Positions 1 through 64,000 of a stretch of 64,000 nt of DNA are shown here, in pieces. This stretch comes from Williamsia maris (lineage in GTDB: Bacteria; Actinomycetota; Actinomycetes; Mycobacteriales; Mycobacteriaceae). Both the position numbers and the translations under genes were made by a program. The first letter of the stretch is position 1; the number at the start of each line of letters is the position of its first letter. The stretch covers positions 372,001 through 436,000 of the forward strand of contig NZ_JAMTCJ010000002.1 in the NCBI RefSeq assembly GCF_024171815.1. The letters run 5' to 3'. The notes under the pieces are model-generated. The model was given only the letters and a program-made list of their open reading frames with translations, ran no database searches and had not been told where the DNA came from.

Positions 1-1
1 G

Positions 2-655
2 ATGTCTTCGTCAGGATCCGAGTCGTCCGAATCGACCGATTCGGCGCCCGAGGTGACGGGACAGGCGCGTGGGGGACGGCCGCGTGATGCCACCATCGAT
101 GCCCGCGTGCTCCCGGTGGTCCGAGACATGCTGGTCGAGACAGGATGGAACGACTTCAGCGTGCGAGCGGTCGCGGCTCGGACCGGCGTCGGACGGGCCA
201 CGATCTCCAGGCGCTGGGGAACGAAGGCCGAACTGGTGCTGACCGCGGTCCTGCGGGATCGGCTCGAGTTCTACGACATCGCCACCGAGAAGCCCGAGGG
301 GTGGATCGACGCGGTCATCAACCAGAGCCGCACCCTGTTCTCCGACCCGGGCCTGCGCGCCGCCATCCCGGGACTGCTGAGCACCTTCGAGTCGGACCCC
401 GCGGTGGGCGAGGCGCTGTGGCAGAGCCTGGCCGGCTCAGCAGCATCGCAATATGCGGACGCGGCCGAACCCGCCGACCGGGAGAACGCGGCCAACGACG
501 CGCTCGCGATGATCCTCATCGCGGCCGGGACGGCGTTCTTCGCGAGTGTGCTGCCCGGCGACGTGACGCCCGAGCCGGTTCAGAAGCGCATCGACGCGCT
601 GCTTCGGATGATCGGCGAACGCGTCGTCGACAACCAGGTCTTCACCGACGACTGA
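2..655 (+). CDS. TetR-family transcriptional regulator
   Basis: A 217-residue protein. After a Ser/Glu-rich, probably disordered first 25 residues comes a TetR-type helix-turn-helix at about residues 40-80 (SVRAVAARTGVGRATISRRW), followed by an all-helical C-terminal half that would bind a ligand and dimerise. The family is usually repressive. The ATG is the second base of the window, so its promoter and any longer start lie outside. The small membrane protein that follows 33 bases later on the same strand is a plausible co-transcribed target. The ligand cannot be guessed from sequence. Confidence 0.85.
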   Translation: MSSSGSESSESTDSAPEVTGQARGGRPRDATIDARVLPVVRDMLVETGWNDFSVRAVAARTGVGRATISRRWGTKAELVLTAVLRDRLEFYDIATEKPEGWIDAVINQSRTLFSDPGLRAAIPGLLSTFESDPAVGEALWQSLAGSAASQYADAAEPADRENAANDALAMILIAAGTAFFASVLPGDVTPEPVQKRIDALLRMIGERVVDNQVFTDD

Positions 656-688
656 GCGCGCCCGCGATCCAGGCGCAGAAAGGCCGGC

Positions 689-1051
689 GTGAGCACCGAC
701 AACGAGATCCCGGCCGAGTCACGGCCACAGGGATGGCGGGCGGCCCTGCGCAACGTTCTCTATGCATCCGTCGGCCTGGTCGGCGGATGGTTCATCGGGC
801 TCGCGGTCTTCTTCGCGGGGCGGATCGGCGTCTCGGTCCTGAACCTGCGTCCCAGCACCGGTGACATCGCGAGCATCATCGGCATGGCGGTATGGACGGT
901 CGTCGCATGGGTCGGAGCGTTCGCGATCGATCGGTACCGACGTCGGTGGCTGGTGCTGTTCGTCGCGTTCGCGGTCGGCACGTCACTGTTGGCCGCGTTC
1001 GCGATCGTCGTGGCCATTCCGTTCGGGGCGAGCATGCGGGACTTCGACTAG
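689..1051 (+). CDS. small three-helix membrane protein, unknown function
   Basis: A 120-residue protein from a GTG start with a good ribosome site (GAAAGG, about 6 bases upstream). Three hydrophobic segments at about residues 24-46, 61-79 and 89-113 suggest an integral membrane protein with a short hydrophilic N-terminus. I recognise no family motif. It follows the TetR gene closely and is probably in the same transcript. It ends 27 bases before the end of the convergent egtD. Confidence 0.65.
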   Translation: MSTDNEIPAESRPQGWRAALRNVLYASVGLVGGWFIGLAVFFAGRIGVSVLNLRPSTGDIASIIGMAVWTVVAWVGAFAIDRYRRRWLVLFVAFAVGTSLLAAFAIVVAIPFGASMRDFD

Positions 1052-1078
1052 ACCGCCGCACGCCCACCCCGCGGCATC

Positions 1079-2050
1079 TCAGCGCTTACGGCCCAGCACC
1101 ACCGCGAAACGCTCATCGGCGTCGGTCCAGATCTGCTCGACGCCGAAACCTGCGGTCGCCAGTTCATCGGTGATGCCGGTGCGATGGAACTTCGCGGAGA
1201 TCTCGGTGCGCATCTCCTCGCCCTCGGCGAACGAGACGTCGAGGTCGAGGTCCGCGATCCGGACGTCCTGCGCGCGCCGGGAGCGCAGACGCATCTCGAT
1301 CCACTCGTTCTCGTCATCCCAGACCGCCACGTGCTCGAACCCGGAGAGATCGAAGTCTGCGCCGAGGCGTCCGTTGAGGACGGACAGGACATTGAGGTTG
1401 AACTCGGCGGTGACTTCTTGTGCGTCGTCGTAGGCCGGAACGAGTACGGCGGGGTCGATCACCAGACCGACGCCGATGAGCAGGTGCTCGTCGGGGCGCA
1501 GCGCGGCGGCGATGTCGGCGAGGAACGACGCCCGCTGCTCGGGAACGAGATTGCCGAGCGTTCCGCCGAGGAAGGCAACCGTGCGGTTGGGGTGGGCCGG
1601 GATAGAGGAGACGGTGTCGGTGAAGTCGCTGACGATGCCCGCGACATCGAGACCTGGATACTCCTGCACCAATTCATCGACCGCGCCCTGCAGCGCGGTC
1701 ACCGAGACGTCCTGCGGGACATAGGTCTGCAGGGTGCCGCCCTTGAGCCCCGCGTCGAGCAGCAGACGCGTCTTCTCCGAGGAGCCCGACCCGAGTTCGA
1801 CCAGGGTCGTCATACCGGTGGCGTCGACGATGTCGTCGGCGTGCGCAGCGAGGATCGCCTTCTCGGTACGCGTCGGGTAGTACTCGGGCAGTGCGGTGAT
1901 CAGCTCGAACAGCTTGCTGCCCTGCTCGTCGTAGAACCACTTCGGCTGCAGGTTCTTCGGTGACGCGGTCAGTCCGTCGCGGACGTCGTCGACGAGTGAC
2001 TGGTCGACGTCGTCGGGGCTGATGTGGATCTCGAGTGCCGGCGTGGACAC
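1079..2050 (-). CDS. egtD: L-histidine N-alpha-methyltransferase EgtD
   Basis: EgtD trimethylates histidine to hercynine with S-adenosylmethionine, the first committed carbon-skeleton step of ergothioneine synthesis in the cytoplasm. The 323-residue length is typical. The family's N-terminal motif YYPTRTE is at about 58-64 and the SAM-binding loop ELGSGSSEKT at 85-94. The start is a GTG preceded by a strong AGGAGG site (near 2058), which decides it. It is the last gene of egtA-B-C-D on this strand, 70 bases after egtC. The convergent neighbour is unrelated, and no egtE (C-S lyase) follows. Confidence 0.95.
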   Translation of the reverse strand: MSTPALEIHISPDDVDQSLVDDVRDGLTASPKNLQPKWFYDEQGSKLFELITALPEYYPTRTEKAILAAHADDIVDATGMTTLVELGSGSSEKTRLLLDAGLKGGTLQTYVPQDVSVTALQGAVDELVQEYPGLDVAGIVSDFTDTVSSIPAHPNRTVAFLGGTLGNLVPEQRASFLADIAAALRPDEHLLIGVGLVIDPAVLVPAYDDAQEVTAEFNLNVLSVLNGRLGADFDLSGFEHVAVWDDENEWIEMRLRSRRAQDVRIADLDLDVSFAEGEEMRTEISAKFHRTGITDELATAGFGVEQIWTDADERFAVVLGRKR

Positions 2051-2120
2051 GTGGTGCCTCCTGGAGGTGATGAGTGAGAAGTCTGTGTGCGGAAAAGCGT
2101 TGTGCGGTCGAGTCAGCGGG

Positions 2121-2873
2121 TCACAACGACTCGACCGTCAGCGCCGAGCGGGTGGCGGTGACGATCGACCGGTCGGGCACCGGGGTCCATCGCGGGTCGT
2201 CATCGATAGGTTCCGACGCGACGAGTACTTCGTCGTCGCCGATGAGGGTGGACAGGGAGTGATGTACCGCGGTGGCCCAGATCGTGGTGCCGTCGCAGAG
2301 CATCAAGTTCAGACGCGAGCCAGGCCCGGAGATGTCGAGATCCGCGATGACGCGGCGTAACACTTCGGCCGGGGACTGGCTGCGCAGAAGGTGTTTGACG
2401 ATGAGCCACAGACCCGCCGAGTCGGTGGCGGCCGGTAGGCGCAGCAGATCGGTCACCGGCACCCCCTCGGCGAGCGTCGACAGCGAGGCGGGCCAGTCGG
2501 CGACGACGCCGTTGTGGCTGAACGCCCATTCGCCGTCGACGAAAGGGGCGCAGGCGGTGTGGGTGATCGGCATGCCGGTGGTGGCCGATCGGATCGCGCC
2601 GAGCACGGCCTGCGACCGGGCGTGCGGGAGGACATCGGTCACCGACGGGTCCGACCAGATCGGGGCGACGCTGCGATGGGACGTGGCGTCCTTGCTGCCC
2701 GCGGCGTCGTCGCTGCCGGGCCACCATGCGACGCCGAAACCGTCGGCGTTGGCGACGGCGCTGCACCGCATGTCGGTGGGCGCCCAGGACTGGACGACGA
2801 GCGAATGCGAACCGCGGGTGAGGATGTCACCGACACCGACGGCGGGACCGAGATAACCCAGATGACGACACAT
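2121..2873 (-). CDS. egtC: gamma-glutamyl-hercynylcysteine sulfoxide amidohydrolase EgtC
   Basis: A class-II glutamine-amidotransferase-like (Ntn) hydrolase that removes the gamma-glutamyl group from gamma-glutamyl hercynylcysteine sulfoxide. The protein is 250 residues and begins MCRHLGYLG, so Cys2 becomes the N-terminal nucleophile after methionine removal, as the fold requires. The family's SHNGVV stretch lies near residue 117. Its start is only 3 bases after the egtB stop, indicating a common transcript. This fits the mycobacterial-type pathway in which EgtA and EgtB precede it. Confidence 0.94.
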   Translation of the reverse strand: MCRHLGYLGPAVGVGDILTRGSHSLVVQSWAPTDMRCSAVANADGFGVAWWPGSDDAAGSKDATSHRSVAPIWSDPSVTDVLPHARSQAVLGAIRSATTGMPITHTACAPFVDGEWAFSHNGVVADWPASLSTLAEGVPVTDLLRLPAATDSAGLWLIVKHLLRSQSPAEVLRRVIADLDISGPGSRLNLMLCDGTTIWATAVHHSLSTLIGDDEVLVASEPIDDDPRWTPVPDRSIVTATRSALTVESL

Positions 2874-2876
2874 CTC

Positions 2877-4190
2877 TCAGGCGACGTCCCGGGCCAGCCG
2901 GAAGCCGGAGAAGATCTGCCGACGGATCGGGTGGTCCCAGTTGCGGAACGTCGATCGCACCGCCACGGGATCGGTCCCGAAGGAACCGCCGCGCAGCATC
3001 TTGTAGTCGCCGCCGAAGAAGACCTCGGAGTACTCGGGGTAGGGGAACATCGCGAACTCGGGGTAGGCGGTGAAGTCGCTGGCGGTCCATTCCCAGACGT
3101 CGCCGAACATCTGCTCCACACCCAGCGCCGAGGCACCGTCGGGGTACGCGCCGATGTCTGCGGGCTCGAGGTGTCGCTGACCGAGGTTGGCCTGCGCCGA
3201 GGTGGGATCGTCCTCGCCCCAGGGGTAGCGACCACCGGAGCGTCCGGTGGTCGGGTCGAAGCGGGCGGCCTTCTCCCACTCGGCCTCGATGGGCAGCCGC
3301 TTGCCTGCCCAGCGGGCGAACGCCTCCGCCTCGTGGAAGCTGACGTGTACCACGGGCTGGCTGGGGCGCACCGGGTTCCGGACACCGAACGCGCGACGCC
3401 ACCACGATCCGTCGCTGTCGCGCTCCCAGAACTGGGGTGCCGTCAGATCGGCGGTGACGCGGTGTTCCCACCCGCGCGCCGACCACAGTTCCTGACGTTG
3501 GTACCCGCCGTCGGCGATGAACTCCACGTACTGCCCGTTGGTGACGGGGAACCGGTCGATCGCGTAGGTCGGCAGGTACACCCGGTGGGCGGGGCTCTCG
3601 TTGTCCAGCGCCCACGGGTCGGTGTCGGTGCCCATGGTGAACTCGCCTGCAGGGACGACGATCTCGTCGCCCGGGACGGCGTTGCCGACCGGCGGCTTCG
3701 GCGCGGTCAGCGCCGCCGAACCCGCCCGGAGCTGATGCGTCGCCAACATCGTCTCGTCGTGCTGCTGCTCGTGCTGCGCGATCATCGCGAACGCGAATCC
3801 GCGGTCGACGAGCCGATCACCGGTCAGCGGCGTCGAGTCGAGGACCTCGAGGGCGTGCTGACGTACCGCGGCGGTGTACTCACGGGCCTGGGTCGGATCG
3901 AGTATCGGGAGTCCCGGACGCGACGACCGCGAGTGCCGGAACGCGTCGTACAGGTCGTCGAGGTCGGCACGGATCGGTGCCCGTCGGCCGACCTCGCGGA
4001 TGAGCCACAGCTCTTCCTGATTGCCGATGTGCGCGAGGTCCCACACCAACGGGCTCATCAGCTCCGAGTGCTGTGCCCGCAGTTCGGAATCGGACACGGC
4101 GTCGGTGAGGCCGGCGGTGCGCGAACGTGCCCTGCGCAGGACCTCCGCGAGACGCCTGCGTTCGATGGATCCGGTGTCGGTCGTGGTCAT
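2877..4190 (-). CDS. egtB: iron-dependent sulfoxide synthase EgtB
   Basis: EgtB is a non-haem iron enzyme that joins hercynine to gamma-glutamylcysteine with oxygen, giving the sulfoxide. The 437-residue protein has an N-terminal DinB-like helical domain (about 10-160) with the expected iron ligands His54 (in DLAHIGN) and His140/His144 (in QHEQQH). A C-terminal formylglycine-enzyme-like domain starts near 190 (FTMGTDTDPWALDNE). The open frame extends further upstream inside egtA, but the ATG at 4190 overlaps the egtA stop by 4 bases (ATGA) and gives the family-like N-terminus. Translation is therefore probably coupled to egtA. Confidence 0.95.
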   Translation of the reverse strand: MTTTDTGSIERRRLAEVLRRARSRTAGLTDAVSDSELRAQHSELMSPLVWDLAHIGNQEELWLIREVGRRAPIRADLDDLYDAFRHSRSSRPGLPILDPTQAREYTAAVRQHALEVLDSTPLTGDRLVDRGFAFAMIAQHEQQHDETMLATHQLRAGSAALTAPKPPVGNAVPGDEIVVPAGEFTMGTDTDPWALDNESPAHRVYLPTYAIDRFPVTNGQYVEFIADGGYQRQELWSARGWEHRVTADLTAPQFWERDSDGSWWRRAFGVRNPVRPSQPVVHVSFHEAEAFARWAGKRLPIEAEWEKAARFDPTTGRSGGRYPWGEDDPTSAQANLGQRHLEPADIGAYPDGASALGVEQMFGDVWEWTASDFTAYPEFAMFPYPEYSEVFFGGDYKMLRGGSFGTDPVAVRSTFRNWDHPIRRQIFSGFRLARDVA

Positions 4191-5440
4191 GACGTGGGTT
4201 CCTCTCCTGGCATCACTCCACGGGCGCAACGCGCAGCGGCGGCCCCGAGGATCTCTCGTTCGTCGGCGGCGTCGGTCGCGTCGGCCGCCAGGGTCAGCAA
4301 CCGGTCTGCGGCCGTCCGCAGTTCGGCGTCGTCGAGCCCGCATCGCGCCGCGCGCGTCCATGCGTCGGCGGTCGGGGCGGCGATCTCGGTGGCCGCCTCG
4401 GCGACGGCGTCACCCGACATCAGCGCGGCCAGGGCGGCGATCGGCACGCCCCACAGTCCGTCGGGCTGGCCGTCGAGGTAGCGCACCTCGAGGTACCCCT
4501 TGGGGCGAACCATCGGGAAGACGGTGCTCACGTGATAGTCGAGGTCGTCGGCGGTGGGACGGCGCCCGACCCGCTCGTCGAGGCGCCCGTCCATCCAGTC
4601 ACCCAGGGTGGCGCCCTCGGGCGGCGACCACAGCGTCCCGTCGGCGCATCGGACGCACAGCAGCGGGATGTCGAGTACCCACGCGGTGTAGTCGTCGACG
4701 GTCTGGGCCGGCGGTGGGATACGGGTGCGGTCGATCTCGAGCCAGGCTCGCATGCGTTGCGATGCCCAGCGCTGATCGGTCGCGCCGTGCAGGTCGGGAG
4801 AGTTCGCGAAGGCCGCGATCAGGGCCGGCCCCATGGTGTGCAGCAGCGTCCATCGTGCGACCGCCTTCTCGACGTCGGCGCCGGCATCGAACGCGACCTG
4901 GACGGCGGCGGTGTTGCACATCATGAGCCGGCCGAACTGGCCGCGACGGGCGAAGGTCTCCTCCATGGCGCGGTAGCGCTCGGTGGTCAACAACCGGCGC
5001 GGGGGGCGGACGCCGTCGGCGGCACCGCCGACCATCTCGATCCCTCGGGTGGCGAGCAGACCACGGAGTTGTTGTTCGTCGGAGGCCAGGGCCGCGCGGA
5101 GCGACGGGGCATCCGCCTCGGGGCTGCTGGAGAGTTCGACCTGCCCACCCGGCTCGACGGAGACGACACTTCCGGAGCGCAGTGGGGTCCCGGGCGAACC
5201 GGGGTCGATCGATTGTGGTGCGTGCGAACCGAGGGCTACGGCGAGGTCGGCGAGCTCGGGGCGGGGGGAATCGTCGGTGAGTGCACGGTTCCGCGGTGAC
5301 GGGTCAGGGCTGTCGACACGTCGTGTGAACCATTCGAGCTCGGCACCGATGAGCGACGGCGGCCCCAACTTGAAGCAGACGCGCGTCAGGTGCGCGGCCG
5401 CGGCGGGACGAGAACTGATCTCGTCGGTACTCGTGGTCAT
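4187..5440 (-). CDS. egtA: glutamate-cysteine ligase EgtA
   Basis: EgtA makes gamma-glutamylcysteine, the thiol donor for EgtB in the mycobacterial-type ergothioneine route. It is a 417-residue protein of the GCS2 family. GAELEWF at about 33-39 matches the start of the catalytic beta-sheet, RYRAMEETF near 163 and MCNTAAVQV near 184 match the substrate-binding core, and VRPKGYLEVRYLDGQP near 325 is the conserved late motif. It is the first gene of the cluster. About 157 bases separate it from the stop of the upstream kinase gene on the same strand, room for its own promoter. Confidence 0.94.
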   Translation of the reverse strand: MTTSTDEISSRPAAAAHLTRVCFKLGPPSLIGAELEWFTRRVDSPDPSPRNRALTDDSPRPELADLAVALGSHAPQSIDPGSPGTPLRSGSVVSVEPGGQVELSSSPEADAPSLRAALASDEQQLRGLLATRGIEMVGGAADGVRPPRRLLTTERYRAMEETFARRGQFGRLMMCNTAAVQVAFDAGADVEKAVARWTLLHTMGPALIAAFANSPDLHGATDQRWASQRMRAWLEIDRTRIPPPAQTVDDYTAWVLDIPLLCVRCADGTLWSPPEGATLGDWMDGRLDERVGRRPTADDLDYHVSTVFPMVRPKGYLEVRYLDGQPDGLWGVPIAALAALMSGDAVAEAATEIAAPTADAWTRAARCGLDDAELRTAADRLLTLAADATDAADEREILGAAAARCARGVMPGEEPTS

Positions 5441-5597
5441 CGAATCTCCGTGTCAGGCATGGTCGCGGTATCAGGCGACGCGGGACACCTGGGCTGCTTC
5501 AGGTGCATCGGACGTCGTCGTCGGCAACATCAGGGCGCTGCGGATATTCCGGGCACTTCCGCCGATGTTACGGAGTTCTCGGCGGACTGCCGGGACT

Positions 5598-7187
5598 TCA
5601 CGAGTGTCCGGTGGCGGTCGACGAGCGCGTCGTTTCGACGCTACCCGAGTGGTCGGACAAAGATCGTGACGGATTCGTGACGCCCAGCGGAAGACTCAGG
5701 ACGAATCGGGCACCCCCGACATGCGGGGCGCAGACCACGTCTCCGCCGTGCGCGCGGGCGAGAGCACGCGCGATGGGCAGACCGAGTCCGGCGCCGACAC
5801 TGGCGCGTGACTCCTCGAGTCGGACCAGCCGCTCGAAGATGCGCTCGCGCTGGTCGTCGGGGATGCCGGGGCCGTGATCGGTGATGGTCACCGTCGCGAC
5901 GGTGTCGGAGACGGACACATCGGCGTCGATGACCCCGCCCGGTGGTGTGACGCGCACGGCGTTGTCGATGAGGTTGGCGACCACCTGCCCGATGCGACCG
6001 GCGTCCACCGACACGGGCACGGGCTGCGACCCGGTCAGCTCGATCTGCGCCCCAGGTGTCACCAGACGGGAGCGTTCGGCGGCCAGCGAGACCACCTCGA
6101 CGAGGTCGACGTCGGCTCGGATCAGGGCGGGATCGGCGTCGATACGCGCGAGGTCGAGGAGGTCGTCGACGAGCCGGGCGGCATGCCGCGACTCCCCCAG
6201 CAACAGCTCGGTCCAGCGGGGCAACCGGTCGGGTCGCGAGGTGCCGTCCCGGCTCAGTGACTCCGCCACCGCCGACAACCCGGCGATGGGGGTCCGCAGT
6301 TCATGGGCGGCGTCGGCGAGGAACCGCTTCGTCTCCGCCTCGGCGCGGCGCGCGACGTCGGCAGCCGCCCGTTGCGCCGCCTCGGCCGACTCGAGAGCGT
6401 CGAGCATCTCGTCCACCGAGCCCGCGGCCCGACCGAGCTCGGTGTCGGGCGATTGCGGTCGGACCCGTCGACCACGGTCGCCGGAGGTGATGCCGCGGGC
6501 CACCGCGACCATCGCGTCGAGCGGTCGCAAGGCACGACGGACCGCGATGACCATCGCCAGCGCGGCGATGAGCAGAGTCGCCGCACCCGCACCCGCCATC
6601 AGCCATCGCAGCTGGTGACGGACCTGGGTGATCGAGGTGGTGTCGCCGAGCAGCGTCAACGTCGATCCGTCCGGGAGGCGCCGGGAGACCACGAGCGAAT
6701 CGGTGGCCGGGCGGGGCGGTCCACCACGACCAGGTCCGGCGCCGGGGCCCTGCGGTAGTCCCGACGGGTCGGGGTTCGCGCCGGGCCCGCGACGTCCGCC
6801 GTCGGGTGGGATCGGTGTGGGTTCGTCCCCGGTCGCCACATCGTTCGGCAGCTGAGGCGGTCCGCCGTAGACGGTGCCGTCGCTGGTCTGCAGCCGGACC
6901 CGGATCGCGTCGCCCTGCAACGCCGACACCAGGTCCTGCGGGCTGTACCCCTGGGCCGCGAGGGACACCGACCGGTCGGCGCGGTCGGTGAGCCGGGCCG
7001 AGAGGTCGCTGCGCAGTTGGTGTCCGAGAGCGATGTCGACCGAGACACCGACCACGACGAGCAGGAAAGCGAAGAGCGCGACCACCACGACGAGTACGCG
7101 GCGTCGCAGCGATGGGGTGGCGGTGGTGGGCGGGTCGCCGACCCGCGCGGCCGGCGTGCGCCTGCCCGGGGTCCAGCGCGGTCTCAC
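5598..7187 (-). CDS. two-component sensor histidine kinase
   Basis: A 529-residue membrane kinase: transmembrane helix 1 at 31-50, an extracytoplasmic domain at about 51-192, helix 2 at 195-216, HAMP linker to about 265, phosphoacceptor domain with FLADAAHELRTP (His295), and a C-terminal HATPase domain with N (NLIDNAVR), G1 (DHGPGIP) and G2 (GAGLGL) motifs. The sensor domain holds an unusual low-complexity Gly/Pro/Arg stretch at about 128-160. The GTG start overlaps the stop of the response-regulator gene by 4 bases, so the pair is co-transcribed and probably translationally coupled. The signal is unknown. Confidence 0.9.
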   Translation of the reverse strand: MRPRWTPGRRTPAARVGDPPTTATPSLRRRVLVVVVALFAFLLVVVGVSVDIALGHQLRSDLSARLTDRADRSVSLAAQGYSPQDLVSALQGDAIRVRLQTSDGTVYGGPPQLPNDVATGDEPTPIPPDGGRRGPGANPDPSGLPQGPGAGPGRGGPPRPATDSLVVSRRLPDGSTLTLLGDTTSITQVRHQLRWLMAGAGAATLLIAALAMVIAVRRALRPLDAMVAVARGITSGDRGRRVRPQSPDTELGRAAGSVDEMLDALESAEAAQRAAADVARRAEAETKRFLADAAHELRTPIAGLSAVAESLSRDGTSRPDRLPRWTELLLGESRHAARLVDDLLDLARIDADPALIRADVDLVEVVSLAAERSRLVTPGAQIELTGSQPVPVSVDAGRIGQVVANLIDNAVRVTPPGGVIDADVSVSDTVATVTITDHGPGIPDDQRERIFERLVRLEESRASVGAGLGLPIARALARAHGGDVVCAPHVGGARFVLSLPLGVTNPSRSLSDHSGSVETTRSSTATGHS

Positions 7188-7882
7188 CGGTCCACCCGCA
7201 GTACGTATCCGAGTCCGCGCACCGTGTGGATGAGGCGCGGTCCGTGGGCTTCCATCTTGCGGCGCAGCGCGCTGACGTGGACCTCGACGAGGTTCACGTC
7301 GTAGGCGTCGTATCCCCAGACCGCCTGCAGAATCTGCGGTTTGGTGACGGTCCGCCCGCGCTGGGTGATCAGGAACTCGGCGAGCCGCAGTTCGGTGGCG
7401 GTCACGTCGAGCACGGAGTCGCCGCGGGTCACGGTGCCGGCGTCGGAGTCGACGAGCAGGTCACCGACCGACACTGCGGACTCGGCGCGACCGCGTCGTC
7501 GCAACACCGCCGACGCCCGGGCGAGGAGTTCGTCGAGCAGGAAGGGCTTCACGAGGTAGTCGTCGGCGCCGCCGGTGAGTCCGCGTAGCCGGTCGTCGAT
7601 GTGGTCGCGCGCGGTCACCATGATGATCCCGGCGTCGCACCGCTGACGGATGACCTCGATGAGGTCGAAACCGTCGCGTCCGCCCGGCAACATCACGTCG
7701 AGGATGAACAGGTCGGGCCGGCGTCCGTCGATGATCTGCTCGAGATCATCGCCCGACACCGCGCCGTGCGCGGTGTATCCGGCGTCGGCGAAAGCGGCCA
7801 CCACGGGTTCGCGGATCGCGTCGGAGTCCTCGACGACCACCACCCGTCGTGCGGTGCGGAAGTCCTGCTTCTTGTCGGCCAC
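7184..7882 (-). CDS. OmpR/PhoB-family response regulator
   Basis: A 232-residue response regulator: receiver domain (about 12-130) with acidic pocket Glu18/Asp19/Asp21, phosphorylation site Asp62 (FILDVMLPG) and Lys112 (YLVKPF), then a winged-helix DNA-binding domain (about 138-230; TVTKPQILQAVWGYDAYDV and VHVSALRRKM). The start is a GTG. An AGG sits almost against it, so the initiation signal is unusual and a leaderless message is possible. The partner kinase follows with a 4-base overlap. The upstream intergenic region carries paired hexamer repeats that look like its own binding sites. Confidence 0.92.
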   Translation of the reverse strand: MADKKQDFRTARRVVVVEDSDAIREPVVAAFADAGYTAHGAVSGDDLEQIIDGRRPDLFILDVMLPGGRDGFDLIEVIRQRCDAGIIMVTARDHIDDRLRGLTGGADDYLVKPFLLDELLARASAVLRRRGRAESAVSVGDLLVDSDAGTVTRGDSVLDVTATELRLAEFLITQRGRTVTKPQILQAVWGYDAYDVNLVEVHVSALRRKMEAHGPRLIHTVRGLGYVLRVDR

Positions 7883-7903
7883 ACCTCAATTGTTGTCACA
7901 CGC

Positions 7904-7958
7904 CTGAAGCTGCGCTGAAGAGTTGCTGTCTGTGCCCGGACCTTCAGGGTGACTTCAG
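7904..7958. promoter_or_regulatory. candidate response-regulator binding sites (two tandem hexamer pairs, mirrored)
   Basis: In the 133-base gap between the divergent response regulator and the Gly/Pro-rich protein gene, CTGAAG occurs at 7904-7909 and 7915-7920, and its complement CTTCAG at 7942-7947 and 7953-7958. Within each pair the period is exactly 11 bases, one DNA turn, as OmpR/PhoB-type dimers prefer. The two pairs face opposite ways, one towards each gene. Binding by the adjacent regulator is inferred. Confidence 0.6.
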
Positions 7959-8015
7959 ACTGCGCCGTCACCGTCGAGGACGTCGAGATCAACCCAACAG
8001 ACGAAGGAGCACGAC

Positions 8016-8735
8016 GTGGCTGACAAGAATTCCCCCACCAATCCAGACGAGAACCCCACCAGCAGGATGGAGCCGGTCGGCCAGGGTCAGTCGCCGTCGA
8101 CCGCGCCGATGCAGGGACCGACCGCGTACTCGGCGACCACGCCGCCGCCCGCCGACCAGCCCGCCGACCAGCCCGTCGCGACGCAGTCCCGCTGGTCTCG
8201 GATGCGCAACCAGGCCGGCAGCAAGCCGTGGGTCCCCGTGACCGCAGTGGGTGTGGGCGCCGCGATCATCGGCGCCGTCGTGGCGTCGGCGGTGTTCCTG
8301 GCCAACCCGGTGCACGAGGACGTGAGCAACGCGTCGTCGAACAGCGCACTGCCCGCCTCGGGTGGTCCGGGCGAGTCCGGGGCACCGGCAGCGCCGGGCG
8401 AGTCGGGAGCGCCCGCGGCACCGGACGGCAACGGCGGCCGGCAGGGTGGACCTGCCGGGCCTGACGGCAAGGGAGCACCGGACGCCAAGGGCGGCCCGGA
8501 CGCGAAGGGCGGACCCGGTGGGCCGGGCGAGAAGGGCGGCGGCCCGATGTGCATGCCCGCCCCCGACGGCAAGGGCGGCCCGCAGGGCGGTCCCGGTGCC
8601 GGACCCGACGGCAAGGACGCACCGAAGCCGCCGGCCGCGGGCCAGGGCGCACCCACCCCCCCGGCCGCAGGCCAGGGCGCACCGACACCTCCCGCCGCAG
8701 GACAGGGCGCACCGGCACCGGCGACCGGCAAGTGA
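8016..8735 (+). CDS. Gly/Pro-rich membrane-anchored protein with collagen-like repeats
   Basis: A 239-residue protein with a polar N-terminus (about 1-70), one transmembrane helix (about 75-95) and a C-terminal half made almost entirely of Gly, Pro, Ala, Asp and Lys in GxxGxx-like order. It ends with near-perfect PPAAGQGAPT decapeptide repeats. The tail is probably extracytoplasmic and disordered or wall-spanning. The ATG has a GAAGGAG site 8 bases upstream. It is divergent from the two-component genes and faces their putative binding sites, so it is a likely target. Function unknown. A strong hairpin ends the transcript. Confidence 0.75.
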   Translation: MADKNSPTNPDENPTSRMEPVGQGQSPSTAPMQGPTAYSATTPPPADQPADQPVATQSRWSRMRNQAGSKPWVPVTAVGVGAAIIGAVVASAVFLANPVHEDVSNASSNSALPASGGPGESGAPAAPGESGAPAAPDGNGGRQGGPAGPDGKGAPDAKGGPDAKGGPGGPGEKGGGPMCMPAPDGKGGPQGGPGAGPDGKDAPKPPAAGQGAPTPPAAGQGAPTPPAAGQGAPAPATGK

Positions 8736-8747
8736 TCCACCGATGAG

Positions 8748-8794
8748 AAAGACCGGAAGGCGACAGTCCAGCGGGACGTCGTCTTCCGGTCTTT
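8748..8794. terminator. rho-independent-type hairpin, bidirectional
   Basis: Arms at 8748-8764 and 8778-8794 are 17 bases long and pair with a single G-T wobble around a 13-base loop (right arm GTCGTCTTCCGGTCTTT). It lies between the convergent ends of the Gly/Pro-rich protein gene and the 44-residue minus-strand ORF and can serve both. Confidence 0.85.
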
Positions 8795-8814
8795 GTCGTC
8801 AGTCCGGCGTGCGG

Positions 8815-8949
8815 TCAGGCCTCGTCGGTTGGTGCCACGTAAGTGTCGGGCTCCTCGGCGGTTTCCTCGTGGCGTTCGCGAGCGCGCTCGAGGTGCTCGC
8901 TCACCGGGACGACCGGCTGCTCCGCCGACGTGTCGTCGCCCGTGCTCAT
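8815..8949 (-). CDS. small acidic protein, 44 residues
   Basis: A short frame starting MSTGDDTSAEQPVVPVSEHL and rich in Asp/Glu, with a helical ERARERHEE centre. Its ATG overlaps the TGA of the upstream SRPBCC gene (ATGA), the arrangement used for translational coupling elsewhere in this window. A strong terminator hairpin follows 21 bases after its stop. The overlap, high third-position GC and terminator position argue that it is real. No function can be given. Confidence 0.5.
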   Translation of the reverse strand: MSTGDDTSAEQPVVPVSEHLERARERHEETAEEPDTYVAPTDEA

Positions 8950-9383
8950 GCGGGCAACCCGTTGAGCACCTCGGTGAGCTGCTTCTCGGTGTCGACGCCG
9001 ACCTTCTCGAAGACGAGCTTCATGGCCGGAGCGCCGATCTTGGCCGCGCCGTGGAGCTCGATCTCGTTGGTGTAGGTCAGTTCCGTGCCCGCGCCGGCGG
9101 GCTTGACCTCCATCGTCTCGGTGGAGGTGGCGGTCTTGTTCTCACCCACCAGGACGATGGTGTCGGCGGTCAGGGTCTTGAGCGTGTAGGTCAGTTCGGT
9201 GCTGACGCCGGCGATCTTGGACTCGTTGTGCCAGCTCGATCCGATCTTGACCGGGCCGTCGTCGACGCGCACACACTTCTCGGTTCCGGGGTCCCACTCC
9301 TCGGCGTGCGAGAAGTCGGACAGGTACTCGACGACCTTGTCAGGCGTGGCGTTGACGGTGAAGGTGCGTGAAACAGTAGGCAT
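8946..9383 (-). CDS. SRPBCC (START-like) family protein
   Basis: A 145-residue single-domain protein of the polyketide-cyclase/START-like fold, a helix-grip cavity that binds a hydrophobic ligand. The typical opening (SRTFTVNATPDKVVEYLSDF), the W-DPGTE segment near 36-40 and a long amphipathic C-terminal helix (about 116-140) are visible. It is cytoplasmic with no signal peptide. The start has a CTTAGGAG-type site in front. It is followed by a coupled 44-residue ORF. The ligand is unknown. Confidence 0.8.
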   Translation of the reverse strand: MPTVSRTFTVNATPDKVVEYLSDFSHAEEWDPGTEKCVRVDDGPVKIGSSWHNESKIAGVSTELTYTLKTLTADTIVLVGENKTATSTETMEVKPAGAGTELTYTNEIELHGAAKIGAPAMKLVFEKVGVDTEKQLTEVLNGLPA

Positions 9384-9677
9384 CCGTGCTCCTAAGGGAG
9401 GTGCGTGAGGGCTTGCTACTGAACCCGGCGTGCTCCTCCACCGTAACCACAGCGTTTCGACCCGCCCCCGGTTTCGACCGGCCGCCGTCTCACACGTGCT
9501 CGGTGACGAGCACTGCGGCCGTTCCCGGCGTGAGCGCCTCGGACAGTGCTGCAGCGGTGGCGGCTTCTACACATTAATTAGTTGTTCTAACATTTGGTCT
9601 GCGTCCACATCGCGTCCATCCGACCGCCCTAGCGTCCATCGCAGGGGGTCGACGGGGGTCGAGCCAAGGGCGCAGAC

Positions 9678-10325
9678 ATGTTCCATCGCTTCACCATTCG
9701 ATCGGCGGCCACCGTGTCCGTCGTGATCGGCTGCGTCGCAGCCGGGCTCGGTGTCACGTCGTCGGTCGCCGGCGCCACGCCTCCGGCCATCCCGTCGGTC
9801 GCGACCGCGAAGTCGGAGCTGGCCGGGTTGTCGGTCGCCACCGAGGGGTCGATGAGCGGCTACTCGCGAGAGCAGTTCCCGCACTGGATCACTCAGTCGG
9901 GCGCCTGCGACACCCGCGAGACCGTCCTCAAGCGCGATGGATCGGGGGTGACCGTGGGCAGCGATTGCCAGCCGACCGCGGGGTCGTGGCGGTCGCCGTA
10001 CGACGGTGTCACCATCGCCACCTCCTCGGGTGTCGACGTCGATCACATCGTCCCCCTCGCCGAGGCCTGGCGATCCGGCGCCGCGTCGTGGACCACCGCG
10101 CGCCGCCAGGCATTCGCCAACGACCTGACCAACTCGCAGCTCATCGCCGTGTCCGCGAGCTCGAACCGGTCCAAGGGCGACCAGGATCCGTCCACCTGGC
10201 TGCCCCCGGTCAGCTCGTATCACTGCACCTACGCCCGAATGTGGGTCGGATCCAAGCACGCATGGGGCCTGTCGCTGCAGTCGAGCGAGAAGTCAGCACT
10301 CACCTCGCTACTGAACGGATGCTAG
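9678..10325 (+). CDS. secreted HNH-type nuclease (DUF1524-like)
   Basis: A 215-residue protein with a signal peptide (hydrophobic 10-32, likely cut after the Ala-rich AGA near 33) followed by a mature domain carrying the HNH/beta-beta-alpha-metal signature: DVDHIVPLAEAW (His123), NDLTNSQLIAVSASSNRSKGD (Asn163, Lys166) and WLPP. Cys77, Cys97 and Cys183 could form disulfides. It should act outside the membrane on nucleic acid. The same core occurs in the protein at 25110-26231, so two paralogues lie 15 kb apart. An 82-residue acidic ORF begins 2 bases after its stop. Confidence 0.8.
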   Translation: MFHRFTIRSAATVSVVIGCVAAGLGVTSSVAGATPPAIPSVATAKSELAGLSVATEGSMSGYSREQFPHWITQSGACDTRETVLKRDGSGVTVGSDCQPTAGSWRSPYDGVTIATSSGVDVDHIVPLAEAWRSGAASWTTARRQAFANDLTNSQLIAVSASSNRSKGDQDPSTWLPPVSSYHCTYARMWVGSKHAWGLSLQSSEKSALTSLLNGC

Positions 10326-10327
10326 AG

Positions 10328-10576
10328 ATGGCCGAACTGTCGACGATCGTGACCGCTGCGCCGGGAGGGGTGATGACCGACGAGGTCGGCGTGATCACCG
10401 GATCGGTCGAGATCGCCTGTGCGTGCGGCGACGACAACCTGGGTGTCGCTCGCGTTCGCTACGAGGATGCGGGCGAGTGGTACACGATCACCGACACCTC
10501 GCGGCCCCTGACCGGACCCGACGAGCTCGACTCGTTTCACCAGTCCGTCGTCGACAAGTTCCGCGCTCAGGCGTAG
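10328..10576 (+). CDS. small acidic protein, 82 residues, unknown
   Basis: The ATG lies 2 bases beyond the stop of the secreted nuclease gene, so the two are probably one transcript. The protein has no signal peptide or membrane segment and is strongly acidic (about 14 Asp/Glu against 5 Arg/Lys). It has two close cysteines (CACGDDN) and a central RVRYEDAGEWYTI strand-like stretch. I recognise no family. A role as a partner or inhibitor of the nuclease is only a guess from the gene order. Confidence 0.6.
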   Translation: MAELSTIVTAAPGGVMTDEVGVITGSVEIACACGDDNLGVARVRYEDAGEWYTITDTSRPLTGPDELDSFHQSVVDKFRAQA

Positions 10577-10647
10577 CTGAACATCCCGCTCGGCGAGAAC
10601 AGCAGCTACCGGTCCGCAGCAGTCGTGAGCCGTGCATACTTCATCGG

Positions 10648-11205
10648 GTGACGGACCACCGGGCTTTTCGGATCTGCAGGGTCACCGGCCACGCGGCTTT
10701 CTGGTTGCTGATCGTCTCGACCTTGTTCGCAGGCGGCCTCACGTGGCTGGTGGCCGACGATGGAAGTGGCGCGGCCACCTCATTGATCACCGTGCCGAGC
10801 AGCTCGGAATCCCTGTTCACCGAAGACGTCGGGCCGATCACGCAGACAGCGGGCGCGCCGGTCTTCGAGACCCGCGTCGCCACCGACGTCGTCTCGGGAT
10901 CGACAAGCTTCCCCACCTTCTCGCAGATCTCGTTCGCGTGTGCGGCGGTGTTGATCTTCGCGGCGCTGGGCGAGGCGATCCTCATGCGTCGGCAACCTCG
11001 GAAGCTCGTCACCGTTGCGATCCCGTTCCTCGTCCTGGCGATCCTCTGGTACGCGACGCCGGGCGCGCGGTCGAGCGTCCGACTGGACCCTGAGGTCGCG
11101 TTCCTCTTCGTCCTCGCCGCCATCGCAATCCGCGAGATCTGGTCCCGACGCTTCGCACCCACCCTCACGCCGACGCCAGACGCGCCCGCCACCGACGATC
11201 CGTAG
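10648..11205 (+). CDS. membrane protein, unknown function
   Basis: A 185-residue protein from a GTG start. There is no clear ribosome-binding site, so leaderless translation is possible. One hydrophobic helix at about 16-35 is followed by a polar, presumably external stretch (about 36-88) and then three closely spaced helices (about 92-110, 122-138, 150-162). The C-terminus is Pro/Thr/Asp-rich. No known motif. A strong hairpin overlaps its stop codon. Confidence 0.6.
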   Translation: MTDHRAFRICRVTGHAAFWLLIVSTLFAGGLTWLVADDGSGAATSLITVPSSSESLFTEDVGPITQTAGAPVFETRVATDVVSGSTSFPTFSQISFACAAVLIFAALGEAILMRRQPRKLVTVAIPFLVLAILWYATPGARSSVRLDPEVAFLFVLAAIAIREIWSRRFAPTLTPTPDAPATDDP

Positions 11206-11243
11206 CAGTTCCGCTCGCCTGGCGACACGAACTGCTACGGATC
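11197..11243 (+). terminator. hairpin terminator overlapping the stop codon
   Basis: A perfect 15-base stem (GATCCGTAGCAGTTC at 11197-11211 and its complement at 11229-11243) encloses a 17-base loop that itself can pair TCGCC with GGCGA. The TAG stop of the membrane protein gene lies inside the left arm. There is no T-run after it, as is usual in actinobacteria. Confidence 0.85.
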
Positions 11244-11323
11244 TGCGCGTGCGACGTACGGTGGGAGTCTGCCGTGCAACGGTGAAGCAGCGAACAACAT
11301 CGCCGACGAGAGTGAGGGTCACC

Positions 11324-11470
11324 ATGACCTTTCCGCACCAGAACGAGAAGCCAGTGGGCGAGACCGAGGAGATCTCGGACGAGGAAGCCGCCTACGAGGC
11401 CTCCGAGAAGAGCACCGACAAGCGCGACCACGCGGTCGGCGGGAGCAAGGGAACCACCGACGGCCAGTGA
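11324..11470 (+). CDS. small hydrophilic protein, 48 residues
   Basis: A very polar 48-residue protein dominated by Glu, Lys, Ser and Asp, without membrane segments. The ATG follows GTGAGGGTCACC, giving an acceptable ribosome site. Its TGA overlaps the GTG of the downstream methyltransferase by 4 bases, so the two are coupled. It resembles the small disordered stress-type proteins of actinobacteria in composition only. Confidence 0.55.
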   Translation: MTFPHQNEKPVGETEEISDEEAAYEASEKSTDKRDHAVGGSKGTTDGQ

Positions 11471-12228
11471 CACCTGACGACATCGTCGCCACCCTGCGAT
11501 CGGCGGGATGCGTTTTCGCCGAGGACGAGGCCGCACTCCTGATCGATGCTGCGGCCGGTCCCGCGGAGTTGGCGGCGATGGTGTCCGACCGCGTCGCGGG
11601 TCGTCCGTTGGAGTACATCGTCGGCTGGGTTGCGTTCGGGGGCCTGCGAATACACATCACCGACGGCGTGTTCGTGCCGCGTTCTCGAACACATCTGCTC
11701 GCGACGCAGGCCGCCGCATTCACCACGGATGACGCGGTGTTCGTCGAGATGTGTTGCGGTGCAGCTGCGGTCGCGGCGGCGGTGTCCGATCGAGTGCCGA
11801 CAGCGCAGATCGTCGCGTGTGACATCGACCCGTTCGCCACAGCCTGCGCCCGCCGCAACCTGGCGTCCGCGCAGGTGTTCACCGGCGATCTGTTCGACGC
11901 GCTTCCCGACACCCTCCGTGGCCGGGTCGATGTGATCGCGGCGAATGCGCCGTACGTACCCACCGATGCCATCGCGACCATGCCGCGCGAGGCCCGGCAG
12001 TACGAACCGGTCGCCACGCTCGACGGCGGCCAGGACGGTCTCGACATCGCCCGGCGGATCGTGGCCGGGGCACCGGAGTGGCTCGGACCGGGCGGACACC
12101 TTCTGATCGAGACCTCCACCCGCCAGGCGGAGACGTTGTGCGCGGCGATGGCGCAGGGCGGGTTCGACGCCCGCACGGTCACCGACGAGGAGAACGGCGG
12201 CACCGTCGCCGTGGCCACCCTTCCGTAG
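11467..12228 (+). CDS. PrmC/HemK-like protein N5-glutamine methyltransferase homologue
   Basis: A 253-residue class-I SAM-dependent methyltransferase with PrmC-like organisation: a short helical N-terminal domain, RPLEYIVGWVAFGGLRI (about 46-62), VPRSRTHLL (70-78), a SAM loop at about 93-101 and a final strand. PrmC enzymes methylate the GGQ glutamine of release factors through an NPPY motif. Here that motif reads NAPY (160-163) and the SAM loop reads EMCCGAA instead of the common DLGTGSG-like form. It is therefore probably a paralogue with another substrate, not the main PrmC. GTG start, coupled to the 48-residue gene. Confidence 0.75.
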   Translation: MTPDDIVATLRSAGCVFAEDEAALLIDAAAGPAELAAMVSDRVAGRPLEYIVGWVAFGGLRIHITDGVFVPRSRTHLLATQAAAFTTDDAVFVEMCCGAAAVAAAVSDRVPTAQIVACDIDPFATACARRNLASAQVFTGDLFDALPDTLRGRVDVIAANAPYVPTDAIATMPREARQYEPVATLDGGQDGLDIARRIVAGAPEWLGPGGHLLIETSTRQAETLCAAMAQGGFDARTVTDEENGGTVAVATLP

Positions 12229-12287
12229 GGTTGATCCCATACCGGTACCGGCAGCTCCCGGCGCCGAGAGCAGCAACGGAGTGATTG

Positions 12288-13751
12288 ATGACGAACACGA
12301 CCTGCGTGGTCACCGGCGCCACCGGATACATCGGCGGCCGCCTCGCACCGCGCCTGATCGATCGGGGCCATACCGTTCGCGCCCTGGTCCGCACACCGTC
12401 GAAGCTCGCCGAAGCCCCGTGGGCCACCGAGGACACCGTCGTCAAGGGTGACCTCTCCGACCGCGAATCCCTGGACCGTGCCTTCGCCGGCGCCGATGTC
12501 GTCTACCACCTCGTGCACTCCATGGGCGGGTCCGACGACTTCATGGCCGAGGAGCGCCGCACCGCGACCAACCTCGCCGAGGCCGCGAAGGCCGCCGGGG
12601 TCTCCCGCATCGTCTACCTCAGCGGTCTGCACCCGCTCGAGAAGGAACTGTCGGACCATCTGACGTCGCGCGTCGAGGTGGGCGAGATCTTCATCGCGTC
12701 CGGCGTCGACACGATCGTGCTGCAGGCGGGCGTCGTGATCGGCACGGGGTCGGCGTCGTTCGAGCTGATCCGACACCTCACCGACCGCCTGCCGATCATG
12801 ACCACACCGCGGTGGGTGCACAACAAGATCCAGCCGATCGCCGTCCGCGACGCGCTGTACTACCTGGCCGAGGCCGCGACCGTCCCCATCACCGAGAGCC
12901 GCACCTACGACATCGGCGGTACCGAGGTCTTCGAATACGGCGACATGATGCAGACCTACGCCGAGGCGGCGGGACTGCGGCGCCGACGGATGGTCGTGCT
13001 GCCGTACCTCACCCCGTCGATCGCGAGCCGGTGGGTTCGCCTGGTGACCCCGGTACCCAGCGGACTGGCACGCCCTCTGATCGAGTCCCTGGAACACGAC
13101 GCGGTGATGCACGAGCACGACATCGACGACCTCATCCCGCGTCCCGAGGGCGGTCTGCTGACCTACCGGCAGGCGCTCGACGCAGCGCTGGACCGGAAAC
13201 GCCGCGCCGACACCGACAACTCGTGGTCCAACGCCGACGCGTCCGTGCCTGCGGCAGAACCACTTCCGACCGACCCGTCCTGGGCGGGCGAGGACGTGTT
13301 CACCGACACCAGGTCGGTGACCACCACCGCCTCACCGGACGCGCTATGGAAGGTCGTCTCGACCATCGGCGGCGACAACGGCTGGTACTCAACACCTCTC
13401 GTGTGGTCGGCACGGGCCGCGGTCGACGGCGTGGTCGGTGGACCCGGCCTGAGACGCGGCAAGCCCGGCGACACCGCCGCCGAGGGCGAGGCTCTGGACT
13501 GGTGGCGCGTCATCGACGTCGAGGACGGTTCCCTGCTCCGCCTACGCGCCGAGACGAAGATGCCCGGCGTCGCGTGGCTCGAATTGCGGGTCGTCCCCGA
13601 GGGTTCCGGCGCACGCCTCGAGCAGAAGACGACCTTCTACGCCCGCGGTCTGGCCGGTCTCGCCTATTGGTATGGCCAGCTGCCGTTCCACAAGGTCATC
13701 TTCTCGCGCATGGCCCACAACATCGTCTCGACGGCCGAAGCCGTGCACTGA
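12288..13751 (+). CDS. SDR-type NAD(P)-binding protein fused to DUF2867
   Basis: A 487-residue two-domain protein. Residues about 4-230 form an extended/atypical SDR fold with TGATGYIGGRLAPRLIDRGH as dinucleotide-binding loop, DADVVYHLVHSMG-like central strand and YLSGLHP near 107. After a variable linker, residues about 325-485 match the DUF2867 helix-grip domain (TTASPDALWKVVSTIGGDNGW at its start). The fusion is common in actinobacteria; its substrate is unknown. An ATG at 12288 is preferred over the TTG one codon upstream. The gene ends 3 bases before the convergent DUF1275 gene. Confidence 0.82.
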   Translation: MTNTTCVVTGATGYIGGRLAPRLIDRGHTVRALVRTPSKLAEAPWATEDTVVKGDLSDRESLDRAFAGADVVYHLVHSMGGSDDFMAEERRTATNLAEAAKAAGVSRIVYLSGLHPLEKELSDHLTSRVEVGEIFIASGVDTIVLQAGVVIGTGSASFELIRHLTDRLPIMTTPRWVHNKIQPIAVRDALYYLAEAATVPITESRTYDIGGTEVFEYGDMMQTYAEAAGLRRRRMVVLPYLTPSIASRWVRLVTPVPSGLARPLIESLEHDAVMHEHDIDDLIPRPEGGLLTYRQALDAALDRKRRADTDNSWSNADASVPAAEPLPTDPSWAGEDVFTDTRSVTTTASPDALWKVVSTIGGDNGWYSTPLVWSARAAVDGVVGGPGLRRGKPGDTAAEGEALDWWRVIDVEDGSLLRLRAETKMPGVAWLELRVVPEGSGARLEQKTTFYARGLAGLAYWYGQLPFHKVIFSRMAHNIVSTAEAVH

Positions 13752-13754
13752 GGT

Positions 13755-14453
13755 TCAGCGTCGCCGGCGCACCGACCACTCGTCGTAGGAGAACAGCCCC
13801 AGCGCGAGGGCCAGCAACGGCAGCGCCAGCCACACCGTGTGGACGCCCAGGGTCGGTGACGACACCGCGCAGATCACCGCCCCGGTGAGGAACGACCCGA
13901 TGATGGCGGCCAGGTTCGCCACGTGCGGCCTCGCCGCGGGGTCGTGTTCGGCGACCCAGTCGTACAGGGCGATCGACATGCTCTTGAGGTTGCCGGTCGT
14001 CATGGTGGTCGAGTAGGCGACGTCCACCAGCGTCTTGAACACCGCGATCTGGATCGCGGCCGCATATGCGATGACCACGGTGGACAGCTCGTCGCCGTAG
14101 CTCAGTCGCTCCGAGCTCGGGACGAATCCCACCGCCCCCAGCAGGACGAACTCGACGACCAGCACGCTGCGCACCGGGTACCGCAACCAGGTCCGGGCTG
14201 CGGTGGTGGTGAGGTATTGCGCCGTCATCACACCGGCGACGAACGCGATCACCGGCGGGACGTGTGCCGCGGCATCCCACCATCGACCCTGTGAGGCCTT
14301 CACGCCGAGAAAGATCAGATTGCCGGTCTGGGCGTTCGCGAACACCCCACCCCGGTTGACGAACGTGTACACGTCGAGGAACCCGCCGACCGCGGCCATG
14401 AGCATGCCGAGTCGGACGGTGGTGGAGGTGACCACCCGAGGCTCGCGCGCCAT
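13755..14453 (-). CDS. DUF1275 (YoaK-like) membrane protein
   Basis: A 232-residue integral membrane protein with about six hydrophobic helices and the family hallmarks GGFLDVYTFVNRGGVFANAQ (about 23-42), TGNLIFLG and, in the second half, TTMTTGNLKSM. The internal resemblance of the two TGN motifs suggests a repeat, as in transporters. The function of the family is not established. The gene stands alone: a terminator separates it from the esterase gene, and its stop almost touches that of the convergent SDR gene. Confidence 0.8.
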   Translation of the reverse strand: MAREPRVVTSTTVRLGMLMAAVGGFLDVYTFVNRGGVFANAQTGNLIFLGVKASQGRWWDAAAHVPPVIAFVAGVMTAQYLTTTAARTWLRYPVRSVLVVEFVLLGAVGFVPSSERLSYGDELSTVVIAYAAAIQIAVFKTLVDVAYSTTMTTGNLKSMSIALYDWVAEHDPAARPHVANLAAIIGSFLTGAVICAVSSPTLGVHTVWLALPLLALALGLFSYDEWSVRRRR

Positions 14454-14475
14454 CAGGGCACCATCTCACAAAACA

Positions 14476-14513
14476 ACCGCGGACCGACTGCCGTGAGGCA
14501 ATCGGTCCGCGGT
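14476..14513 (-). terminator. hairpin terminator
   Basis: Perfect 12-base arms ACCGCGGACCGA (14476-14487) and TCGGTCCGCGGT (14502-14513), with the inner bases TGCC/GGCA extending the stem to a 4-base loop. It lies just after the stop of the Ag85-like gene on the minus strand and before the DUF1275 gene. Confidence 0.85.
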
Positions 14514-14532
14514 CGGGATGGATCTGGGTGGA

Positions 14533-15468
14533 TCAGACTCCGAGCGAGGGCCCGAGGACCGAGAACCAGGACTCGTGCAGGCGTGCCTGCCAGTAGTTCC
14601 AGTCGTGCGTGCCGTCGTTGGTGATGCGGGTGACGACGTTGACGCCGTTCTGCCGCAGCGTTCCGACGTACTGGCGGCTCGCGATGCCGGACGCCACCTC
14701 GAGGGGGACGACCTGAGCGAACTTGGTCGGGTTCTTCGTCGGGTCGATGTTCGATCCGCCGGTGCCCGCCGAGACGTAGACGCGCTTGCCGCGCAGTGCC
14801 GCGGCACGCAGAGCCGGGTCGTTCTCGAGCCAGCGACCGAACGGGTAGACGCCCCACATGTTGTCGGGGTTGCCGCCGACCTGGCCGACCGCGACCTGGA
14901 TGCCCTGGGCGAAGCCCGGCTCCGTGGTCAGCGGGTAGCCGCTGTACGACGCGACGCCGCGGTACATGCCCGGGTGGCGCGACGCGAGGTTGAGCGCGGA
15001 GGTGCCGCTCATCGACAGACCGGCGATCGCGTTGTTGGTACGCGAGCTGTTGTAGCGATTCGCCATGAAGTTGGGGAGCTCACGGGTGAGGAACGTTTCC
15101 CACTTGTTGAGGCCCAGCACCGGGTCGCGACGGTCCCAGTCGGTGTAGAAGCTGCCGGCGCCGCCGAAGGGCATCGCTACGTTGACGTTCTTGTTGGCGA
15201 AGAAACGACGCACGTCGGTGTTGATCAACCAACCGTTGTCGTTGTTCGGCGCGCGCAGTCCGTCGAGGAGATACAGAGTCGGCGCGCCCTTCCGCTGGGC
15301 GCCGAGGATCTCGACCGGGATGTTCCGCTTCATGGCGGCGGAGTAGACCTGGGTCGTCGCGACGCGGGCCTCGGCGGGTCCGGCGGTGACGACCGTCGCG
15401 AGTCCGGTGGTCGCGACCACCGCGAACACACCGGCCAGCAGGCGAGTACGAAGCCTGTGAATCGACAT
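14533..15468 (-). CDS. antigen-85-like mycolyltransferase/esterase, secreted
   Basis: A 311-residue secreted alpha/beta hydrolase of the Ag85/esterase-D group. A signal peptide (about 1-34, ending AEA) precedes VEILGAQRKGAPTLYLLDGL, the family's opening strand and DGL oxyanion region. The nucleophile elbow GLSMSG is at 150-155 and the terminal histidine in THDWNYW near 292. Ag85 proteins transfer mycolic acid to trehalose and arabinogalactan outside the membrane, so this supports a mycolate-producing host. Transfer versus plain esterase activity cannot be settled from sequence. Ends in a strong hairpin. Confidence 0.85.
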   Translation of the reverse strand: MSIHRLRTRLLAGVFAVVATTGLATVVTAGPAEARVATTQVYSAAMKRNIPVEILGAQRKGAPTLYLLDGLRAPNNDNGWLINTDVRRFFANKNVNVAMPFGGAGSFYTDWDRRDPVLGLNKWETFLTRELPNFMANRYNSSRTNNAIAGLSMSGTSALNLASRHPGMYRGVASYSGYPLTTEPGFAQGIQVAVGQVGGNPDNMWGVYPFGRWLENDPALRAAALRGKRVYVSAGTGGSNIDPTKNPTKFAQVVPLEVASGIASRQYVGTLRQNGVNVVTRITNDGTHDWNYWQARLHESWFSVLGPSLGV

Positions 15469-15567
15469 TGAAGGGTCCTTCGTTTCTCACTTGAGCTGGG
15501 GGACCCACGCAGAGTAACAGCCGCATAACAAGTCAGCAGAATCGCCGACGGCCTGCTGGTGAGAGGT

Positions 15568-16056
15568 CTATCGCGGGGTCGGTTGTGGATATCCCCGACG
15601 AACTGTGCGATCGAGGATGCCCAGCGTCCCCGACAATGCCGCCTCGGAGATGACCGGGAAGATGCCGCGGTCCTTGATCTCCTGACGAGCGTTCGACCAG
15701 TCGTAGAACGACGTCACCAGGGTCCCGTCGTCGTTCGGCTCGAGCCGGTACCCGTAAACGTGGCCGATCGGCGGCTGCACGGTCCCGCTGATGCTCCAGG
15801 AGATCTCCCGCTCGGCCTGGAACGACTCGATGATCACGGTGACGTCGTACTTCCCCATCTCGGGGATGTCCTTGATCGACTCGCGGTCCATGTGGACGAC
15901 GAACCGGTCGCCCACCGCGGTGACCCGATTGCCGTCGGCGCTCATCAACATCCCGGACGCGTCGATCGCGACGTGGCCCTGGGGATCGGCCAGCACCGCG
16001 AACACGTCGGCGGGTACCGCGGCGATCTGACGCTGGACTTCGAGACGTTCGGTCAC
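15568..16056 (-). CDS. SRPBCC family protein
   Basis: A 162-residue helix-grip-fold protein. It opens VTERLEVQRQIAAVPADVFA, has DPQGHVAIDASG near 33-44 and a W-SISGTVQPPIGHVYGYRLE strand pair, closely following polyketide-cyclase/START-like proteins. The GTG at 16056 is chosen over an upstream ATG in the same frame because GAAAGG lies 8 bases before it. It is divergent from the MarR gene, and the palindrome between them may control both. The ligand is unknown. Confidence 0.75.
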   Translation of the reverse strand: MTERLEVQRQIAAVPADVFAVLADPQGHVAIDASGMLMSADGNRVTAVGDRFVVHMDRESIKDIPEMGKYDVTVIIESFQAEREISWSISGTVQPPIGHVYGYRLEPNDDGTLVTSFYDWSNARQEIKDRGIFPVISEAALSGTLGILDRTVRRGYPQPTPR

Positions 16057-16141
16057 GGGTTCGAGCCTTTCGTTGGGTCGCACCGTTGTGGCGTAGGTCT
16101 CATCCTGCGAGGTCAGCCGACTTTACGGTTCGATTACTTAG

Positions 16142-16157
16142 CGTTATGCAACTAACG
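16142..16157. promoter_or_regulatory. candidate MarR operator
   Basis: CGTTA (16142-16146) and TAACG (16153-16157) form an inverted repeat with a 6-base centre, with further TTAG and GTC flanks giving a MarR-sized site. It lies in an AT-rich stretch between the divergent SRPBCC and MarR genes, 53 bases before the MarR ATG. Autoregulation is inferred from position. Confidence 0.5.
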
Positions 16158-16209
16158 TCATTCAAACACAGACGCCACGACCGTCATCGAGAGAGAGGTG
16201 GGCCGACAA

Positions 16210-16662
16210 ATGACCAGTACTCAGTCACGTGCGGTATCGGTCTACACCGCGCTCGCCCGCATCAACCGCATGCTGCGCAACGGCGCCGGTCCGGGGGCAC
16301 TGACCCTCGGTGCCACCTCTGCACTGTGGGTTCTGGTCAACAGCACTCCGATGCGACTGTCCGAGCTCGCCGCCAAGGAGAACGTCAGCGCGCCCACGAT
16401 GTCGCGGCTCGTCGCGGCCCTGGAGCGCGACGGGATGGTCGAGCGCACCGCCGACCCGCTCGACGGACGCGCCAGCCTCATCGCACCGACCCCAGCGGCG
16501 GTCGAACTCATCCGCGGGGCCACGTCACGGCGTGCCCAACTGATGGAGTCCGCTCTCAACCGCCTCGCTCCCGAGGACCGTGCCGCCGCCGAACGCTCGA
16601 TCGAGTTGTTGGCCGAGGTCCTCGCCGAGCAGGTCTGCGCCAGCGGCGACCCCCCTCTCTAG
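16210..16662 (+). CDS. MarR-family transcriptional regulator
   Basis: A 150-residue winged-helix regulator: dimerisation helices at both ends and the DNA-reading part at about 50-100 (MRLSELAAKENVSAPTMSRL, then ERTADPLDGRASLIAPT as the wing). An ATG at 16210 with GAGAGAGG upstream is preferred over the GTG at 16198. It lies 85 bases before the efflux pump gene on the same strand. MarR-pump pairs of this kind usually have the regulator repress the pump until a toxic compound binds. Confidence 0.88.
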   Translation: MTSTQSRAVSVYTALARINRMLRNGAGPGALTLGATSALWVLVNSTPMRLSELAAKENVSAPTMSRLVAALERDGMVERTADPLDGRASLIAPTPAAVELIRGATSRRAQLMESALNRLAPEDRAAAERSIELLAEVLAEQVCASGDPPL

Positions 16663-16747
16663 ACCCGCTCCGACATCCACGGATCCCGCGCACGACGACG
16701 TCGCACCCGTGACCGCACGTTTCATACCACCCGCTGAGGAAGAAGTC

Positions 16748-18619
16748 ATGGCCAACCACCTTCTCGAGAAGCCGGCCGAGCCGGCCGACAAGCGCAACCG
16801 CACGCGGTCGCTGGAGGAGCTCGGTCCCAACTACAAGTGGATCGCTCTCTCCAACACCACGCTCGGGATGCTGATCGCGACGATCAACTCCTCGATCGTC
16901 CTCATCGCCCTCCCCGACATCTTCAAGGGCATCAAGCTCAACCCGCTGGAGTCGCAGAACACCAGCTACCTGCTGTGGATGATGATGGGATTCCTCGTCG
17001 TCACAGCGGTTCTCGTCGTGAGCTTCGGACGGCTCGGCGACATGTTCGGCCGCGCGAAGATGTACAACATCGGCTTCCTGGTCTTCACCGTGTCATCGAT
17101 CTTCCTGGCGGCCACATGGTTCGACGGCAGCAAGGCGGCGATCTGGCTGATCTTCTGGCGGGTTATCCAGGGTGTCGGCGGCGCGTTCCTGATGGCGAAC
17201 TCGTCGGCCATCCTCACCGACGCCTTCCCGCAGCATCAGCGCGGACTGGCCCTCGGCATCAACGGCGTTGCCGCCATTGCCGGTTCGTTCCTCGGCCTGC
17301 TGGTCGGCGGCATCCTCGCCCCGATCGACTGGAACCTCATCTTCCTGGTGTCGGTCCCGTTCGGCGTGGTCGGAACCATCTGGGCCTACATGAAGCTGCA
17401 CGACACCGGGGTCCGCCAGAAGGCGACGATGGACTGGTGGGGCAACATCACGTTCGCCGTGGGCCTCATCGCGATCCTGGTCGGCATCACCTACGGCATC
17501 CAGCCCTACGGCGCATCGAACATGGGATGGATGAGCCCGATGGTGCTCACCTGCCTGATCGGTGGTGCCGCGGTGCTCGCCGCCTTCGCCGTGATCGAGA
17601 CCAGGGTGTCGAACCCGCTGTTCAACCTGTCGCTGTTCAAGAACAACTCGTTCCTGTACGGCAACATCGCCAACCTGATGGGGTCGATCGGCCGCGGCGG
17701 ACTGCAGTTCATCCTGATCATCTGGTTGCAGGGGATCTGGTTGCCGCAGCACGGGTACGACTACACCCGCACCCCGCTGTGGGCCGGTATCTACATGGTC
17801 CCGTTGACCATCGGATTCCTGCTCTCGGCGCCGGTGTCGGGCTATCTGTCCGACAAGGTCGGCACCAAGTGGTTCACCACCTCGGGCCTGTTCATCACGG
17901 CGGCGACGTTCGCCGCGCTGATCGCGATCCCGGTGGACTTCAACTACTGGGCCTTCGCGGTGATCCTGTTGATCAACGGCATCGGCATGGGCCTGTTCGC
18001 CTCGCCGAACCGCGCCGAGGTGATGAACAGCCTGCCCGCCAACGCCCGTGGATCGGGCGCCGGGATGATGACCACGTTCCAGAACGCGGCCATGGTGCTC
18101 TCCATCGGCCTGTTCTTCAGCCTGATGATCGCCGGCCTGTCAAGCGATCTGCCGTCGGCCATGAGCAACGGCCTGCTGGCACACGGTGTCTCGCCGGCCG
18201 ACGCCAACCAGGTCGCCAGCCTGCCGACGGTGGGCATCCTGTTCGCCGCGTTCCTGGGCTACAACCCGATCAAGGAACTCGTCGGACCGAACCTGCACAC
18301 ACTGTCGCAGTCGAACCAGGACACCCTTACGGGGCTGAAGTTCTTCCCGCACCTGATCTCGGAGCCGTTCTCCAACGGTCTCTCGGCGGCGTTCACCTTC
18401 GCCATCGTCTGCTGCATCCTGGGAGCCATCGCGTCGCTGTTCACCGGGCGCGCCGGCGACAAGGCCGCGATCGAGCCGCACGAGAGTGTGGGCGAGGAGC
18501 TCGCGAGTGTGTCGATGGGCGGTGTCGCCGCCCGCGATGCCGAGCATTCCGAAAACAATTCGGACACCGACGGTCCGGGTCCGGACCGCCCGCATCGTCC
18601 GGAGCACGCCTACCGCTAG
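16748..18619 (+). CDS. DHA2-type MFS multidrug efflux transporter
   Basis: A 623-residue major-facilitator protein with about 14 hydrophobic helices, the pattern of QacA/EmrB proton-driven drug exporters. Motif A (GRLGDMFGRAKMY) follows helix 2, and a motif-C-like Gly-rich helix GINGVAAIAGSFLGLLVGG lies near helix 5. The long polar C-terminal tail (from about 570) is unusual. The ATG has a strong GAGGAAGAAG site. It follows the MarR regulator, its probable controller, and is closed by a hairpin at 18643-18676. Confidence 0.9.
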   Translation: MANHLLEKPAEPADKRNRTRSLEELGPNYKWIALSNTTLGMLIATINSSIVLIALPDIFKGIKLNPLESQNTSYLLWMMMGFLVVTAVLVVSFGRLGDMFGRAKMYNIGFLVFTVSSIFLAATWFDGSKAAIWLIFWRVIQGVGGAFLMANSSAILTDAFPQHQRGLALGINGVAAIAGSFLGLLVGGILAPIDWNLIFLVSVPFGVVGTIWAYMKLHDTGVRQKATMDWWGNITFAVGLIAILVGITYGIQPYGASNMGWMSPMVLTCLIGGAAVLAAFAVIETRVSNPLFNLSLFKNNSFLYGNIANLMGSIGRGGLQFILIIWLQGIWLPQHGYDYTRTPLWAGIYMVPLTIGFLLSAPVSGYLSDKVGTKWFTTSGLFITAATFAALIAIPVDFNYWAFAVILLINGIGMGLFASPNRAEVMNSLPANARGSGAGMMTTFQNAAMVLSIGLFFSLMIAGLSSDLPSAMSNGLLAHGVSPADANQVASLPTVGILFAAFLGYNPIKELVGPNLHTLSQSNQDTLTGLKFFPHLISEPFSNGLSAAFTFAIVCCILGAIASLFTGRAGDKAAIEPHESVGEELASVSMGGVAARDAEHSENNSDTDGPGPDRPHRPEHAYR

Positions 18620-18642
18620 GCGGGTTCGCTCTCACGCACCAC

Positions 18643-18676
18643 ACGGCGCGTCTGCTCCTCGGAGCAGGCGCGCCGT
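18643..18676 (+). terminator. hairpin terminator after the efflux pump
   Basis: Outer arms ACGGCGCG (18643-18650) and CGCGCCGT (18669-18676) and inner arms TGCTCC/GGAGCA make a two-part stem, 24 bases past the stop of the transporter gene and about 100 bases before the protease gene. Confidence 0.8.
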
Positions 18677-18777
18677 CTGCTGTGCGGGGCCGCGGTCGGA
18701 ATTTTCAGCGAAGTGGGGGCTTGCTGTTGGGAACCTCTCAGGAACGCGGAGTTGTCTGGGTGTTCAGGAGGAACACT

Positions 18778-20022
18778 GTGAATCACGAACCGCACCACGG
18801 CATCCATCGCGCCGACGACCACCGCCCGTACGACCCGGGTATGCCGCCCGGCGGTTGGCAGCAGGCGCCGCCCTACACCTACGGCCCGCCTCCGCAGCCG
18901 CCCGCGCCGACCCGTCGGTACAACCCGTTCGGGATGCTGGCGCTGGCCGCGTTCACCGTCGCCGTCGCCGTCCTGACCGCGTTCGGCGCCACGGCGCTGC
19001 ACGAGCAGTCGGCCGCCCCCACACAGTCACAGGCCGTGGCGCCGGTCCAGCGTGTGGACAACACCGTCGACGGCACCACATCGGCTGCCCTGCAACGCGC
19101 CGCGCAGGCCGTTGTCCCCGGGATGGTCTACATCAACACCGAACTCGGCTACGAGAACGGCGCGGGTGCCGGAACCGGGATCGTCCTGTCCTCCACCGGC
19201 GAGGTGCTGACGAACAACCACGTCATCTCCGGCGCCACATCGATCACCGCGACCGATCTGGGCAACGGCCGCACCTATCCCGCCACCGTGGTCGGGTACG
19301 ACCGCAAATCCGATGTCGCAGTGGTGAAGTTGACCGGTGCGACCGGTCTCACCACCGCACCGCTGGGCGACTCGAACGCCGTCAAGGTCGGCGACGCCAT
19401 CGTGGGCGTCGGCAACGCTGGCGGCGGGGGCGGCAACCCGACCGCCGCTCCGGGCCGCGTCACGAACCTCGACCAGTCGATCACAGCCAGCGACGAGTCC
19501 TCGGGATCGGCGGAACAGTTGACCGGTCTGATCCAGATCGCGGCGAACATCCAACCCGGCGATTCCGGCGGCCCGATGGTGAACTCGTCGGGCAAGGTCG
19601 TCGGCATGAACACCGCCGCCAGCCAGGGGTACCGGCTCGGCGGCCAGAACACCGGTGGCGGCGAGGGATTCGCGATCCCGATCGCCCGAGCCCGCGCGGT
19701 CGCGGGTCAGATCACCTCCGGGTCGCGCTCGGCGACGGTCCACATCGGCGACTCGGCGATGCTGGGCGTGACCGCGAGTGACGGTCCAGGCGGAGCCGGC
19801 GCAGTCGTACAACAGGTCCTCGACAACGGGGCCGCGGCGCAGGTGTTGTCGGCAGGCGACACGATCACCTCGCTCAACGGCACCCCGATCGGCTCGGTCA
19901 CCGCACTCACCGAGACCATCGACACGCTCTACCCCGGCAACTCGGTACCCATCACCTGGGTCGATCAGAACGGTCAGCAGCAATCGGCGACCGTGACCCT
20001 CGCCAAGGGCGCCGCGGCCTGA
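18778..20022 (+). CDS. pepA: PepA/HtrA-like membrane-anchored serine protease with PDZ domain
   Basis: A 414-residue trypsin-fold protease: a Pro-rich cytoplasmic N-terminus (1-48), one membrane anchor (52-75), then an external protease domain with catalytic His148 (TNNHVIS), Asp179 (KSDVAVV) and Ser263 (QPGDSGGPM). A C-terminal PDZ domain (about 322-410; LSAGDTITSLNGTPIGSV) recognises unfolded or exposed C-termini. The pattern closely resembles mycobacterial PepA (Rv0125 type), which acts in envelope quality control. The GTG start is set by CAGGAGGA 6 bases upstream. The same frame stays open far upstream over the pump gene, but only as a shadow. Confidence 0.9.
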   Translation: MNHEPHHGIHRADDHRPYDPGMPPGGWQQAPPYTYGPPPQPPAPTRRYNPFGMLALAAFTVAVAVLTAFGATALHEQSAAPTQSQAVAPVQRVDNTVDGTTSAALQRAAQAVVPGMVYINTELGYENGAGAGTGIVLSSTGEVLTNNHVISGATSITATDLGNGRTYPATVVGYDRKSDVAVVKLTGATGLTTAPLGDSNAVKVGDAIVGVGNAGGGGGNPTAAPGRVTNLDQSITASDESSGSAEQLTGLIQIAANIQPGDSGGPMVNSSGKVVGMNTAASQGYRLGGQNTGGGEGFAIPIARARAVAGQITSGSRSATVHIGDSAMLGVTASDGPGGAGAVVQQVLDNGAAAQVLSAGDTITSLNGTPIGSVTALTETIDTLYPGNSVPITWVDQNGQQQSATVTLAKGAAA

Positions 20023-20105
20023 GCGGCCGCGGCGGGTCGTCCGTGCTGGTGGTGTGGCGCAGCAATTCGAGTCCACGCGACGTCGTTGAGGTCCTGGTCG
20101 GTCAT
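19974..20105 (-). pseudogene. possible remnant of a gene following the crotonase fragment
   Basis: A 43-codon frame starting MTDQDLNDVAWTRIAAP with a GGAGAAA ribosome site, 25 bases downstream of the stop of the crotonase remnant on the same strand. The first 17 residues look like an ordinary protein start, while the rest (His/Ala-rich, overlapping the protease gene end) does not. It may be the cut-off beginning of a lost gene. Weakly supported. Confidence 0.3.
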
Positions 20106-20130
20106 CGGTTTCTCCGTTAACCGGGCCGGT

Positions 20131-20322
20131 TCAGGCGCGGTCGCGGAACTCCGGCTGGGTTCCCGTCGCGGCCGCCATGGGGTCGTCGTCGACGCCGGTG
20201 AGCAGGCCCAGTGACCGTGCCCGCTCGGCATCGAACACCTCACCGGTCATCGTCAGCAGCTTGGCGGTGTCGATGGACGTGAGCTGCGCGAGAGATGCGG
20301 TCGCCGACATGTCCGGGATCAG
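20131..20322 (-). pseudogene. enoyl-CoA hydratase (crotonase) remnant
   Basis: About 63 codons read like the middle of an enoyl-CoA hydratase: LIPDMSATASLAQLTSIDTA, then KLLTMTGEVFDAERARSLGL, then LTGV. This is the segment just after the catalytic region in full-length crotonases, which are about 260 residues. The N-terminal half with the CoA-binding and oxyanion loops is missing, and after LTGVDDDPMAAA only a short tail ending EFRDRA precedes the stop, so the C-terminal trimerisation part is also gone. The upstream break falls next to the ACTTTCC palindromes. No start codon fits. Clearly a fragment. Confidence 0.6.
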
Positions 20323-20327
20323 ACTTG

Positions 20328-20372
20328 ACTTTCCCGCCAGGAAAGTCCAAGCTACTTTCCAACAAGGAAAGT
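20328..20372. promoter_or_regulatory. twin palindromic operators
   Basis: Two identical inverted repeats: ACTTTCC-5 bases-GGAAAGT at 20328-20346 and again at 20354-20372, 26 bases apart centre to centre. The spacers differ (CGCCA and AACAA), so the arms are what is conserved. They lie 11 to 56 bases before the ATG of the membrane protein gene whose transcript also encodes a winged-helix regulator, the natural candidate to bind them. Confidence 0.7.
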
Positions 20373-20383
20373 GAGATGACGTC

Positions 20384-20848
20384 ATGGCAGATCCGACTCC
20401 CGAACAGGCGCGAGAAGCACTCGACGTGGTGGGGCGAGCGCGCGCGGACGTGTCGCACGAGGTGGGACTTCCGCGCTGGTACTGGTGGGCGATGGCGGCA
20501 GGATGGGTGGTGCTGGGCATCATCGGCGCGTTCGGCCCGGTCTGGCTGACGACGGTGGCGACCATCGCGTTCGGCGCCGGTCACGCGGCGGTCGCGTCCC
20601 GAATTCTCGACGGGCGTCATCGGACCCGGGGACTGCAGGTTTCCCGCGCCGTGGCCGATCGTCGCGTGCCGGTCGCGGTGATCGGGATGCTGCTGGTGCT
20701 CGTGGCGGTGACGGTGGTCGCGGCCATGGCCCTGGACACCGACGGTGCCCGGCACCCCGAGCTGTGGTCGGCGGTGCTCGTTGCGGCCGTCATCGGCTTC
20801 GGCGGCCCCGAGATGCTGCAGACCATGCGTCGGTGGATGAAAGCGTGA
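20384..20848 (+). CDS. four-helix membrane protein co-transcribed with a winged-helix regulator
   Basis: A 154-residue membrane protein: a polar 25-residue N-terminus, then hydrophobic helices at about 31-50, 53-72, 94-113 and 126-143. No recognised motif. Its TGA overlaps the GTG of the regulator gene by 4 bases. The small membrane protein plus HTH pair behind a tandem operator suggests a self-regulated membrane-stress or transport function, which is an inference. Confidence 0.7.
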   Translation: MADPTPEQAREALDVVGRARADVSHEVGLPRWYWWAMAAGWVVLGIIGAFGPVWLTTVATIAFGAGHAAVASRILDGRHRTRGLQVSRAVADRRVPVAVIGMLLVLVAVTVVAAMALDTDGARHPELWSAVLVAAVIGFGGPEMLQTMRRWMKA

Positions 20849-21183
20849 CCGAAGGACGGTTCGACGAGCTCATCCACCCGAGTACCCGCCTGTCCCTGGT
20901 GGCGACGCTGGCCGCCACCGACTGGGCTGAGTTCGCGTTCCTGAAAGATCGTCTGTCGCTGTCGGATTCAGCGCTGTCGAAGCAGTTGTCCACCCTCGAG
21001 GGCGCGGACTATCTGATCACCGAGCGCGTGAGCACCGGGCGACGACGCACGGTCCGGGCGCGGCTCACCGACACCGGCCGCGATGCCTTCGCAGGCCACG
21101 TCGCCGCGCTGCAGGCCATCGTCGGCGACGCACAGGCGGTCGCCGCCGAGGTGCCTGCTCCCGCTACTCCACGCCGATCGTGA
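20845..21183 (+). CDS. winged-helix transcriptional regulator
   Basis: A 112-residue single-domain regulator of the MarR/ArsR-like winged-helix type. It has IHPSTRLSLVATLAATDWAE at about 9-28, recognition helix region LSLSDSALSKQLSTLEGADY (about 36-55) and wing RVSTGRRRTVRARLT. It is short, without a separate ligand domain. The GTG start overlaps the stop of the membrane protein gene, so the two are coupled. Its last codons overlap the convergent Mop gene by 20 bases. Confidence 0.8.
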   Translation: MTEGRFDELIHPSTRLSLVATLAATDWAEFAFLKDRLSLSDSALSKQLSTLEGADYLITERVSTGRRRTVRARLTDTGRDAFAGHVAALQAIVGDAQAVAAEVPAPATPRRS

Positions 21184-21376
21184 CCTCGGTGGATTTGACC
21201 AACACGGTGGCCTGCTGGCCGACGGTGAGGCCGAGGTCCTCGACGGCCTCCTTGGTGATCGACGAGACGACGGTCTGACCGCCGCCGTCAAGAGCGACCT
21301 TCACCGTGGCCATCACCGAGCCCAGGTTGATCTCGGTGATCACACCGGCGAGCTGATTACGGGTCGACAACCTCAT
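21164..21376 (-). CDS. Mop/TOBE-domain molybdate-binding protein
   Basis: A 70-residue single TOBE (Mop) domain: MRLSTRNQLAGVITEINLGS, VKVALDGGGQTVVSSITKEA, then DLGLTVGQQATVLVKSTEV. Such small proteins form hexamers that bind molybdate or tungstate in the cytoplasm for storage or delivery. Length and pattern match the family. No molybdate transporter or cofactor gene is nearby, so it stands alone here. Its 3' end overlaps the regulator gene on the other strand. Confidence 0.85.
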   Translation of the reverse strand: MRLSTRNQLAGVITEINLGSVMATVKVALDGGGQTVVSSITKEAVEDLGLTVGQQATVLVKSTEVTIGVE

Positions 21377-21537
21377 GACGTGGGCGTTCCTCTCCGGGGC
21401 GCGGACCCGGGTCTCGGGTCACGGCACCACGCTAGTGGCAGCGCACGACCGTTTTGACCCGGTCCACCGTTGTCGCGCAGCATTGAGCTCGACTGGCCGA
21501 ACACCGCCGGTCACCACACTGAGGGTGGGAGAAACCA

Positions 21538-22683
21538 ATGCGCAGGACCCTGTACGGACCCGACCACGCCGCGTTCGGCGAATCGGTCAGCGAGTTCATC
21601 GACCGATACATCACCCCGCGGCACGAGGCGATCATCGAGCAGCGCTTCATCGATCGGGAGATCTGGAAGCACGCCGGCGAGTCCGGGTTCCTCGGACTCG
21701 AGGTGCCCGAGGCGTACGGCGGATCCGAGGCCGGCGACTACCGGTTCAATGCGATGTTCACCGAATTGCTGTCCGGGGTCAGCGCGGCGTTGCCGTCCGC
21801 GTTCGGCATCCACGTCGACATCGTCGCGCCGTACCTGGTGAACCTGACCACCGAGGAGCAGCGCAAGCGGTGGCTGCCGGGGTTCTGCACCGGCGACATC
21901 GTCACCGCGATCGCGATGACCGAGCCCGCCGCCGGCTCCGACCTCGCCGGGATCAAGACCACCGCGAAGCAGGAGGGCACCGACTGGGTCATCAACGGGT
22001 CGAAGACCTTCATCACCAACGGCTTCAACGCCGACCTCGTGGTCGCCGCGGTGAAGACCTCCCCGGAGAAGAAGTCCAAGGGCATCACCATGTTCGCGAT
22101 CGAGAAGGACATGCCCGGATTCGAGCGCGGGCGCAAGCTCGACAAGGTCGGCCAGCCCGAATCCGACACCGCCGAGCTGTTCTTCACCGACGTCCGCGTC
22201 CCGGCCGAGAACGTCATCGGCGAGGTCGACCGCGGTTTCATCCACATGATGACGTTCCTGCCGCAGGAGCGGCTCAACGCGGCGGTGTCGAACCTGGCCC
22301 ACGCCAAGGCGTTGTTCGGGGAGACGCTGACCTACGTCGAGGAGCGCAAGGCGTTCGGGAAGTCGATCGGGTCGTTCCAGTTCAACAAGTTCACCATCGC
22401 CGAGCTGGCGACGCAGATCGACGTGACCCAGGCGTTCATCGACGCCTGCGTCACCGCGCACACCGAGGGCGAACTCAGTGCGGCCGACGCGGCGAAGGCC
22501 AAGTGGTGGACCGCGGAGATCCAGAACAAGATCCTCGACGCCTGCCTGCAGCTGCACGGCGGCTACGGCTACATGAACGAGTACCGCATCGCGCAGGCGT
22601 GGAAAGACGCCCGGGTCACGCGCATCTGGGCGGGGTCCAACGAGATCATGAAGGAGATCATCGGCCGCGATCTCGGCTTCTGA
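21538..22683 (+). CDS. acyl-CoA dehydrogenase (LCAD-like active site)
   Basis: A 381-residue flavoprotein that introduces a trans-2,3 double bond into acyl-CoA. FAD/substrate motifs are AIAMTEPAAGSDLAGIKTTA (about 120-139) and FITNGFNADLVV, and the C-terminal CLQLHGGYGYMNEYRI. At the place where most family members have IYEGT with the catalytic Glu, this protein has IWAGSNE. Instead FLPQERLN near 240 carries a glutamate in the helix used by long-chain/isovaleryl-type enzymes. Start by ATG after GGGAGAAACC. An SDR gene follows 55 bases later and may share the pathway. Confidence 0.9.
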   Translation: MRRTLYGPDHAAFGESVSEFIDRYITPRHEAIIEQRFIDREIWKHAGESGFLGLEVPEAYGGSEAGDYRFNAMFTELLSGVSAALPSAFGIHVDIVAPYLVNLTTEEQRKRWLPGFCTGDIVTAIAMTEPAAGSDLAGIKTTAKQEGTDWVINGSKTFITNGFNADLVVAAVKTSPEKKSKGITMFAIEKDMPGFERGRKLDKVGQPESDTAELFFTDVRVPAENVIGEVDRGFIHMMTFLPQERLNAAVSNLAHAKALFGETLTYVEERKAFGKSIGSFQFNKFTIAELATQIDVTQAFIDACVTAHTEGELSAADAAKAKWWTAEIQNKILDACLQLHGGYGYMNEYRIAQAWKDARVTRIWAGSNEIMKEIIGRDLGF

Positions 22684-22738
22684 TCCTCCCCGTACTCTGA
22701 CCAGACGAACGCACCCCGCACCACCTGAGGAGACCCCG

Positions 22739-23500
22739 ATGCCCGTTCTCGACATGTTCCGTCTCGACGGCAAGGTGGTCATCGTGACCGGCGCGTCCTC
22801 CGGGCTGGGTGTGGCCTTCGCGCAGGCCTCGGCCGAGGCCGGCGCGTCGGTGGTCCTGGCGGCGCGTCGAGTCGAGAAGCTGGGCGACACAGCACAACTG
22901 GTCGAGGCGGCCGGTGGGCGGGCACTCAGTGTCGCCACCGACGTCGCCGATCCCGAACAGGCCCAGGCGATGGTCGACGCCGCGATGAGCGAGTTCGGTC
23001 GGGTGGACGTGCTGATCAACAATGCCGGTATCGGCACCGCGGTGCCGGCGACCCGTGAGACCCCTGAGCAGTTCAGGTCGGTCATCGACGTGAACCTCAA
23101 CGGTTCCTACTGGGCCGCGCAGGCCGCCGCGCGTGTGATGGAGCCGGGCAGCTCGATCATCAACATCTCCAGCGTGCTGGGCCTGACGACCGCGGGTCTG
23201 CCGCAGGCCGCCTACGCAGCGAGCAAGGCGGGCATCATCGGGCTCACCCGCGACCTCGCGCAGCAGTGGGGCAGCCGAAAAGGCATCCGCGTCAACGCGA
23301 TCGCACCCGGGTTCTTCGAGTCCGAGATGACCGATCAGTACGACCACGGCTACCTCGACGCACAGGCCGCACGCCGACTGCTCGGCCGGATGGGCGACCC
23401 CGCGGAGCTCGCCGCGACCGCGGTCTGGCTCGCGTCGGCCGCAGGCGGATACGTCACCGGACAGACCATCGCGGTCGACGGCGGCGTCACCGTCACGTAG
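22739..23500 (+). CDS. short-chain dehydrogenase/reductase
   Basis: A 253-residue classical SDR: cofactor loop TGASSGLG (17-24), NNAG (94-97), Ser144/145, Tyr159 and Lys163 (YAASK), and the C-terminal VDGG. The ARR after the second strand suggests NADP preference. ATG with CTGAGGAGA upstream. Placement behind an acyl-CoA dehydrogenase fits a 3-hydroxyacyl-CoA dehydrogenase/reductase role, but SDR substrates cannot be read from sequence. Confidence 0.88.
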   Translation: MPVLDMFRLDGKVVIVTGASSGLGVAFAQASAEAGASVVLAARRVEKLGDTAQLVEAAGGRALSVATDVADPEQAQAMVDAAMSEFGRVDVLINNAGIGTAVPATRETPEQFRSVIDVNLNGSYWAAQAAARVMEPGSSIINISSVLGLTTAGLPQAAYAASKAGIIGLTRDLAQQWGSRKGIRVNAIAPGFFESEMTDQYDHGYLDAQAARRLLGRMGDPAELAATAVWLASAAGGYVTGQTIAVDGGVTVT

Positions 23501-23645
23501 TACCCCGCCTCGGCTGACCAGCCCCGTCGTCTGTTCGCCAGGATCGCGTCGGCCTTCATCTTCTTCTCATTCGTGCCGCGTATCATCGGCGGCCGTATGC
23601 CCCGTGGCCCGTCCGGCCGACAACCGAGAAGAGTTCAGGAACCTC

Positions 23646-24428
23646 ATGGCTGCCAATGACCGCAAGCGTCGCCCGATGGTGACCGATCCCCGCGCCGACG
23701 AACGCCGCCGCAGCCTGTTGATCAAGGTCGCCGCGACCGTGGTGGTCGTCGTGGTAGCCGTCGCCATCGGGGTGTGGCTGATCGTGACCAAGGACGACGG
23801 GACGTCGACGTCCGCGTCGCCGGCGGGACCCATCGCGTCCGGTACGGCCGGTTCTTCGTCGACGCCGTCGGTGGTGACCGACACCGGCGCCTACCGGGTC
23901 GACAAGGTCACCTCGCCGAAGGCCACCCTGACCCTCATCGAGGACTTCCAGTGCCCCGCGTGCAAACAGTTCGAGTCGATCTTCGGTGACGCGATCAAGC
24001 AGATCCGGGGCAACTCCCAGGTCGCGGTGGACTACAAGCCCATCGCGATCCTCGACCGCATGTCGTCGACCAAGTACTCCACCCGCGCGGCGAACGCGTC
24101 GGCGTGTGTCGCCGAGGCGACCGCGGGCGACGGCGACTTCGCCACGTGGCTCGCCTACCACGACGAGCTCTACGCGCAGCAGCCCGAGGAGCAGTCGTCC
24201 GGGCTCACCGACGAGCAGCTGACGAGCATCGCCACCGACGCAGGCGCACCCGCGTCGATCTCGAAGTGTGTCGACGACGGCCAGTACTCGGGCTGGGTCA
24301 CCGAGCAGACACAGAAGGCCGCCCAGAACGGACTGCAGGGCACGCCGCAGGTGGAGCTCAACGGCAAGGTCGTCGAGCTGAGCACCCCGCAGGCGTTGAT
24401 CGCCGCGGTCGACGCAGCGGTCGCCTGA
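23646..24428 (+). CDS. DsbA-like thioredoxin-fold protein, membrane-anchored
   Basis: A 260-residue protein with a basic N-terminus, one membrane helix (about 25-47), a Ser/Thr-rich linker and an external thioredoxin fold with an inserted helical domain. The active site is CPAC (Cys103/Cys106 in EDFQCPACKQF). It should oxidise cysteine pairs of exported proteins. The ATG at 23646 with CAGGAAC is chosen over an upstream GTG at 23604. Its stop overlaps the VKOR gene start (ATGA), which supplies the matching re-oxidant. Confidence 0.9.
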   Translation: MAANDRKRRPMVTDPRADERRRSLLIKVAATVVVVVVAVAIGVWLIVTKDDGTSTSASPAGPIASGTAGSSSTPSVVTDTGAYRVDKVTSPKATLTLIEDFQCPACKQFESIFGDAIKQIRGNSQVAVDYKPIAILDRMSSTKYSTRAANASACVAEATAGDGDFATWLAYHDELYAQQPEEQSSGLTDEQLTSIATDAGAPASISKCVDDGQYSGWVTEQTQKAAQNGLQGTPQVELNGKVVELSTPQALIAAVDAAVA

Positions 24429-25060
24429 TGACACTGACCGACGCCGACCACGAGCCCGACCCGCTCGTCGACGACGCGGTCGAGCAGCCCGACTGGGCGC
24501 CGGGACGGGTGACCGGACTGATCATCCTGATCGCCGGGGCCATCGGACTCGTCGCCGCCGCGACGCTCACGATCGAGAAGTTCAAACTCCTCGAAGACCC
24601 CTCCTACCGACCCAGCTGCAGCATCAACCCGGTCCTCTCCTGCGGATCGGTCATGCAGACCGCGCAGGCACAGTTCTTCGGATTCCCCAACCCACTCATC
24701 GGCATCGCAGCGTTCGCGATCGTCGTGGTGACCGGCGTGCTCGTTCTCGCTCGTGTCGCACTACCGGTCTGGTACTGGATCGGGCTCGCCCTCGGCACGA
24801 CCGCGGGCATGGTGTTCGTGTTCTACCTGATCACCGAGAGCATCTACCGCATCAACGCGCTGTGCCCCTACTGCATGGTGGTCTGGACCATCACCCCGAT
24901 CCTGTTCGTCGTCGCCGCCCAGACCGCTGCCCGTCTGGGCAGCATCCCCGCACTGTGGCGCATCGTCGGGTGGCTGTGGCCCGTCCTGGTCATCTACTAC
25001 GTCGTCGTCATACTGCTGATCGCAGAACACTTCTGGTACTACTGGTCGACCCTGATCTGA
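24428..25060 (+). CDS. VKOR-family disulfide-generating membrane protein
   Basis: A 210-residue integral membrane protein of the vitamin K epoxide reductase family, which in bacteria re-oxidises DsbA using menaquinone. The redox centre CPYC (Cys146/Cys149) is at the end of a helix and the loop pair Cys64/Cys72 (CSINPVLSC) follows helix 1, all four cysteines the family needs. There are five hydrophobic helices. It is translationally coupled to the DsbA-like gene; together they form a complete oxidative-folding module. Confidence 0.92.
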   Translation: MTLTDADHEPDPLVDDAVEQPDWAPGRVTGLIILIAGAIGLVAAATLTIEKFKLLEDPSYRPSCSINPVLSCGSVMQTAQAQFFGFPNPLIGIAAFAIVVVTGVLVLARVALPVWYWIGLALGTTAGMVFVFYLITESIYRINALCPYCMVVWTITPILFVVAAQTAARLGSIPALWRIVGWLWPVLVIYYVVVILLIAEHFWYYWSTLI

Positions 25061-25109
25061 TCGGACGTATGTGCGCATGGCGGGCGCCCGACGATGATTC
25101 AATGACCTG

Positions 25110-26231
25110 ATGACCGGCAGCTCGAACTCCTCCGTGCCGGCCGAGTGGAACAGGCCCCCCGGCTACAAGAAGTCCCCGCGTCGACGGCGGCGATGGCCTT
25201 GGATCGCACTGGGCGCCGTGGTTGCGATCACCGTGGTCGGCCTGATCGCGCCGGACGACACCAAGCAGAGCAACGACCAGGCCGCGGCCGTCATCGGCAG
25301 CGCGCCGGCCACGACGGCCGCGCCGGCCACCAGCTCTGATCCCATCTCGTCGTCGGAGACCCCCGCGCCGGCTCCGTCGACACCGGCACAGGTCGGGTCG
25401 GGGTCGGCCGCGCAGAGCTCTCTGACGCTCTTGAACACGCTCGCCGTCAAGGGTCGTGCACCGCGAACCGGCTACAGCCGAGCACAGTTCGGGCAGGCCT
25501 GGACCGACGACGTCAACGTCGACGGCGGGCACAACGGGTGCGACACCCGCAACGACATCCTCCGGCGGGACCTGACGAGCATCGTCGCGCGATCCGGGTC
25601 ACGCGGGTGCGTCGTGACGTCCGGGGTTCTCGCCGACCCCTACACCGGAACCCGGATCGACTTCGTCCGCGGCGAGAAGACCTCGCAGGCGGTCCAGATC
25701 GACCACGTCGTGGCCCTCGACGACGCCTGGCAGAAGGGCGCCCAACAACTGTCGGCCGACACCCGACGCGACCTCGCCAACGACCCCCGCAACCTCCAGG
25801 CGACCGACGGTCCGACCAACTCCCGCAAGGGATCCGGCGACGCCGCCACCTGGTTGCCGCCCAACCGATCGTTCCGCTGCACCTACGTCGCGCGGCAGGT
25901 CACGGTCAAGGCCGCGTACCGACTGTGGGTGACGCAGGCGGAGAAGGACGCCATCGCGCGGGTGCTCGGGTCCTGTGGCGCGGTGATCGCGGCGCCGGTC
26001 GCCCCGTCGCAGCCCACGCGCACCCAGACCCAGACGCCGGTCCCACGCCCCGCACCTCGTTACACCCCGCCGCCGCCCGCTCCTGTCGCACCGGCAATCC
26101 CCGATGGCGGCGATGTCTCGTACGCGAACTGTGCCGCGGTTCGTGCCGCAGGTGCTGCACCCATCCGGGTCGGCGACCCGGGGTACAGCACGAAGCTCGA
26201 CCGGGATCGCGACGGCGTCGGCTGCGAGTAG
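25110..26231 (+). CDS. membrane-anchored HNH nuclease with excalibur domain
   Basis: A 373-residue protein: basic N-terminus, one membrane helix (30-47), Ser/Pro/Thr-rich linker (to about 105), an HNH/DUF1524-type nuclease core with QIDHVVALDDAW (His199), NLQATDGPTNSRKGSGD and WLPP, a Pro-rich linker (about 280-330) and a C-terminal excalibur domain (about 338-373; LDRDRDGVGCE), a small calcium-binding module of extracellular proteins. It shares the nuclease core with 9678-10325, including YSRAQF and TWLPP. Probably an extracellular, wall-associated nuclease. Confidence 0.85.
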   Translation: MTGSSNSSVPAEWNRPPGYKKSPRRRRRWPWIALGAVVAITVVGLIAPDDTKQSNDQAAAVIGSAPATTAAPATSSDPISSSETPAPAPSTPAQVGSGSAAQSSLTLLNTLAVKGRAPRTGYSRAQFGQAWTDDVNVDGGHNGCDTRNDILRRDLTSIVARSGSRGCVVTSGVLADPYTGTRIDFVRGEKTSQAVQIDHVVALDDAWQKGAQQLSADTRRDLANDPRNLQATDGPTNSRKGSGDAATWLPPNRSFRCTYVARQVTVKAAYRLWVTQAEKDAIARVLGSCGAVIAAPVAPSQPTRTQTQTPVPRPAPRYTPPPPAPVAPAIPDGGDVSYANCAAVRAAGAAPIRVGDPGYSTKLDRDRDGVGCE

Positions 26232-26244
26232 GCCGCACCCACCG

Positions 26245-27636
26245 TCAGCCGTCACCCTCCAGGATGCGGAGATGGCGTGCAAACGACCCGGCGATGGCGT
26301 CGAGGTACGGCGTCTGGTCGGCCAACACGGCCGAGTCCGTCGTGACCGAGATGAACAGCTGGTCATCTCGCGAGTAGACGCCGTGGGCCAGGGTCGGTGT
26401 GTCGAGTGGCTGGATGCCGAAACCGCCCACGACCGGCATGCCGAACATCGAGTTGATCGAATACGGGCTGTAGACATTCGCCACCACCGCGTCGGCCGGT
26501 GAGCGCACCGACGACGGGACGACGCGTCCGACGAGCCGCGCGATGACGCCGACCACCCGGAGGAGCAGGGCCGGCATGACGTTCAACAGCCCGGCCCCCT
26601 GTCCCAGCGCCGACGCCATGGCCGCTGCCTTGGCGTCCTGCGAGGACCTCGCTATTGCCGCGATGCGCACCTCGGGCCGGGCCTCATCGGTGTGCATGTC
26701 GACCATCGTCGGGACGAATTGATTGACGGCACCGGCGGCGTCGAGTGTTCGCGTCGAGACCGGGACGAGTGCCACCAGTGACCGTGAGGTCGACGCGTCG
26801 ACCCCGGTGTGAGCAACCATGGCGCCGCCGATGATCGACAACAACACGTCGTTGACCTTCGCTCCTGGGATCCGGTTCTTGATGGCTTTCACATCGGTCA
26901 GCGACAGGATCGTGTAGTCGGTGCGCCGCACCCCTCGGACCGGGTCGCCGAACACCGTGGGTGTCGACGATGCCTTGAGTGGCGGCTGCGGACTGCGCCG
27001 CGCCTCGGCGACGGCCTGTGTCAGCGCGCGAACACATCGACCCCACATGACGGGCTGGCGCACCAGGGCGCGAGTGGTGAGACGGGAACGTGCGACCACG
27101 TCGGACCCGATCCTGTTCGCCTCGGCGTCGTACGGCCACGGGAACGGCGCGTCGTCGAGGTAGGTGTTGGTGAGGTGGGCGAAGGTGACGCCGTCGAACG
27201 CCGCGTGGTGGAACATCATGGCAACGACGGTCGAGAGTCCGGTGCGGCCGGGCATCCCCTCGACGTCGACCAGTATGTCGATCCGCCACAACGGTCGCCG
27301 ACGATCGAGCGGGCGGGCGGCGATGTCACTCAGTCGATCCCGGGCCTGGGACCAGTCGGCGACGTCGTGATGGAACACGATGTGATCGCGTACGTCGAAG
27401 TCGGGATCGAGGCGCCAGTAGGGCAGGTCTATGTCGAGCGGGAGGCGCACCAGGACTGCCGCGAAGACATCGGCCTGCGACGCCGCCGTCGCCATGCGCC
27501 CGACGACCTGGTCGGCACTGATCGTGGCAGGGGCGCCGTGGCGTTCGGCCACCACCCAACAGGACACGATCGTCGAGGTCCGGTGTGCGTCTCCCAGGTA
27601 GAGGTAGGCGGCATCCCTCGACGCAAGTTGCTTCAT
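26245..27636 (-). CDS. wax ester synthase/diacylglycerol acyltransferase (WS/DGAT)
   Basis: A 463-residue acyltransferase that joins acyl-CoA to an alcohol or diacylglycerol, making storage lipid. The catalytic motif HHAAFDG is at 143-149, matching HHxxxDG, and the C-terminal half has NDVLLSIIGG and the PLDTPTLAHGVYS-like end. Mycolic-acid bacteria carry many copies; a second, divergent member lies at 48314-49672. The N-terminus MKQLASRDAAYLYL is typical. It is divergent from the SNF2 gene and convergent with the excalibur nuclease. Confidence 0.88.
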   Translation of the reverse strand: MKQLASRDAAYLYLGDAHRTSTIVSCWVVAERHGAPATISADQVVGRMATAASQADVFAAVLVRLPLDIDLPYWRLDPDFDVRDHIVFHHDVADWSQARDRLSDIAARPLDRRRPLWRIDILVDVEGMPGRTGLSTVVAMMFHHAAFDGVTFAHLTNTYLDDAPFPWPYDAEANRIGSDVVARSRLTTRALVRQPVMWGRCVRALTQAVAEARRSPQPPLKASSTPTVFGDPVRGVRRTDYTILSLTDVKAIKNRIPGAKVNDVLLSIIGGAMVAHTGVDASTSRSLVALVPVSTRTLDAAGAVNQFVPTMVDMHTDEARPEVRIAAIARSSQDAKAAAMASALGQGAGLLNVMPALLLRVVGVIARLVGRVVPSSVRSPADAVVANVYSPYSINSMFGMPVVGGFGIQPLDTPTLAHGVYSRDDQLFISVTTDSAVLADQTPYLDAIAGSFARHLRILEGDG

Positions 27637-27764
27637 CGGTGTCCCCTACTCTGCGGTGCGCTGACAGCACACCACACCGTGCGTCGGCCCACATCGGATT
27701 CGCGGCGCTCACAGCGCTCCTCACCACGTCGGGGCTGTCGGCCACGCGTGCCAGGATGGAACGC

Positions 27765-30677
27765 GTGACATCTGCCGAGACGACGCACGCTCTGTGGCGT
27801 CCCGGTATCGGTCTGTCGCTGTGGTTCACCGACGCCGACGGTTCGCCCACCGCCACGCCGGACACCGCGACATTGCCCGCGCCGGTGGCCGAGGTGGTGT
27901 CCGGGCGCACGCTGCGCCGCACGATCAGCGTGACCGGACCCGATCCCGGCACCGTGCGCCAGGTGGGGTCGCTGACGTTGGGCCCGGCCGCGGCCACCGC
28001 CCTGCTCGACGACCCGGGTCTCCCCCGCACCGGAGAGCTGGGCTACTACACCTACCTCGCGGCCTCGGTCCGCCGCTTCGTCTCGGCCGGCTCGGTGACG
28101 CCGACCCTCGCGTGGACCACCGGCAGTTGGGTGACGCGATGGACTCCTCTTCCGAGCACCCACTGGCGAGCGTGGTTGTCCGGTGCGATCTCGGCGGCGC
28201 CACCGGTCGTCACCCAGAACGGTGGTGGCGAAGCGGTACTGGACTTCTGCCGCGAGGTCACCGACCACGAGTGCCGACGCCGCTGTGATGCGTTGTCGGC
28301 CGGGGTCTTCCGATCGTCGCTGGTGCGGTCGCTGCTGCCCGGCGCCGACGACGAGGTCCCGATGTCGTCGGACCGCGCGTCCTCGGCGTCGACCGCCTGG
28401 CAGGAATGGGCCGACGGGGTCCGCGAGAACGAGAGCTCCCTCGTCCTGAGGCTGCACGAGCCCGAACACAGCGAAGACGAGGACCCGCACTCCGTCCCGG
28501 ATGATCGCTGGCGACTGCAGGTCTGCCGCCGCACCGTCGACGGCCTGGACGTCCCGATCGATCTGCACCGACTCGACCCCCACGAGCTCGACGAGGTGAC
28601 CACCGAGGTCGCCGCCGCAGTGCGCGCGTTCGCGGGGTTGTCGCGCGCCGGGCACGATCGCGCCACCCTCGATTTCCTGCTCGGCACCGACCTCGTCACC
28701 GAACTCCTCGACTCCGGGGCCGCGGACCTCGCCGGCGCCGGGATCGTCGTCCTGCTCCCCCGGACCCTCGCCGAGGTGTCGCCCACGCTGTCGCTGCGGG
28801 GACGAACCGGTGTAGGAGCGACCGTCGAGCGTTCGGTCATGGTGGGCCTGTCGGAGATCCGGGACTTCCAGTGGCAGTTGGCGATCGGTGATGACGTCCT
28901 CGACGACGGCGACCTCGCGGCGCTCGCCGCGCAGAAGGGCAGTCTGGTCCGGGTGCGCGGTGTCTGGATCCGCGCGGAGGGGTCGGCGCTGAGTCGGGCC
29001 GCGGAGTTCATCACCACGCAGCGGGCGCTGGCCGCGTCCGGCGACCCCGCCGACATGGGCGAGCTGTTCAACCTGGTGACCACCGGGGCCGACCGGCTGG
29101 GAGTGCCTGTCACCTCGGTCTCGGGCCTGTCGTGGCTCGACGAGGTCGCGGCGGGCGGCACGCTCACCCCCGAACCGTTGACCGCGCCGACGTCGCTGGC
29201 CGCCGAGCTGCGGCCCTACCAGCATCGCGGGATGGAGTGGCTGGCACACCTGGCCTCACTCGGGATCGGGGCCGTGCTCGCCGACGACATGGGTCTGGGC
29301 AAGACGGTGCAGGTGATCGCCCTGCTCTGTAGCGAGCGAGAGAACGCCGCCGGCGCCGAGCCGGCCGACCGCGGATCGACGTTGATCGTCTGCCCGATGT
29401 CGGTGGTGGGCAACTGGGAACGCGAGATCGCCCGGTTCGCACCGCATCTGCAGGTGCTTGTCCATCACGGCCCGGGCCGGTCACGGCGAGGACCGTTCAC
29501 CCCGGCCGCGAAGGCAGCGGACGTCACCATCACCACCTTCGCCATCGCCACCCGCGACACCGAGGCGCTGCAGAGCGTCCCGTGGCGGCACGTCGTCGTC
29601 GACGAGGCGCAACACATCAAGAACGTGAACACGGCCCAGTCGCGCGCGGTACGGAACATCGCTGCGCGACAACGCATCGCGCTCACCGGCACACCGGTCG
29701 AGAACCGTCTCGAGGATCTGCGTGCCGTCGTCGATCTGGTCAACCCCGGGCTGCTCGGCTCACCGTCGGTGTTCAAGGCGCGTTTCGCCGAATCCATCGA
29801 GCGAGAACGCGATCCCGAGGCGGCACGCCGCCTGAACGCGATCACGTCACCGTTCATCCTGCGCCGCGTCAAGACGGATCCGACGATCATCGCCGATCTA
29901 CCCGAGAAGACCGAGCTGACCGTGCGCGCCAACCTCACCGTCGAGCAGGCGGCGTTGTATCGCGCGGTCACCGACGATCTGATGCAGGCCCTGGGCCGCA
30001 CCGAATCCGACGGAACCCACGAAGGTCACCGTGTGCGAACGGTTCTCGCCGCGCTGACCCGTCTGAAGCAGGTGTGCAACCACCCCGCGCATTTCCTCGG
30101 CGACGGGTCGGCGCTGATGCGTCGCAACACACACCGCTCGGGAAAACTCGAACTGCTCGCCGACATCCTGGAGAACATCGTCGCCGACGGCGAGCGCGCC
30201 CTCATCTTCACGCAGTTCACGGCGTTCGGCGAGATGCTGGCGCCGTGGCTGTCGAAGGTCTGCGGTGAGGACGTCTCGTTCCTGCACGGGGGACTGTCCC
30301 GCACCGCACGCGACCGGATGGTGACGGAGTTCCAGGACGACGCCGGGCCGCCGGTGTTGATGGCCTCACTGAAGGCGGGTGGCACCGGGCTGAACCTCAC
30401 CGCCGCCAATCACGTTGTGCACCTGGATCGCTGGTGGAATCCTGCGGTCGAGGCACAGGCCACCGACCGTGCCTACCGGATCGGTCAGACCAAGCGCGTC
30501 GAGGTCCGGACGTTCGTCTGCGTCGGGACGATCGAGGAGCGTATCGACGCGATGATCACCGACAAGCGCGCACTGTCGGACCTGACCGTCACCGCAGGCG
30601 AGAGCTGGCTGGCCGACATCGAGAACGACGAACTGTACGACCTCATGCGGCTGCGCGACGAGGCGGTGGGTGACTGA
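27765..30677 (+). CDS. SNF2/Swi2-family DNA-dependent ATPase
   Basis: A 970-residue protein with a long bacterial-SNF2-associated N-terminal half and a two-lobe ATPase: motif I DDMGLGKT (about 506), motif II DEAQHIKN (about 612), motif III LTGTPVENR, and in the second lobe FTQFTAFGEM, GGTGLNLTAANHV and RAYRIGQTKRVEV. These motors translocate on double-stranded DNA and remodel protein-DNA complexes; the bacterial group is thought to aid transcription or repair. GTG at 27765 with AGGATGG is preferred to the ATG at 27756. Its stop overlaps the SWIM protein start (TGATG). Confidence 0.92.
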   Translation: MTSAETTHALWRPGIGLSLWFTDADGSPTATPDTATLPAPVAEVVSGRTLRRTISVTGPDPGTVRQVGSLTLGPAAATALLDDPGLPRTGELGYYTYLAASVRRFVSAGSVTPTLAWTTGSWVTRWTPLPSTHWRAWLSGAISAAPPVVTQNGGGEAVLDFCREVTDHECRRRCDALSAGVFRSSLVRSLLPGADDEVPMSSDRASSASTAWQEWADGVRENESSLVLRLHEPEHSEDEDPHSVPDDRWRLQVCRRTVDGLDVPIDLHRLDPHELDEVTTEVAAAVRAFAGLSRAGHDRATLDFLLGTDLVTELLDSGAADLAGAGIVVLLPRTLAEVSPTLSLRGRTGVGATVERSVMVGLSEIRDFQWQLAIGDDVLDDGDLAALAAQKGSLVRVRGVWIRAEGSALSRAAEFITTQRALAASGDPADMGELFNLVTTGADRLGVPVTSVSGLSWLDEVAAGGTLTPEPLTAPTSLAAELRPYQHRGMEWLAHLASLGIGAVLADDMGLGKTVQVIALLCSERENAAGAEPADRGSTLIVCPMSVVGNWEREIARFAPHLQVLVHHGPGRSRRGPFTPAAKAADVTITTFAIATRDTEALQSVPWRHVVVDEAQHIKNVNTAQSRAVRNIAARQRIALTGTPVENRLEDLRAVVDLVNPGLLGSPSVFKARFAESIERERDPEAARRLNAITSPFILRRVKTDPTIIADLPEKTELTVRANLTVEQAALYRAVTDDLMQALGRTESDGTHEGHRVRTVLAALTRLKQVCNHPAHFLGDGSALMRRNTHRSGKLELLADILENIVADGERALIFTQFTAFGEMLAPWLSKVCGEDVSFLHGGLSRTARDRMVTEFQDDAGPPVLMASLKAGGTGLNLTAANHVVHLDRWWNPAVEAQATDRAYRIGQTKRVEVRTFVCVGTIEERIDAMITDKRALSDLTVTAGESWLADIENDELYDLMRLRDEAVGD

Positions 30678-31444
30678 TGGCGCGCAAGAAGGAGGCGCCC
30701 ACACGGGGGTACGGCCTCACCGCCTGGTCACGGGCGATGCTCGCGGTCGTAGACCGCCCTGAAGACACCCGGCGGGTCGGCAAGGCACGCACCTACTTCC
30801 GTGAACGCAAGATCCTCGACGTCCGCCTCCGGCCGGGCCGTGTGAGCGCACTGGTACAGGGCAGCCAGGTCGAGCCGTTCGAGACCTCCCTCACGATGCG
30901 GACCGTCGAGGCCGACACCGTCGTCGCCCTGTTGCAGGAGAGGGGCGCGACCGATGATCTCCTGGCCGTCGCCCGTGGTGAACAGCCCCGCATCCTCGGT
31001 TCGGTGGTTCTGCCCACCGAACCGGCCGACGTCCGCGGTGACTGCAACTGTCCCGACGACGAGCCCCGGTGCATCCACGTGCTGGCACTCGCGTACGAGA
31101 TGGCCGCACAGATCGACAAGGCGCCATCGGTGGCGTTGACGATGATGGGCGCCGAGGTGGCCACGTTGCTGGCGCACCTGCGTGATGACACCCCCGACGA
31201 CACCGCCCGCCCCGTACGGCCGCGCGCCCCGGAACCGGTGGATTTCTTCGGCGCGCGCCTCACGCTGCCGCCCCTGCCCAGCCCGCCGTCGGTGGACGTC
31301 TTCGCCGATCTCGACGTGGCGGGGTTGAACCGCGCTCTGCGCATGTCCGGTGTCGGACCGCTCGACGTCGGTGAGGTCACCGACGAGCTGGCCGAGCTCT
31401 ACGCCCAGCTGATCCGCACCCCACCAACGCAGTTGGGCACGTAA
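30677..31444 (+). CDS. SWIM zinc-finger protein, partner of the SNF2 ATPase
   Basis: A 255-residue protein with a SWIM zinc-binding motif CNCPDDEPRCIHVLAL at about 118-133 (Cys-x-Cys...Cys-x-His). SWIM proteins are found beside SNF2 ATPases in many actinobacteria and probably bind DNA or protein partners. The start overlaps the SNF2 stop by one base. The last residues (TQLGT) and the stop codon are encoded inside the first unit of the 21-bp repeat cluster, so the C-terminus has probably been altered by that sequence. Confidence 0.85.
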   Translation: MARKKEAPTRGYGLTAWSRAMLAVVDRPEDTRRVGKARTYFRERKILDVRLRPGRVSALVQGSQVEPFETSLTMRTVEADTVVALLQERGATDDLLAVARGEQPRILGSVVLPTEPADVRGDCNCPDDEPRCIHVLALAYEMAAQIDKAPSVALTMMGAEVATLLAHLRDDTPDDTARPVRPRAPEPVDFFGARLTLPPLPSPPSVDVFADLDVAGLNRALRMSGVGPLDVGEVTDELAELYAQLIRTPPTQLGT

Positions 31445-31723
31445 CCACCGCAGTTGGGCACGTAATCGCCGCAGCTGGGCACCCGAGCGTGGTCACCGGA
31501 TCAATCAGCGCGGCTCTCCATCCAGCTCCAGCCGGTCCAACCGCGATCGGCCACCAGCTGTCGCAACCGGATGAGGGACGGGCCAGCCCCGGCGTCAAGG
31601 TCAACACCGTGAATCGCCGAATGTCATCACGCCGGCGGCACCAAGGTGCCCAACTGCGGTCGTTACGTGCCCAACTGCGGTCGTTACGTGCCCAACTGAG
31701 GTCGTTACGTGCCCAACTGCGGG
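31429..31723. repeat. inverted clusters of a 21-bp tandem repeat
   Basis: Left side: GCAGTTGGGCACGTAACCAC plus one C (31429-31449), a variant (31450-31470) and a partial third copy (31471-31482). Right side: the complement as GTGCCCAACTGCGGTCGTTA plus C at 31646-31666, 31667-31687 and 31688-31708, and a partial copy at 31709-31723. The period is exactly 21 bases on both sides and the clusters point towards each other around 163 bases (31483-31645). They fill the gap between two convergent genes. No spacers as in CRISPR and no transposase are present. Confidence 0.9.
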
Positions 31724-31726
31724 GTC

Positions 31727-32977
31727 TCAGGCGAGCAGGCGTGCGACCTCGGACGCCGCCCGCCCACCGGACACCAGCGCGCCTTGGATCGACGGGGTGT
31801 CGCGGTGGTCTCCGGCCAGGACGATCCGCTCCCCGACCCGCAGGGGTCGCTGCAACGGGGTCCCCGGAACCTGTTCGGGCAGCGCGTCGTACACGTCGTG
31901 ACGGATCAGCAGCTCCCACTCCGCGGCCGATGCGCCCCAGATGCGAGACACCTCGCCGCGCACCTGCGATTCGGGTGCAGGACCGTCCTGGTCGAGCAGG
32001 GTCGTGGCCTGCACCAGCACCCGACCGGGTGGTGCGTACTCCGGCGCGAACGCGCTGAGCTGAGCGGTGTTCACCACCGGACCACCTGATCCCGACACCC
32101 GGAGGAACTGGTCGGACGACAGCCCGTCGGCCGCGAACCACCACGTCGACAGTCCCCGCATGCGGGCGCAGGCCTGCCCGGTCAACGCACCCGCGACCGG
32201 CGCCTCGGCGGCCACGACGACGGCCCGCGCGCGGAGAGTCTCGCCGCCGGCGGTACGCACCGACGGCGAAGGGCCGTCGATCACGTCCTCGACCACCGTC
32301 TCGTAGCGGATGTCCTCCCGCAGCGGCGCGGCCAACTGCCGCGGCAACGCCTGCATCCCGGTCGCCGGGACACCGGGCGTCGCCCGGAGGAAACTCCGGA
32401 GAACCAGTCGCACATAGCGATCCGACGTCGACCCGATGCCGTCGGCGAGGACACTCGACAGGAACGGCGCCAACACCGCATCCCGGATGGGGCCCTGCAC
32501 GCCGAGTCGGTCCCAGTCGTCACCGAGCCCGGCGTCGGGGGCGGCGCCGAGCCGCCGAACCGAGCCGACCGCGGGCAACGCCCATCGCACCGCACCGGCC
32601 ACCGCACGCGGCCGCAACAACCCGACGTCGTAGGCCGAGCGGATCGTGGTCGGCAACAGACGGGGATGCCGGGTCGGATCGGCGAGGGTGGACACACGAC
32701 CCGAGCCGTCGACGGTTCGCACGCCTCGTCCACTGGTCCGCAGGTTCAGCGCCGCGACATCGACGTGTCGCTGCACCGCCGGATAGGACGGATTGAGGAG
32801 TTGGAACCCCCGATCGCAGCGGAACCCGTCGACGATGTCGGTGCGGATCCGCCCGCCCGGCGACGCCTCGCGTTCGAGTACCCGGACGGTCAGGCCACGG
32901 GCCCGGACCCCCGTCGCGGCTCGCAACCCGGCCAGCCCGGCTCCCACCACGATCACGTCGACATCAGCGTCAGTCAC
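31727..32977 (-). CDS. FAD-dependent amine-oxidase/phytoene-desaturase-like oxidoreductase
   Basis: A 416-residue flavoprotein. VIVVGAGLAGLRAATGVRAR (about 9-28) is the FAD-binding Rossmann loop, REASPGGRIRTD (about 36-47) the second nucleotide contact, and the C-terminal VLAGDHRDTPSIQGALVSGG (about 385-404) the closing FAD motif. The family includes monoamine oxidases, carotenoid desaturases and protoporphyrinogen oxidase. No carotenoid genes are nearby, so the substrate is open. The stop lies 4 bases from the 21-bp repeat cluster. Confidence 0.85.
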   Translation of the reverse strand: MTDADVDVIVVGAGLAGLRAATGVRARGLTVRVLEREASPGGRIRTDIVDGFRCDRGFQLLNPSYPAVQRHVDVAALNLRTSGRGVRTVDGSGRVSTLADPTRHPRLLPTTIRSAYDVGLLRPRAVAGAVRWALPAVGSVRRLGAAPDAGLGDDWDRLGVQGPIRDAVLAPFLSSVLADGIGSTSDRYVRLVLRSFLRATPGVPATGMQALPRQLAAPLREDIRYETVVEDVIDGPSPSVRTAGGETLRARAVVVAAEAPVAGALTGQACARMRGLSTWWFAADGLSSDQFLRVSGSGGPVVNTAQLSAFAPEYAPPGRVLVQATTLLDQDGPAPESQVRGEVSRIWGASAAEWELLIRHDVYDALPEQVPGTPLQRPLRVGERIVLAGDHRDTPSIQGALVSGGRAASEVARLLA

Positions 32978-33120
32978 ACCTCATCGATACCACAGCGCCC
33001 ACTTGCCTGTTTTGGCCCGTTTTCTTAACGCGCACAACATCGATGACGGACATCGCGCAACGGCTGCGAAACACCTCGGGCAGAAACTGGGTCAGCGCGC
33101 GACGGCGAGAGGGCCACACC

Positions 33121-34689
33121 ATGACAGCACCACCCCTTCAGGGCAGCTCCATCACCGACTTCGGTGTCGACGCACAGGGAGAGCTGTCGAAACTGCGTCG
33201 ACATTTCGGCAGAGCCGACATCTTCTTCTACCTCGTCTGCACGCTGTTCGGTGTCGACGGTCTGGGTACTCTGGCCACCAAGGGCGGCGCCGGATTCACG
33301 TGGCTGATCCTCTGCCTGCTGCTGTTCGCGCTGCCGTCGTCGATGCTCCTCGCCGAGCTCGGCGCCGCCTACACCGACGAGGGTGGGCCGTACGTGTGGG
33401 TGCGGATGGCGTACGGACACCTCGCCGGCGCGGTCAACAACTTCCTCTACTGGGTGACCAATCCGGTCTGGATGGGCGGCACGCTGGTGGGGACCGCCGT
33501 GGGAGGTCTGCTCGTCTTCTTCAACGGCGGCAACGAATACAGCACGACGACGCTGTACATCATCGGCGCCGTGTTCATCTGGGCCGGAGTCCTGTTCGCG
33601 ATCCTCTCGTTCCGGGTCGGCAAATGGGTGTCGACGATCGGCGCCTGTTCTCGCTTTCTGCTGTTGGGCGTGTTCGTCGTCGTCATCGTGATGTACGGCG
33701 CCGAGCACGGCTTCCACGGCATCGGCGCGGGCGGCTTCGCGCCCAGCTACTCCAGCTTCGTCGCCCTCGTCCCACTCATCCTGTTCAGCATGGTCGGATT
33801 CGAGCTGCCCAGCGCGGCAGGCGACGAGATGAAGGACGCCGCGAAGGACGTGCCCGCGGGAATCCGCAAGTCCCTCATCACCACCGGGCTCCTCTACGGA
33901 CTCCCGGTTCTCGGCATCCTGCTGGTGCTGCCTGCGAGTCAGGCCTCCGGCCTCGCCGGGTTCCCGGACGCCATCAAGCAGGCACTGACCGTCTTCGGTG
34001 GAACCGTGTCCACCGCCGCGGACGGCACCGTCACGACGACGCTCACGGGCTTCTCCCAGCTCATCGGATGGATCATGGGCCTGCTCATCGTGATCGCGGC
34101 CTTCACCTCGGGACTCACCTGGATCATGGGTTCCGATCGCGCACTGGCGGTCTCGTGCCTGGACAAGGCAGGTCCGAGGTACCTCGGCGAGTTCTCCGAA
34201 CGCTTCGGTACGCCGGTACGGGTCAACATCCTGTCCGGCGTCGTCTCCAGCGTCGTGTTCGTCGCGGCCACCGAGATCACCAGTGGCGACGCGGCGAAGT
34301 TCTTCACCGTCGCGCTGTCGCTGGCGGTGTCGACCACCTTGATGTCCTACCTCGGTCTGTTCCCGGCGGCGTGGACACTGCGTCGCAAGAACCCCGACCA
34401 CCCACTGCCCTACCGGAGCCCGGCCATCGCTTTCACCACGTCCATCTCGCTGGTGTTCATCGTGTTCTGCACGGTGCAGATACTGTTCCCCGGTCTCGGC
34501 GACAGCTGGTTCGGCAGTGACTACCGCCCCGACGGGTGGACCGGCGACGAGAAGTGGACCTACCTGCTCACCGAGTTCGTCCCGCTGGCCGTGTTCATCG
34601 CCATCGGAGTGGCCTTCTGGGCCCTCGGGCGACGGGAGCGGCCGACATCGGAATCGATCCCCCCGGCATCCGTGGCGTCCGTGCGTTGA
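33121..34689 (+). CDS. APC-superfamily amino acid permease
   Basis: A 522-residue transporter with about 12 hydrophobic helices, beginning LRRHFGRADIFFYLVCTLFG and with the loop DEGGPYVWVRMAYG typical of the glutamate/GABA antiporter-like branch; VGFELPSAAGDEMKDA is the conserved stretch near 230. Helix 1 contains FGVDGLGT where many family members have the substrate-binding GSG. The ATG at 33121 is chosen because GAGAGGG precedes it; an in-frame ATG exists at 33043. The stop codon is part of a convergent terminator stem. Confidence 0.88.
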   Translation: MTAPPLQGSSITDFGVDAQGELSKLRRHFGRADIFFYLVCTLFGVDGLGTLATKGGAGFTWLILCLLLFALPSSMLLAELGAAYTDEGGPYVWVRMAYGHLAGAVNNFLYWVTNPVWMGGTLVGTAVGGLLVFFNGGNEYSTTTLYIIGAVFIWAGVLFAILSFRVGKWVSTIGACSRFLLLGVFVVVIVMYGAEHGFHGIGAGGFAPSYSSFVALVPLILFSMVGFELPSAAGDEMKDAAKDVPAGIRKSLITTGLLYGLPVLGILLVLPASQASGLAGFPDAIKQALTVFGGTVSTAADGTVTTTLTGFSQLIGWIMGLLIVIAAFTSGLTWIMGSDRALAVSCLDKAGPRYLGEFSERFGTPVRVNILSGVVSSVVFVAATEITSGDAAKFFTVALSLAVSTTLMSYLGLFPAAWTLRRKNPDHPLPYRSPAIAFTTSISLVFIVFCTVQILFPGLGDSWFGSDYRPDGWTGDEKWTYLLTEFVPLAVFIAIGVAFWALGRRERPTSESIPPASVASVR

Positions 34690-34735
34690 CCCGGCGATCG
34701 CTGTGCGCTGACCACTGATCGGGCATGCCGGGTCA
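34687..34735. terminator. bidirectional terminator containing both stop codons
   Basis: TGACCCGGC (34687-34695) pairs perfectly with GCCGGGTCA (34727-34735). The first three bases are the stop of the permease gene and the last three the complement of the stop of the convergent channel gene. The 31-base loop contains further pairing (CGATCG/GATC). Confidence 0.65.
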
Positions 34736-36547
34736 CGACAGTCGTCCGACGCGTGCCGCGGCGCGTTGGTGTTCGAGCACTGCGAGCAGTTCTTCATAGG
34801 GGCCCACCACGTAGGCGTCGTCGCCCGCGGCGAACGCGGTGCCGCGCCGGGGCGGGTATTCGACCTCCCCGGTCGCGGCTCGACGCAGCGCGATGACCCG
34901 GGTGGTCGCCGAGAGGTCCTGCATCGCCACACCGACGAGTCCGCCGCCGTCGACGATCCCGACCCGACCGACCATGAACGACTGCGATTGCACGGAGAAC
35001 GTCCCGAGCACGGTCAGCCCCAGGGCGGCGCCGATGAACCACGGCGCGGCCAGTTCTGCGGTCGAGCGGACGTGGTGGAACCCGAATCGCTCGGCGACGG
35101 CGTCGCCCATCGAGCGGTCGAAGATGCGCAGGACCACCGGCACGCCCGGATGGTCGACGGAGTCGGACCAGCGATCACCCAGGATGCTCCGCACCGCGAT
35201 GCCGGTCTCGACGTTGACCATGTCGTCGCTGGTGAGCACGGCGACCGCCGATGCGCTCTCGACCCGGGCGTCGGTCAGGGTCTGCGGCACGGTCGCGTCA
35301 CCGATGACGACCGGTACGCCGAGTTCGTCTGCGGCCGCCATGAAGCGGTTGGACCGGGATCGTTCGATGACCACGACGTCGCGGCCGCGGGCCTGGAGCT
35401 CGCGGGCGACGCGGATCCCGAACGCCCCCAGACCGATCACCACGATGTGGCCGTCCATGAAGCGTGCCTTGCGTCGACCGGCCGCCTCGGCGATACGACG
35501 GGAGATCAACAGTTCGGCGAGGAACGCCATGATCATCGCGGTGGTGGTCAGACCCGCGAACATCAACACGATCGACCAGATCCGCAGCAGCGGAGGTTGA
35601 TCGGCGAAGTTGAAGTCGCCGTAGCCGACCGTGGCCACGGTCTCGGTGCTGAAGTAGATCGCGTCGAGAACACTCATGCCCGGTTTCTGATAGCCCAGTC
35701 GCAGCACCGTCGTCGACAACACCAGCAGTGTGAACAGCACGCCGAGCATGCGGAAGAAGTTCGGGTTGGCGTCCTCGACGAAGCCACGTATGCCCGCTTT
35801 CGCGCGCAGCACCGGGCCGGGCTCACTCGCTCGGGCGGTGCGCGGTCTGATGCCGATCGGGAAACCACGGGCCACGAATTCATCTGCCGTACCGAGCATC
35901 GTCGCGACATCGCCGGGCCGCACCGGGTGATCGCGTCCCGGGCACGTGACCACACGGGCGCCCGGCGACGACGAGGATCCCGCGGCGACCGCGAGCGGCG
36001 CGAGATCCCCGAACGATTCGCGCAGTGACCCCGCCGACGTCACCGGGATCGCGGCGGCGACGAAGTCGATGCCGGCCACGTCGAGGTGGTGGGTGCTGAT
36101 GCCGAGGCACGCCTCGACCACCGACGGAGCGGCGAGGTCCGCGACGTCGAGCACCACGCCGGGCCCGCTCCCGTCGTTCATCGCGCCGCCGACGGTGGCG
36201 TTGCCGAGCTGCGTGATCACCCGGACCTCAGGGTTCAATCGCGTTGCGATCAGTGCTGATTCGAGATTCCACAGCTCGTTGTCCTCGACACAAACCACGG
36301 CTATCGCGGTGTCGATGCCGGCGGCGGTGAGTGCGTCACCGATGCCCACACCCGCGGTGTGGACGCGAACGCGCCACCGTGCGACCGCCGCGTCGACCAC
36401 GGTGTCGGCCTGACGCACGACCAGCGACACCGACTCCCCCGACGCGAGGAACTGGTCGATGATCCGGGTGGCCAGACCGGTACACCCACAGACGATGACG
36501 TGCCCCGATCGACGCACCTTGCCGGTTCCATCGACACCCTCGACCAC
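34733..36547 (-). CDS. ion channel with RCK domains on both sides of the pore
   Basis: A 604-residue protein. Order: TrkA-N/RCK Rossmann domain (about 12-130; GHVIVCGCTGLATRIIDQFL), RCK-C-like part (to about 235), helix 1 (264-282), pore loop with the potassium filter TVGYGD (306-311), helix 2 (322-345), and a second TrkA-N domain (about 365-480; HIVVIGLGAFGIRVARELQA) with an RCK-C-like end. Channels with a gating domain before as well as after a two-helix pore are less usual than the MthK order. A GTG at 36547 with GGAGG is chosen; the frame opens at a GTG at 36571 without such a site. Confidence 0.85.
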   Translation of the reverse strand: MVEGVDGTGKVRRSGHVIVCGCTGLATRIIDQFLASGESVSLVVRQADTVVDAAVARWRVRVHTAGVGIGDALTAAGIDTAIAVVCVEDNELWNLESALIATRLNPEVRVITQLGNATVGGAMNDGSGPGVVLDVADLAAPSVVEACLGISTHHLDVAGIDFVAAAIPVTSAGSLRESFGDLAPLAVAAGSSSSPGARVVTCPGRDHPVRPGDVATMLGTADEFVARGFPIGIRPRTARASEPGPVLRAKAGIRGFVEDANPNFFRMLGVLFTLLVLSTTVLRLGYQKPGMSVLDAIYFSTETVATVGYGDFNFADQPPLLRIWSIVLMFAGLTTTAMIMAFLAELLISRRIAEAAGRRKARFMDGHIVVIGLGAFGIRVARELQARGRDVVVIERSRSNRFMAAADELGVPVVIGDATVPQTLTDARVESASAVAVLTSDDMVNVETGIAVRSILGDRWSDSVDHPGVPVVLRIFDRSMGDAVAERFGFHHVRSTAELAAPWFIGAALGLTVLGTFSVQSQSFMVGRVGIVDGGGLVGVAMQDLSATTRVIALRRAATGEVEYPPRRGTAFAAGDDAYVVGPYEELLAVLEHQRAAARVGRLS

Positions 36548-36623
36548 CGCGCACCTCCGCCGCCCCGCCACTGTTGTTCAGTGACGATACGGGCAAACGC
36601 GCTGTTCAGCGGGGTGAGTGGAG

Positions 36624-37136
36624 TCAGGAGATGACGTCGAGCGATGTGGTGAACGCCAGCAGCGCGGGGTCGTGCTTCCAGAAGAACCGGGCCGCGCGGC
36701 GTGAGAGGGCCAGTGAGTCACAGCGCCACGGGGCGATGTCGCTGCGGCACGCGCGGCCGGTGAGCACCAGGGTGTGCAGCGCGGGCGTACGGGCGGAGGT
36801 GTCGCCGACGAGGTGATGCGACCGGGTGACGGCCAGCGCACCGAACGCGAATCCGGTCAGGTCGGAGTCCATCAGGGCGTCGCGCATCTCGTCGGTCACC
36901 GCGTACAGGTTGCGGCTGACGACGATGCTGCTGGTCACCGGGTATTCGAGGGCGACGTGGCCGGATGTGGCCCGCGGCGGGTTGTGGGTCCGGTCCCAGG
37001 TCGCGGCGAGCAGCCGGATCGGGGCCGGCGGGCGCAGTCGGAAGAACGACGGGCCGTCGGCGCGGTGCACCGAGTCGGCGGCGACGGTCTGGACAACGGT
37101 CGGAAGTGGTTCGGCGGCAACGGCGGTGGAGGTCAT
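36624..37136 (-). CDS. hypothetical protein, 170 residues
   Basis: A soluble protein without signal peptide or membrane helix. Stretches such as RLLAATWDRTHNPPRATSGH, EYPVTSSIVVSRNLYAVTDE and ALHTLVLTGRACRSD look like ordered alpha/beta protein, and codon use is like the neighbours, so it is likely real. I recognise no family. It is separated from the channel gene by about 75 bases on the same strand. Confidence 0.55.
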   Translation of the reverse strand: MTSTAVAAEPLPTVVQTVAADSVHRADGPSFFRLRPPAPIRLLAATWDRTHNPPRATSGHVALEYPVTSSIVVSRNLYAVTDEMRDALMDSDLTGFAFGALAVTRSHHLVGDTSARTPALHTLVLTGRACRSDIAPWRCDSLALSRRAARFFWKHDPALLAFTTSLDVIS

Positions 37137-37235
37137 GATTCATGGTCACGCGACCGGATCCGCGGCGCCAGACACACGGCGTAAAGAATCACGCCACCGC
37201 GTCAAGATGTCGTATCGACGGGACCCGGCCGCGGA

Positions 37236-38321
37236 TCAGCCCAGCCGACGGACGACCTCGGCCGCCGCGTCCGCGGTGCTCGCCGTGCCGCCGAGGTCGG
37301 GGGTCACCACCGCGCCGTGTTGCACCGCCTCGCGGACGGCGGCCCGAACACGAGCCGACTCGTCGGGCGCTCCGAGTTCGGCGAGCATCTGCCCGACGGT
37401 GAGGATCGTCGCGAACGGGTTGGCCACCCCGCGGCCGGCGATGTCGGGGGCGCTGCCGTGCACGGGCTCGAACAGGCTCCCCCGTCCACCCACGTTCGCG
37501 CTGCTCGCGAGGCCGAGTCCGCCCATCACGCCGGCGCCGAGGTCGGAGAGGATGTCGCCGAACATGTTCTCCGCCACGATCACCCCGAACGACTCCGGTG
37601 AGCGCACCATCTGCATCGCGACCGCGTCGACGTTGGCGGTGTGCGCCTCGACCTCGGGGTGCTCGGCCGCGATCGCATCGAAGCGTTCGCGGGCCAACTC
37701 CCCACTCGCCCGCAGGACGTTGGGTTTGTCGGCCAGGGTCACGCGGGTGAAGCCGCCCGCCGCGGCCCGGTCGAAGGCGCACCGGAAGATGCGGTCGAGA
37801 CCGGAGCGGGTCTGCAGACGGAGGGCGACAGCGGTGTCGTCGCGGCCGGATTCGACAGCGCCGGGATGGTCCCCTACGAGGTTCCACAGGTCGTCGTCGA
37901 GGCCGCGGTAGTCGTACCCCGCGTACAACCCCTCGGTGTTCTCGCGGATGACGACGAAGTCGAAGTCCGCGCCGTACAGGTCGGTTATGGGGCGGATGTT
38001 CGCGTACAGCCCGAGCCGGCGGCGTAGCGCGATCACCGGGGACGCGTATCGCCGACCGGTGCCCTGTAGATCCGCCGGCAGTTCGGCCTCGGCCTCGCGC
38101 GGGGGTTTGCTGGTGATCGCACCCATCAGCGTCGCGTCGGCGCGCTCGATCAGATCCCAGGTCGCCGACGGGATCGGTTCGCCCTCACGGCGCCAGCAGC
38201 CCCACCCGATCTCACCGAACTCGACGGCCCACCCCACGCCCACCGCGTCGAGGATCGGTAGCGCCGCTTCGACCACCTCGGGTCCGATCCCATCGCCGGG
38301 GAGCACCGCGATCGTCGTCAT
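37236..38321 (-). CDS. isocitrate/isopropylmalate dehydrogenase family enzyme (tartrate or beta-isopropylmalate-like)
   Basis: A 361-residue beta-decarboxylating dehydrogenase. It opens IAVLPGDGIGPEVVEAALPI, has LRRRLGLYANIRPI (about 103-116; substrate arginines), VIRENTEGLYAGYDY (about 128-142), the catalytic-lysine region TLADKPNVLR (about 195) and the metal/NAD motif ENMFGDILSDLGAG (about 258) with GSLFEPVHGSAPDIAGRG. The family splits by substrate into isopropylmalate, isocitrate, tartrate/malate and homoisocitrate enzymes. No leucine-pathway neighbour is present, so the tartrate/malate type is as likely as LeuB. Confidence 0.88.
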   Translation of the reverse strand: MTTIAVLPGDGIGPEVVEAALPILDAVGVGWAVEFGEIGWGCWRREGEPIPSATWDLIERADATLMGAITSKPPREAEAELPADLQGTGRRYASPVIALRRRLGLYANIRPITDLYGADFDFVVIRENTEGLYAGYDYRGLDDDLWNLVGDHPGAVESGRDDTAVALRLQTRSGLDRIFRCAFDRAAAGGFTRVTLADKPNVLRASGELARERFDAIAAEHPEVEAHTANVDAVAMQMVRSPESFGVIVAENMFGDILSDLGAGVMGGLGLASSANVGGRGSLFEPVHGSAPDIAGRGVANPFATILTVGQMLAELGAPDESARVRAAVREAVQHGAVVTPDLGGTASTADAAAEVVRRLG

Positions 38322-38362
38322 CGCGCCATCGTGTCATCCACGATGAAGCGCACTATGGAGTG

Positions 38363-38911
38363 ATGCACCGAATCTTCGCACGAGTTCTCACGGCGGTCGT
38401 CGCCGTCTTGGCTGTAACCGGCATGCTCGCCGCCTGCGGAGCTGATGACAATGCACCGAAGCACAACGATGCTGACATCGCCTTCGTGGCGATGATGGCC
38501 GCGCACCACCAGCGCGCGATCGAGGTCGGTCAGTTGGCCGCCGACAAGGGAAGCGATCAGCGGGTTCGCGACTTCGGCACGCTCATCGTGTCGCAGCAGA
38601 CCCCCGAACTGACGAGCCTGCGTGGATGGTCGAAGGACTTCCCGGTTCCCCCGAACTTCGACATGAGGATGCCCGACGGCTACATCGACGATGGTGCGCT
38701 GGCACGCCTGCGCTCGGAGACCGGCGCCACCTTCGACCGCGACTTCCTGTTGTCGTCGGCGTCGAGCGAGACCGGAGCTGCGGCGATGTCGCAACGCGAA
38801 CTGGCCTCCGGGATCTACGAACCGGCACGCACCCTGGCGACCTCGATCGCGACCGCGCCCACGACGCAGATCCCGAAGCTCCGCGAGCTGGCCGCGCAGC
38901 TACCCGGCTGA
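38363..38911 (+). CDS. DUF305 lipoprotein
   Basis: A 182-residue protein with a lipoprotein signal: hydrophobic 6-22 followed by LAAC, so the mature protein would start with a lipidated Cys near 24. The DUF305 motif is in AFVAMMAAHHQRAIEVGQLA (His pair near 48), followed by a second helix with QQTPELTSLRGW. Some DUF305 proteins bind copper through the His/Met-rich helices, which the MM-HH pattern here would allow. ATG at 38363; a GTG lies one codon upstream. Convergent with a MarR gene. Confidence 0.85.
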   Translation: MHRIFARVLTAVVAVLAVTGMLAACGADDNAPKHNDADIAFVAMMAAHHQRAIEVGQLAADKGSDQRVRDFGTLIVSQQTPELTSLRGWSKDFPVPPNFDMRMPDGYIDDGALARLRSETGATFDRDFLLSSASSETGAAAMSQRELASGIYEPARTLATSIATAPTTQIPKLRELAAQLPG

Positions 38912-38927
38912 GATCACAGGGGCGGGA

Positions 38928-39422
38928 TCAGCAGATATTCGGAGGCGTCGGTCCGGTCAGACCCTCGAGCGCGGCACCGAGCGCATCCGGATCGAGACCC
39001 GCGAGCGGCTCCATGACGCGCTCGCGCACGCTCGCCAGGTGTGCCGGATAGGCCTCGTCGAGCCGCGCGAATCCCGCGTCGGTGAGATGGGCGATCATCC
39101 CGCGACCGTCGGCGGCGTCCCGAGTCTTCTCCACCAGCCCCGACTCCTGCTGGGAGTCGATGAGCCGCGACATGCGACTGGCCGAGAGCCCCACGAACAT
39201 CGCGAGGTCGCTCATGCGTCGTTGTCGCCCTGGCGATTCCGACAGGATCATCAGCACCTGGTACTCGCTCATGGTCAGGTCGGAGTCGCGTTGCAGATCG
39301 ATGTCGAGCGCCCTCGGGACGAGGATCAGAGCCCTGGCCACCGCGCGCCAGACGCGCGCCTCGGCGTCCGACAGCGGACGCGACCGATCCGACATCGCCT
39401 CGTGATCGCCGGAGTTCGCCAT
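38928..39422 (-). CDS. MarR-family transcriptional regulator
   Basis: A 164-residue winged-helix regulator: SEYQVLMILSESPGRQRRMS and FVGLSASRMSRLIDSQQESG (recognition helix), wing EKTRDAADGRGMIAHLT. The frame extends to 39458, but those codons run through one of two palindromes, so the ATG at 39422 is preferred even though its ribosome site is weak. Divergent from a DoxX-like gene; both probably answer to this regulator through the sites at 39433-39486. Confidence 0.85.
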   Translation of the reverse strand: MANSGDHEAMSDRSRPLSDAEARVWRAVARALILVPRALDIDLQRDSDLTMSEYQVLMILSESPGRQRRMSDLAMFVGLSASRMSRLIDSQQESGLVEKTRDAADGRGMIAHLTDAGFARLDEAYPAHLASVRERVMEPLAGLDPDALGAALEGLTGPTPPNIC

Positions 39423-39432
39423 GCCGCAATTA

Positions 39433-39486
39433 TTGCGTACGCAAGTACTTTGTGTCACGCTGGCCGCAGTACTTGCGTGCGCAAGT
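39433..39486. promoter_or_regulatory. pair of MarR operators
   Basis: TTGCGTACGCAA at 39433-39444 is a perfect palindrome, and ACTTGCGTGCGCAAGT at 39471-39486 repeats it with only the central two bases off. The centres are 40 bases apart, about four DNA turns, so both lie on one face. They fill the space between the divergent MarR and DoxX-like genes, one near each start. Confidence 0.75.
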
Positions 39487-39523
39487 TCCCCGGGCGAACC
39501 GCCCCGTGACCGAAGGAACGTCC

Positions 39524-39889
39524 ATGTTCATCACCGCAGTGATTCTCAGCATCATCCTTGCGCTCGTCAGCGCGGGCGCCGGAGCTCCGAAAGCCCTGCT
39601 CAAGGGGCCCGCATCGGAGCAGCTGACCGGACGAAACCTGAGCCCGAACCTGGTCCGTTTCATCGGAGCCGCCGAGGTCGCCGGCGCGATCGGTCTCGTC
39701 ATCGGCATCTTCTGGCATCCGCTGGGCATCGCCGCCGGCATCGGTCTGGCGATCGTGTTCATCGGCGCCGTGGTCTTCCACGCGAAGTTCGGCGATTACA
39801 GCAACGCCGAGACCCGTGGCGCGTCACTTCCCGCAGGGGTCCTCGCGATCGTCTCCATCGCCGTCGTGATCACCCTCGCCGCCGCCTGA
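39524..39889 (+). CDS. DoxX-like membrane protein
   Basis: A 121-residue membrane protein with four hydrophobic helices (about 1-20, 43-62, 66-85, 98-118), the size and layout of the DoxX-like group. The GAPKALLKGP loop after helix 1 and the VRFIGAAEVAGAIGL helix are typical. Members are linked to redox or thiol stress in actinobacteria, but the activity is not known. Start by ATG after CGAAGGAACG. Probably repressed by the divergent MarR protein. Confidence 0.8.
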   Translation: MFITAVILSIILALVSAGAGAPKALLKGPASEQLTGRNLSPNLVRFIGAAEVAGAIGLVIGIFWHPLGIAAGIGLAIVFIGAVVFHAKFGDYSNAETRGASLPAGVLAIVSIAVVITLAAA

Positions 39890-40295
39890 GGATCCCCAGC
39901 GTCGACGCGAGGTCGGTGAGCGCCCGGCGGGGGATCACCTCGTCGACACGCGCCGCGAGCTCGGTCTCCACGACGTTGTGTGCGTGCGCGAGCAGCGCCC
40001 GACCGGTGTCGGTGAGCTCGATGATCGATGACCTCGCGTCGGCGGGGTCCCGCCGACGTACACAGTGTCCGGCCGCGGCGATCCGATCCACCAACTTGCT
40101 GACCGCGCCGACGGTGATGATCAGGTCGGCGGCGATGTCGTTGACACGACAGGACTCCCGGCGATCGATCACGGTCATCGACTCGTAGCGGCCGAGCGGC
40201 AGCCCACAGTCCTCGCGAAGCCGGGTGTCGACGGCGTTCCAGAGCGCCGTCTCGACCCGTACGAGATCGTCGAAGACCTGCCGGAGTTCACTCAC
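39870..40295 (-). CDS. MarR-family transcriptional regulator
   Basis: A 141-residue regulator with YESMTVIDRRESCRVNDIAA, recognition helix ITVGAVSKLVDRIAAAGHCV and wing RRRDPADARSSIIELT. A GTG at 40295 overlaps the stop of the upstream oxidoreductase (GTGAGTGA); a GTG at 40310 in frame is an alternative. Either way translation is coupled to the oxidoreductase, so the regulator controls its own operon, most simply through the palindrome at 41301-41322. Its end overlaps the DoxX-like gene by 20 bases. Confidence 0.85.
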   Translation of the reverse strand: MSELRQVFDDLVRVETALWNAVDTRLREDCGLPLGRYESMTVIDRRESCRVNDIAADLIITVGAVSKLVDRIAAAGHCVRRRDPADARSSIIELTDTGRALLAHAHNVVETELAARVDEVIPRRALTDLASTLGILRRRRG

Positions 40296-41283
40296 CGGTG
40301 TCGGCGACACCGGTGACCGAGATCAGCACCCGTCCCCGTCCCCCGGAATCGACCCGGTCATGAGCGTCGGCGATGCGGGCCAACGGGAACACCTCGGCCA
40401 CCGAGATCGTCAGCGCGCCATCGGCGGCGGCCGCGGTCAGGTCCTCGGCCGCGTGCTGCTTCGCGGCGGCCGGGAAGTCGTCGCTGCCGAGCATGCGCAG
40501 GGTGACGTTGGCGAAGGCCATCGGCCAGAACTCGATGGTCGCGGGGTCGTGTCGCGTGGCGTAGGACGCGATTACCCCGTTGTCGGCCAGGACGGCGACG
40601 TCGAGTGCGAGGTTGTCCGAGAACGACACCTCGACCACGCGATCGACACCACCGGGAGCGAACTCCCGGATGGCCGAGGCGGGGTCGGGACCGTCGAGCG
40701 CGACCACGTGGTGGGCAACCGACGATGCGGCGAGGATGTCGGCGGAGCGCGTGCAGGTGCCGATCACAGTGGCGCCGCCCCATTTTGCGAGCTGTGCGGC
40801 GAGCGAACCGACCGCCCCCAGCACTCCCTGGACCAGTACGACCGACCCGGCGACGGGCCCGTCGGCGAACACGGCGCGGTGCGCAGTGATCCCAGGGATC
40901 CCCAGGCACGCACCCACCTCGTCGGCGACCCCGTCCGGGAGCAGTACCGAGAGCTCCTGGGGCAGGCAGGTCAGCTCGGCGGCGGTACCGAACGCCCGGT
41001 AGGACTGCGCACCGAATGTCCAGACCCGCGTGCCGATCCGTGCCGGGTCGACACCGTCGCCGACAGCATCGATGACACCGGTGCCGTCGCTGTGCGGGAT
41101 GACTCGCGGATAGACCATCGGCGAGCCCGGCCAACCGGCGCGCTTCTTGGTGTCGCCGGGGCTGACGCCGGAGACGGTGATGCGGACACGAACCTCCCCC
41201 GCGGCCGGAACGGGATCGTCGAGCTCTGCGATTCGCAGCACCTCGGCCGCCGGTCCCTGACTGTCGTAGAACGCTGCGCGCAT
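40288..41283 (-). CDS. quinone-oxidoreductase-like medium-chain reductase
   Basis: A 331-residue zinc-free MDR protein (NADPH:quinone reductase type): GroES-like N-terminus with VSGVSPGDTKKRAGW, HSDGTGVIDAVGDGV, and a Rossmann domain with VLVQGVLGAVGSLAAQLAKW (A/GxxGxxG variant). The usual zinc ligands are missing, as expected for the group. The frame is open much further upstream, but the ATG at 41283 has GAGGGGG in front and sits just inside the operator. A MarR regulator follows in the same operon, suggesting induction by electrophiles or quinones. Confidence 0.88.
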   Translation of the reverse strand: MRAAFYDSQGPAAEVLRIAELDDPVPAAGEVRVRITVSGVSPGDTKKRAGWPGSPMVYPRVIPHSDGTGVIDAVGDGVDPARIGTRVWTFGAQSYRAFGTAAELTCLPQELSVLLPDGVADEVGACLGIPGITAHRAVFADGPVAGSVVLVQGVLGAVGSLAAQLAKWGGATVIGTCTRSADILAASSVAHHVVALDGPDPASAIREFAPGGVDRVVEVSFSDNLALDVAVLADNGVIASYATRHDPATIEFWPMAFANVTLRMLGSDDFPAAAKQHAAEDLTAAAADGALTISVAEVFPLARIADAHDRVDSGGRGRVLISVTGVADTGE

Positions 41284-41300
41284 GGGACACCCCCTCACAA

Positions 41301-41322
41301 GTTGTATTCCATGGAATATAAC
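41301..41322. promoter_or_regulatory. operator palindrome upstream of the quinone reductase/MarR operon
   Basis: A 22-base near-perfect palindrome centred at 41311/41312: halves GTTGTATTCCA and TGGAATATAAC, with a perfect 14-base core TATTCCATGGAATA. It begins 18 bases upstream of the reductase ATG, so a bound protein would block the promoter. The operon's own MarR protein is the likely binder. Confidence 0.75.
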
Positions 41323-41356
41323 TCGACGGGCGGCCGGAAACCGCGGCGGGGTTACC

Positions 41357-41563
41357 TCAGACGCGGCGCGTGGCCGGGGACGCGCACTCGGCGGCCCACA
41401 TCTGCTTGAGCATGTGGAGTTCGCGGCGTCGGGCCCGCCGAGCGGCGAGCCGGTGCATCGATCCGGCCAGCATGTGACCGAGTCCCACGCCCAGCATCGC
41501 GACCGCCCCACCGGGGCAACACGACATCGCGGCCATGTTCTGCGGAGTGTCCGGAGATGCCAT
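41357..41563 (-). CDS. small protein, 68 residues, unknown
   Basis: A short frame starting MASPDTPQNMAAMSCCPGGA. It has a Cys pair, a hydrophobic Gly-rich stretch (about 18-34, AVAMLGVGLGHMLAGSM) and a basic ARRARRRELHMLKQMWAAEC end, like a one-helix membrane protein with a cytoplasmic basic tail. Codon use agrees with neighbours. It lies in a gap of about 410 bases that would otherwise be empty. The ribosome site is weak; a GTG lies two codons upstream. Confidence 0.4.
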   Translation of the reverse strand: MASPDTPQNMAAMSCCPGGAVAMLGVGLGHMLAGSMHRLAARRARRRELHMLKQMWAAECASPATRRV

Positions 41564-41693
41564 GCTCACAACCCATCATGTGTCGTTCATCACTCGATCA
41601 CCGCACTGTAATACAGATCACCCCAGGCGCAAACCACGTCCGACCAGGGGGTTAGAGTTCCGACAGGGGGCCCGACGAGCACGAGGACGATCT

Positions 41694-42863
41694 GTGGCGC
41701 ACTGGCAAGGCAATTCTTCGTTCGACGTGTTCGCTCTCCCGGACGAGCACACCGAGCTCCGAGCGGTGCTCCGCGACCTCTGCGAGAAGCAGATCGCTCC
41801 CTACGCGGCCGAGGTCGACGAGGACTCCCGCTATCCCGATGAGGCACTGACCGCGCTGAACGCAGCGGGGTTCTCCGCGATGCACATCCCCGACGAATAC
41901 GGCGGCCAGGGCGCCGACGCGGTCGCGGCGTGCATCGTCATCGAGGAGGTCGCGCGGGTGTGCGCATCGTCGTCGATGATCCCGATCGCCAACAAGCTGG
42001 GTACGCAGGGGATCGTGCTGCGCGGGTCGGACGAGATCAAGCAGCAGGTGTTCCCGTCCCTGGCCTCGGGAGAGGCGATGGCCGCCTACGCATTGTCCGA
42101 ACGTGAGGCGGGCAGCGACGCCGCCGCCATGCGAACGCGCGCCCGTGCCGACGGCGACGCCTGGGTCCTCGACGGGTCGAAGTGCTGGATCACCAACGGC
42201 GGCAGGGCAACCTGGTACACCGTCATGGCCGTGACCGATCCCGACAAGGGCGCGAACGGGATCTCGTCGTTCGTGGTCCACAAGGACGACGAGGGGTTCA
42301 CGGTCGGGCCGACCGAGCGGAAGATGGGTCTGCACGGCTCCCCGACCGCCGAACTGTACTTCGAGAAGTGCCGGATCCCCGGCGACCGGATCATCGGCGA
42401 ACCCGGTACCGGCTTCAAGACCGCACTGACCACCCTTGATCACACCCGCCCGACCATCGGGGCGCAGGCGGTCGGGATCGCGCAGGGGGCACTCGACCAC
42501 ACGATCGCATACGTCAAGGACCGCAAGCAGTTCGGCAAGACGATCTCGCAGTTCCAGGGCGTGGAGTTCATGATCGCCGACATGGCGATGAAGATCGAGG
42601 CCGCCCGCCTGATGGTGTACTCCGCCGCCGCGCGCGCCGAGCGTGGCGAGGAGAAACTCGGCTTCATCGCCTCGGCGTCGAAGTGCTTCGCCTCCGATGT
42701 CGCGATGGAGGTCACCACCAACGCCGTGCAGCTGTTCGGCGGCGCCGGCTACACCCGCGACTTCCCGGTGGAGCGCATGATGCGCGACGCCAAGATCACC
42801 CAGATCTACGAAGGCACCAACCAGATTCAACGGGTCGTGATGTCCCGGGCCCTGCTGCGCTGA
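41694..42863 (+). CDS. fadE25: acyl-CoA dehydrogenase, FadE25-like
   Basis: A 389-residue acyl-CoA dehydrogenase whose sequence follows mycobacterial FadE25 closely as I remember it: DEHTELRAVLRDLCEKQIAP, ALSEREAGSDAAAMRTRA (FAD/substrate), KCWITNGGRATWYTVMAVTD, TRPTIGAQAVGIAQGALD, LFGGAGYTRDFPVERMMRDA and the end ITQIYEGTNQIQRVVMSRAL, where the Glu of IYEGT is the catalytic base. The GTG at 41694 with GAGGACG is chosen; the frame is open 53 codons upstream without family resemblance. Likely acts in branched-chain or fatty acyl-CoA oxidation. Confidence 0.92.
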   Translation: MAHWQGNSSFDVFALPDEHTELRAVLRDLCEKQIAPYAAEVDEDSRYPDEALTALNAAGFSAMHIPDEYGGQGADAVAACIVIEEVARVCASSSMIPIANKLGTQGIVLRGSDEIKQQVFPSLASGEAMAAYALSEREAGSDAAAMRTRARADGDAWVLDGSKCWITNGGRATWYTVMAVTDPDKGANGISSFVVHKDDEGFTVGPTERKMGLHGSPTAELYFEKCRIPGDRIIGEPGTGFKTALTTLDHTRPTIGAQAVGIAQGALDHTIAYVKDRKQFGKTISQFQGVEFMIADMAMKIEAARLMVYSAAARAERGEEKLGFIASASKCFASDVAMEVTTNAVQLFGGAGYTRDFPVERMMRDAKITQIYEGTNQIQRVVMSRALLR

Positions 42864-44345
42864 TCAGGCCGACGAGCGGCCCCAGGTGTAGTCGTCCTCC
42901 TCGACCGAGCGCGTCATCCGGATGTACTTCGCGGTCGACGCGGGCCAGTTGTTGGTGTTCTTGCCGCTCGCGGTCTTGTACCAGCTGTTGCACCCCTGGT
43001 TCCAGACCGTCTCCGACAGTGCCGCCTGCACAGCATCATTCGACACCGACTGTGCGTCGGTCCGCACCTCGATGGCCGAACCGCGGCGTACGCGCAGGAG
43101 CCGGGTGGCCTCGATGATGTACCGCATCTGGGCCTCGAGCATCAGGATGATCGAGGTGTGGCCGAGATTCGTGTTCGGCCCGTAGAGCAGGAACATGTTG
43201 GGGAATCCGTTGACGGTCAGACCCAGGTGCGCGTATGCGCCGTCGGCCCACACGGTGTGCAGGTCGGTGTCGTCGCGTCCGGTGACCGAGATGCCGCGGA
43301 GGAAGTCGGTCGCGTGGAATCCGGTGCCGAAGATGATGGCGTCGACCTCGACCGACGTCCCGTCGGCAGCGGTGATCGACGACGCCCCGACCTCGGCGAT
43401 GGGTTCGGTGACGACGTCGACGTGGGAACCGGCCAGCGAGGCGAGGTAGTCGTTGGAGATGAGGATCCGTTTGCAGCCGATCGGGTAGTCGGGCTTGAGG
43501 GCCGCCCGCAGTTCCGGATCGGGGATCGACTTCGCCACCAGCCTTCGGTATCGCCACGCGAAGAGCTTCATCAGACCGGGGTACCGGTTGAACGCGATGA
43601 CCCGCGGCTCGAGCGTCACGTAGGTCAGCCACCGTGACAGTCGTTGGACCGCAGGCAGCGCGGCGAAGACCCGACGCACACGCTGCGAGTACGGATAGTC
43701 CGCCTTCGGGATGACATACGGCGCCGACCGCTGGAACAGATGCAGGGTCGAGACCTCGTCGGCGATCTTCGGGACGAACTGGATCGCCGATGCACCGGTT
43801 CCGACCACCGCGACCCGCTTCCCGGCCAGCGGGTAGTCGTGGTCCCACTGCGCCGAGTGGAAGACGGTGCCCTCGAAGTTCTCGATGCCGGGGACGTGCG
43901 GGGTGGCGGGGCGACTGAGCTGGCCGCACGCGAAGACGACGAGATCGAAGACCGAGACGGTGCCGTCGGCCAGGGTGACGGCCCACGTGTTGTCGGCCTC
44001 GTCGTAGACCGCGGACTCCACCGCGGTGCGCAGCCGGATGTGCGGGTGCAGGTCGTACTCGCGGGCACAGTGCTGCAGGTAGTCGAGGATCTCCGGCTGG
44101 GGCGCGAACCGTCGGGACCAGCGCGGATTCGGCGCGAACGAGAACGAGTACAGGTGCGACGGCACGTCGCAGGCGGCACCCGGGTAGGTGTTCATCCGCC
44201 AACATCCGCCCACGTCGTCGCCGCGTTCGAAGACGGTGAAGTCCGTCAGTCCGGCGCGCTTCAGGCTGATCGCCATGCCGAGACCGGCGAACCCGGCCCC
44301 GACGATCGCGATCGAGGGTCGGCTGGTTGTCGAGTCGTGGGTCAT
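42864..44345 (-). CDS. Baeyer-Villiger flavin monooxygenase
   Basis: A 493-residue flavoprotein with the complete type-I BVMO pattern: FAD loop VGAGFAGLG (15-23), the fingerprint FEGTVFHSAQWD (157-168, FxGxxxHxxxW-D), and NADPH loop VVGTGASA (180-187). Such enzymes insert oxygen beside a ketone carbonyl, giving esters or lactones; mycobacterial relatives include prodrug activators such as EthA. It has GAAGGCAGG before the ATG at 44345. Convergent with fadE25. The ketone substrate is unknown. Confidence 0.92.
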   Translation of the reverse strand: MTHDSTTSRPSIAIVGAGFAGLGMAISLKRAGLTDFTVFERGDDVGGCWRMNTYPGAACDVPSHLYSFSFAPNPRWSRRFAPQPEILDYLQHCAREYDLHPHIRLRTAVESAVYDEADNTWAVTLADGTVSVFDLVVFACGQLSRPATPHVPGIENFEGTVFHSAQWDHDYPLAGKRVAVVGTGASAIQFVPKIADEVSTLHLFQRSAPYVIPKADYPYSQRVRRVFAALPAVQRLSRWLTYVTLEPRVIAFNRYPGLMKLFAWRYRRLVAKSIPDPELRAALKPDYPIGCKRILISNDYLASLAGSHVDVVTEPIAEVGASSITAADGTSVEVDAIIFGTGFHATDFLRGISVTGRDDTDLHTVWADGAYAHLGLTVNGFPNMFLLYGPNTNLGHTSIILMLEAQMRYIIEATRLLRVRRGSAIEVRTDAQSVSNDAVQAALSETVWNQGCNSWYKTASGKNTNNWPASTAKYIRMTRSVEEDDYTWGRSSA

Positions 44346-44460
44346 GGCCTGCCTTCGTCTGCTTCGCGAGTCGGGCACTCGCACGGGTACCGATTGTGCG
44401 ACACCGGGGCCCACGCTATCCGCCTCGGAGAGCGGGAAACCGCTTTCTCTGTCAGCGCGC

Positions 44461-45063
44461 TCACGCCTGATGCTGCCTCAACGACTCGACCTGCCTCTCG
44501 AGTGCGGCGATTCGGTTCTGCAGGGGTTCGGCGGCGGCGCGGACCTCGTCCGCGGTGAACCGCGGAGTGATGAACTTCGGGCAGTTCCAGTCGAACGCCT
44601 CGACCGTGACCGTCAACAGTGCGTCCATCGGCCCGTCGATGCCGAGCCCGGCGAGCTTCTCGGGCGACGGCGCGGTGTCGTAACGCGCGCGACCGTAGAT
44701 CTTCAGCCGGCGGCGAGCCGGGTAGTCGACCGCGATGAGCGACACCCGACCATCGGCGTCGAGGTGTCCCGCGGTGATGTACTGCCGGTTCCCTGCGCGC
44801 TCGGCCCACGCGATCTGTCGCGCGTCCGGACTGACGGTGACGAAGCCCCGCGGTCCACCCCGATGTTGCACATACGGCCATCCATCCGAACCCACCGACG
44901 CGATGTAGAAACTGTCGCGGTCGGCGAGGAACTCGATCTCCGCGAGCCCTAGTCCGTCGGGTCCCGGCTGCCCGGCCATCACCTCGTACCGCTGTGCCGA
45001 ATTGTGTCGCTCCTGGTGAGCGACCTCATGTGGTCCGAATGCGATGTCGTAGTAGTTGGGCAT
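44461..45063 (-). CDS. pyridoxamine-5'-phosphate-oxidase-like flavin/cofactor-binding protein
   Basis: A 200-residue protein with the split-barrel PNPOx fold: FLADRDSFYIASVGSDGWPY (about 46-65), VQHRGGPRGFVTV, GNRQYITAGHL and a C-terminal strand FDWNCPKFITPRF, followed by a coiled-coil-like helix (LQNRIAALERQVESLRQ). It would bind FMN, F420 or haem. The WNCPK motif is typical of a subgroup annotated as pyridoxamine oxidase-like. ATG at 45063 after GAGGACG. Lies between the BVMO and a TetR gene on the same strand. Confidence 0.82.
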   Translation of the reverse strand: MPNYYDIAFGPHEVAHQERHNSAQRYEVMAGQPGPDGLGLAEIEFLADRDSFYIASVGSDGWPYVQHRGGPRGFVTVSPDARQIAWAERAGNRQYITAGHLDADGRVSLIAVDYPARRRLKIYGRARYDTAPSPEKLAGLGIDGPMDALLTVTVEAFDWNCPKFITPRFTADEVRAAAEPLQNRIAALERQVESLRQHQA

Positions 45064-45123
45064 GAGATCGTCCTCGGTTGCAATGGATGTGGTCGCACCA
45101 CGACGGTGCACGGCTGGTCGCTC

Positions 45124-45693
45124 TCAGCTGGGCGAGTCCCCCAGGAGCAGTGCGGGAAGTCGCGTCAGCGCGCGATGGAATGCGTCGGTCCGACCGGTGA
45201 CGCGGGCGAGCACGAGAGCGCCCTCGATGGCGCAGACGGCGTCCTCGGCTCTGGCCGTGGCGTCGTCACGAGTGGCTCCGGCGCCACACGCGACGTCGGC
45301 GAAGGCGGTGATCCAGTGGTCCGCACCGTCGCGGAGATTGGTGCGGGCCGCCACCCCGGGGTCGCCGATCGACAACATGTTCAGCAGGCACTGATGCTCC
45401 CCGCTCCGGTAGAAGGTCTCGAGATTGGCGGCTACTCTGCCGATCCGAACAGCCGCAGGCGCGTCGATGGTCAACGGCGCCAGGATGTCGGTCGCGAACC
45501 GGATGCCCACCGACGCGGCCACCTCAGCCGCCATCTGTTGCTTTCCGCCGGGGAACCGGTTGTACAGGCTCGACTTCTGCAACCCGGTCGCGGCCGCGAT
45601 GGTCGCGAGACTCGCACCGTCGTAGCCGACTGCACGGAAGACGGCCTCCAGGCGGGCGACGAGGTCGATGTCGGAGATGCTGCGAGGCGCCAT
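45124..45693 (-). CDS. TetR-family transcriptional regulator
   Basis: A 189-residue regulator with HTH at about 22-45 (ASLATIAAATGLQKSSLYNR, FPGGKQQM), the pattern of the YxaF/LmrA-like TetR branch. The ATG at 45693 is chosen because the frame upstream would run through the operator. It is divergent from the lipase gene, with a 24-base palindrome right before its start, and upstream of the PNPOx-like gene on its own strand. Likely represses itself and one or both neighbours. Confidence 0.88.
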   Translation of the reverse strand: MAPRSISDIDLVARLEAVFRAVGYDGASLATIAAATGLQKSSLYNRFPGGKQQMAAEVAASVGIRFATDILAPLTIDAPAAVRIGRVAANLETFYRSGEHQCLLNMLSIGDPGVAARTNLRDGADHWITAFADVACGAGATRDDATARAEDAVCAIEGALVLARVTGRTDAFHRALTRLPALLLGDSPS

Positions 45694-45700
45694 GCGATCA

Positions 45701-45724
45701 TTTGTACCGAACGATCGGTACAAA
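45701..45724. promoter_or_regulatory. TetR operator palindrome
   Basis: Perfect 10-base arms TTTGTACCGA (45701-45710) and TCGGTACAAA (45715-45724) around ACGA. This has the form of operators reported for the YxaF/LmrA-type TetR group (TACCG...CGGTA). It starts 7 bases from the TetR ATG and lies 80 bases from the lipase ATG. Confidence 0.8.
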
Positions 45725-45804
45725 CGCAAGGCCGACCAACCAGGCAGAAGAGTCGATGTGTGACGTGCGCTACGGTCAGATGATCGGACACGACGGTGTG
45801 TCCC

Positions 45805-47175
45805 ATGGCACACAGGGGATCCGACATCTCGATTCACGACGACGAGCGCAGCCTGCCGACCGACCGGGGCTTCGATGCCCCGCATCACGATCTCATCGGC
45901 CGGCGCCCCCTGCTCCCCCGCGACGACCCGTTCTATGAGCCGGTCGACGGCATGGCCGACCTCGCACCCGGAACGGTCCTGCGATCCCGCGACGTCGGTT
46001 TGGCCTTCCTCGGGGTGATCCCGCAGCGGATCGCGGCGGTGCAGCTGTCCTACCGGACCACCGACATGAACGGCGAGCCGATGGCCGCGGTGACGACGGT
46101 GTTGTCGCCGTCGAGCCGGTCACTCGGCGAGGTGTACCCGATCGTGTCGTACCAGTGCGCCATCGACGCCATCGCAGGTCGATGCTTCCCGTCCTACGCA
46201 CTGCGCCGCGGGTCGAAGGCGCTCGGCGCACTACCGCAGCTCGAATTCCTCCTGATCGCAGCGCTTCTCGCCGAGGGCTGGGCGGTCTCGGTTCCCGACC
46301 ACGAGGGACCACAAGGCCTGTGGGGCCTGCCCCGCGAGCCCGGCTACTGCGTGCTCGACGGGATCCGCGCCGCCATGAACCACGCACCGCTCAACGTCGA
46401 CGCCTCCGCACCGGTGGGACTCTGGGGATACTCCGGCGGCGGCCTCGCCTCGGCGTGGGCAGCGGAGATGTTCGCCGAGTACGCGCCCGAACTCGACGTC
46501 GTCGGAGCCGTGCTGGGTTCTCCGGTGGGCGATCTCGGCAAGACCTACGAACGCCTCAACGGCAGCTTCTTCTCCGGCCTGCCCGCCCTGGTGGTGGGCG
46601 CATTGACCCACGTCTACCCCGAGCTGCAGCGCGTCATCGAGACCCACGCCACGCCCGCCGGCAAGAAGTCGCTCGCGCGCCTGCAGAAGATGACCACCGT
46701 CGAGGCCGTCGTGCGGTTCATGTTCACCGACATGGCCTCCATGCTCGACCGCCCCCTCGAGGAGGTCCTCGCGCTGCCCGAGGTGCGCGAGGTCTTCGAC
46801 TCCATCCGACTCGGCCGCTCGACTCCCGCCATGCCCGTGCTGATCGTGCAGGCCGTCAACGACCGCATCATGTCGGTCGACGACATCGACGAGCTCGCGC
46901 GACTGTATTCCGAGGGCGGCGCCAGCGTGACCTACCACCGCGACCGGTTCAGCGAGCACATGCTGCTGCACCCCATGTCGGCGCCGATGGCGTTGCGGTG
47001 GCTGCAGGATCGGTTCGACGGGCGTCCGGTGCGTGCGAACCGCCTGCGCACCACCTGGCCCACGCTGCTCAACCCGTCGACCTATCAGGGCATGGCGCGT
47101 CTCGTCGCGATCTCGGCGAAGGTGGTCGGTGGGCGATCTATCAGTCGTGCACCGCTGTCCGAGTTCGACCGGTGA
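45805..47175 (+). CDS. LIP-family lipase/esterase
   Basis: A 456-residue alpha/beta hydrolase of the secretory-lipase (LIP) family: [30 protein letters not shown], nucleophile elbow GYSGGG (Ser210), acid in QAVNDRIMS and His in SEHMLLH. Despite the family name I see no clear signal peptide from the ATG at 45805 (or the GTG at 45796), so it may be cytoplasmic or use another route. Divergent from the TetR gene, with the operator between them. Confidence 0.85.
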
Positions 47176-47375
47176 CCACCGCCGACTGAGACGGCCGTCC
47201 AATTCGGCCGATCGTGTGGCGCACGACTCTCTCGTCGGGACGCTGTGACTCCCATGCCAAACCCTTTTCAGTGAACACGTGTACTCGTAGCATTGAGTCA
47301 TCACGAGCAGACCGTGGGAGATCACCGATGATCCCACTCGATCGCTCGACGACCACACAAAAGGGGTTACACATC

Positions 47376-47489
47376 ATGGTCACCACCGTTCTCATCGTCG
47401 CCGGTTTCGCCGCCCTCTCCTGGGCCTTCATGTCGTCGGGAGGCGGCCTCGAATTCGGCCGTCGCGAGATCTCGTCCGGGCGGCGCTGA
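47376..47489 (+). CDS. 37-residue single-helix membrane protein
   Basis: MVTTVLIVAGFAALSWAFMS forms one membrane helix, followed by a polar tail ending EISSGRR. A GGGG lies 9 bases before this ATG. An in-frame ATG at 47328 with GGGAG in front would give 53 residues; the shorter form begins directly with the helix and is preferred. A perfect 12-base terminator stem follows 26 bases after the stop, which supports a dedicated small gene. Confidence 0.5.
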   Translation: MVTTVLIVAGFAALSWAFMSSGGGLEFGRREISSGRR

Positions 47490-47515
47490 GCGCGCCCGAA
47501 CCAACTCTCGACACC

Positions 47516-47545
47516 ACGAATCCCGCCCTCCGTGGCGGGATTCGT
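47516..47545 (+). terminator. hairpin terminator
   Basis: Perfect arms ACGAATCCCGCC (47516-47527) and GGCGGGATTCGT (47534-47545) with a 6-base loop, directly after the small membrane protein gene and 90 bases before the reductase gene. No T-run follows. Confidence 0.85.
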
Positions 47546-47635
47546 CATGTCCGGGGTGGGTCGGTGCGATGAGTTCGCAGTCTCGGCGGGGTCTGTCCTG
47601 GTGAAAGAACCGATCAATCCACCGGGAGACACATC

Positions 47636-48262
47636 ATGGGCCAGATCACCATCGAACTGTTCACCACCCTCGACCTCGTCGGACAGGCACCCGGCGGGCC
47701 GGACGAGGACCCGGAGGGCTTCGACTTCGGCGGTTGGCAGGCGCCGCTGTTCAGCGAGATCGGCGGGGCGCAGGTGGCCGACGCCTATGCCGGTACCGAC
47801 GCGCTGCTCCTCGGTCGGCGGACCTACGACATCTTCGCCGGATACTGGCCCCATCAGCAGGGCGGTGCGGATGACGGTTTCGCGTCTCTGTTCAACCGGA
47901 TCCCGAAGTACGTGGCCTCCCGCGGGAGGCCGGATCTGTCATGGGACCACTCGGCGCTTCTCGACGCGGACGACCTGGTCGGCGACATCCGGGCGTTACG
48001 CGAACGGCACCAACAGATCACGGTCGTCGGCAGTCTGAACCTGGTCCAGACTCTGTTGCGGGAGAAGCTGTTCGACCGTCTCGACCTCTGGATACACCCC
48101 ATCGTCCTCGGGGTCGGCAAGAAGGTGTTCGACGGTGGCGCCGTCCCGACCAGTCTACGACTGCTGGCACCGCCGGTCTCCGATCCTGTGGGCACCGTCC
48201 ACGTCCGCTACGGACCACTCGACGGTGTGCCCGCCACCGGCGACATGACCGACCGCGGCTGA
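47636..48262 (+). CDS. dihydrofolate-reductase-fold (RibD C-terminal) protein
   Basis: A 208-residue protein opening ITIELFTTLDLVGQAPGG, with LLLGRRTYDIFAGYWP (about 62-77), DLVGDIRALRERHQQITVVG and LDLWIHPIVLGVGKKVFDGG, the usual pattern of the RibD-C/DHFR-like reductases common in actinobacteria. They bind NADPH, but the substrate is usually not known and they are not the housekeeping DHFR. ATG after GGGAGACACATC. Confidence 0.85.
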   Translation: MGQITIELFTTLDLVGQAPGGPDEDPEGFDFGGWQAPLFSEIGGAQVADAYAGTDALLLGRRTYDIFAGYWPHQQGGADDGFASLFNRIPKYVASRGRPDLSWDHSALLDADDLVGDIRALRERHQQITVVGSLNLVQTLLREKLFDRLDLWIHPIVLGVGKKVFDGGAVPTSLRLLAPPVSDPVGTVHVRYGPLDGVPATGDMTDRG

Positions 48263-48313
48263 CCGGCACGATCTCGGCGCGCGCATCGGCGCCGCGGACC
48301 CTAGCCTGTTCAG

Positions 48314-49672
48314 GTGAACAGGGTTGATCCGAAAGACGCGATCTTCTATCTCGGCGCCAAGTCCGGCAGGAGTTCCGACCATTGCCTGGTCTACGGGTTC
48401 GTCGACGGCCGGACCACGCGCCCACCTGTCCACACGACTGTCGTCGCGGACCTGACCCGCGCGCTGTCGCGGGTGGAACGCATCCGGCGCCGACTGGTCG
48501 AGGTTCCCGCGACCCTCGCGTATCCGCGATGGGAAGCGCATTCGACGCCGGCGTCAACGTTCGTCACCGCCCACCAGCCCGACGGACGATGGACCGAGAC
48601 GCTGCGTAGGTTGGCCGAACTCGTCGAGGACCCCATCGACACGACGCAGTCGGCATGGCGTGCCGACCTCGTCGACGTGGTCACCGACGCACCGTTCTCC
48701 GACCGGCCGGTGATCGTGGTCGTGCTGCGTGTCTCGCACACGTTCGTCGACGGTCAGGGCGCAGCAGCCCTCGGACGCAGCGTCTTCGGCGAGGACGCGG
48801 AGGTCGCCGGCCCACCACCGGCAGTGGGATCACGCCCCGGCTCGGAGTACCGCGCGGCTCTCCACGGCGCGGTCACCCTGCCCGCGGGCATCGCCGGCTA
48901 CATCCGAGCGCTCGTGACCGATGCCCGCCGCGGACGCAATGGCCCGGACACACCGCCCGCACCGCCGCAACGGCCTCTCAGCCCGCTGAACGCTCCGCCG
49001 GGCGCCGACCGCTCGGTCGCGATCATCGTCCGTCCGCGGCCGCCGAACCGCCTCGCAGGAATGACGGTCACCACCATCGGCCTCACCGCGGTATCGCTTG
49101 CCCTGCAACGGTATCTGGCGACGGGGGAGCAGACGGACCTGAGCGCCGGCGTCCCGGTCGGCGTGCCCGACTCGGTGGAGTTCTCGGGGGCGAACAGGGT
49201 CGTCACCGGAACCGTCGACCTACACACCGATGTGCCCGACCTGGTGGCGCGCGCCGAACTCATCCAGCACGACCTGCACGCCGAGCGCGCGCGGGTACTC
49301 GATCCTGCTGTGCTGCAACGGCTCGGCGTGCTCGAAGCGGCACCCGCGCCCCTACTGGTGGCGATCACGGCACTCGGTCGGCGCGTCACACCGACGACCG
49401 TGGCCGCGCACACCGTCGTCACCAGCATCAACCGTGGTGACGCACCACTTCGGCTCGGTGACGCCACCGCCGTCCTCTCCTCGGGTTTCCCCGCCCTCAC
49501 CCGTCATTTCGCCATGAAACACGGCATCTACACCCTTGGTCGCACCGTCACGATCGGTGTGGTGTGGTCGCCCACCGCGGTCCCCGACGGCCATCGCCAG
49601 CCCGCGCTGCTCCAGCAGGCGTGGGACGAGGTGATCGCCGCGCTGACCGACGAGGGGACTCCGGACGCCTGA
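48314..49672 (+). CDS. divergent WS/DGAT-like acyltransferase homologue
   Basis: A 452-residue protein with the layout of wax ester synthase/DGATs: opening VNRVDPKDAIFYLGAKSGRS, a central HxxxDG motif (SHTFVDGQG, His142-Asp146) and NRVVTGTVDLHTDVPD plus the C-terminal GIYTLGRTVTIGVVWS. The first His of the usual HHxxxDG is Ser here (Ser141), although the second His and the Asp are kept, as in condensation-domain enzymes. It may still be an acyltransferase with changed substrate. GTG start; no clear operon partner. Confidence 0.7.
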   Translation: MNRVDPKDAIFYLGAKSGRSSDHCLVYGFVDGRTTRPPVHTTVVADLTRALSRVERIRRRLVEVPATLAYPRWEAHSTPASTFVTAHQPDGRWTETLRRLAELVEDPIDTTQSAWRADLVDVVTDAPFSDRPVIVVVLRVSHTFVDGQGAAALGRSVFGEDAEVAGPPPAVGSRPGSEYRAALHGAVTLPAGIAGYIRALVTDARRGRNGPDTPPAPPQRPLSPLNAPPGADRSVAIIVRPRPPNRLAGMTVTTIGLTAVSLALQRYLATGEQTDLSAGVPVGVPDSVEFSGANRVVTGTVDLHTDVPDLVARAELIQHDLHAERARVLDPAVLQRLGVLEAAPAPLLVAITALGRRVTPTTVAAHTVVTSINRGDAPLRLGDATAVLSSGFPALTRHFAMKHGIYTLGRTVTIGVVWSPTAVPDGHRQPALLQQAWDEVIAALTDEGTPDA

Positions 49673-49938
49673 CCGCCCACCGCTCATCTGACGGCGATCG
49701 GCGGCCGCGGCGCGGATACGACCGGCGCCATGGCGACCGTAAGCCTGGTTACAGTGGAATGGTATCGACCGGCCCGACGTTGATATTTCGCGTAGCTCAG
49801 TAGTCGCCTCGTCAAACCTCTGCGGGGACTCATTCATCGCGGCTGACCGCCGCTCTTCGACAGTCGCGTCCCGATTTCTGTCTGGTGCGTGCACTTTCGA
49901 CGTTCGAGCCCAGCCGTCCCATCGCCAGGAGGCCCGAC

Positions 49939-50832
49939 ATGACCGATCAGTACACCTTCCGCGACCCCAGCTCGATGTACGACGACTTCGATCCCAAGAA
50001 GGTCAGCCAGCCCGGATCCGGGTTGGACTCCGAACTCCAGGACAAAGCCGATCTCGGCGCGGACACCTACCGTGGTTCGGGTCGTCTCGCGGGACGCAAG
50101 GCCCTGATCACCGGCGGCGACTCGGGTATCGGCGCAGCCACCGCGATCGCTTATGCACGCGAAGGCGCCGATGTCGCCATCTCGTACCTCCCCGAGGAGG
50201 AATCCGACGCCGACGCCGTCGCGAAGCTCATCACCGATGCAGGACGCACGGCGGTGAAGATCCCCGGCGACGTCACCGACGCGGAGTACTGCCGGTCCGC
50301 TGTCGAGACCGCGGTTCGCGAGCTCGGCGGACTGGATGCGTTGGTGATCAACGCGGGCAAGCAGCAGCATGTGGAACGCATCGAGGACATCACTGACGAG
50401 GAGTTCGACCGGACAGTCAAGACGAATGTCTACGCGATGTTCTGGACGGTGAAGGCCGCGGTGCCGCACATGCCCCCGGGGTCGACCATCGTCGGATCGT
50501 CGTCCATCCAGGCGTACCAGCCCTCACCACACCTCATCCACTACGCGATGACCAAGGCGTCGATCAACACCTTCTTCAAGGGTCTTGCGCAGCAGGTCGC
50601 CGACCGCGGCATCCGCGTCAACGTCGTTGCCCCAGGTCCGGTCTGGACGCCGCTACAGACCGCGGGCGGACAACCCACCGACGCACTGCCCACCGTCGGA
50701 GAGCAGACACCGCTGGGTCGCTGGGGTCAGCCTGCCGAGCTCGCGACGGCGTACGTGTACCTCGCATCACCCGAGTCGAGCTACGTCGTCGGTGAGACCC
50801 TGCACGTCAACGGTGGGATGCCGACTCCGTGA
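49939..50832 (+). CDS. stress-type SDR oxidoreductase (YghA-like)
   Basis: A 297-residue SDR with an N-terminal extension (about 1-45) before LAGRKALITGGDSGIGAATA (TGGDSGIG cofactor loop), NAGKQ, SSIQAYQ with the catalytic Ser, HYAMTKASI (Tyr and Lys) and VNGGMPTP at the end. The DSGIG loop and extension define the YghA/general-stress branch. ATG after CAGGAGG. The next gene's GTG overlaps its stop by 4 bases, so the pair is coupled. About 266 bases upstream hold no gene. Confidence 0.88.
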   Translation: MTDQYTFRDPSSMYDDFDPKKVSQPGSGLDSELQDKADLGADTYRGSGRLAGRKALITGGDSGIGAATAIAYAREGADVAISYLPEEESDADAVAKLITDAGRTAVKIPGDVTDAEYCRSAVETAVRELGGLDALVINAGKQQHVERIEDITDEEFDRTVKTNVYAMFWTVKAAVPHMPPGSTIVGSSSIQAYQPSPHLIHYAMTKASINTFFKGLAQQVADRGIRVNVVAPGPVWTPLQTAGGQPTDALPTVGEQTPLGRWGQPAELATAYVYLASPESSYVVGETLHVNGGMPTP

Positions 50833-52733
50833 ACGATGTCGAACACCGCTCCGGCGCTGACCCGTTCGCGGGCGGCGCCGGTGACGGCACCGATGAACCG
50901 CAGCTCGTCACCGATCGTGATGATCGCGGATACGCCGACATCCGTTCGTACGCAGCCCTCGGCGACGGCCGAACGGTCGCTCTGGTCGCGCGGGACGGCC
51001 GCATCGACTGGCTGCCGTTGCCCGATCTCGACTCGGTGCCGCCGTTCGCGGCGTTGCTCGATGCCGACGAGGGCGGCTTCCTCGCACTGGAACCGACGGT
51101 GGCGTATCGCGTCACACGTCGATACCTGCCGTCGACCGCAGTTCTCGAGACGACGTTCCACACCGACGACGGGGTCGTACGGATCACCGACTCCCTCAAC
51201 ACCGGCCTGGCCGGTCGCCTGCCCTGGTGTGAGCTGGCCCGTCGGATCGACGGCGTGACCGGGTCGGTCGATCTCCGCGCAACCGTCGCTCCCGGAACGC
51301 TTCTCAACACCGCGTCGCCCTGGATCTTCGACACCGTGCACGGCACGGTGCTGCGACTCGACGGCATCACGATGGCGGTCCGGACCCTGCACGACAACGG
51401 CGTCGACGTCACCCCACGCCGCATCGTCGCCCACTACCGCACGACGCCGGGCTCGCGGCACCTGCTCGGGCTGGTCAGCACCAACCGGGAGCCGCTGCAC
51501 CTGCCGAACCCCGAGGATCTCGACTCCGGCCTCACACTCACCATCAGCAACTGGGAGCAGTGGGCGGACTCGATCCACTACGACGGTCCGTGGCAGTCGA
51601 CGGTCATCCGCAGCGCGATCGCGTTGAAGCAGCTCATCTACGCGCCGACCGGTGCGGTCGCCGCGGCCGCCACCACGTCGCTGCCCGAGTCGTTGACGAC
51701 GGCCAAGAACTGGGACTACCGCTTCGCCTGGATCCGTGACGCCGCGTTCTCGCTCACCGCGCTGTTCCAGCTCGGGATCCGAGAGGAGACGCACGGCGCG
51801 ATCAGCTGGATGCTGCGCGTCCTGCGATCGCAGGGCCACGACATCAGCGTCTTGCAGGCGCTCGACGGCCACCTCCCCGACAGCGAGGTCACCGAGTTCG
51901 ACGTCGAGGGATGGCGGGGTCACGGTCCCGTCGTGGGCGGCAATCGTGCCAGTGACCAGTTGCAGCTCGGCGTCTACGGCGACCTGTTCAACATCGTCCA
52001 GTTGTACGTGGACAACGGGAACGTGCTCGACGACGCCACCGGACGGCTCATGACGAGCATCGCCGACCAGGCCGCCGACCAGTGGCGCCGTGCCGACGCC
52101 GGCATCTGGGAACTCGAGGACGCCCGGCATTACACGACCTCGAAACTCGGCTGCTGGCAAGCGCTCACCAAGGCGGTCCACCTCGGCGAGATCGGTCAGA
52201 TACCCGGTCCCGTCGACCGCTGGCGATTCGAGGCGGACGCCATCTCGGAGTGGATCGCCGACAACTGCTGGTCGGACGAACTCGATGCGTACGAGTTCTA
52301 CCCGGGCAGTGACGAATTGGACGCATCGATCCTCTTGCACGCGATCAGCGGTTTCGACCGCGGTGACCGCATGCGGCGCACCATCGACGCCCTGATCCGC
52401 GACCTCGGCGCCGGACCGCATCTGTACCGGTTCACCGGGGCCTCTGATGAGGAGGCGACGTTCGTCGCATGCTCGTTCTGGCTCGTCGCGGCGTTGGTTC
52501 ACACCGACCAGCGCGATCGTGCGCGGACGTTGATGGACGAGCTCGTCGGCGTTCTCAACGACGTCGGACTGGCGGCGGAGATGATCGACCCCACCGACGA
52601 CAGTTTCCTGGGCAACTTCCCTCAGGCGCTCAGCCACCTCGCGATCATCAACGCCGCGTTGACGATCAACTCCGACCATCCCTCATCGGTCGGCGGCGAG
52701 GCACCGACACGGAACACCGGATCGAGCCGGTGA
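50829..52733 (+). CDS. GH15-family glucoamylase/trehalase-like enzyme
   Basis: A 634-residue protein of glycoside hydrolase family 15: N-terminal beta-sandwich (about 30-260; DIRSYAALGDGRTVALVARD, DGRIDWLPLPDLDS) and an (alpha/alpha)6 catalytic barrel. KNWDYRFAWIRDAAFSLTAL (about 295-314) is the signature, and GIWELED near 425 contains the putative catalytic Glu. In actinobacteria this branch includes alpha,alpha-trehalases, so trehalose is a plausible substrate. No signal peptide. GTG start coupled to the SDR gene, suggesting a joint stress role. Confidence 0.88.
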   Translation: MNDVEHRSGADPFAGGAGDGTDEPQLVTDRDDRGYADIRSYAALGDGRTVALVARDGRIDWLPLPDLDSVPPFAALLDADEGGFLALEPTVAYRVTRRYLPSTAVLETTFHTDDGVVRITDSLNTGLAGRLPWCELARRIDGVTGSVDLRATVAPGTLLNTASPWIFDTVHGTVLRLDGITMAVRTLHDNGVDVTPRRIVAHYRTTPGSRHLLGLVSTNREPLHLPNPEDLDSGLTLTISNWEQWADSIHYDGPWQSTVIRSAIALKQLIYAPTGAVAAAATTSLPESLTTAKNWDYRFAWIRDAAFSLTALFQLGIREETHGAISWMLRVLRSQGHDISVLQALDGHLPDSEVTEFDVEGWRGHGPVVGGNRASDQLQLGVYGDLFNIVQLYVDNGNVLDDATGRLMTSIADQAADQWRRADAGIWELEDARHYTTSKLGCWQALTKAVHLGEIGQIPGPVDRWRFEADAISEWIADNCWSDELDAYEFYPGSDELDASILLHAISGFDRGDRMRRTIDALIRDLGAGPHLYRFTGASDEEATFVACSFWLVAALVHTDQRDRARTLMDELVGVLNDVGLAAEMIDPTDDSFLGNFPQALSHLAIINAALTINSDHPSSVGGEAPTRNTGSSR

Positions 52734-52759
52734 CCGACGCCCACAGCGAGGAGTAGACG

Positions 52760-52846
52760 ATGGATCCGATCTCCGAATTGCGCGAAACACCGTCGACGAG
52801 CTGGTGTCGGAGTGGCGGTCGCTGACCGACGGTCTGACCAGACGGT
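52760..52846 (+). pseudogene. frameshifted remnant after the GH15 gene
   Basis: An ATG with a strong GAGGAG site opens MDPISELRE and then loses sense, stopping at 52823-52825. Shifting one frame at the GAAAC near 52786 continues as NTVDELVSEWRSLTDGLTRR, which looks like a normal helical protein start. The sense reading ends where the convergent aldo-keto reductase begins. It looks like a truncated, single-base-deleted gene start. Confidence 0.35.
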
Positions 52847-52847
52847 C

Positions 52848-53732
52848 TCAGGCCTCGGGGATCTCCATACCGAACTTCTCACGGGTGACGTCCTCGGGCT
52901 CGGGTCCGCCGCGGACACCGGTGTCGAGGGCATCGATCGCGTCGAGTTCCTCAGGGGTGAGCTCGAAGTCGAAGATGTCGAAGTTCTCCGCGATCCGCGA
53001 CGGTGTGACCGACTTCGGGATGGACTGACGGCCCTGCTGCAGGTGCCACCGCAGCATCACCTGGGCGGCGGACTTCGAATGCGCGGTGGCGATCTCGCCG
53101 ATCACCGGGTCCTGCAGCGTCGAACCCTGCGACCCGTCGCGGTAGAACGTGATGCCGCCGATGGGTGACCACGCCTGGTTGAGGATGCCGTGCTCGCTGT
53201 CGATGGTGAGCAGATCGGACTGCCGGAAGTAGGGATGCACCTCGATCTGGTTGACCGCCGGGACCACCTCGGTCTCGGCGAGCAGGCGCTCGATGTGCTC
53301 GGGCATGAAGTTGGAGACGCCGATGGCGCGCACCCTGCCGTCGGCGTGGAGCTTCTCCAACGCCCGGTAGGCGTCCAGGGTCAGATCGAACTCGCCGGGC
53401 AGCGCCTGATGCAGGATCAGCAGGTCGAGACGGTCGAGTCCGAGCTTGCCGACGGCCTTGTCGAAGGCGTGCAGCGTGGCGTCGTGACCGAAGTCGGTGA
53501 TCCAGACCTTGGTCTCGACGAACAGCTCGTCGCGGTCGATGTCGGCACGATGGATCGCCTCGCCGACCTCACGCTCGTTGCCGTAGGCCGCGGCGGTGTC
53601 GATGTGGCGGTAGCCCGTCTCGAGTGCGGCGGTGACCGCAGAGCGGGTCTCGTCCGGTGGAGTCTGGTAGACCCCGAATCCGAGTACGGGGATCTCGACG
53701 TCATTGTTCAGGGTGAAGGTGGGAACGGTCAT
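52848..53732 (-). CDS. aldo/keto reductase
   Basis: A 294-residue TIM-barrel NADPH reductase of the 2,5-diketogluconate-reductase-like branch: VPVLGFGVYQ-like opening, catalytic Asp45, Tyr50 (DTAAAYGNE), Lys75 and His near 108 (LLILHQA), then GVSNFMPEHIERLL, NQIEVHPYF and the cofactor-binding IPKSVTPSRIAEN. The ATG at 53732 with GGTGGAG is chosen; the frame continues far upstream only as a shadow. Reduces carbonyl compounds; the substrate is not known. Confidence 0.9.
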   Translation of the reverse strand: MTVPTFTLNNDVEIPVLGFGVYQTPPDETRSAVTAALETGYRHIDTAAAYGNEREVGEAIHRADIDRDELFVETKVWITDFGHDATLHAFDKAVGKLGLDRLDLLILHQALPGEFDLTLDAYRALEKLHADGRVRAIGVSNFMPEHIERLLAETEVVPAVNQIEVHPYFRQSDLLTIDSEHGILNQAWSPIGGITFYRDGSQGSTLQDPVIGEIATAHSKSAAQVMLRWHLQQGRQSIPKSVTPSRIAENFDIFDFELTPEELDAIDALDTGVRGGPEPEDVTREKFGMEIPEA

Positions 53733-53835
53733 GACTCCACCGTAGGTACCCTCATGCCACCGAGGGAGGGTCCGGCTATACCCGGCTCGTCCGGAACCCC
53801 GTGCGCGGCGACGTTTGCGCAGCTGAGGCGGCGCA

Positions 53836-54717
53836 TCACGGCCGGATGTTCTCCAGATCCGCGAGCAACCCGAGGTGCGTCGGTTCCCATCCGAGGGTGT
53901 CGCGTGTGTGCACGCTCGACGACGGCTGGTCCATCGCGAAGATCGGGCCGAACGGGCCGAAGGTGTCCTCCGGTACCGACTCGACGGGGAGGCCGAGGCG
54001 TCGTCCGATGATCGCGGCCATGTCGCGCACCGCGTCGCCCTCGTCGGCAACGGCGTGCCATGCCGTACCCGCGGGCGCCGACTCCAGCACCAGTCGGAAC
54101 AGGACCGCCGCATCGAGTGCGTGTACCGCCGGCCAGCGCTGGGTCCCGTCGCCCGGGTAGCCCGCCACCCCGGTGCGCCGCGCTGCCTGGGTGAGCAACC
54201 CGGCGAACCCACCCTCGCCGTCGTTGTGAACCGTCCGCGGCATACGAACCGCCGTCGCCCGCACACCACGAGACGCCAACGCCAGCAATGCGTTCACCGA
54301 CACCGCGCGGCCCCCGACCGGCCCCTCGGTGGGGAGCGGATCGGTCTCGGTGGACGCGCGACCCGGCACCCACGGCGTCCCCGACACGGTCACGAGCGGG
54401 CGGTCGGTGCCGATCAACGCCTCCCCGAGGGCACCGAGCGCAGCCCCCTCCTCGGCGATGGCCGCGGTCAGGGCGTCCGCGCTGCTGTAGTCCCGTCCGA
54501 AGGCCAGGCTGACGACGCCGTCGGCCGACGCGGCCGTCTCCCCCAGGAGGTCGAGATCGGCGAGTCCGCCGCGGACCGTGTGCGCCCCCGCTCGTTCGAG
54601 GGCCTGTGCGGAACTCTCGGATCGAGCCAGCGCGACGACCGTGTGACCGTTGCTGATGAGCTCGGCGACCACGGGCGAGCCGATGGTGCCGGTACCTCCG
54701 GTGACGAATACGTGCAT
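53836..54717 (-). CDS. atypical SDR / NAD-dependent epimerase-like protein
   Basis: A 293-residue protein opening MHVFVTGGTGTIGSPVVAEL (dinucleotide loop at 7-13), with VSLAFGRDY, GGRAVSVNALLALASRGVRA (modified active-site helix lacking the classical YxxxK) and HALDAAVLFRLVLESAPAGT. This is the extended-SDR pattern of epimerase-like reductases. Divergent from the TetR gene; two 20-base operator-like repeats separate them, so it is probably the repressed target. Confidence 0.85.
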   Translation of the reverse strand: MHVFVTGGTGTIGSPVVAELISNGHTVVALARSESSAQALERAGAHTVRGGLADLDLLGETAASADGVVSLAFGRDYSSADALTAAIAEEGAALGALGEALIGTDRPLVTVSGTPWVPGRASTETDPLPTEGPVGGRAVSVNALLALASRGVRATAVRMPRTVHNDGEGGFAGLLTQAARRTGVAGYPGDGTQRWPAVHALDAAVLFRLVLESAPAGTAWHAVADEGDAVRDMAAIIGRRLGLPVESVPEDTFGPFGPIFAMDQPSSSVHTRDTLGWEPTHLGLLADLENIRP

Positions 54718-54734
54718 GGCGATTCCTGACGGGT

Positions 54735-54787
54735 GATGGGATAGTTGTCCCGTCACCGTACACCCCTGATGGGACCGTTGTCCCGTC
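54735..54787. promoter_or_regulatory. tandem TetR operators
   Basis: Two 20-base imperfect palindromes, GATGGGATAGTTGTCCCGTC (54735-54754) and GATGGGACCGTTGTCCCGTC (54768-54787), 33 bases apart and differing at two positions. The second is followed by TAGTAT (a -10-like hexamer) just before the TetR ATG, and the first lies next to the divergent SDR start. One site per promoter fits dual control. Confidence 0.75.
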
Positions 54788-54802
54788 GACTAGTATCGAC
54801 CC

Positions 54803-55378
54803 ATGGCTCGATGGCAACCCGGCGCGACCCAGCGACTCGTCGTCGCCGCGGTCGACCTGTTCACCGAACAGGGATACGACGCGACGACCGTCGCCCAGAT
54901 CGCCGAGCGTGCCGGGGTCACCAAAAGCACGTTCTTCCGGCACTTCTCGGACAAGCGCGAGTTGCTCGTCGCCGGTCAGGAGACGTTGAGTCGTCTGCTG
55001 GCCGAGGGGATCGCCGAGGCACCGACGGATGCGAGCCCTCTGGACGCCGTCGCCGCGGGCCTCGAGCGGGCCTCGGGCGAGATGGGGACGGCCAATCGCG
55101 AGCTCGGTCCCCGTCTGAAAGCCGCCGTCGCCGCCAGCACCGAATTACAGGAACGCGACGCCCTCAAGAGCGTGGGCCTCGCGGCCGCGATGACCGACGC
55201 CCTGGCCGCCCGCGGTGTCGCCGACCCGCTCGCACACCTCGCGGCCGAGTTGGGGGTTCTCGCCTTCAAGCGCGGCTACGCCCGGTGGTCGGAGAACCCT
55301 GCCGACGACACCGGGCTCGCCCCCCACGCGTTGGCCGCTCTCGCCGAGCTACGCGACGCGACAACATCTCTCGGCTGA
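54803..55378 (+). CDS. TetR-family transcriptional regulator
   Basis: A 191-residue regulator with a classical N-terminal HTH (about 10-55): TQRLVVAAVDLFTEQGYDAT, VAQIAERAGVTKSTFFRHFS, DKRELL. The C-terminal domain is helical and Ala/Leu-rich. The message seems nearly leaderless: TAGTAT lies only 7 bases before the ATG. Probably represses itself and the divergent SDR through the two operators in the gap. Confidence 0.9.
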   Translation: MARWQPGATQRLVVAAVDLFTEQGYDATTVAQIAERAGVTKSTFFRHFSDKRELLVAGQETLSRLLAEGIAEAPTDASPLDAVAAGLERASGEMGTANRELGPRLKAAVAASTELQERDALKSVGLAAAMTDALAARGVADPLAHLAAELGVLAFKRGYARWSENPADDTGLAPHALAALAELRDATTSLG

Positions 55379-55394
55379 CCTGGGACACCCGCAC

Positions 55395-57059
<1,665 letters not shown>

Positions 57060-57095
57060 GGGTAGATCATCCCATCGCCGGCCGGTGCCGCTGAA

Positions 57096-57156
57096 ATCGT
57101 CCGATATGGGGGGCGTCGAGGGCGTATTGCCGTCGACGCCGTCTTGTTCGGACGAT
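57096..57156 (-). terminator. two-part hairpin after dnaB
   Basis: Outer arms ATCGTCCGA (57096-57104) and TCGGACGAT (57148-57156) and inner arms GGCGTCGA (57112-57119) and TCGACGCC (57133-57140) are both perfect, separated by internal loops. It lies 9 bases past the dnaB stop and upstream of the ABC-F gene. Confidence 0.7.
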
Positions 57157-57164
57157 CTCGGCGG

Positions 57165-59375
57165 TCAGCCCTTGGCCATGTCGACGAAGCGGCTCAGGTG
57201 CAGCTGGTGCGCGACGGTGATCGTCGCCGTGGGGCCGTTACGGTGCTTGCCCAGGATGATGTCGGCCTCGCCGGCGCGCGGATCGTCGCGCTCGAACGCG
57301 TCGGGCCGATGCAGCAGGATGACCATGTCCGCGTCCTGCTCCAGCGAGCCGGATTCGCGGAGGTCCGACACCATGGGGCGCTTGTCGGTGCGCTGTTCGG
57401 GACCACGGTTCAGCTGACTGATCGCGACGACGGGAACTTCGAGTTCCTTGGCCAGCAGCTTGATGCTCCGGGAGAACTCCGAGACCTCCTGCTGACGGGA
57501 CTCGACCTTCTTGCCCGAGCTCATCAGCTGCATGTAGTCGATGACCACGAGCTTGAGATCGTTGCGCTGCTTGAGCCTTCGCGCCTTGGCTCGGATCTCC
57601 ATCATCGTGAGGTTGGGTGAGTCGTCGATGAACAGGGGCGCCTCGGAGATCTCGCCCATCCGGCGTGCCAGCCGCGTCCAGTCGTCGTCGGTCATCCGAC
57701 CCGACCTCATGTCGGCGAGCTTGATCTTGGCCTCGGCCGAGAGCAGTCGCATGACGATGTCGGTCCGGCCCATCTCCAGGGAGAAGAAGGCGCTGGTCAT
57801 GTGGTGGGTGATGGAGCAGCTGCGCACGAAGTCCATGGCAAGGGTCGAGTTGTGCGTCGGGACCATGGATTCACCGGCGAGGTACATCTGCCGCGGGTTG
57901 TCCACCTGGACGCAGCGGACCGGGACACTGTCCACCGGACGGATCGACACGATGCATCGCATTCCGCTCTGACGGCGAAGTTCTTTGTGGCGAACTGCCT
58001 TCCGGTGCACCGTGAAGACATCGTCGTCGGCGTCGACGCGCAACCACCCGGTGGCGGCGCGACGGAAGCTGTACCCGAGTCCGGCCACGAGGTCACCGAT
58101 CACGGTGCTCATGTGTTGGGTGGCCGCGGGCACCGTGATCCAGCCGTCGTCGTCGACGATGCCGCGGGCGTCGAGCAACCCGGCCAGCAACGCGCGCCGT
58201 TGGGCGACGGATCCGCGGAGGTACTCGTACGGCACCCGACCGCCGAGATCCGACATCAACGCCATGACGTCGACCGGCCCCTCTGCGTCGATCCGCATGC
58301 CGATCTCGTGATCGTCGAAAGCCATGCCCGCCAAAGCCGCAACGGTGTACGGGCCGTAACCGAAACGTCGGCGCGGGAGGTCGAGGGGCTGTGCGTTGCG
58401 GACGGCGACGGCACCGACCTGGCCGACGAGGGCGCCGGTGGTCTGCACCGTGCTCACCCCGTCGGACTCGGTGACCCACTGGTGCTCCTCGTCGGCGACC
58501 AGCACCGATCCGTCGGAGAACTCCACCTCGTAGCAGGGGCGGTCGGTGAGCACGTCGGTGGTGGCGACGACGCGGGTCGGTCGGCCCTCCGCGTCGATCA
58601 GACGATCGCCGACCTTGACCTCGCCCATCGTGGTCCACCCGTGCGGGGTGGGCAGCGGGGTGTCGAGCGCAAGTGCCTTGCCGACACCGGGACGCGCGGC
58701 GACGATGATCATCTGACCGGGGTGCAGACCGTTGGTGACGGAGTCGAGGTCCACGAATCCCGTTGGCACACCGAGCGAGATCCCGCCGCGCGACGCGATG
58801 GAGTCGATCTCGTCCATGGTCGGCTGCAGCAGTTCCTCGAGCGGGATGTAGTCCTCGGCGGTGCGCCGTTCGGTGACCTCGTACACCTCGGCCTGGGCCC
58901 GGTCGACCACCTCGGCGACGTCCTGGCCGTCGGCGCCGGCGTATCCGTATTGCACGATCCGGGTGCCTGCCTCGACGAGACGGCGCAGCGTCGCCTTCTC
59001 GGCGACGATCTCGGCGTAGTAGCCGGCGTTGGCCGCGGTGGGCACCGTCGCGATCAGCGTGTGCAGATACGGGGCGCCACCGACGCGGCGGAGTTCGCCG
59101 GACCGGTCGAGCTCCGCGGACACCGTGACGGCGTCCGCGGGCTCTCCCTTGCCGTACAGCTCCAGCACCGCGTCGTACACGGCCTGGTGGGCAGGACGGT
59201 AGAAGTCACCGGGGCGCAGCACCTCGAGCACGTCGGCGATGGCGTCCTTGGACAACAGCATCCCGCCCAGCACCGACTGCTCGGCGGCGAGGTCCTGTGG
59301 GGGTTGACGGCCGAACTCCTCCGCTGGAGGCGGCTCATCGCGCGGCGAATGGCCGCGCTCGTCCACTACTGCCAC
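57165..59375 (-). CDS. dnaB: replicative DNA helicase DnaB with in-frame intein
   Basis: A 736-residue precursor of the hexameric replication-fork helicase. N-terminal domain about 20-120 (QDLAAEQSVLGGMLLSKDAI), linker, then the RecA-like domain. Walker A is split: GVGK ends at Lys233, an intein occupies 234-509, and Ser510 (STLAMDF) resumes the motif. Walker B-type DYMQL, FSLEMGR, ISQLNRGPEQRTDKRPMVSD and SGSLEQDADMV follow. Removing the intein leaves 460 residues, normal for DnaB, and only the spliced protein has an intact ATP loop. The GTG at 59375 with GAGAGGG is preferred; the frame is open 50 codons upstream. It ends in a hairpin. Confidence 0.93.
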   Translation of the reverse strand: MAVVDERGHSPRDEPPPAEEFGRQPPQDLAAEQSVLGGMLLSKDAIADVLEVLRPGDFYRPAHQAVYDAVLELYGKGEPADAVTVSAELDRSGELRRVGGAPYLHTLIATVPTAANAGYYAEIVAEKATLRRLVEAGTRIVQYGYAGADGQDVAEVVDRAQAEVYEVTERRTAEDYIPLEELLQPTMDEIDSIASRGGISLGVPTGFVDLDSVTNGLHPGQMIIVAARPGVGKALALDTPLPTPHGWTTMGEVKVGDRLIDAEGRPTRVVATTDVLTDRPCYEVEFSDGSVLVADEEHQWVTESDGVSTVQTTGALVGQVGAVAVRNAQPLDLPRRRFGYGPYTVAALAGMAFDDHEIGMRIDAEGPVDVMALMSDLGGRVPYEYLRGSVAQRRALLAGLLDARGIVDDDGWITVPAATQHMSTVIGDLVAGLGYSFRRAATGWLRVDADDDVFTVHRKAVRHKELRRQSGMRCIVSIRPVDSVPVRCVQVDNPRQMYLAGESMVPTHNSTLAMDFVRSCSITHHMTSAFFSLEMGRTDIVMRLLSAEAKIKLADMRSGRMTDDDWTRLARRMGEISEAPLFIDDSPNLTMMEIRAKARRLKQRNDLKLVVIDYMQLMSSGKKVESRQQEVSEFSRSIKLLAKELEVPVVAISQLNRGPEQRTDKRPMVSDLRESGSLEQDADMVILLHRPDAFERDDPRAGEADIILGKHRNGPTATITVAHQLHLSRFVDMAKG
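57849..58676 (-). other. DnaB intein, class 3 (WCT) type with degenerate endonuclease
   Basis: Codons for 276 residues inserted in the dnaB Walker A motif. It starts with Ala (ALALDTPLPT), not Cys or Ser, and ends VPTHN before the +1 Ser. The class 3 triplet is visible: Trp67 in block B (ADEEHQWV), Cys255 in block F (VPVRCVQVD) and Thr274 in block G (VPTHN). In such inteins the block F Cys makes the first thioester. A LAGLIDADG-like motif (LLAGLLDARG, 163-172) has Arg where the catalytic Asp is expected, and only one poor second motif (LAGMAFDDHE) is visible, so the homing nuclease is probably inactive. Confidence 0.9.
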
Positions 59376-59974
59376 CCTGCACCCTCTCCACGTCGACCCT
59401 GCCTGGCATGCGTCGAGATCCGCACCCGCGACAACCGCTGGTGTTCGCGACCACGTCGTCGCGTCGAACCGATCACGCCCGCTCGTGTTTTCTACTCCCG
59501 GGGTCCGACAGAGCGGACCCGGCACGAGGCACGGTCACGAGGTTAGGTCCCGTTGTGATCCGCACCAAACCGACCTGTGGACCAAGTTGTTAGGTTCCTG
59601 TGGAGCAATCCACCAATCGTGTTGACCGACTGTTGGCGCTTTGGGGACAACCTGATCCCCGTATCGCGTTCGCGCTGGTCACTGGCATCCGCGGCCACGC
59701 ACAGGGTGTGCATCGAATTGCCTACGGCGTGTCGTGGGACTGCGTAACCCGGGCGTGTTCGAATTTTGCAACAAATGCTGTCGGACGATCAGATGAAGGC
59801 CGACACAATGCGGGGTTACACCCAGCTGACGTGGACAACGGACATCGAGCCATCCGGCGAAGGAGTACGTCCGTACCTTTACCAGCGTAGCGGTCGGGCG
59901 TCGACGGTCTGCGACGACACGCACCGCGAACGGTCCGACATGCCCGATCGTGCATCCGAAATCGTCTCGCGCGT
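59376..59974. other. 599-base stretch without a recognisable gene
   Basis: The region between the dnaB start and the next plus-strand gene is less GC-rich than its surroundings around 59570-59620 and 59755-59800. Reading frames here are short or antisense shadows without protein-like composition. It should hold the dnaB promoter on the minus strand and that of the plus-strand gene. I see no tRNA-like or strong hairpin structure. Confidence 0.5.
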
Positions 59975-60598
59975 ATGGATTTCGTCAAGGTGCCCGGGCA
60001 CGCCGTACAGATCGCGTTCCCGACGCCCTCGCGGCGCGCGTCGGCGCGTAGACCTGTCCCGGTGACACTCACCGACATCATGCCGACGCTGCGCATGAGC
60101 ATCCCGGACCCCATCGACCTGGCCGCGTGGCCACCGAACACCTCAACCACCACCGATGATGTTGTCGTCGAGAGCCTTTCGATGCACCGGGTGGCCGATC
60201 TGCTGGGGACGCCGTGCGAGTGGACCACGACGACGGCCTCGCCGAACGGGTGCGCGCGGGTCGTGCTGTGTCGGGTCAGTGCCGTGGTGCACGACGGCGA
60301 CGAGCCGATCGCCCTCGTCGACTGCGCGGCCGGCCACATCGGCGCGGACTGGGCACACGCGCGTCTGATCGACCGGATCTCGGTCGCGCACAAGGGCACG
60401 TTCCGTGTTCTCGGTGACGGTTCCACCGCACACGCCCGCCCGGACCGCCCGGCCGCGACCGTGGACGGCGCAGCGGTGTCGCTGCCGCGCGATCTGCAGG
60501 TCGGTGACCTGCTCATCGTCCCCTGCCCGTCCCCGGTGGCGGCCGCGGAGTGCGGTCCCACGGCCATCCGGACTCCGGTGCCCGTCGCACGCGCCTGA
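59975..60598 (+). CDS. hypothetical protein, about 207 residues
   Basis: A soluble protein with no recognised family. The part from about residue 65 on looks well ordered: MHRVADLLGTPCEWTTTTAS, CARVVLCRVSAVVHDGDEPI, ISVAHKGTFRVLGDG and LPRDLQVGDLLIVPCPSPV. The first 35 residues are less convincing, so the true start may be the in-frame GTG at 60062 or ATG at 60179. Third-position GC is high from about 60060. The opposite strand has a long open frame, which I take as a shadow. Confidence 0.5.
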   Translation: MDFVKVPGHAVQIAFPTPSRRASARRPVPVTLTDIMPTLRMSIPDPIDLAAWPPNTSTTTDDVVVESLSMHRVADLLGTPCEWTTTTASPNGCARVVLCRVSAVVHDGDEPIALVDCAAGHIGADWAHARLIDRISVAHKGTFRVLGDGSTAHARPDRPAATVDGAAVSLPRDLQVGDLLIVPCPSPVAAAECGPTAIRTPVPVARA

Positions 60599-60715
60599 TC
60601 GATCCCCCCGCGACACCCGCGAAACGCCGGCGCGCATCGTCACGGTGCGGTCTACTGAGATCGACAGCGGCGCACCGACTTCGTGCCGCACGGAACGGAC
60701 AGGCCGGGGAGCCAC

Positions 60716-61798
60716 ATGACACCGACAGCAGACCACAGAACGGCCCATGACCGGCGGTTACACCCGGCGTTGTGGCGGACGGTGGTACTCGCCGTCGTCG
60801 CGTCCATCGCCGTCGCGGTGGGCGGGGCGACGGGCGTGGCGAGAGCGGAACCGAACGAGTCCACCACGTGGCTGTGCCGACCCGGCCAGGCCGCCGATCC
60901 GTGCGGCGGCCGCTCGGGCGCGCCCGTCGACTGCTTCTACGTGTACCCGACGGTCTCGCTGCAGCTGACCGCCAACGCGAACCGTTCCATCGGTGCGGAG
61001 GAACGTCTGATCGCCGGCCAGCAGGCCGCGCCCTTCGGCACGAAGTGCAACGTGTGGGCTCCCGTCTACCGCCAGAGCACCCTGCGTGGGCTGTTCACCG
61101 CGACCGGCAACCAACGCGCCGCTGCCCTGGATCTCGCCTACGACGACCTCGAGAAGGGCTGGAACGACTATCTGACACACCACAACAACGGGCGTGGCGT
61201 CGTCCTCATCGGCCACTCACAGGGGACGTTGATGTTGCGGACGCTGATCCGCAAGCGCATCGAGAACACCCCCGTGCAGGCACGACTGGTGTCGGCCATC
61301 CTGCTCGGCGGGAACGTGTTGGTACGCAAGGGCTCACTCGTCGGCGGCGACTTCTCGTCGGTCCCGGCGTGCACCACCACGACGCAGACCGGTTGCGTCG
61401 TCGCCTATTCCGCGTTCAATCGGCAGCCGCCGGCCGACTCCCGGTTCGGACGACCGCCGTCGGAACCCGGGACCCAGGGAACGCGGGGCGACCTGCCGTC
61501 CGGCCCCGACTACGAGGTGCTGTGCACCAATCCGGCCGCGCTGGACAGCAGCGCTCCGGCCCGGCTGCACAGCCAGATCGCCGGGCGGTCGACGCAGGGT
61601 TACACCGGGGTCTGCAGCACCGGGGCGGGCGCACACGTGTTGCGGATCAGCGGGGGCGGGGACGGCGCGCCACCGGCGGGAGTTCTGCCGACCCTGCCCA
61701 ACGCCACGTGGGGACTGCATCTGCTCGACGTCAACATCGCGCAGGGCGATCTCGTCGACCTGGTGGGCACACAGGGCCGGGCGTACGCCGGGCGCTGA
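60716..61798 (+). CDS. DUF3089 secreted alpha/beta hydrolase
   Basis: A 360-residue protein with a signal peptide (hydrophobic 19-38, ending ARA at 44) and a hydrolase domain: STTWLCRPGQAADPC, DCFYVYPTVS (about 72-81), APFGTKCNVWAPVYRQST, the nucleophile elbow GHSQG (Ser168) and a late WGLHLLDVNIAQGDL. These match DUF3089, a lipase/cutinase-like family of actinobacterial exported enzymes. Several Cys could form disulfides. ATG after GGGGAGCC. A strong shared terminator follows. Confidence 0.85.
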   Translation: MTPTADHRTAHDRRLHPALWRTVVLAVVASIAVAVGGATGVARAEPNESTTWLCRPGQAADPCGGRSGAPVDCFYVYPTVSLQLTANANRSIGAEERLIAGQQAAPFGTKCNVWAPVYRQSTLRGLFTATGNQRAAALDLAYDDLEKGWNDYLTHHNNGRGVVLIGHSQGTLMLRTLIRKRIENTPVQARLVSAILLGGNVLVRKGSLVGGDFSSVPACTTTTQTGCVVAYSAFNRQPPADSRFGRPPSEPGTQGTRGDLPSGPDYEVLCTNPAALDSSAPARLHSQIAGRSTQGYTGVCSTGAGAHVLRISGGGDGAPPAGVLPTLPNATWGLHLLDVNIAQGDLVDLVGTQGRAYAGR

Positions 61799-61822
61799 GC
61801 TCACCCCGACCCACCCACGACA

Positions 61823-61862
61823 CACTTCGGCCCCCACAGAGGATTCTGCGGGGGCCGAAGTG
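61823..61862. terminator. bidirectional terminator
   Basis: Perfect 13-base arms CACTTCGGCCCCC (61823-61835) and GGGGGCCGAAGTG (61850-61862); the loop can add CAGA/TCTG pairs. It separates the convergent DUF3089 and rplI genes and can end both transcripts. Confidence 0.9.
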
Positions 61863-61878
61863 GTGGTTCAGGTGACGA

Positions 61879-62331
61879 TCAGCTCGCGACAACCGAGAGG
61901 TTGAGCGACGCCGACACGTCAGGGTGCAGGTTCACGACGACGGGGTAGGTACCCGTGGCCTTGATGTGTCCCTTGGGCAGTTCGACGGCACGCTTGTCGA
62001 TGACCGGGCCGCCCGCGGTGCGGATGGCGCCGGCGACGTCGGCGACGGTGACCGAGCCGAACAGCTTGCCCGAGTCGTGGGTCTTCACCGGGAGTGAGAC
62101 CGACTCGAGGTTCTCCAGAGCCTGCTTCAGCTCGTTGGCGTGATCGAGTCCGCGCACCGCGCGGGCTTCCTGCGAACGCCGGATTCCTTCGACCTGCTTC
62201 TGTGCGCCACGGCTGGCCGGGATGGCCAGACCGCGGGGCAGCAGGAGGTTGCGACCGTAACCGTCTTTGACCTCGACGGTGTCGCCTGCGACTCCGAGGT
62301 TTTCGACCTCGGCGGTGAGAATGAGCTTCAT
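61879..62331 (-). CDS. rplI: 50S ribosomal protein L9
   Basis: A 150-residue L9: [36 protein letters not shown] (signature), a long connecting helix (about 45-75) and a C-terminal domain with [16 protein letters not shown]9 binds 23S rRNA near L1 and helps keep reading frame. Last gene of rpsF-ssb-rpsR-rplI, 15 bases after rpsR. Ends at the bidirectional terminator. Confidence 0.97.
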
Positions 62332-62346
62332 TTTGTCCCTTTCCGC

Positions 62347-62607
62347 TCAGCGCGCCGTGGAGGTGAACGGCAGCAGTGAGACCTCGCGTGAGTTCTTCAC
62401 CGCAATGGCCACGTCCCGCTGGTGCTGGACGCAGTTCCCGGTCACACGGCGTGACCGGATCTTGCCCTTGTCCGACAGGAACCGCCGCAGTTGCGAGGTG
62501 TCCTTGTAGTCGATGTCAGGTTTCATATCTGTACAGAAGGAACAGGCCTTGGCCTTGACGTCCTTCTCGGCACGGACTCTGCGTCCGCCGCCTGATGTTT
62601 TCGGCAT
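62347..62607 (-). CDS. rpsR: 30S ribosomal protein S18 (zinc-binding C+ form)
   Basis: An 86-residue S18 with [24 protein letters not shown] (core) and [20 protein letters not shown]. The two CSFC cysteines and the later Cys are ligands of the C+ form; actinobacteria often hold a second, cysteine-free copy elsewhere for zinc shortage. S18 pairs with S6 in the 30S platform. ATG at 62607 after a GGAG-type site; the longer open frame upstream overlaps ssb and is not used. Confidence 0.95.
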
Positions 62608-62648
62608 TTCCTTGCTCCGATATGTGATGCGAGACCGCCGCAGCGGTC

Positions 62649-63176
62649 CTAGAACGGTGGTTCGTCGTCCCCGCCGCCGAACGATCCGCTCGCCGGGGCG
62701 CTGCCCCACGGATCGTCGTTCGCCGCTGCGCCGCCGCCGGACGAGCCGCCACGGCTTCCGCCGCCGCCGCCCGATGACCCGGAGTTGCCGCCGCCCCCAC
62801 CGCCGCCACCGCGCGATGCACGGTTGACCTTGGCGGTGGCGTACTTGAGCGAGGGACCGACTTCTTCGACCTCGAGTTCCACGACCGTGCGCTTCTCGCC
62901 CTCACGCGTCTCGTACGACCGCTGCTTGAGCCGGCCGGACACGATGACGCGGGCGCCCTTCGTCAGGCTTTCGGCCACGTTCTCCGCGGCGTCGCGCCAG
63001 ATGCTGCAGCGCATGAACAGCGCCTCGCCGTCTTTCCATTCGTTGGTCTGACGGTCGAACATCCGGGGGGTGGAGGCAACCGTGAAGTTGGCCACCGCCG
63101 CACCCGACGGGGTGAATCGCAGCTCGGGATCCGCTGTCAGGTTTCCGATGACGGTGAGAATGGTGTCGCCGGCCAT
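62649..63176 (-). CDS. ssb: single-stranded DNA-binding protein
   Basis: A 175-residue SSB: OB fold 1-110 ([60 protein letters not shown]), a Gly/Ser-rich flexible tail (about 120-160) and the acidic tip DDEPPF that recruits replication and repair enzymes. It lies between rpsF and rpsR as in most bacteria. Tetramer that covers single strands at forks. Confidence 0.97.
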
Positions 63177-63368
63177 GGTGAAACTCCCTATGCGTGTGGG
63201 TTGTTCTCGGGATCGATGCGCACCGGGGACAAGAGTCGGTCACGCTCGTGCGTGTCGACCATATTTCCCGGTACCGACATGAGACTCGAGTTCTGCCCGA
63301 TCGGTTCCATCGACCTCGACTTCGGGGCGACGGCAACGGCCGGACGGACTCGGATCACGTCCGACGTT

Positions 63369-63656
63369 CTAGTGCTCCGACCGCAGAACCTTGGTGCGCA
63401 GGACCGACTCGTTCAGCTTCAGCTGACGATCGAGCTCGCTCACCGTCTTGGGCTCCGCGTTGATGTCGATGACGGCGTAGATCGCCTCGGTGTGCTTCTG
63501 GATCTCGTACGCCAGACGGCGCTTTCCCCAGATGTCGACCTTGTCGATCTTGCCGCCGTCCTTGCGGACAACGTTGAGAAAGGTGTCGAGCGAAGGGGCA
63601 ACGGTGCGCTCGTCCAGATTCGGATCGAGGATGACCATCAATTCGTAATGACGCAT
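63369..63656 (-). CDS. rpsF: 30S ribosomal protein S6
   Basis: A 95-residue S6: [40 protein letters not shown] and a final strand, with the short end typical of high-GC Gram-positives. It binds S18 and 16S rRNA in the platform. First gene of its operon, with a textbook ribosome site AGGAGGTGATG and a leader hairpin at 63687-63705. The 192 bases to ssb hold no gene I recognise. Confidence 0.97.
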
Positions 63657-63686
63657 AAGACCACATCACCTCCTGTGGGCTAGTCG

Positions 63687-63705
63687 GCCACGGACGATCC
63701 GTGGC
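63687..63705 (-). promoter_or_regulatory. leader hairpin before rpsF
   Basis: A perfect 8-base stem (GCCACGGA at 63687-63694 and TCCGTGGC at 63698-63705) with a 3-base loop, about 30 bases upstream of the rpsF ATG and just before its ribosome site. Position fits a translational control element, possibly for S6/S18 feedback as known in other bacteria, but the known motif's bulge is not clear here. Confidence 0.4.
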
Positions 63706-63845
63706 AGGAGGGTCGCCTGCGTCGGCAACCGGGCAAGGCTACATCAGTGTCCTGTGACCAGCGAAATCGTGGCCGGCGACGCCGTCGTTGGAACAGGATC
63801 GCGAATCTGCTTCTTCGAGACGTGACCTGCGTTACGTTTCGAGCC

Positions 63846-64000
63846 ATGACCAGTTCACTCGCAGTGGCCTCCGTCGCCGACCTCACGCCGGAATGGTTGT
63901 CCTCGGTCGTGGGCACCGGCACGGTGTCGGAGTTCTCCACCGAACGTATCGGCACCGGCCAGGTGAGCGAGAACCATCGCGTCACCCTCACCTACTCCGC
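63846..64000 (+). CDS. start of a phosphotransferase-like gene (partial)
   Basis: The first 51 residues of a plus-strand gene cut by the window end: MTSSLAVASVADLTPEWLSS, then VSEFSTERIGTGQVSENHRV. The IGTGQVSENHRV stretch resembles the ATP-loop beginning of aminoglycoside-phosphotransferase-fold kinases (ecdysteroid-kinase-like branch), where a Gly-rich turn precedes the first strand pair. Function beyond that cannot be judged from a fragment. Confidence 0.5.
   Translation, partial: MTSSLAVASVADLTPEWLSSVVGTGTVSEFSTERIGTGQVSENHRVTLTYS

Follow-up and report, generated by a model that had tools for sequence, protein, structure and literature searches.

The locus raises the question of what keeps a selfish element in an essential gene when its means of mobility looks dead. 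The element is an intein lying in dnaB within the window, that is the whole stretch of 64,000 nucleotides analysed here, and the features are collected in Table 1. Whether dead intein nucleases are trash or useful is an open debate, in which mutualism between the endonuclease domain (HEN) and the splicing domain (HINT) has been argued from few archaeal proteins (PMC8966425; this and the other papers are cited from excerpts). In the homing-cycle view, as excerpted from PMC3229294, a dead HEN is expected to decay.

Table 1. Features of the interrupted dnaB gene, with window positions and the basis of each assignment
Feature	Position	Strand	Basis
dnaB, replicative helicase interrupted by an intein; 786 aa, GTG start	57165..59525	(-)	ORF as listed; PF00772, PF03796, TIGR00665
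Intein assigned to class 3 by sequence, 276 aa, at DnaB site b; GVGK of Walker A precedes it and STLA follows	57849..58676	(-)	homologues 6rix, 6riy, 6bs8
Walker A serine at +1, which opens the C-extein	57846..57848	(-)	role as excerpted from PMC6195587
HINT-N, intein residues 1-72: block A, Cys48 (58533-58535), block B His65 (58482-58484), Trp67 (58476-58478)	58461..58676	(-)	sequence and alignment to solved inteins
Variable linker, residues 73-105	58362..58460	(-)	dN/dS 0.41, least constrained part
LAGLIDADG remnant, apparently dead, residues 106-234 (129 residues)	57975..58361	(-)	alignment, dN/dS, model
First LAGLIDADG helix PYTVAALAG, residues 109-117; gapless catalytic Asp position is Met118 (58323-58325)	58326..58352	(-)	compared with PYTLGAWLGDG of full-length relatives; helix 109-116 in model
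LLAGLLDARG, the second LAGLIDADG motif (residues 163-172), with Arg171 (58164-58166) in place of the catalytic Asp	58161..58190	(-)	sequence; helix 157-171 in model
HINT-C, residues 240-276: block F Cys255 (57912-57914), block G Thr274 (57855-57857), His275, Asn276	57849..57959	(-)	sequence and alignment

The exteins matched Pfam PF00772 and PF03796 as well as TIGR00665 in family searches; the true start of the gene may lie further downstream than the listed GTG. A script run on the window placed the intein between the Lys and the Ser of the DnaB Walker A loop, exactly where the earlier note had put it. One match to the window DnaB was obtained in the whole genome at E 0.001, so that a second dnaB copy making splicing dispensable was rejected, and the working helicase most likely requires the intein to be spliced out. 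The G+C of the insert (0.686) was similar to that of the exteins (0.673), and composition thus shows no sign of recent arrival. Chance or misassembly was rejected as a source of the insertion, since homologues occupy the same site in 69 genomes. The nearest named record was a Williamsia metagenome assembly at 97% (L032), the window's own genome records possibly having been left out of that comparison.

In Pfam and NCBIfam the insert reached the cut-off of neither an intein nor a LAGLIDADG family (best Hom_end, E 0.084), hence the families were judged by alignment. The top matches in a PDB sequence search were the class 3 DnaB inteins 6rix and 6riy (E 4e-41 and 2e-40) and 6bs8 (E 3e-39), which aligned at both intein ends and over blocks A, B, F and G with the middle skipped, thereby supporting the block assignments. 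By its sequence the insertion belongs to the class 3 inteins of DnaB site b, and its relatives include the mini-inteins of M. smegmatis (DnaBi1, 6bs8) and M. chimaera (DnaB1, 6rix and 6riy). It has both marks of the DnaB site-b (DnaBi1) allele group, namely the Lys/Ser Walker A site and splicing-block homology (E 3e-39 to 4e-41), and it shares with the solved mini-inteins the ALALDTPLPTP-like start, the MVPTHN end, the WCT triplet, His65 and Cys48. Ala1, Trp67, Cys255 and Thr274, from which the earlier note had recognised class 3, were all found by script together with His275 and Asn276, and the alignment to 6rix, 6riy and 6bs8 bore out its class and blocks. The clade compared below comprises 69 sequences, the Gordonia and Williamsia inteins and two more, each from a genus represented by a single genome. 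Ala1, which leaves position 1 with no Cys, Ser or Thr nucleophile, was present in 69/69, and so were Trp67, Cys255 and Thr274, the extraction pattern having permitted T, S, C or H at the last of these. The Gordonia/Williamsia clade contributed 68 members to a set of 186 distinct site-b inteins, every one of which had A1, C48, H65, W67 and C255; the terminal THN was demanded by the extraction pattern, and T274-N276 therefore have no independent count in this set.

The splicing route of the window intein may be read from these solved relatives. M. smegmatis DnaBi1 lies at the same P-loop site, site b, and follows the class 3 route via block F Cys118 and Ser+1, while oxidation gives a Cys48-Cys118 disulfide together with a splicing block (PMC6195587, excerpt). 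The active site of the M. chimaera intein consists of Cys124-His65-Thr143 and Trp67 (PMC7664689, excerpt). The window residues agree with this set, and both cysteines of the redox pair are present as Cys48 and Cys255. The splicing chemistry is likely to be the same as in the solved mini-inteins, and a redox response as in M. smegmatis is possible. After translation Cys255 would attack the Lys-Ala1 junction, the N-extein would then be transferred to Ser+1, and Asn276 would cyclise, leaving DnaB rejoined with an intact Walker A loop. The start at Ala1 differs from that of the archaeal VMA and TFIIB inteins, which begin with a Cys1 nucleophile (PMC8966425).

The solved relatives 6bs8 and 6rix/6riy are mini-inteins of 139-146 aa from which the endonuclease domain is absent, whereas the window intein carries a 129-residue dead remnant that is folded in its model. 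The AlphaFold2 model, made from an alignment of 46 locus-derived sequences, had a mean pLDDT of 93.7 with no residue below 70, and the remnant appeared in it as helices 109-116, 123-132, 137-144, 150-154, 157-171, 187-199 and 224-233 with short strands. Foldseek with this model returned class 3 mini-inteins first and then whole HEN-bearing inteins, among them PI-SceI (TMq 0.73), TliVMA and PhoVMA. Because of the model and these matches the remnant is predicted to be a folded fragment of a LAGLIDADG domain.

The effect of degeneration on the two nuclease motifs was examined by alignment with relatives of 404-418 residues (L064 being left out). The first motif reads GPYTVAALAGMA in the window and PPYTLGAWLGDG in the relatives, while the second half is retained and has DAR where they have DTD. 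The sequence separating the two motifs is for the most part missing, the cysteine-rich insert included; compared with the 417-residue relatives the intein has 141 residues fewer. The first-motif Asp position depends on the alignment, being Met118 when ungapped and a gap in MAFFT, and the acid is absent in both cases. A catalytic acid was found at neither motif in 69/69 clade sequences. Since both Asp are critical in VMA nucleases (PMC1508164, excerpt), the nuclease looks dead from its missing acids. The LLAGLLDARG with Arg in place of the catalytic Asp described by the earlier note was found as claimed; this is the second motif, and as the first-motif acid is lost too, two acids are gone and not one, a point the note had overlooked.

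The full-length site-b inteins L066 and L062 from Nocardia (417 and 414 aa) have the same site and the same class 3 residues as the window. They differ in having both catalytic Asp (DD) and a cysteine-rich insert between the halves. Identity to the window intein was 54% for L066, 53% for L062 and 51% for L074. Such full-length inteins coexist with empty alleles in several genera. The 417-residue Nocardia comparator model was weak (pLDDT 67.3) and was used solely for HEN secondary structure; its strands 171-174 and 182-185 fall within the stretch missing from the window intein, and the first-half strands seen in this low-confidence model were not seen in the window model.

The distribution of the intein was surveyed in 301 sampled genomes of the family, 176 of which gave a match at E 1e-5. 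When DnaB was counted as interrupted if the C-extein matched within an ORF of 737 aa or more, it was so in 59/59 Gordonia and 8/8 Williamsia genomes examined. The survey for empty alleles proposed by the earlier note thus found none in these 67 genomes, while the site appeared empty in other genomes of the family. Of the family genomes sampled, 125 gave no intein match; 117 of these had a DnaB ORF of 457-600 aa and were apparently empty at both known DnaB sites, 6 had an ORF of 895-933 aa with a break at the other site only, and 2, which are incomplete (64% and 75%), gave no DnaB match. The P-loop was uninterrupted in 20/20 intein-free genomes read directly, the other 103 being judged by ORF length.

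Outside the clade 137 genomes were matched and 102 loci fetched; minus L180, L292 and L295, which had no parsed intein, 99 parsed loci were left. Both acids were present in 49 (including four loci whose second motif read as DTD), one acid in 10 and none in 34, and 6 were mini-inteins of 135-156 aa at the same DnaB site. Within the single genus g11, close to the clade in its exteins, the nine sampled genomes comprised 3 dead, 2 intact and 4 apparently empty. The dead inteins of g27 and g23 occupy the same site as the window with a shortened acid-less nuclease, at 252-277 aa; they have Gly or Ala at the second motif and a remnant looser than HINT, unlike the window clade. Arg at the position of Arg171 was found in 0/99 parsed outside loci. 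It was found in L060, a 316-aa Halopolyspora intein from outside the family whose first motif is also without acid, where it is probably an independent change. Copies of the window intein on mobile elements were rejected: 344 phage records matched, all below 60% identity with the best of 20 listed at 33%, three IMG/VR loci lay at 27-33%, and the best full-length match among 16 plasmid records reached 38%.

The persistence of the domain could be explained passively, as in the earlier note, by the rarity of precise loss from a Walker A loop. The lack of empty alleles in 67/67 Gordonia and Williamsia genomes and the interruption of DnaB in 18/18 g27 genomes examined fit rare loss of the whole intein. 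This accounts for the persistence of the intein but not of the remnant, because an intein can shrink to a mini-intein without any precise loss, as has happened at this very site. In the clade the intein is 276 aa long in 64/69 sequences and 277 aa in 5/69; a remnant codon is missing in none of the 69, and five gain one. The remnant thus neither drifts nor shrinks, and the earlier view that nothing but the absence of clean loss maintains the intein is not supported. It is weakened further by an invariant Arg171 encoded through five synonymous codons and by the selection on the remnant given below, so that passive retention is considered improbable.

Selection on the parts of the intein was compared by pairwise dN/dS (NG86) over 862 of 2346 genome pairs, chosen by an extein pS of 0.08-0.45, the values lying near silent saturation. 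In the clade the remnant showed 0.133 [0.097-0.174] against 0.231 for HINT-N, 0.181 for HINT-C and 0.212 for HINT together, with 0.104 for the exteins and 0.413 for the linker, and the remnant was below HINT in 4923/5000 codon bootstraps. Codon ML on 28/69 taxa gave the same order, with 0.034 for the remnant, 0.059 and 0.052 for HINT-N and HINT-C, and 0.026 and 0.019 for the C-extein and N-extein; fixing the remnant omega at 1 (kappa also fixed) was 1221 log units worse. A HEN looser than its HINT, as would mark a decaying nuclease, was therefore not found in this clade. The two other dead sets behaved in the opposite way. Genus g27 (17 loci) had 0.290 for the remnant and 0.175 for HINT, with the remnant below HINT in just 87/5000 bootstraps, and codon ML gave 0.083 against 0.036 and 0.031; dead g23 (9 loci) had 0.256 against 0.153. 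Among the three dead sets tested, the clade stands alone in having a remnant more constrained than HINT. Intact DD nucleases pooled (44 loci) showed 0.163 for HEN and 0.117 for HINT, and those of g6 and g22 showed 0.139 and 0.135 against 0.083 and 0.098. The intact g23 set (6 loci, wide intervals) had the lower value in HEN, 0.086 against 0.104, so a HEN tighter than HINT is not unheard of among intact nucleases.

A part of the reversed ratio stems from HINT, which evolves faster in the clade than in the control groups. Taken against the exteins instead, the clade remnant had a dN/dS ratio of 1.3, the lowest of four groups, with 1.6 for the pooled intact nucleases and above 5 for the other two dead sets; intact g23 alone also gave 1.3. 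The Saccharomycete VMA inteins with inactive HEN resemble the window in their fixed site and dead nuclease, but their dead nucleases show low dS/dN relative to the splicing domain, the reverse of the window clade. In one extreme pair with inactive nucleases dS/dN was 0.67 for the nuclease and 4.41 for the splicing domain (PMC1508164), opposite to what passive retention would need to explain here. A domain which is dead and yet tighter than the splicing part has probably taken on a new role.

Constraint of this kind would be only apparent if recent spread, gene conversion or an overlapping gene maintained the similarity, and a long open frame does run on the opposite strand (57801-59546). Silent divergence was not reduced in the remnant (pS 0.49, with 0.40-0.42 in the exteins). 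Silent sites at least as diverged as those of the exteins indicate neither recent spread nor a hidden overlapping constraint, and an overlapping gene was rejected on this ground. Arg171 was invariant in 69/69 with the codons CGC (42), CGG (13), CGT (12), AGG (1) and CGA (1), and hence the amino acid is conserved and not the DNA. The intein tree, in which 34/69 clade sequences were included, joined these 34 as one group with full local support, adjoining the dead g11 inteins, and intein and extein distances within the clade were correlated (Mantel r 0.72, p 0.001). The extein tree did not recover the same genomes as exclusive, with g11 and one g13 genome falling inside, and 9/43 well-supported intein splits conflicted with well-supported extein splits, so some exchange or noise is present. 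Merely apparent constraint is given hardly any credence on this balance. The simplest reading is one nuclease death before the genera split, the intein being inherited mainly vertically since then, apart from some exchange or noise.

The conservation of individual segments was analysed to locate the constraint. Nineteen remnant residues were invariant in 69/69 clade sequences and below 30% among 32 outside sequences, including Y107, G108, V112, L115, A116, M118, A119, R171 and W211, the list being alignment-dependent near gaps. The first-motif helix was the best conserved segment of the intein (12/13 residues invariant); intact nucleases and dead g27 conserve it just as well, and it is therefore not clade-specific. 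Residues 120-148 had an entropy of 0.37 in the clade, 1.08 in intact nucleases and 0.68 in g27, and the helix region 187-201 had 0.58 against 0.91 in intact nucleases. Strands 202-219 were the least conserved part of the remnant, with 0.87 in the clade against 0.74 in intact nucleases. Constraint in the clade remnant has thus shifted to helices. LAGLIDADG enzymes touch DNA with strands of this kind, and tight helices at 120-148 with looser strands at 202-219 suggest that the remnant packs against or contacts the splicing domain and not DNA.

The looser strands also bear on whether the domain is still active or DNA-binding through an unusual site, with selection for homing or another DNA task. 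Such a role would be served by the strands of the second half and by a charged C-terminal helix (HKELRR), both of which are retained. They are set against the lack of an acid at either catalytic position in all 69 sequences, both acids being critical in the VMA nucleases (PMC1508164), the first-half strands not seen in the model, and a target site that is nowhere empty among the Gordonia and Williamsia genomes examined. A working nuclease or DNA-binding domain is very improbable in view of these points.

The preferred explanation is that the nuclease fragment has turned into a structural part of the intein on which the splicing fold depends, an HEN-HINT mutualism, and it is held with somewhat better than even confidence. 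The homing nuclease would have lost both catalytic acids and its first-half strands, most simply before the Gordonia/Williamsia split. The two LAGLIDADG helices and the second half would then have been rebuilt, through Met118, Arg171 and 17 other clade-fixed residues, into a structural domain on which the splicing fold now leans. Selection on a HEN that lacks nuclease activity, as its missing acids suggest, is what mutualism predicts, and we infer that the selected role is splicing support; the remnant is probably needed for DnaB maturation.

The precedents for HEN-HINT mutualism, TliVMA and the TFIIB inteins, are archaeal (PMC8966425), whereas the present case is bacterial; they were judged on single proteins, in the excerpted text, and the window clade by selection across species. 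The P. horikoshii VMA intein (7qst) is like the window in having lost both LAGLIDADG acids while retaining the fold (PMC8966425). TliVMA loses most of its splicing without the HEN, and PhoVMA with its degenerate HEN splices without it (PMC8966425). The former is a precedent for the scaffold reading. On the other side stand PhoVMA, the Arg shared by L060, and the 135-156 aa mini-inteins at the same site, which indicate that HINT does not need a nuclease domain in principle.

The remnant may instead be a regulatory or partner-binding domain which times DnaB maturation, through the Cys48/Cys255 redox pair or through precursor pairing, and not a support of splicing as such. The invariance of both cysteines, whose M. 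smegmatis equivalents form the splicing-blocking disulfide (PMC6195587), is consistent with it, as are the fixation of the intein in the Gordonia and Williamsia genomes examined and the helices at 120-148 and 187-201 that are tighter than in intact nucleases. But the redox pair also occurs in mini-inteins without a remnant, so the remnant is not required for it, and no conserved extra cysteine was found in the clade intein (Cys241 in 3/69). We know of no partner for the remnant. This regulatory alternative is regarded as rather unlikely. It is also doubtful that the dead nuclease is an essential clade-specific control domain for DnaB maturation in Gordonia and Williamsia, setting when and where splicing occurs; if so, a selfish element would have become a fixed and selected component in the making of a bacterial lineage's replication helicase.

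Splicing support, if right, would give the reason why the selfish element stays in an essential gene after loss of mobility. The kind of intein is already known, and the dead lineage tighter than its own splicing domain, seen across 67 Gordonia and Williamsia genomes, is a new variant. No earlier description of a Gordonia/Williamsia DnaB intein with a retained dead HEN was found in a literature search, outside which subscription papers mostly fell. Across one bacterial family a natural series of mini, intact and several dead forms exists at one site, which makes the scaffold question directly testable, with Met118 and Arg171 as the residues of interest. A further observation on the same gene was that the C-extein match breaks off at residue 171-174 in 12/67 Gordonia/Williamsia genomes, which marks an insertion at the other known DnaB site; this second DnaB insertion is thus patchy.

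The conservation of the cysteine at position 48 was analysed across the DnaB inteins inserted at site b, the Walker A loop. Residue 48 was Cys in all 186 distinct site-b inteins collected; PMC6195587 describes Cys48 as non-conserved. Given this invariance, the redox pair formed by Cys48 and the block F cysteine may be general to the DnaB site-b allele group.

The aligned full-length homing endonucleases (HENs), belonging to inteins of 404-417 aa, carried between their two LAGLIDADG halves a Cys-rich insert of the pattern CVVCG...CGRSCGG...CxxCGG...CQSC, or similar, which is likely zinc-binding. Outside the family of W. maris, the 316-aa site-b intein of Halopolyspora algeriensis (L060) has a dead-looking HEN whose second motif is DAR, as in the W. 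maris intein, possibly a parallel Asp-to-Arg change. Mini-inteins of 135-156 aa were found at the same site in genera g13, g22, g23 and g29, possibly through independent HEN losses. The single genus g11 (nine genomes: G010, G059, G076, G092, G131, G040, G106, G119 and G142) combines intact and dead site-b inteins with alleles that are apparently empty, and offers a natural setting for watching the homing cycle.

While the site-b intein is fixed in the 67 genomes of Gordonia and Williamsia, another DnaB site was also interrupted in 12 of them, in a patchy manner. Matches to the W. maris intein were obtained in 344 phage records; those listed included whole-length relatives with 29-33% identity (e.g. 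Nebkiss, Gaia and CN1A), the phage genes that carry them being annotated as terminase or exonuclease. High G+C is the most likely origin of the long open frame opposite dnaB, because the silent sites of dnaB are without constraint.

Positions of the features discussed (L-numbers, fetched intein loci)
Feature	Position	Strand	Remark
Residue 48 codon	58533-58535
581-aa open frame	57801-59546	+	opposite strand to dnaB and intein
Full-length relatives with Cys-rich insert	L066:3001-4251; L062:3001-4242		Nocardia
Site-b mini-inteins			L284, L283, L294, L278, L288, L291
Second dnaB insertion	C-extein (DnaB after the intein) residue ~171-174		examples L129, L130
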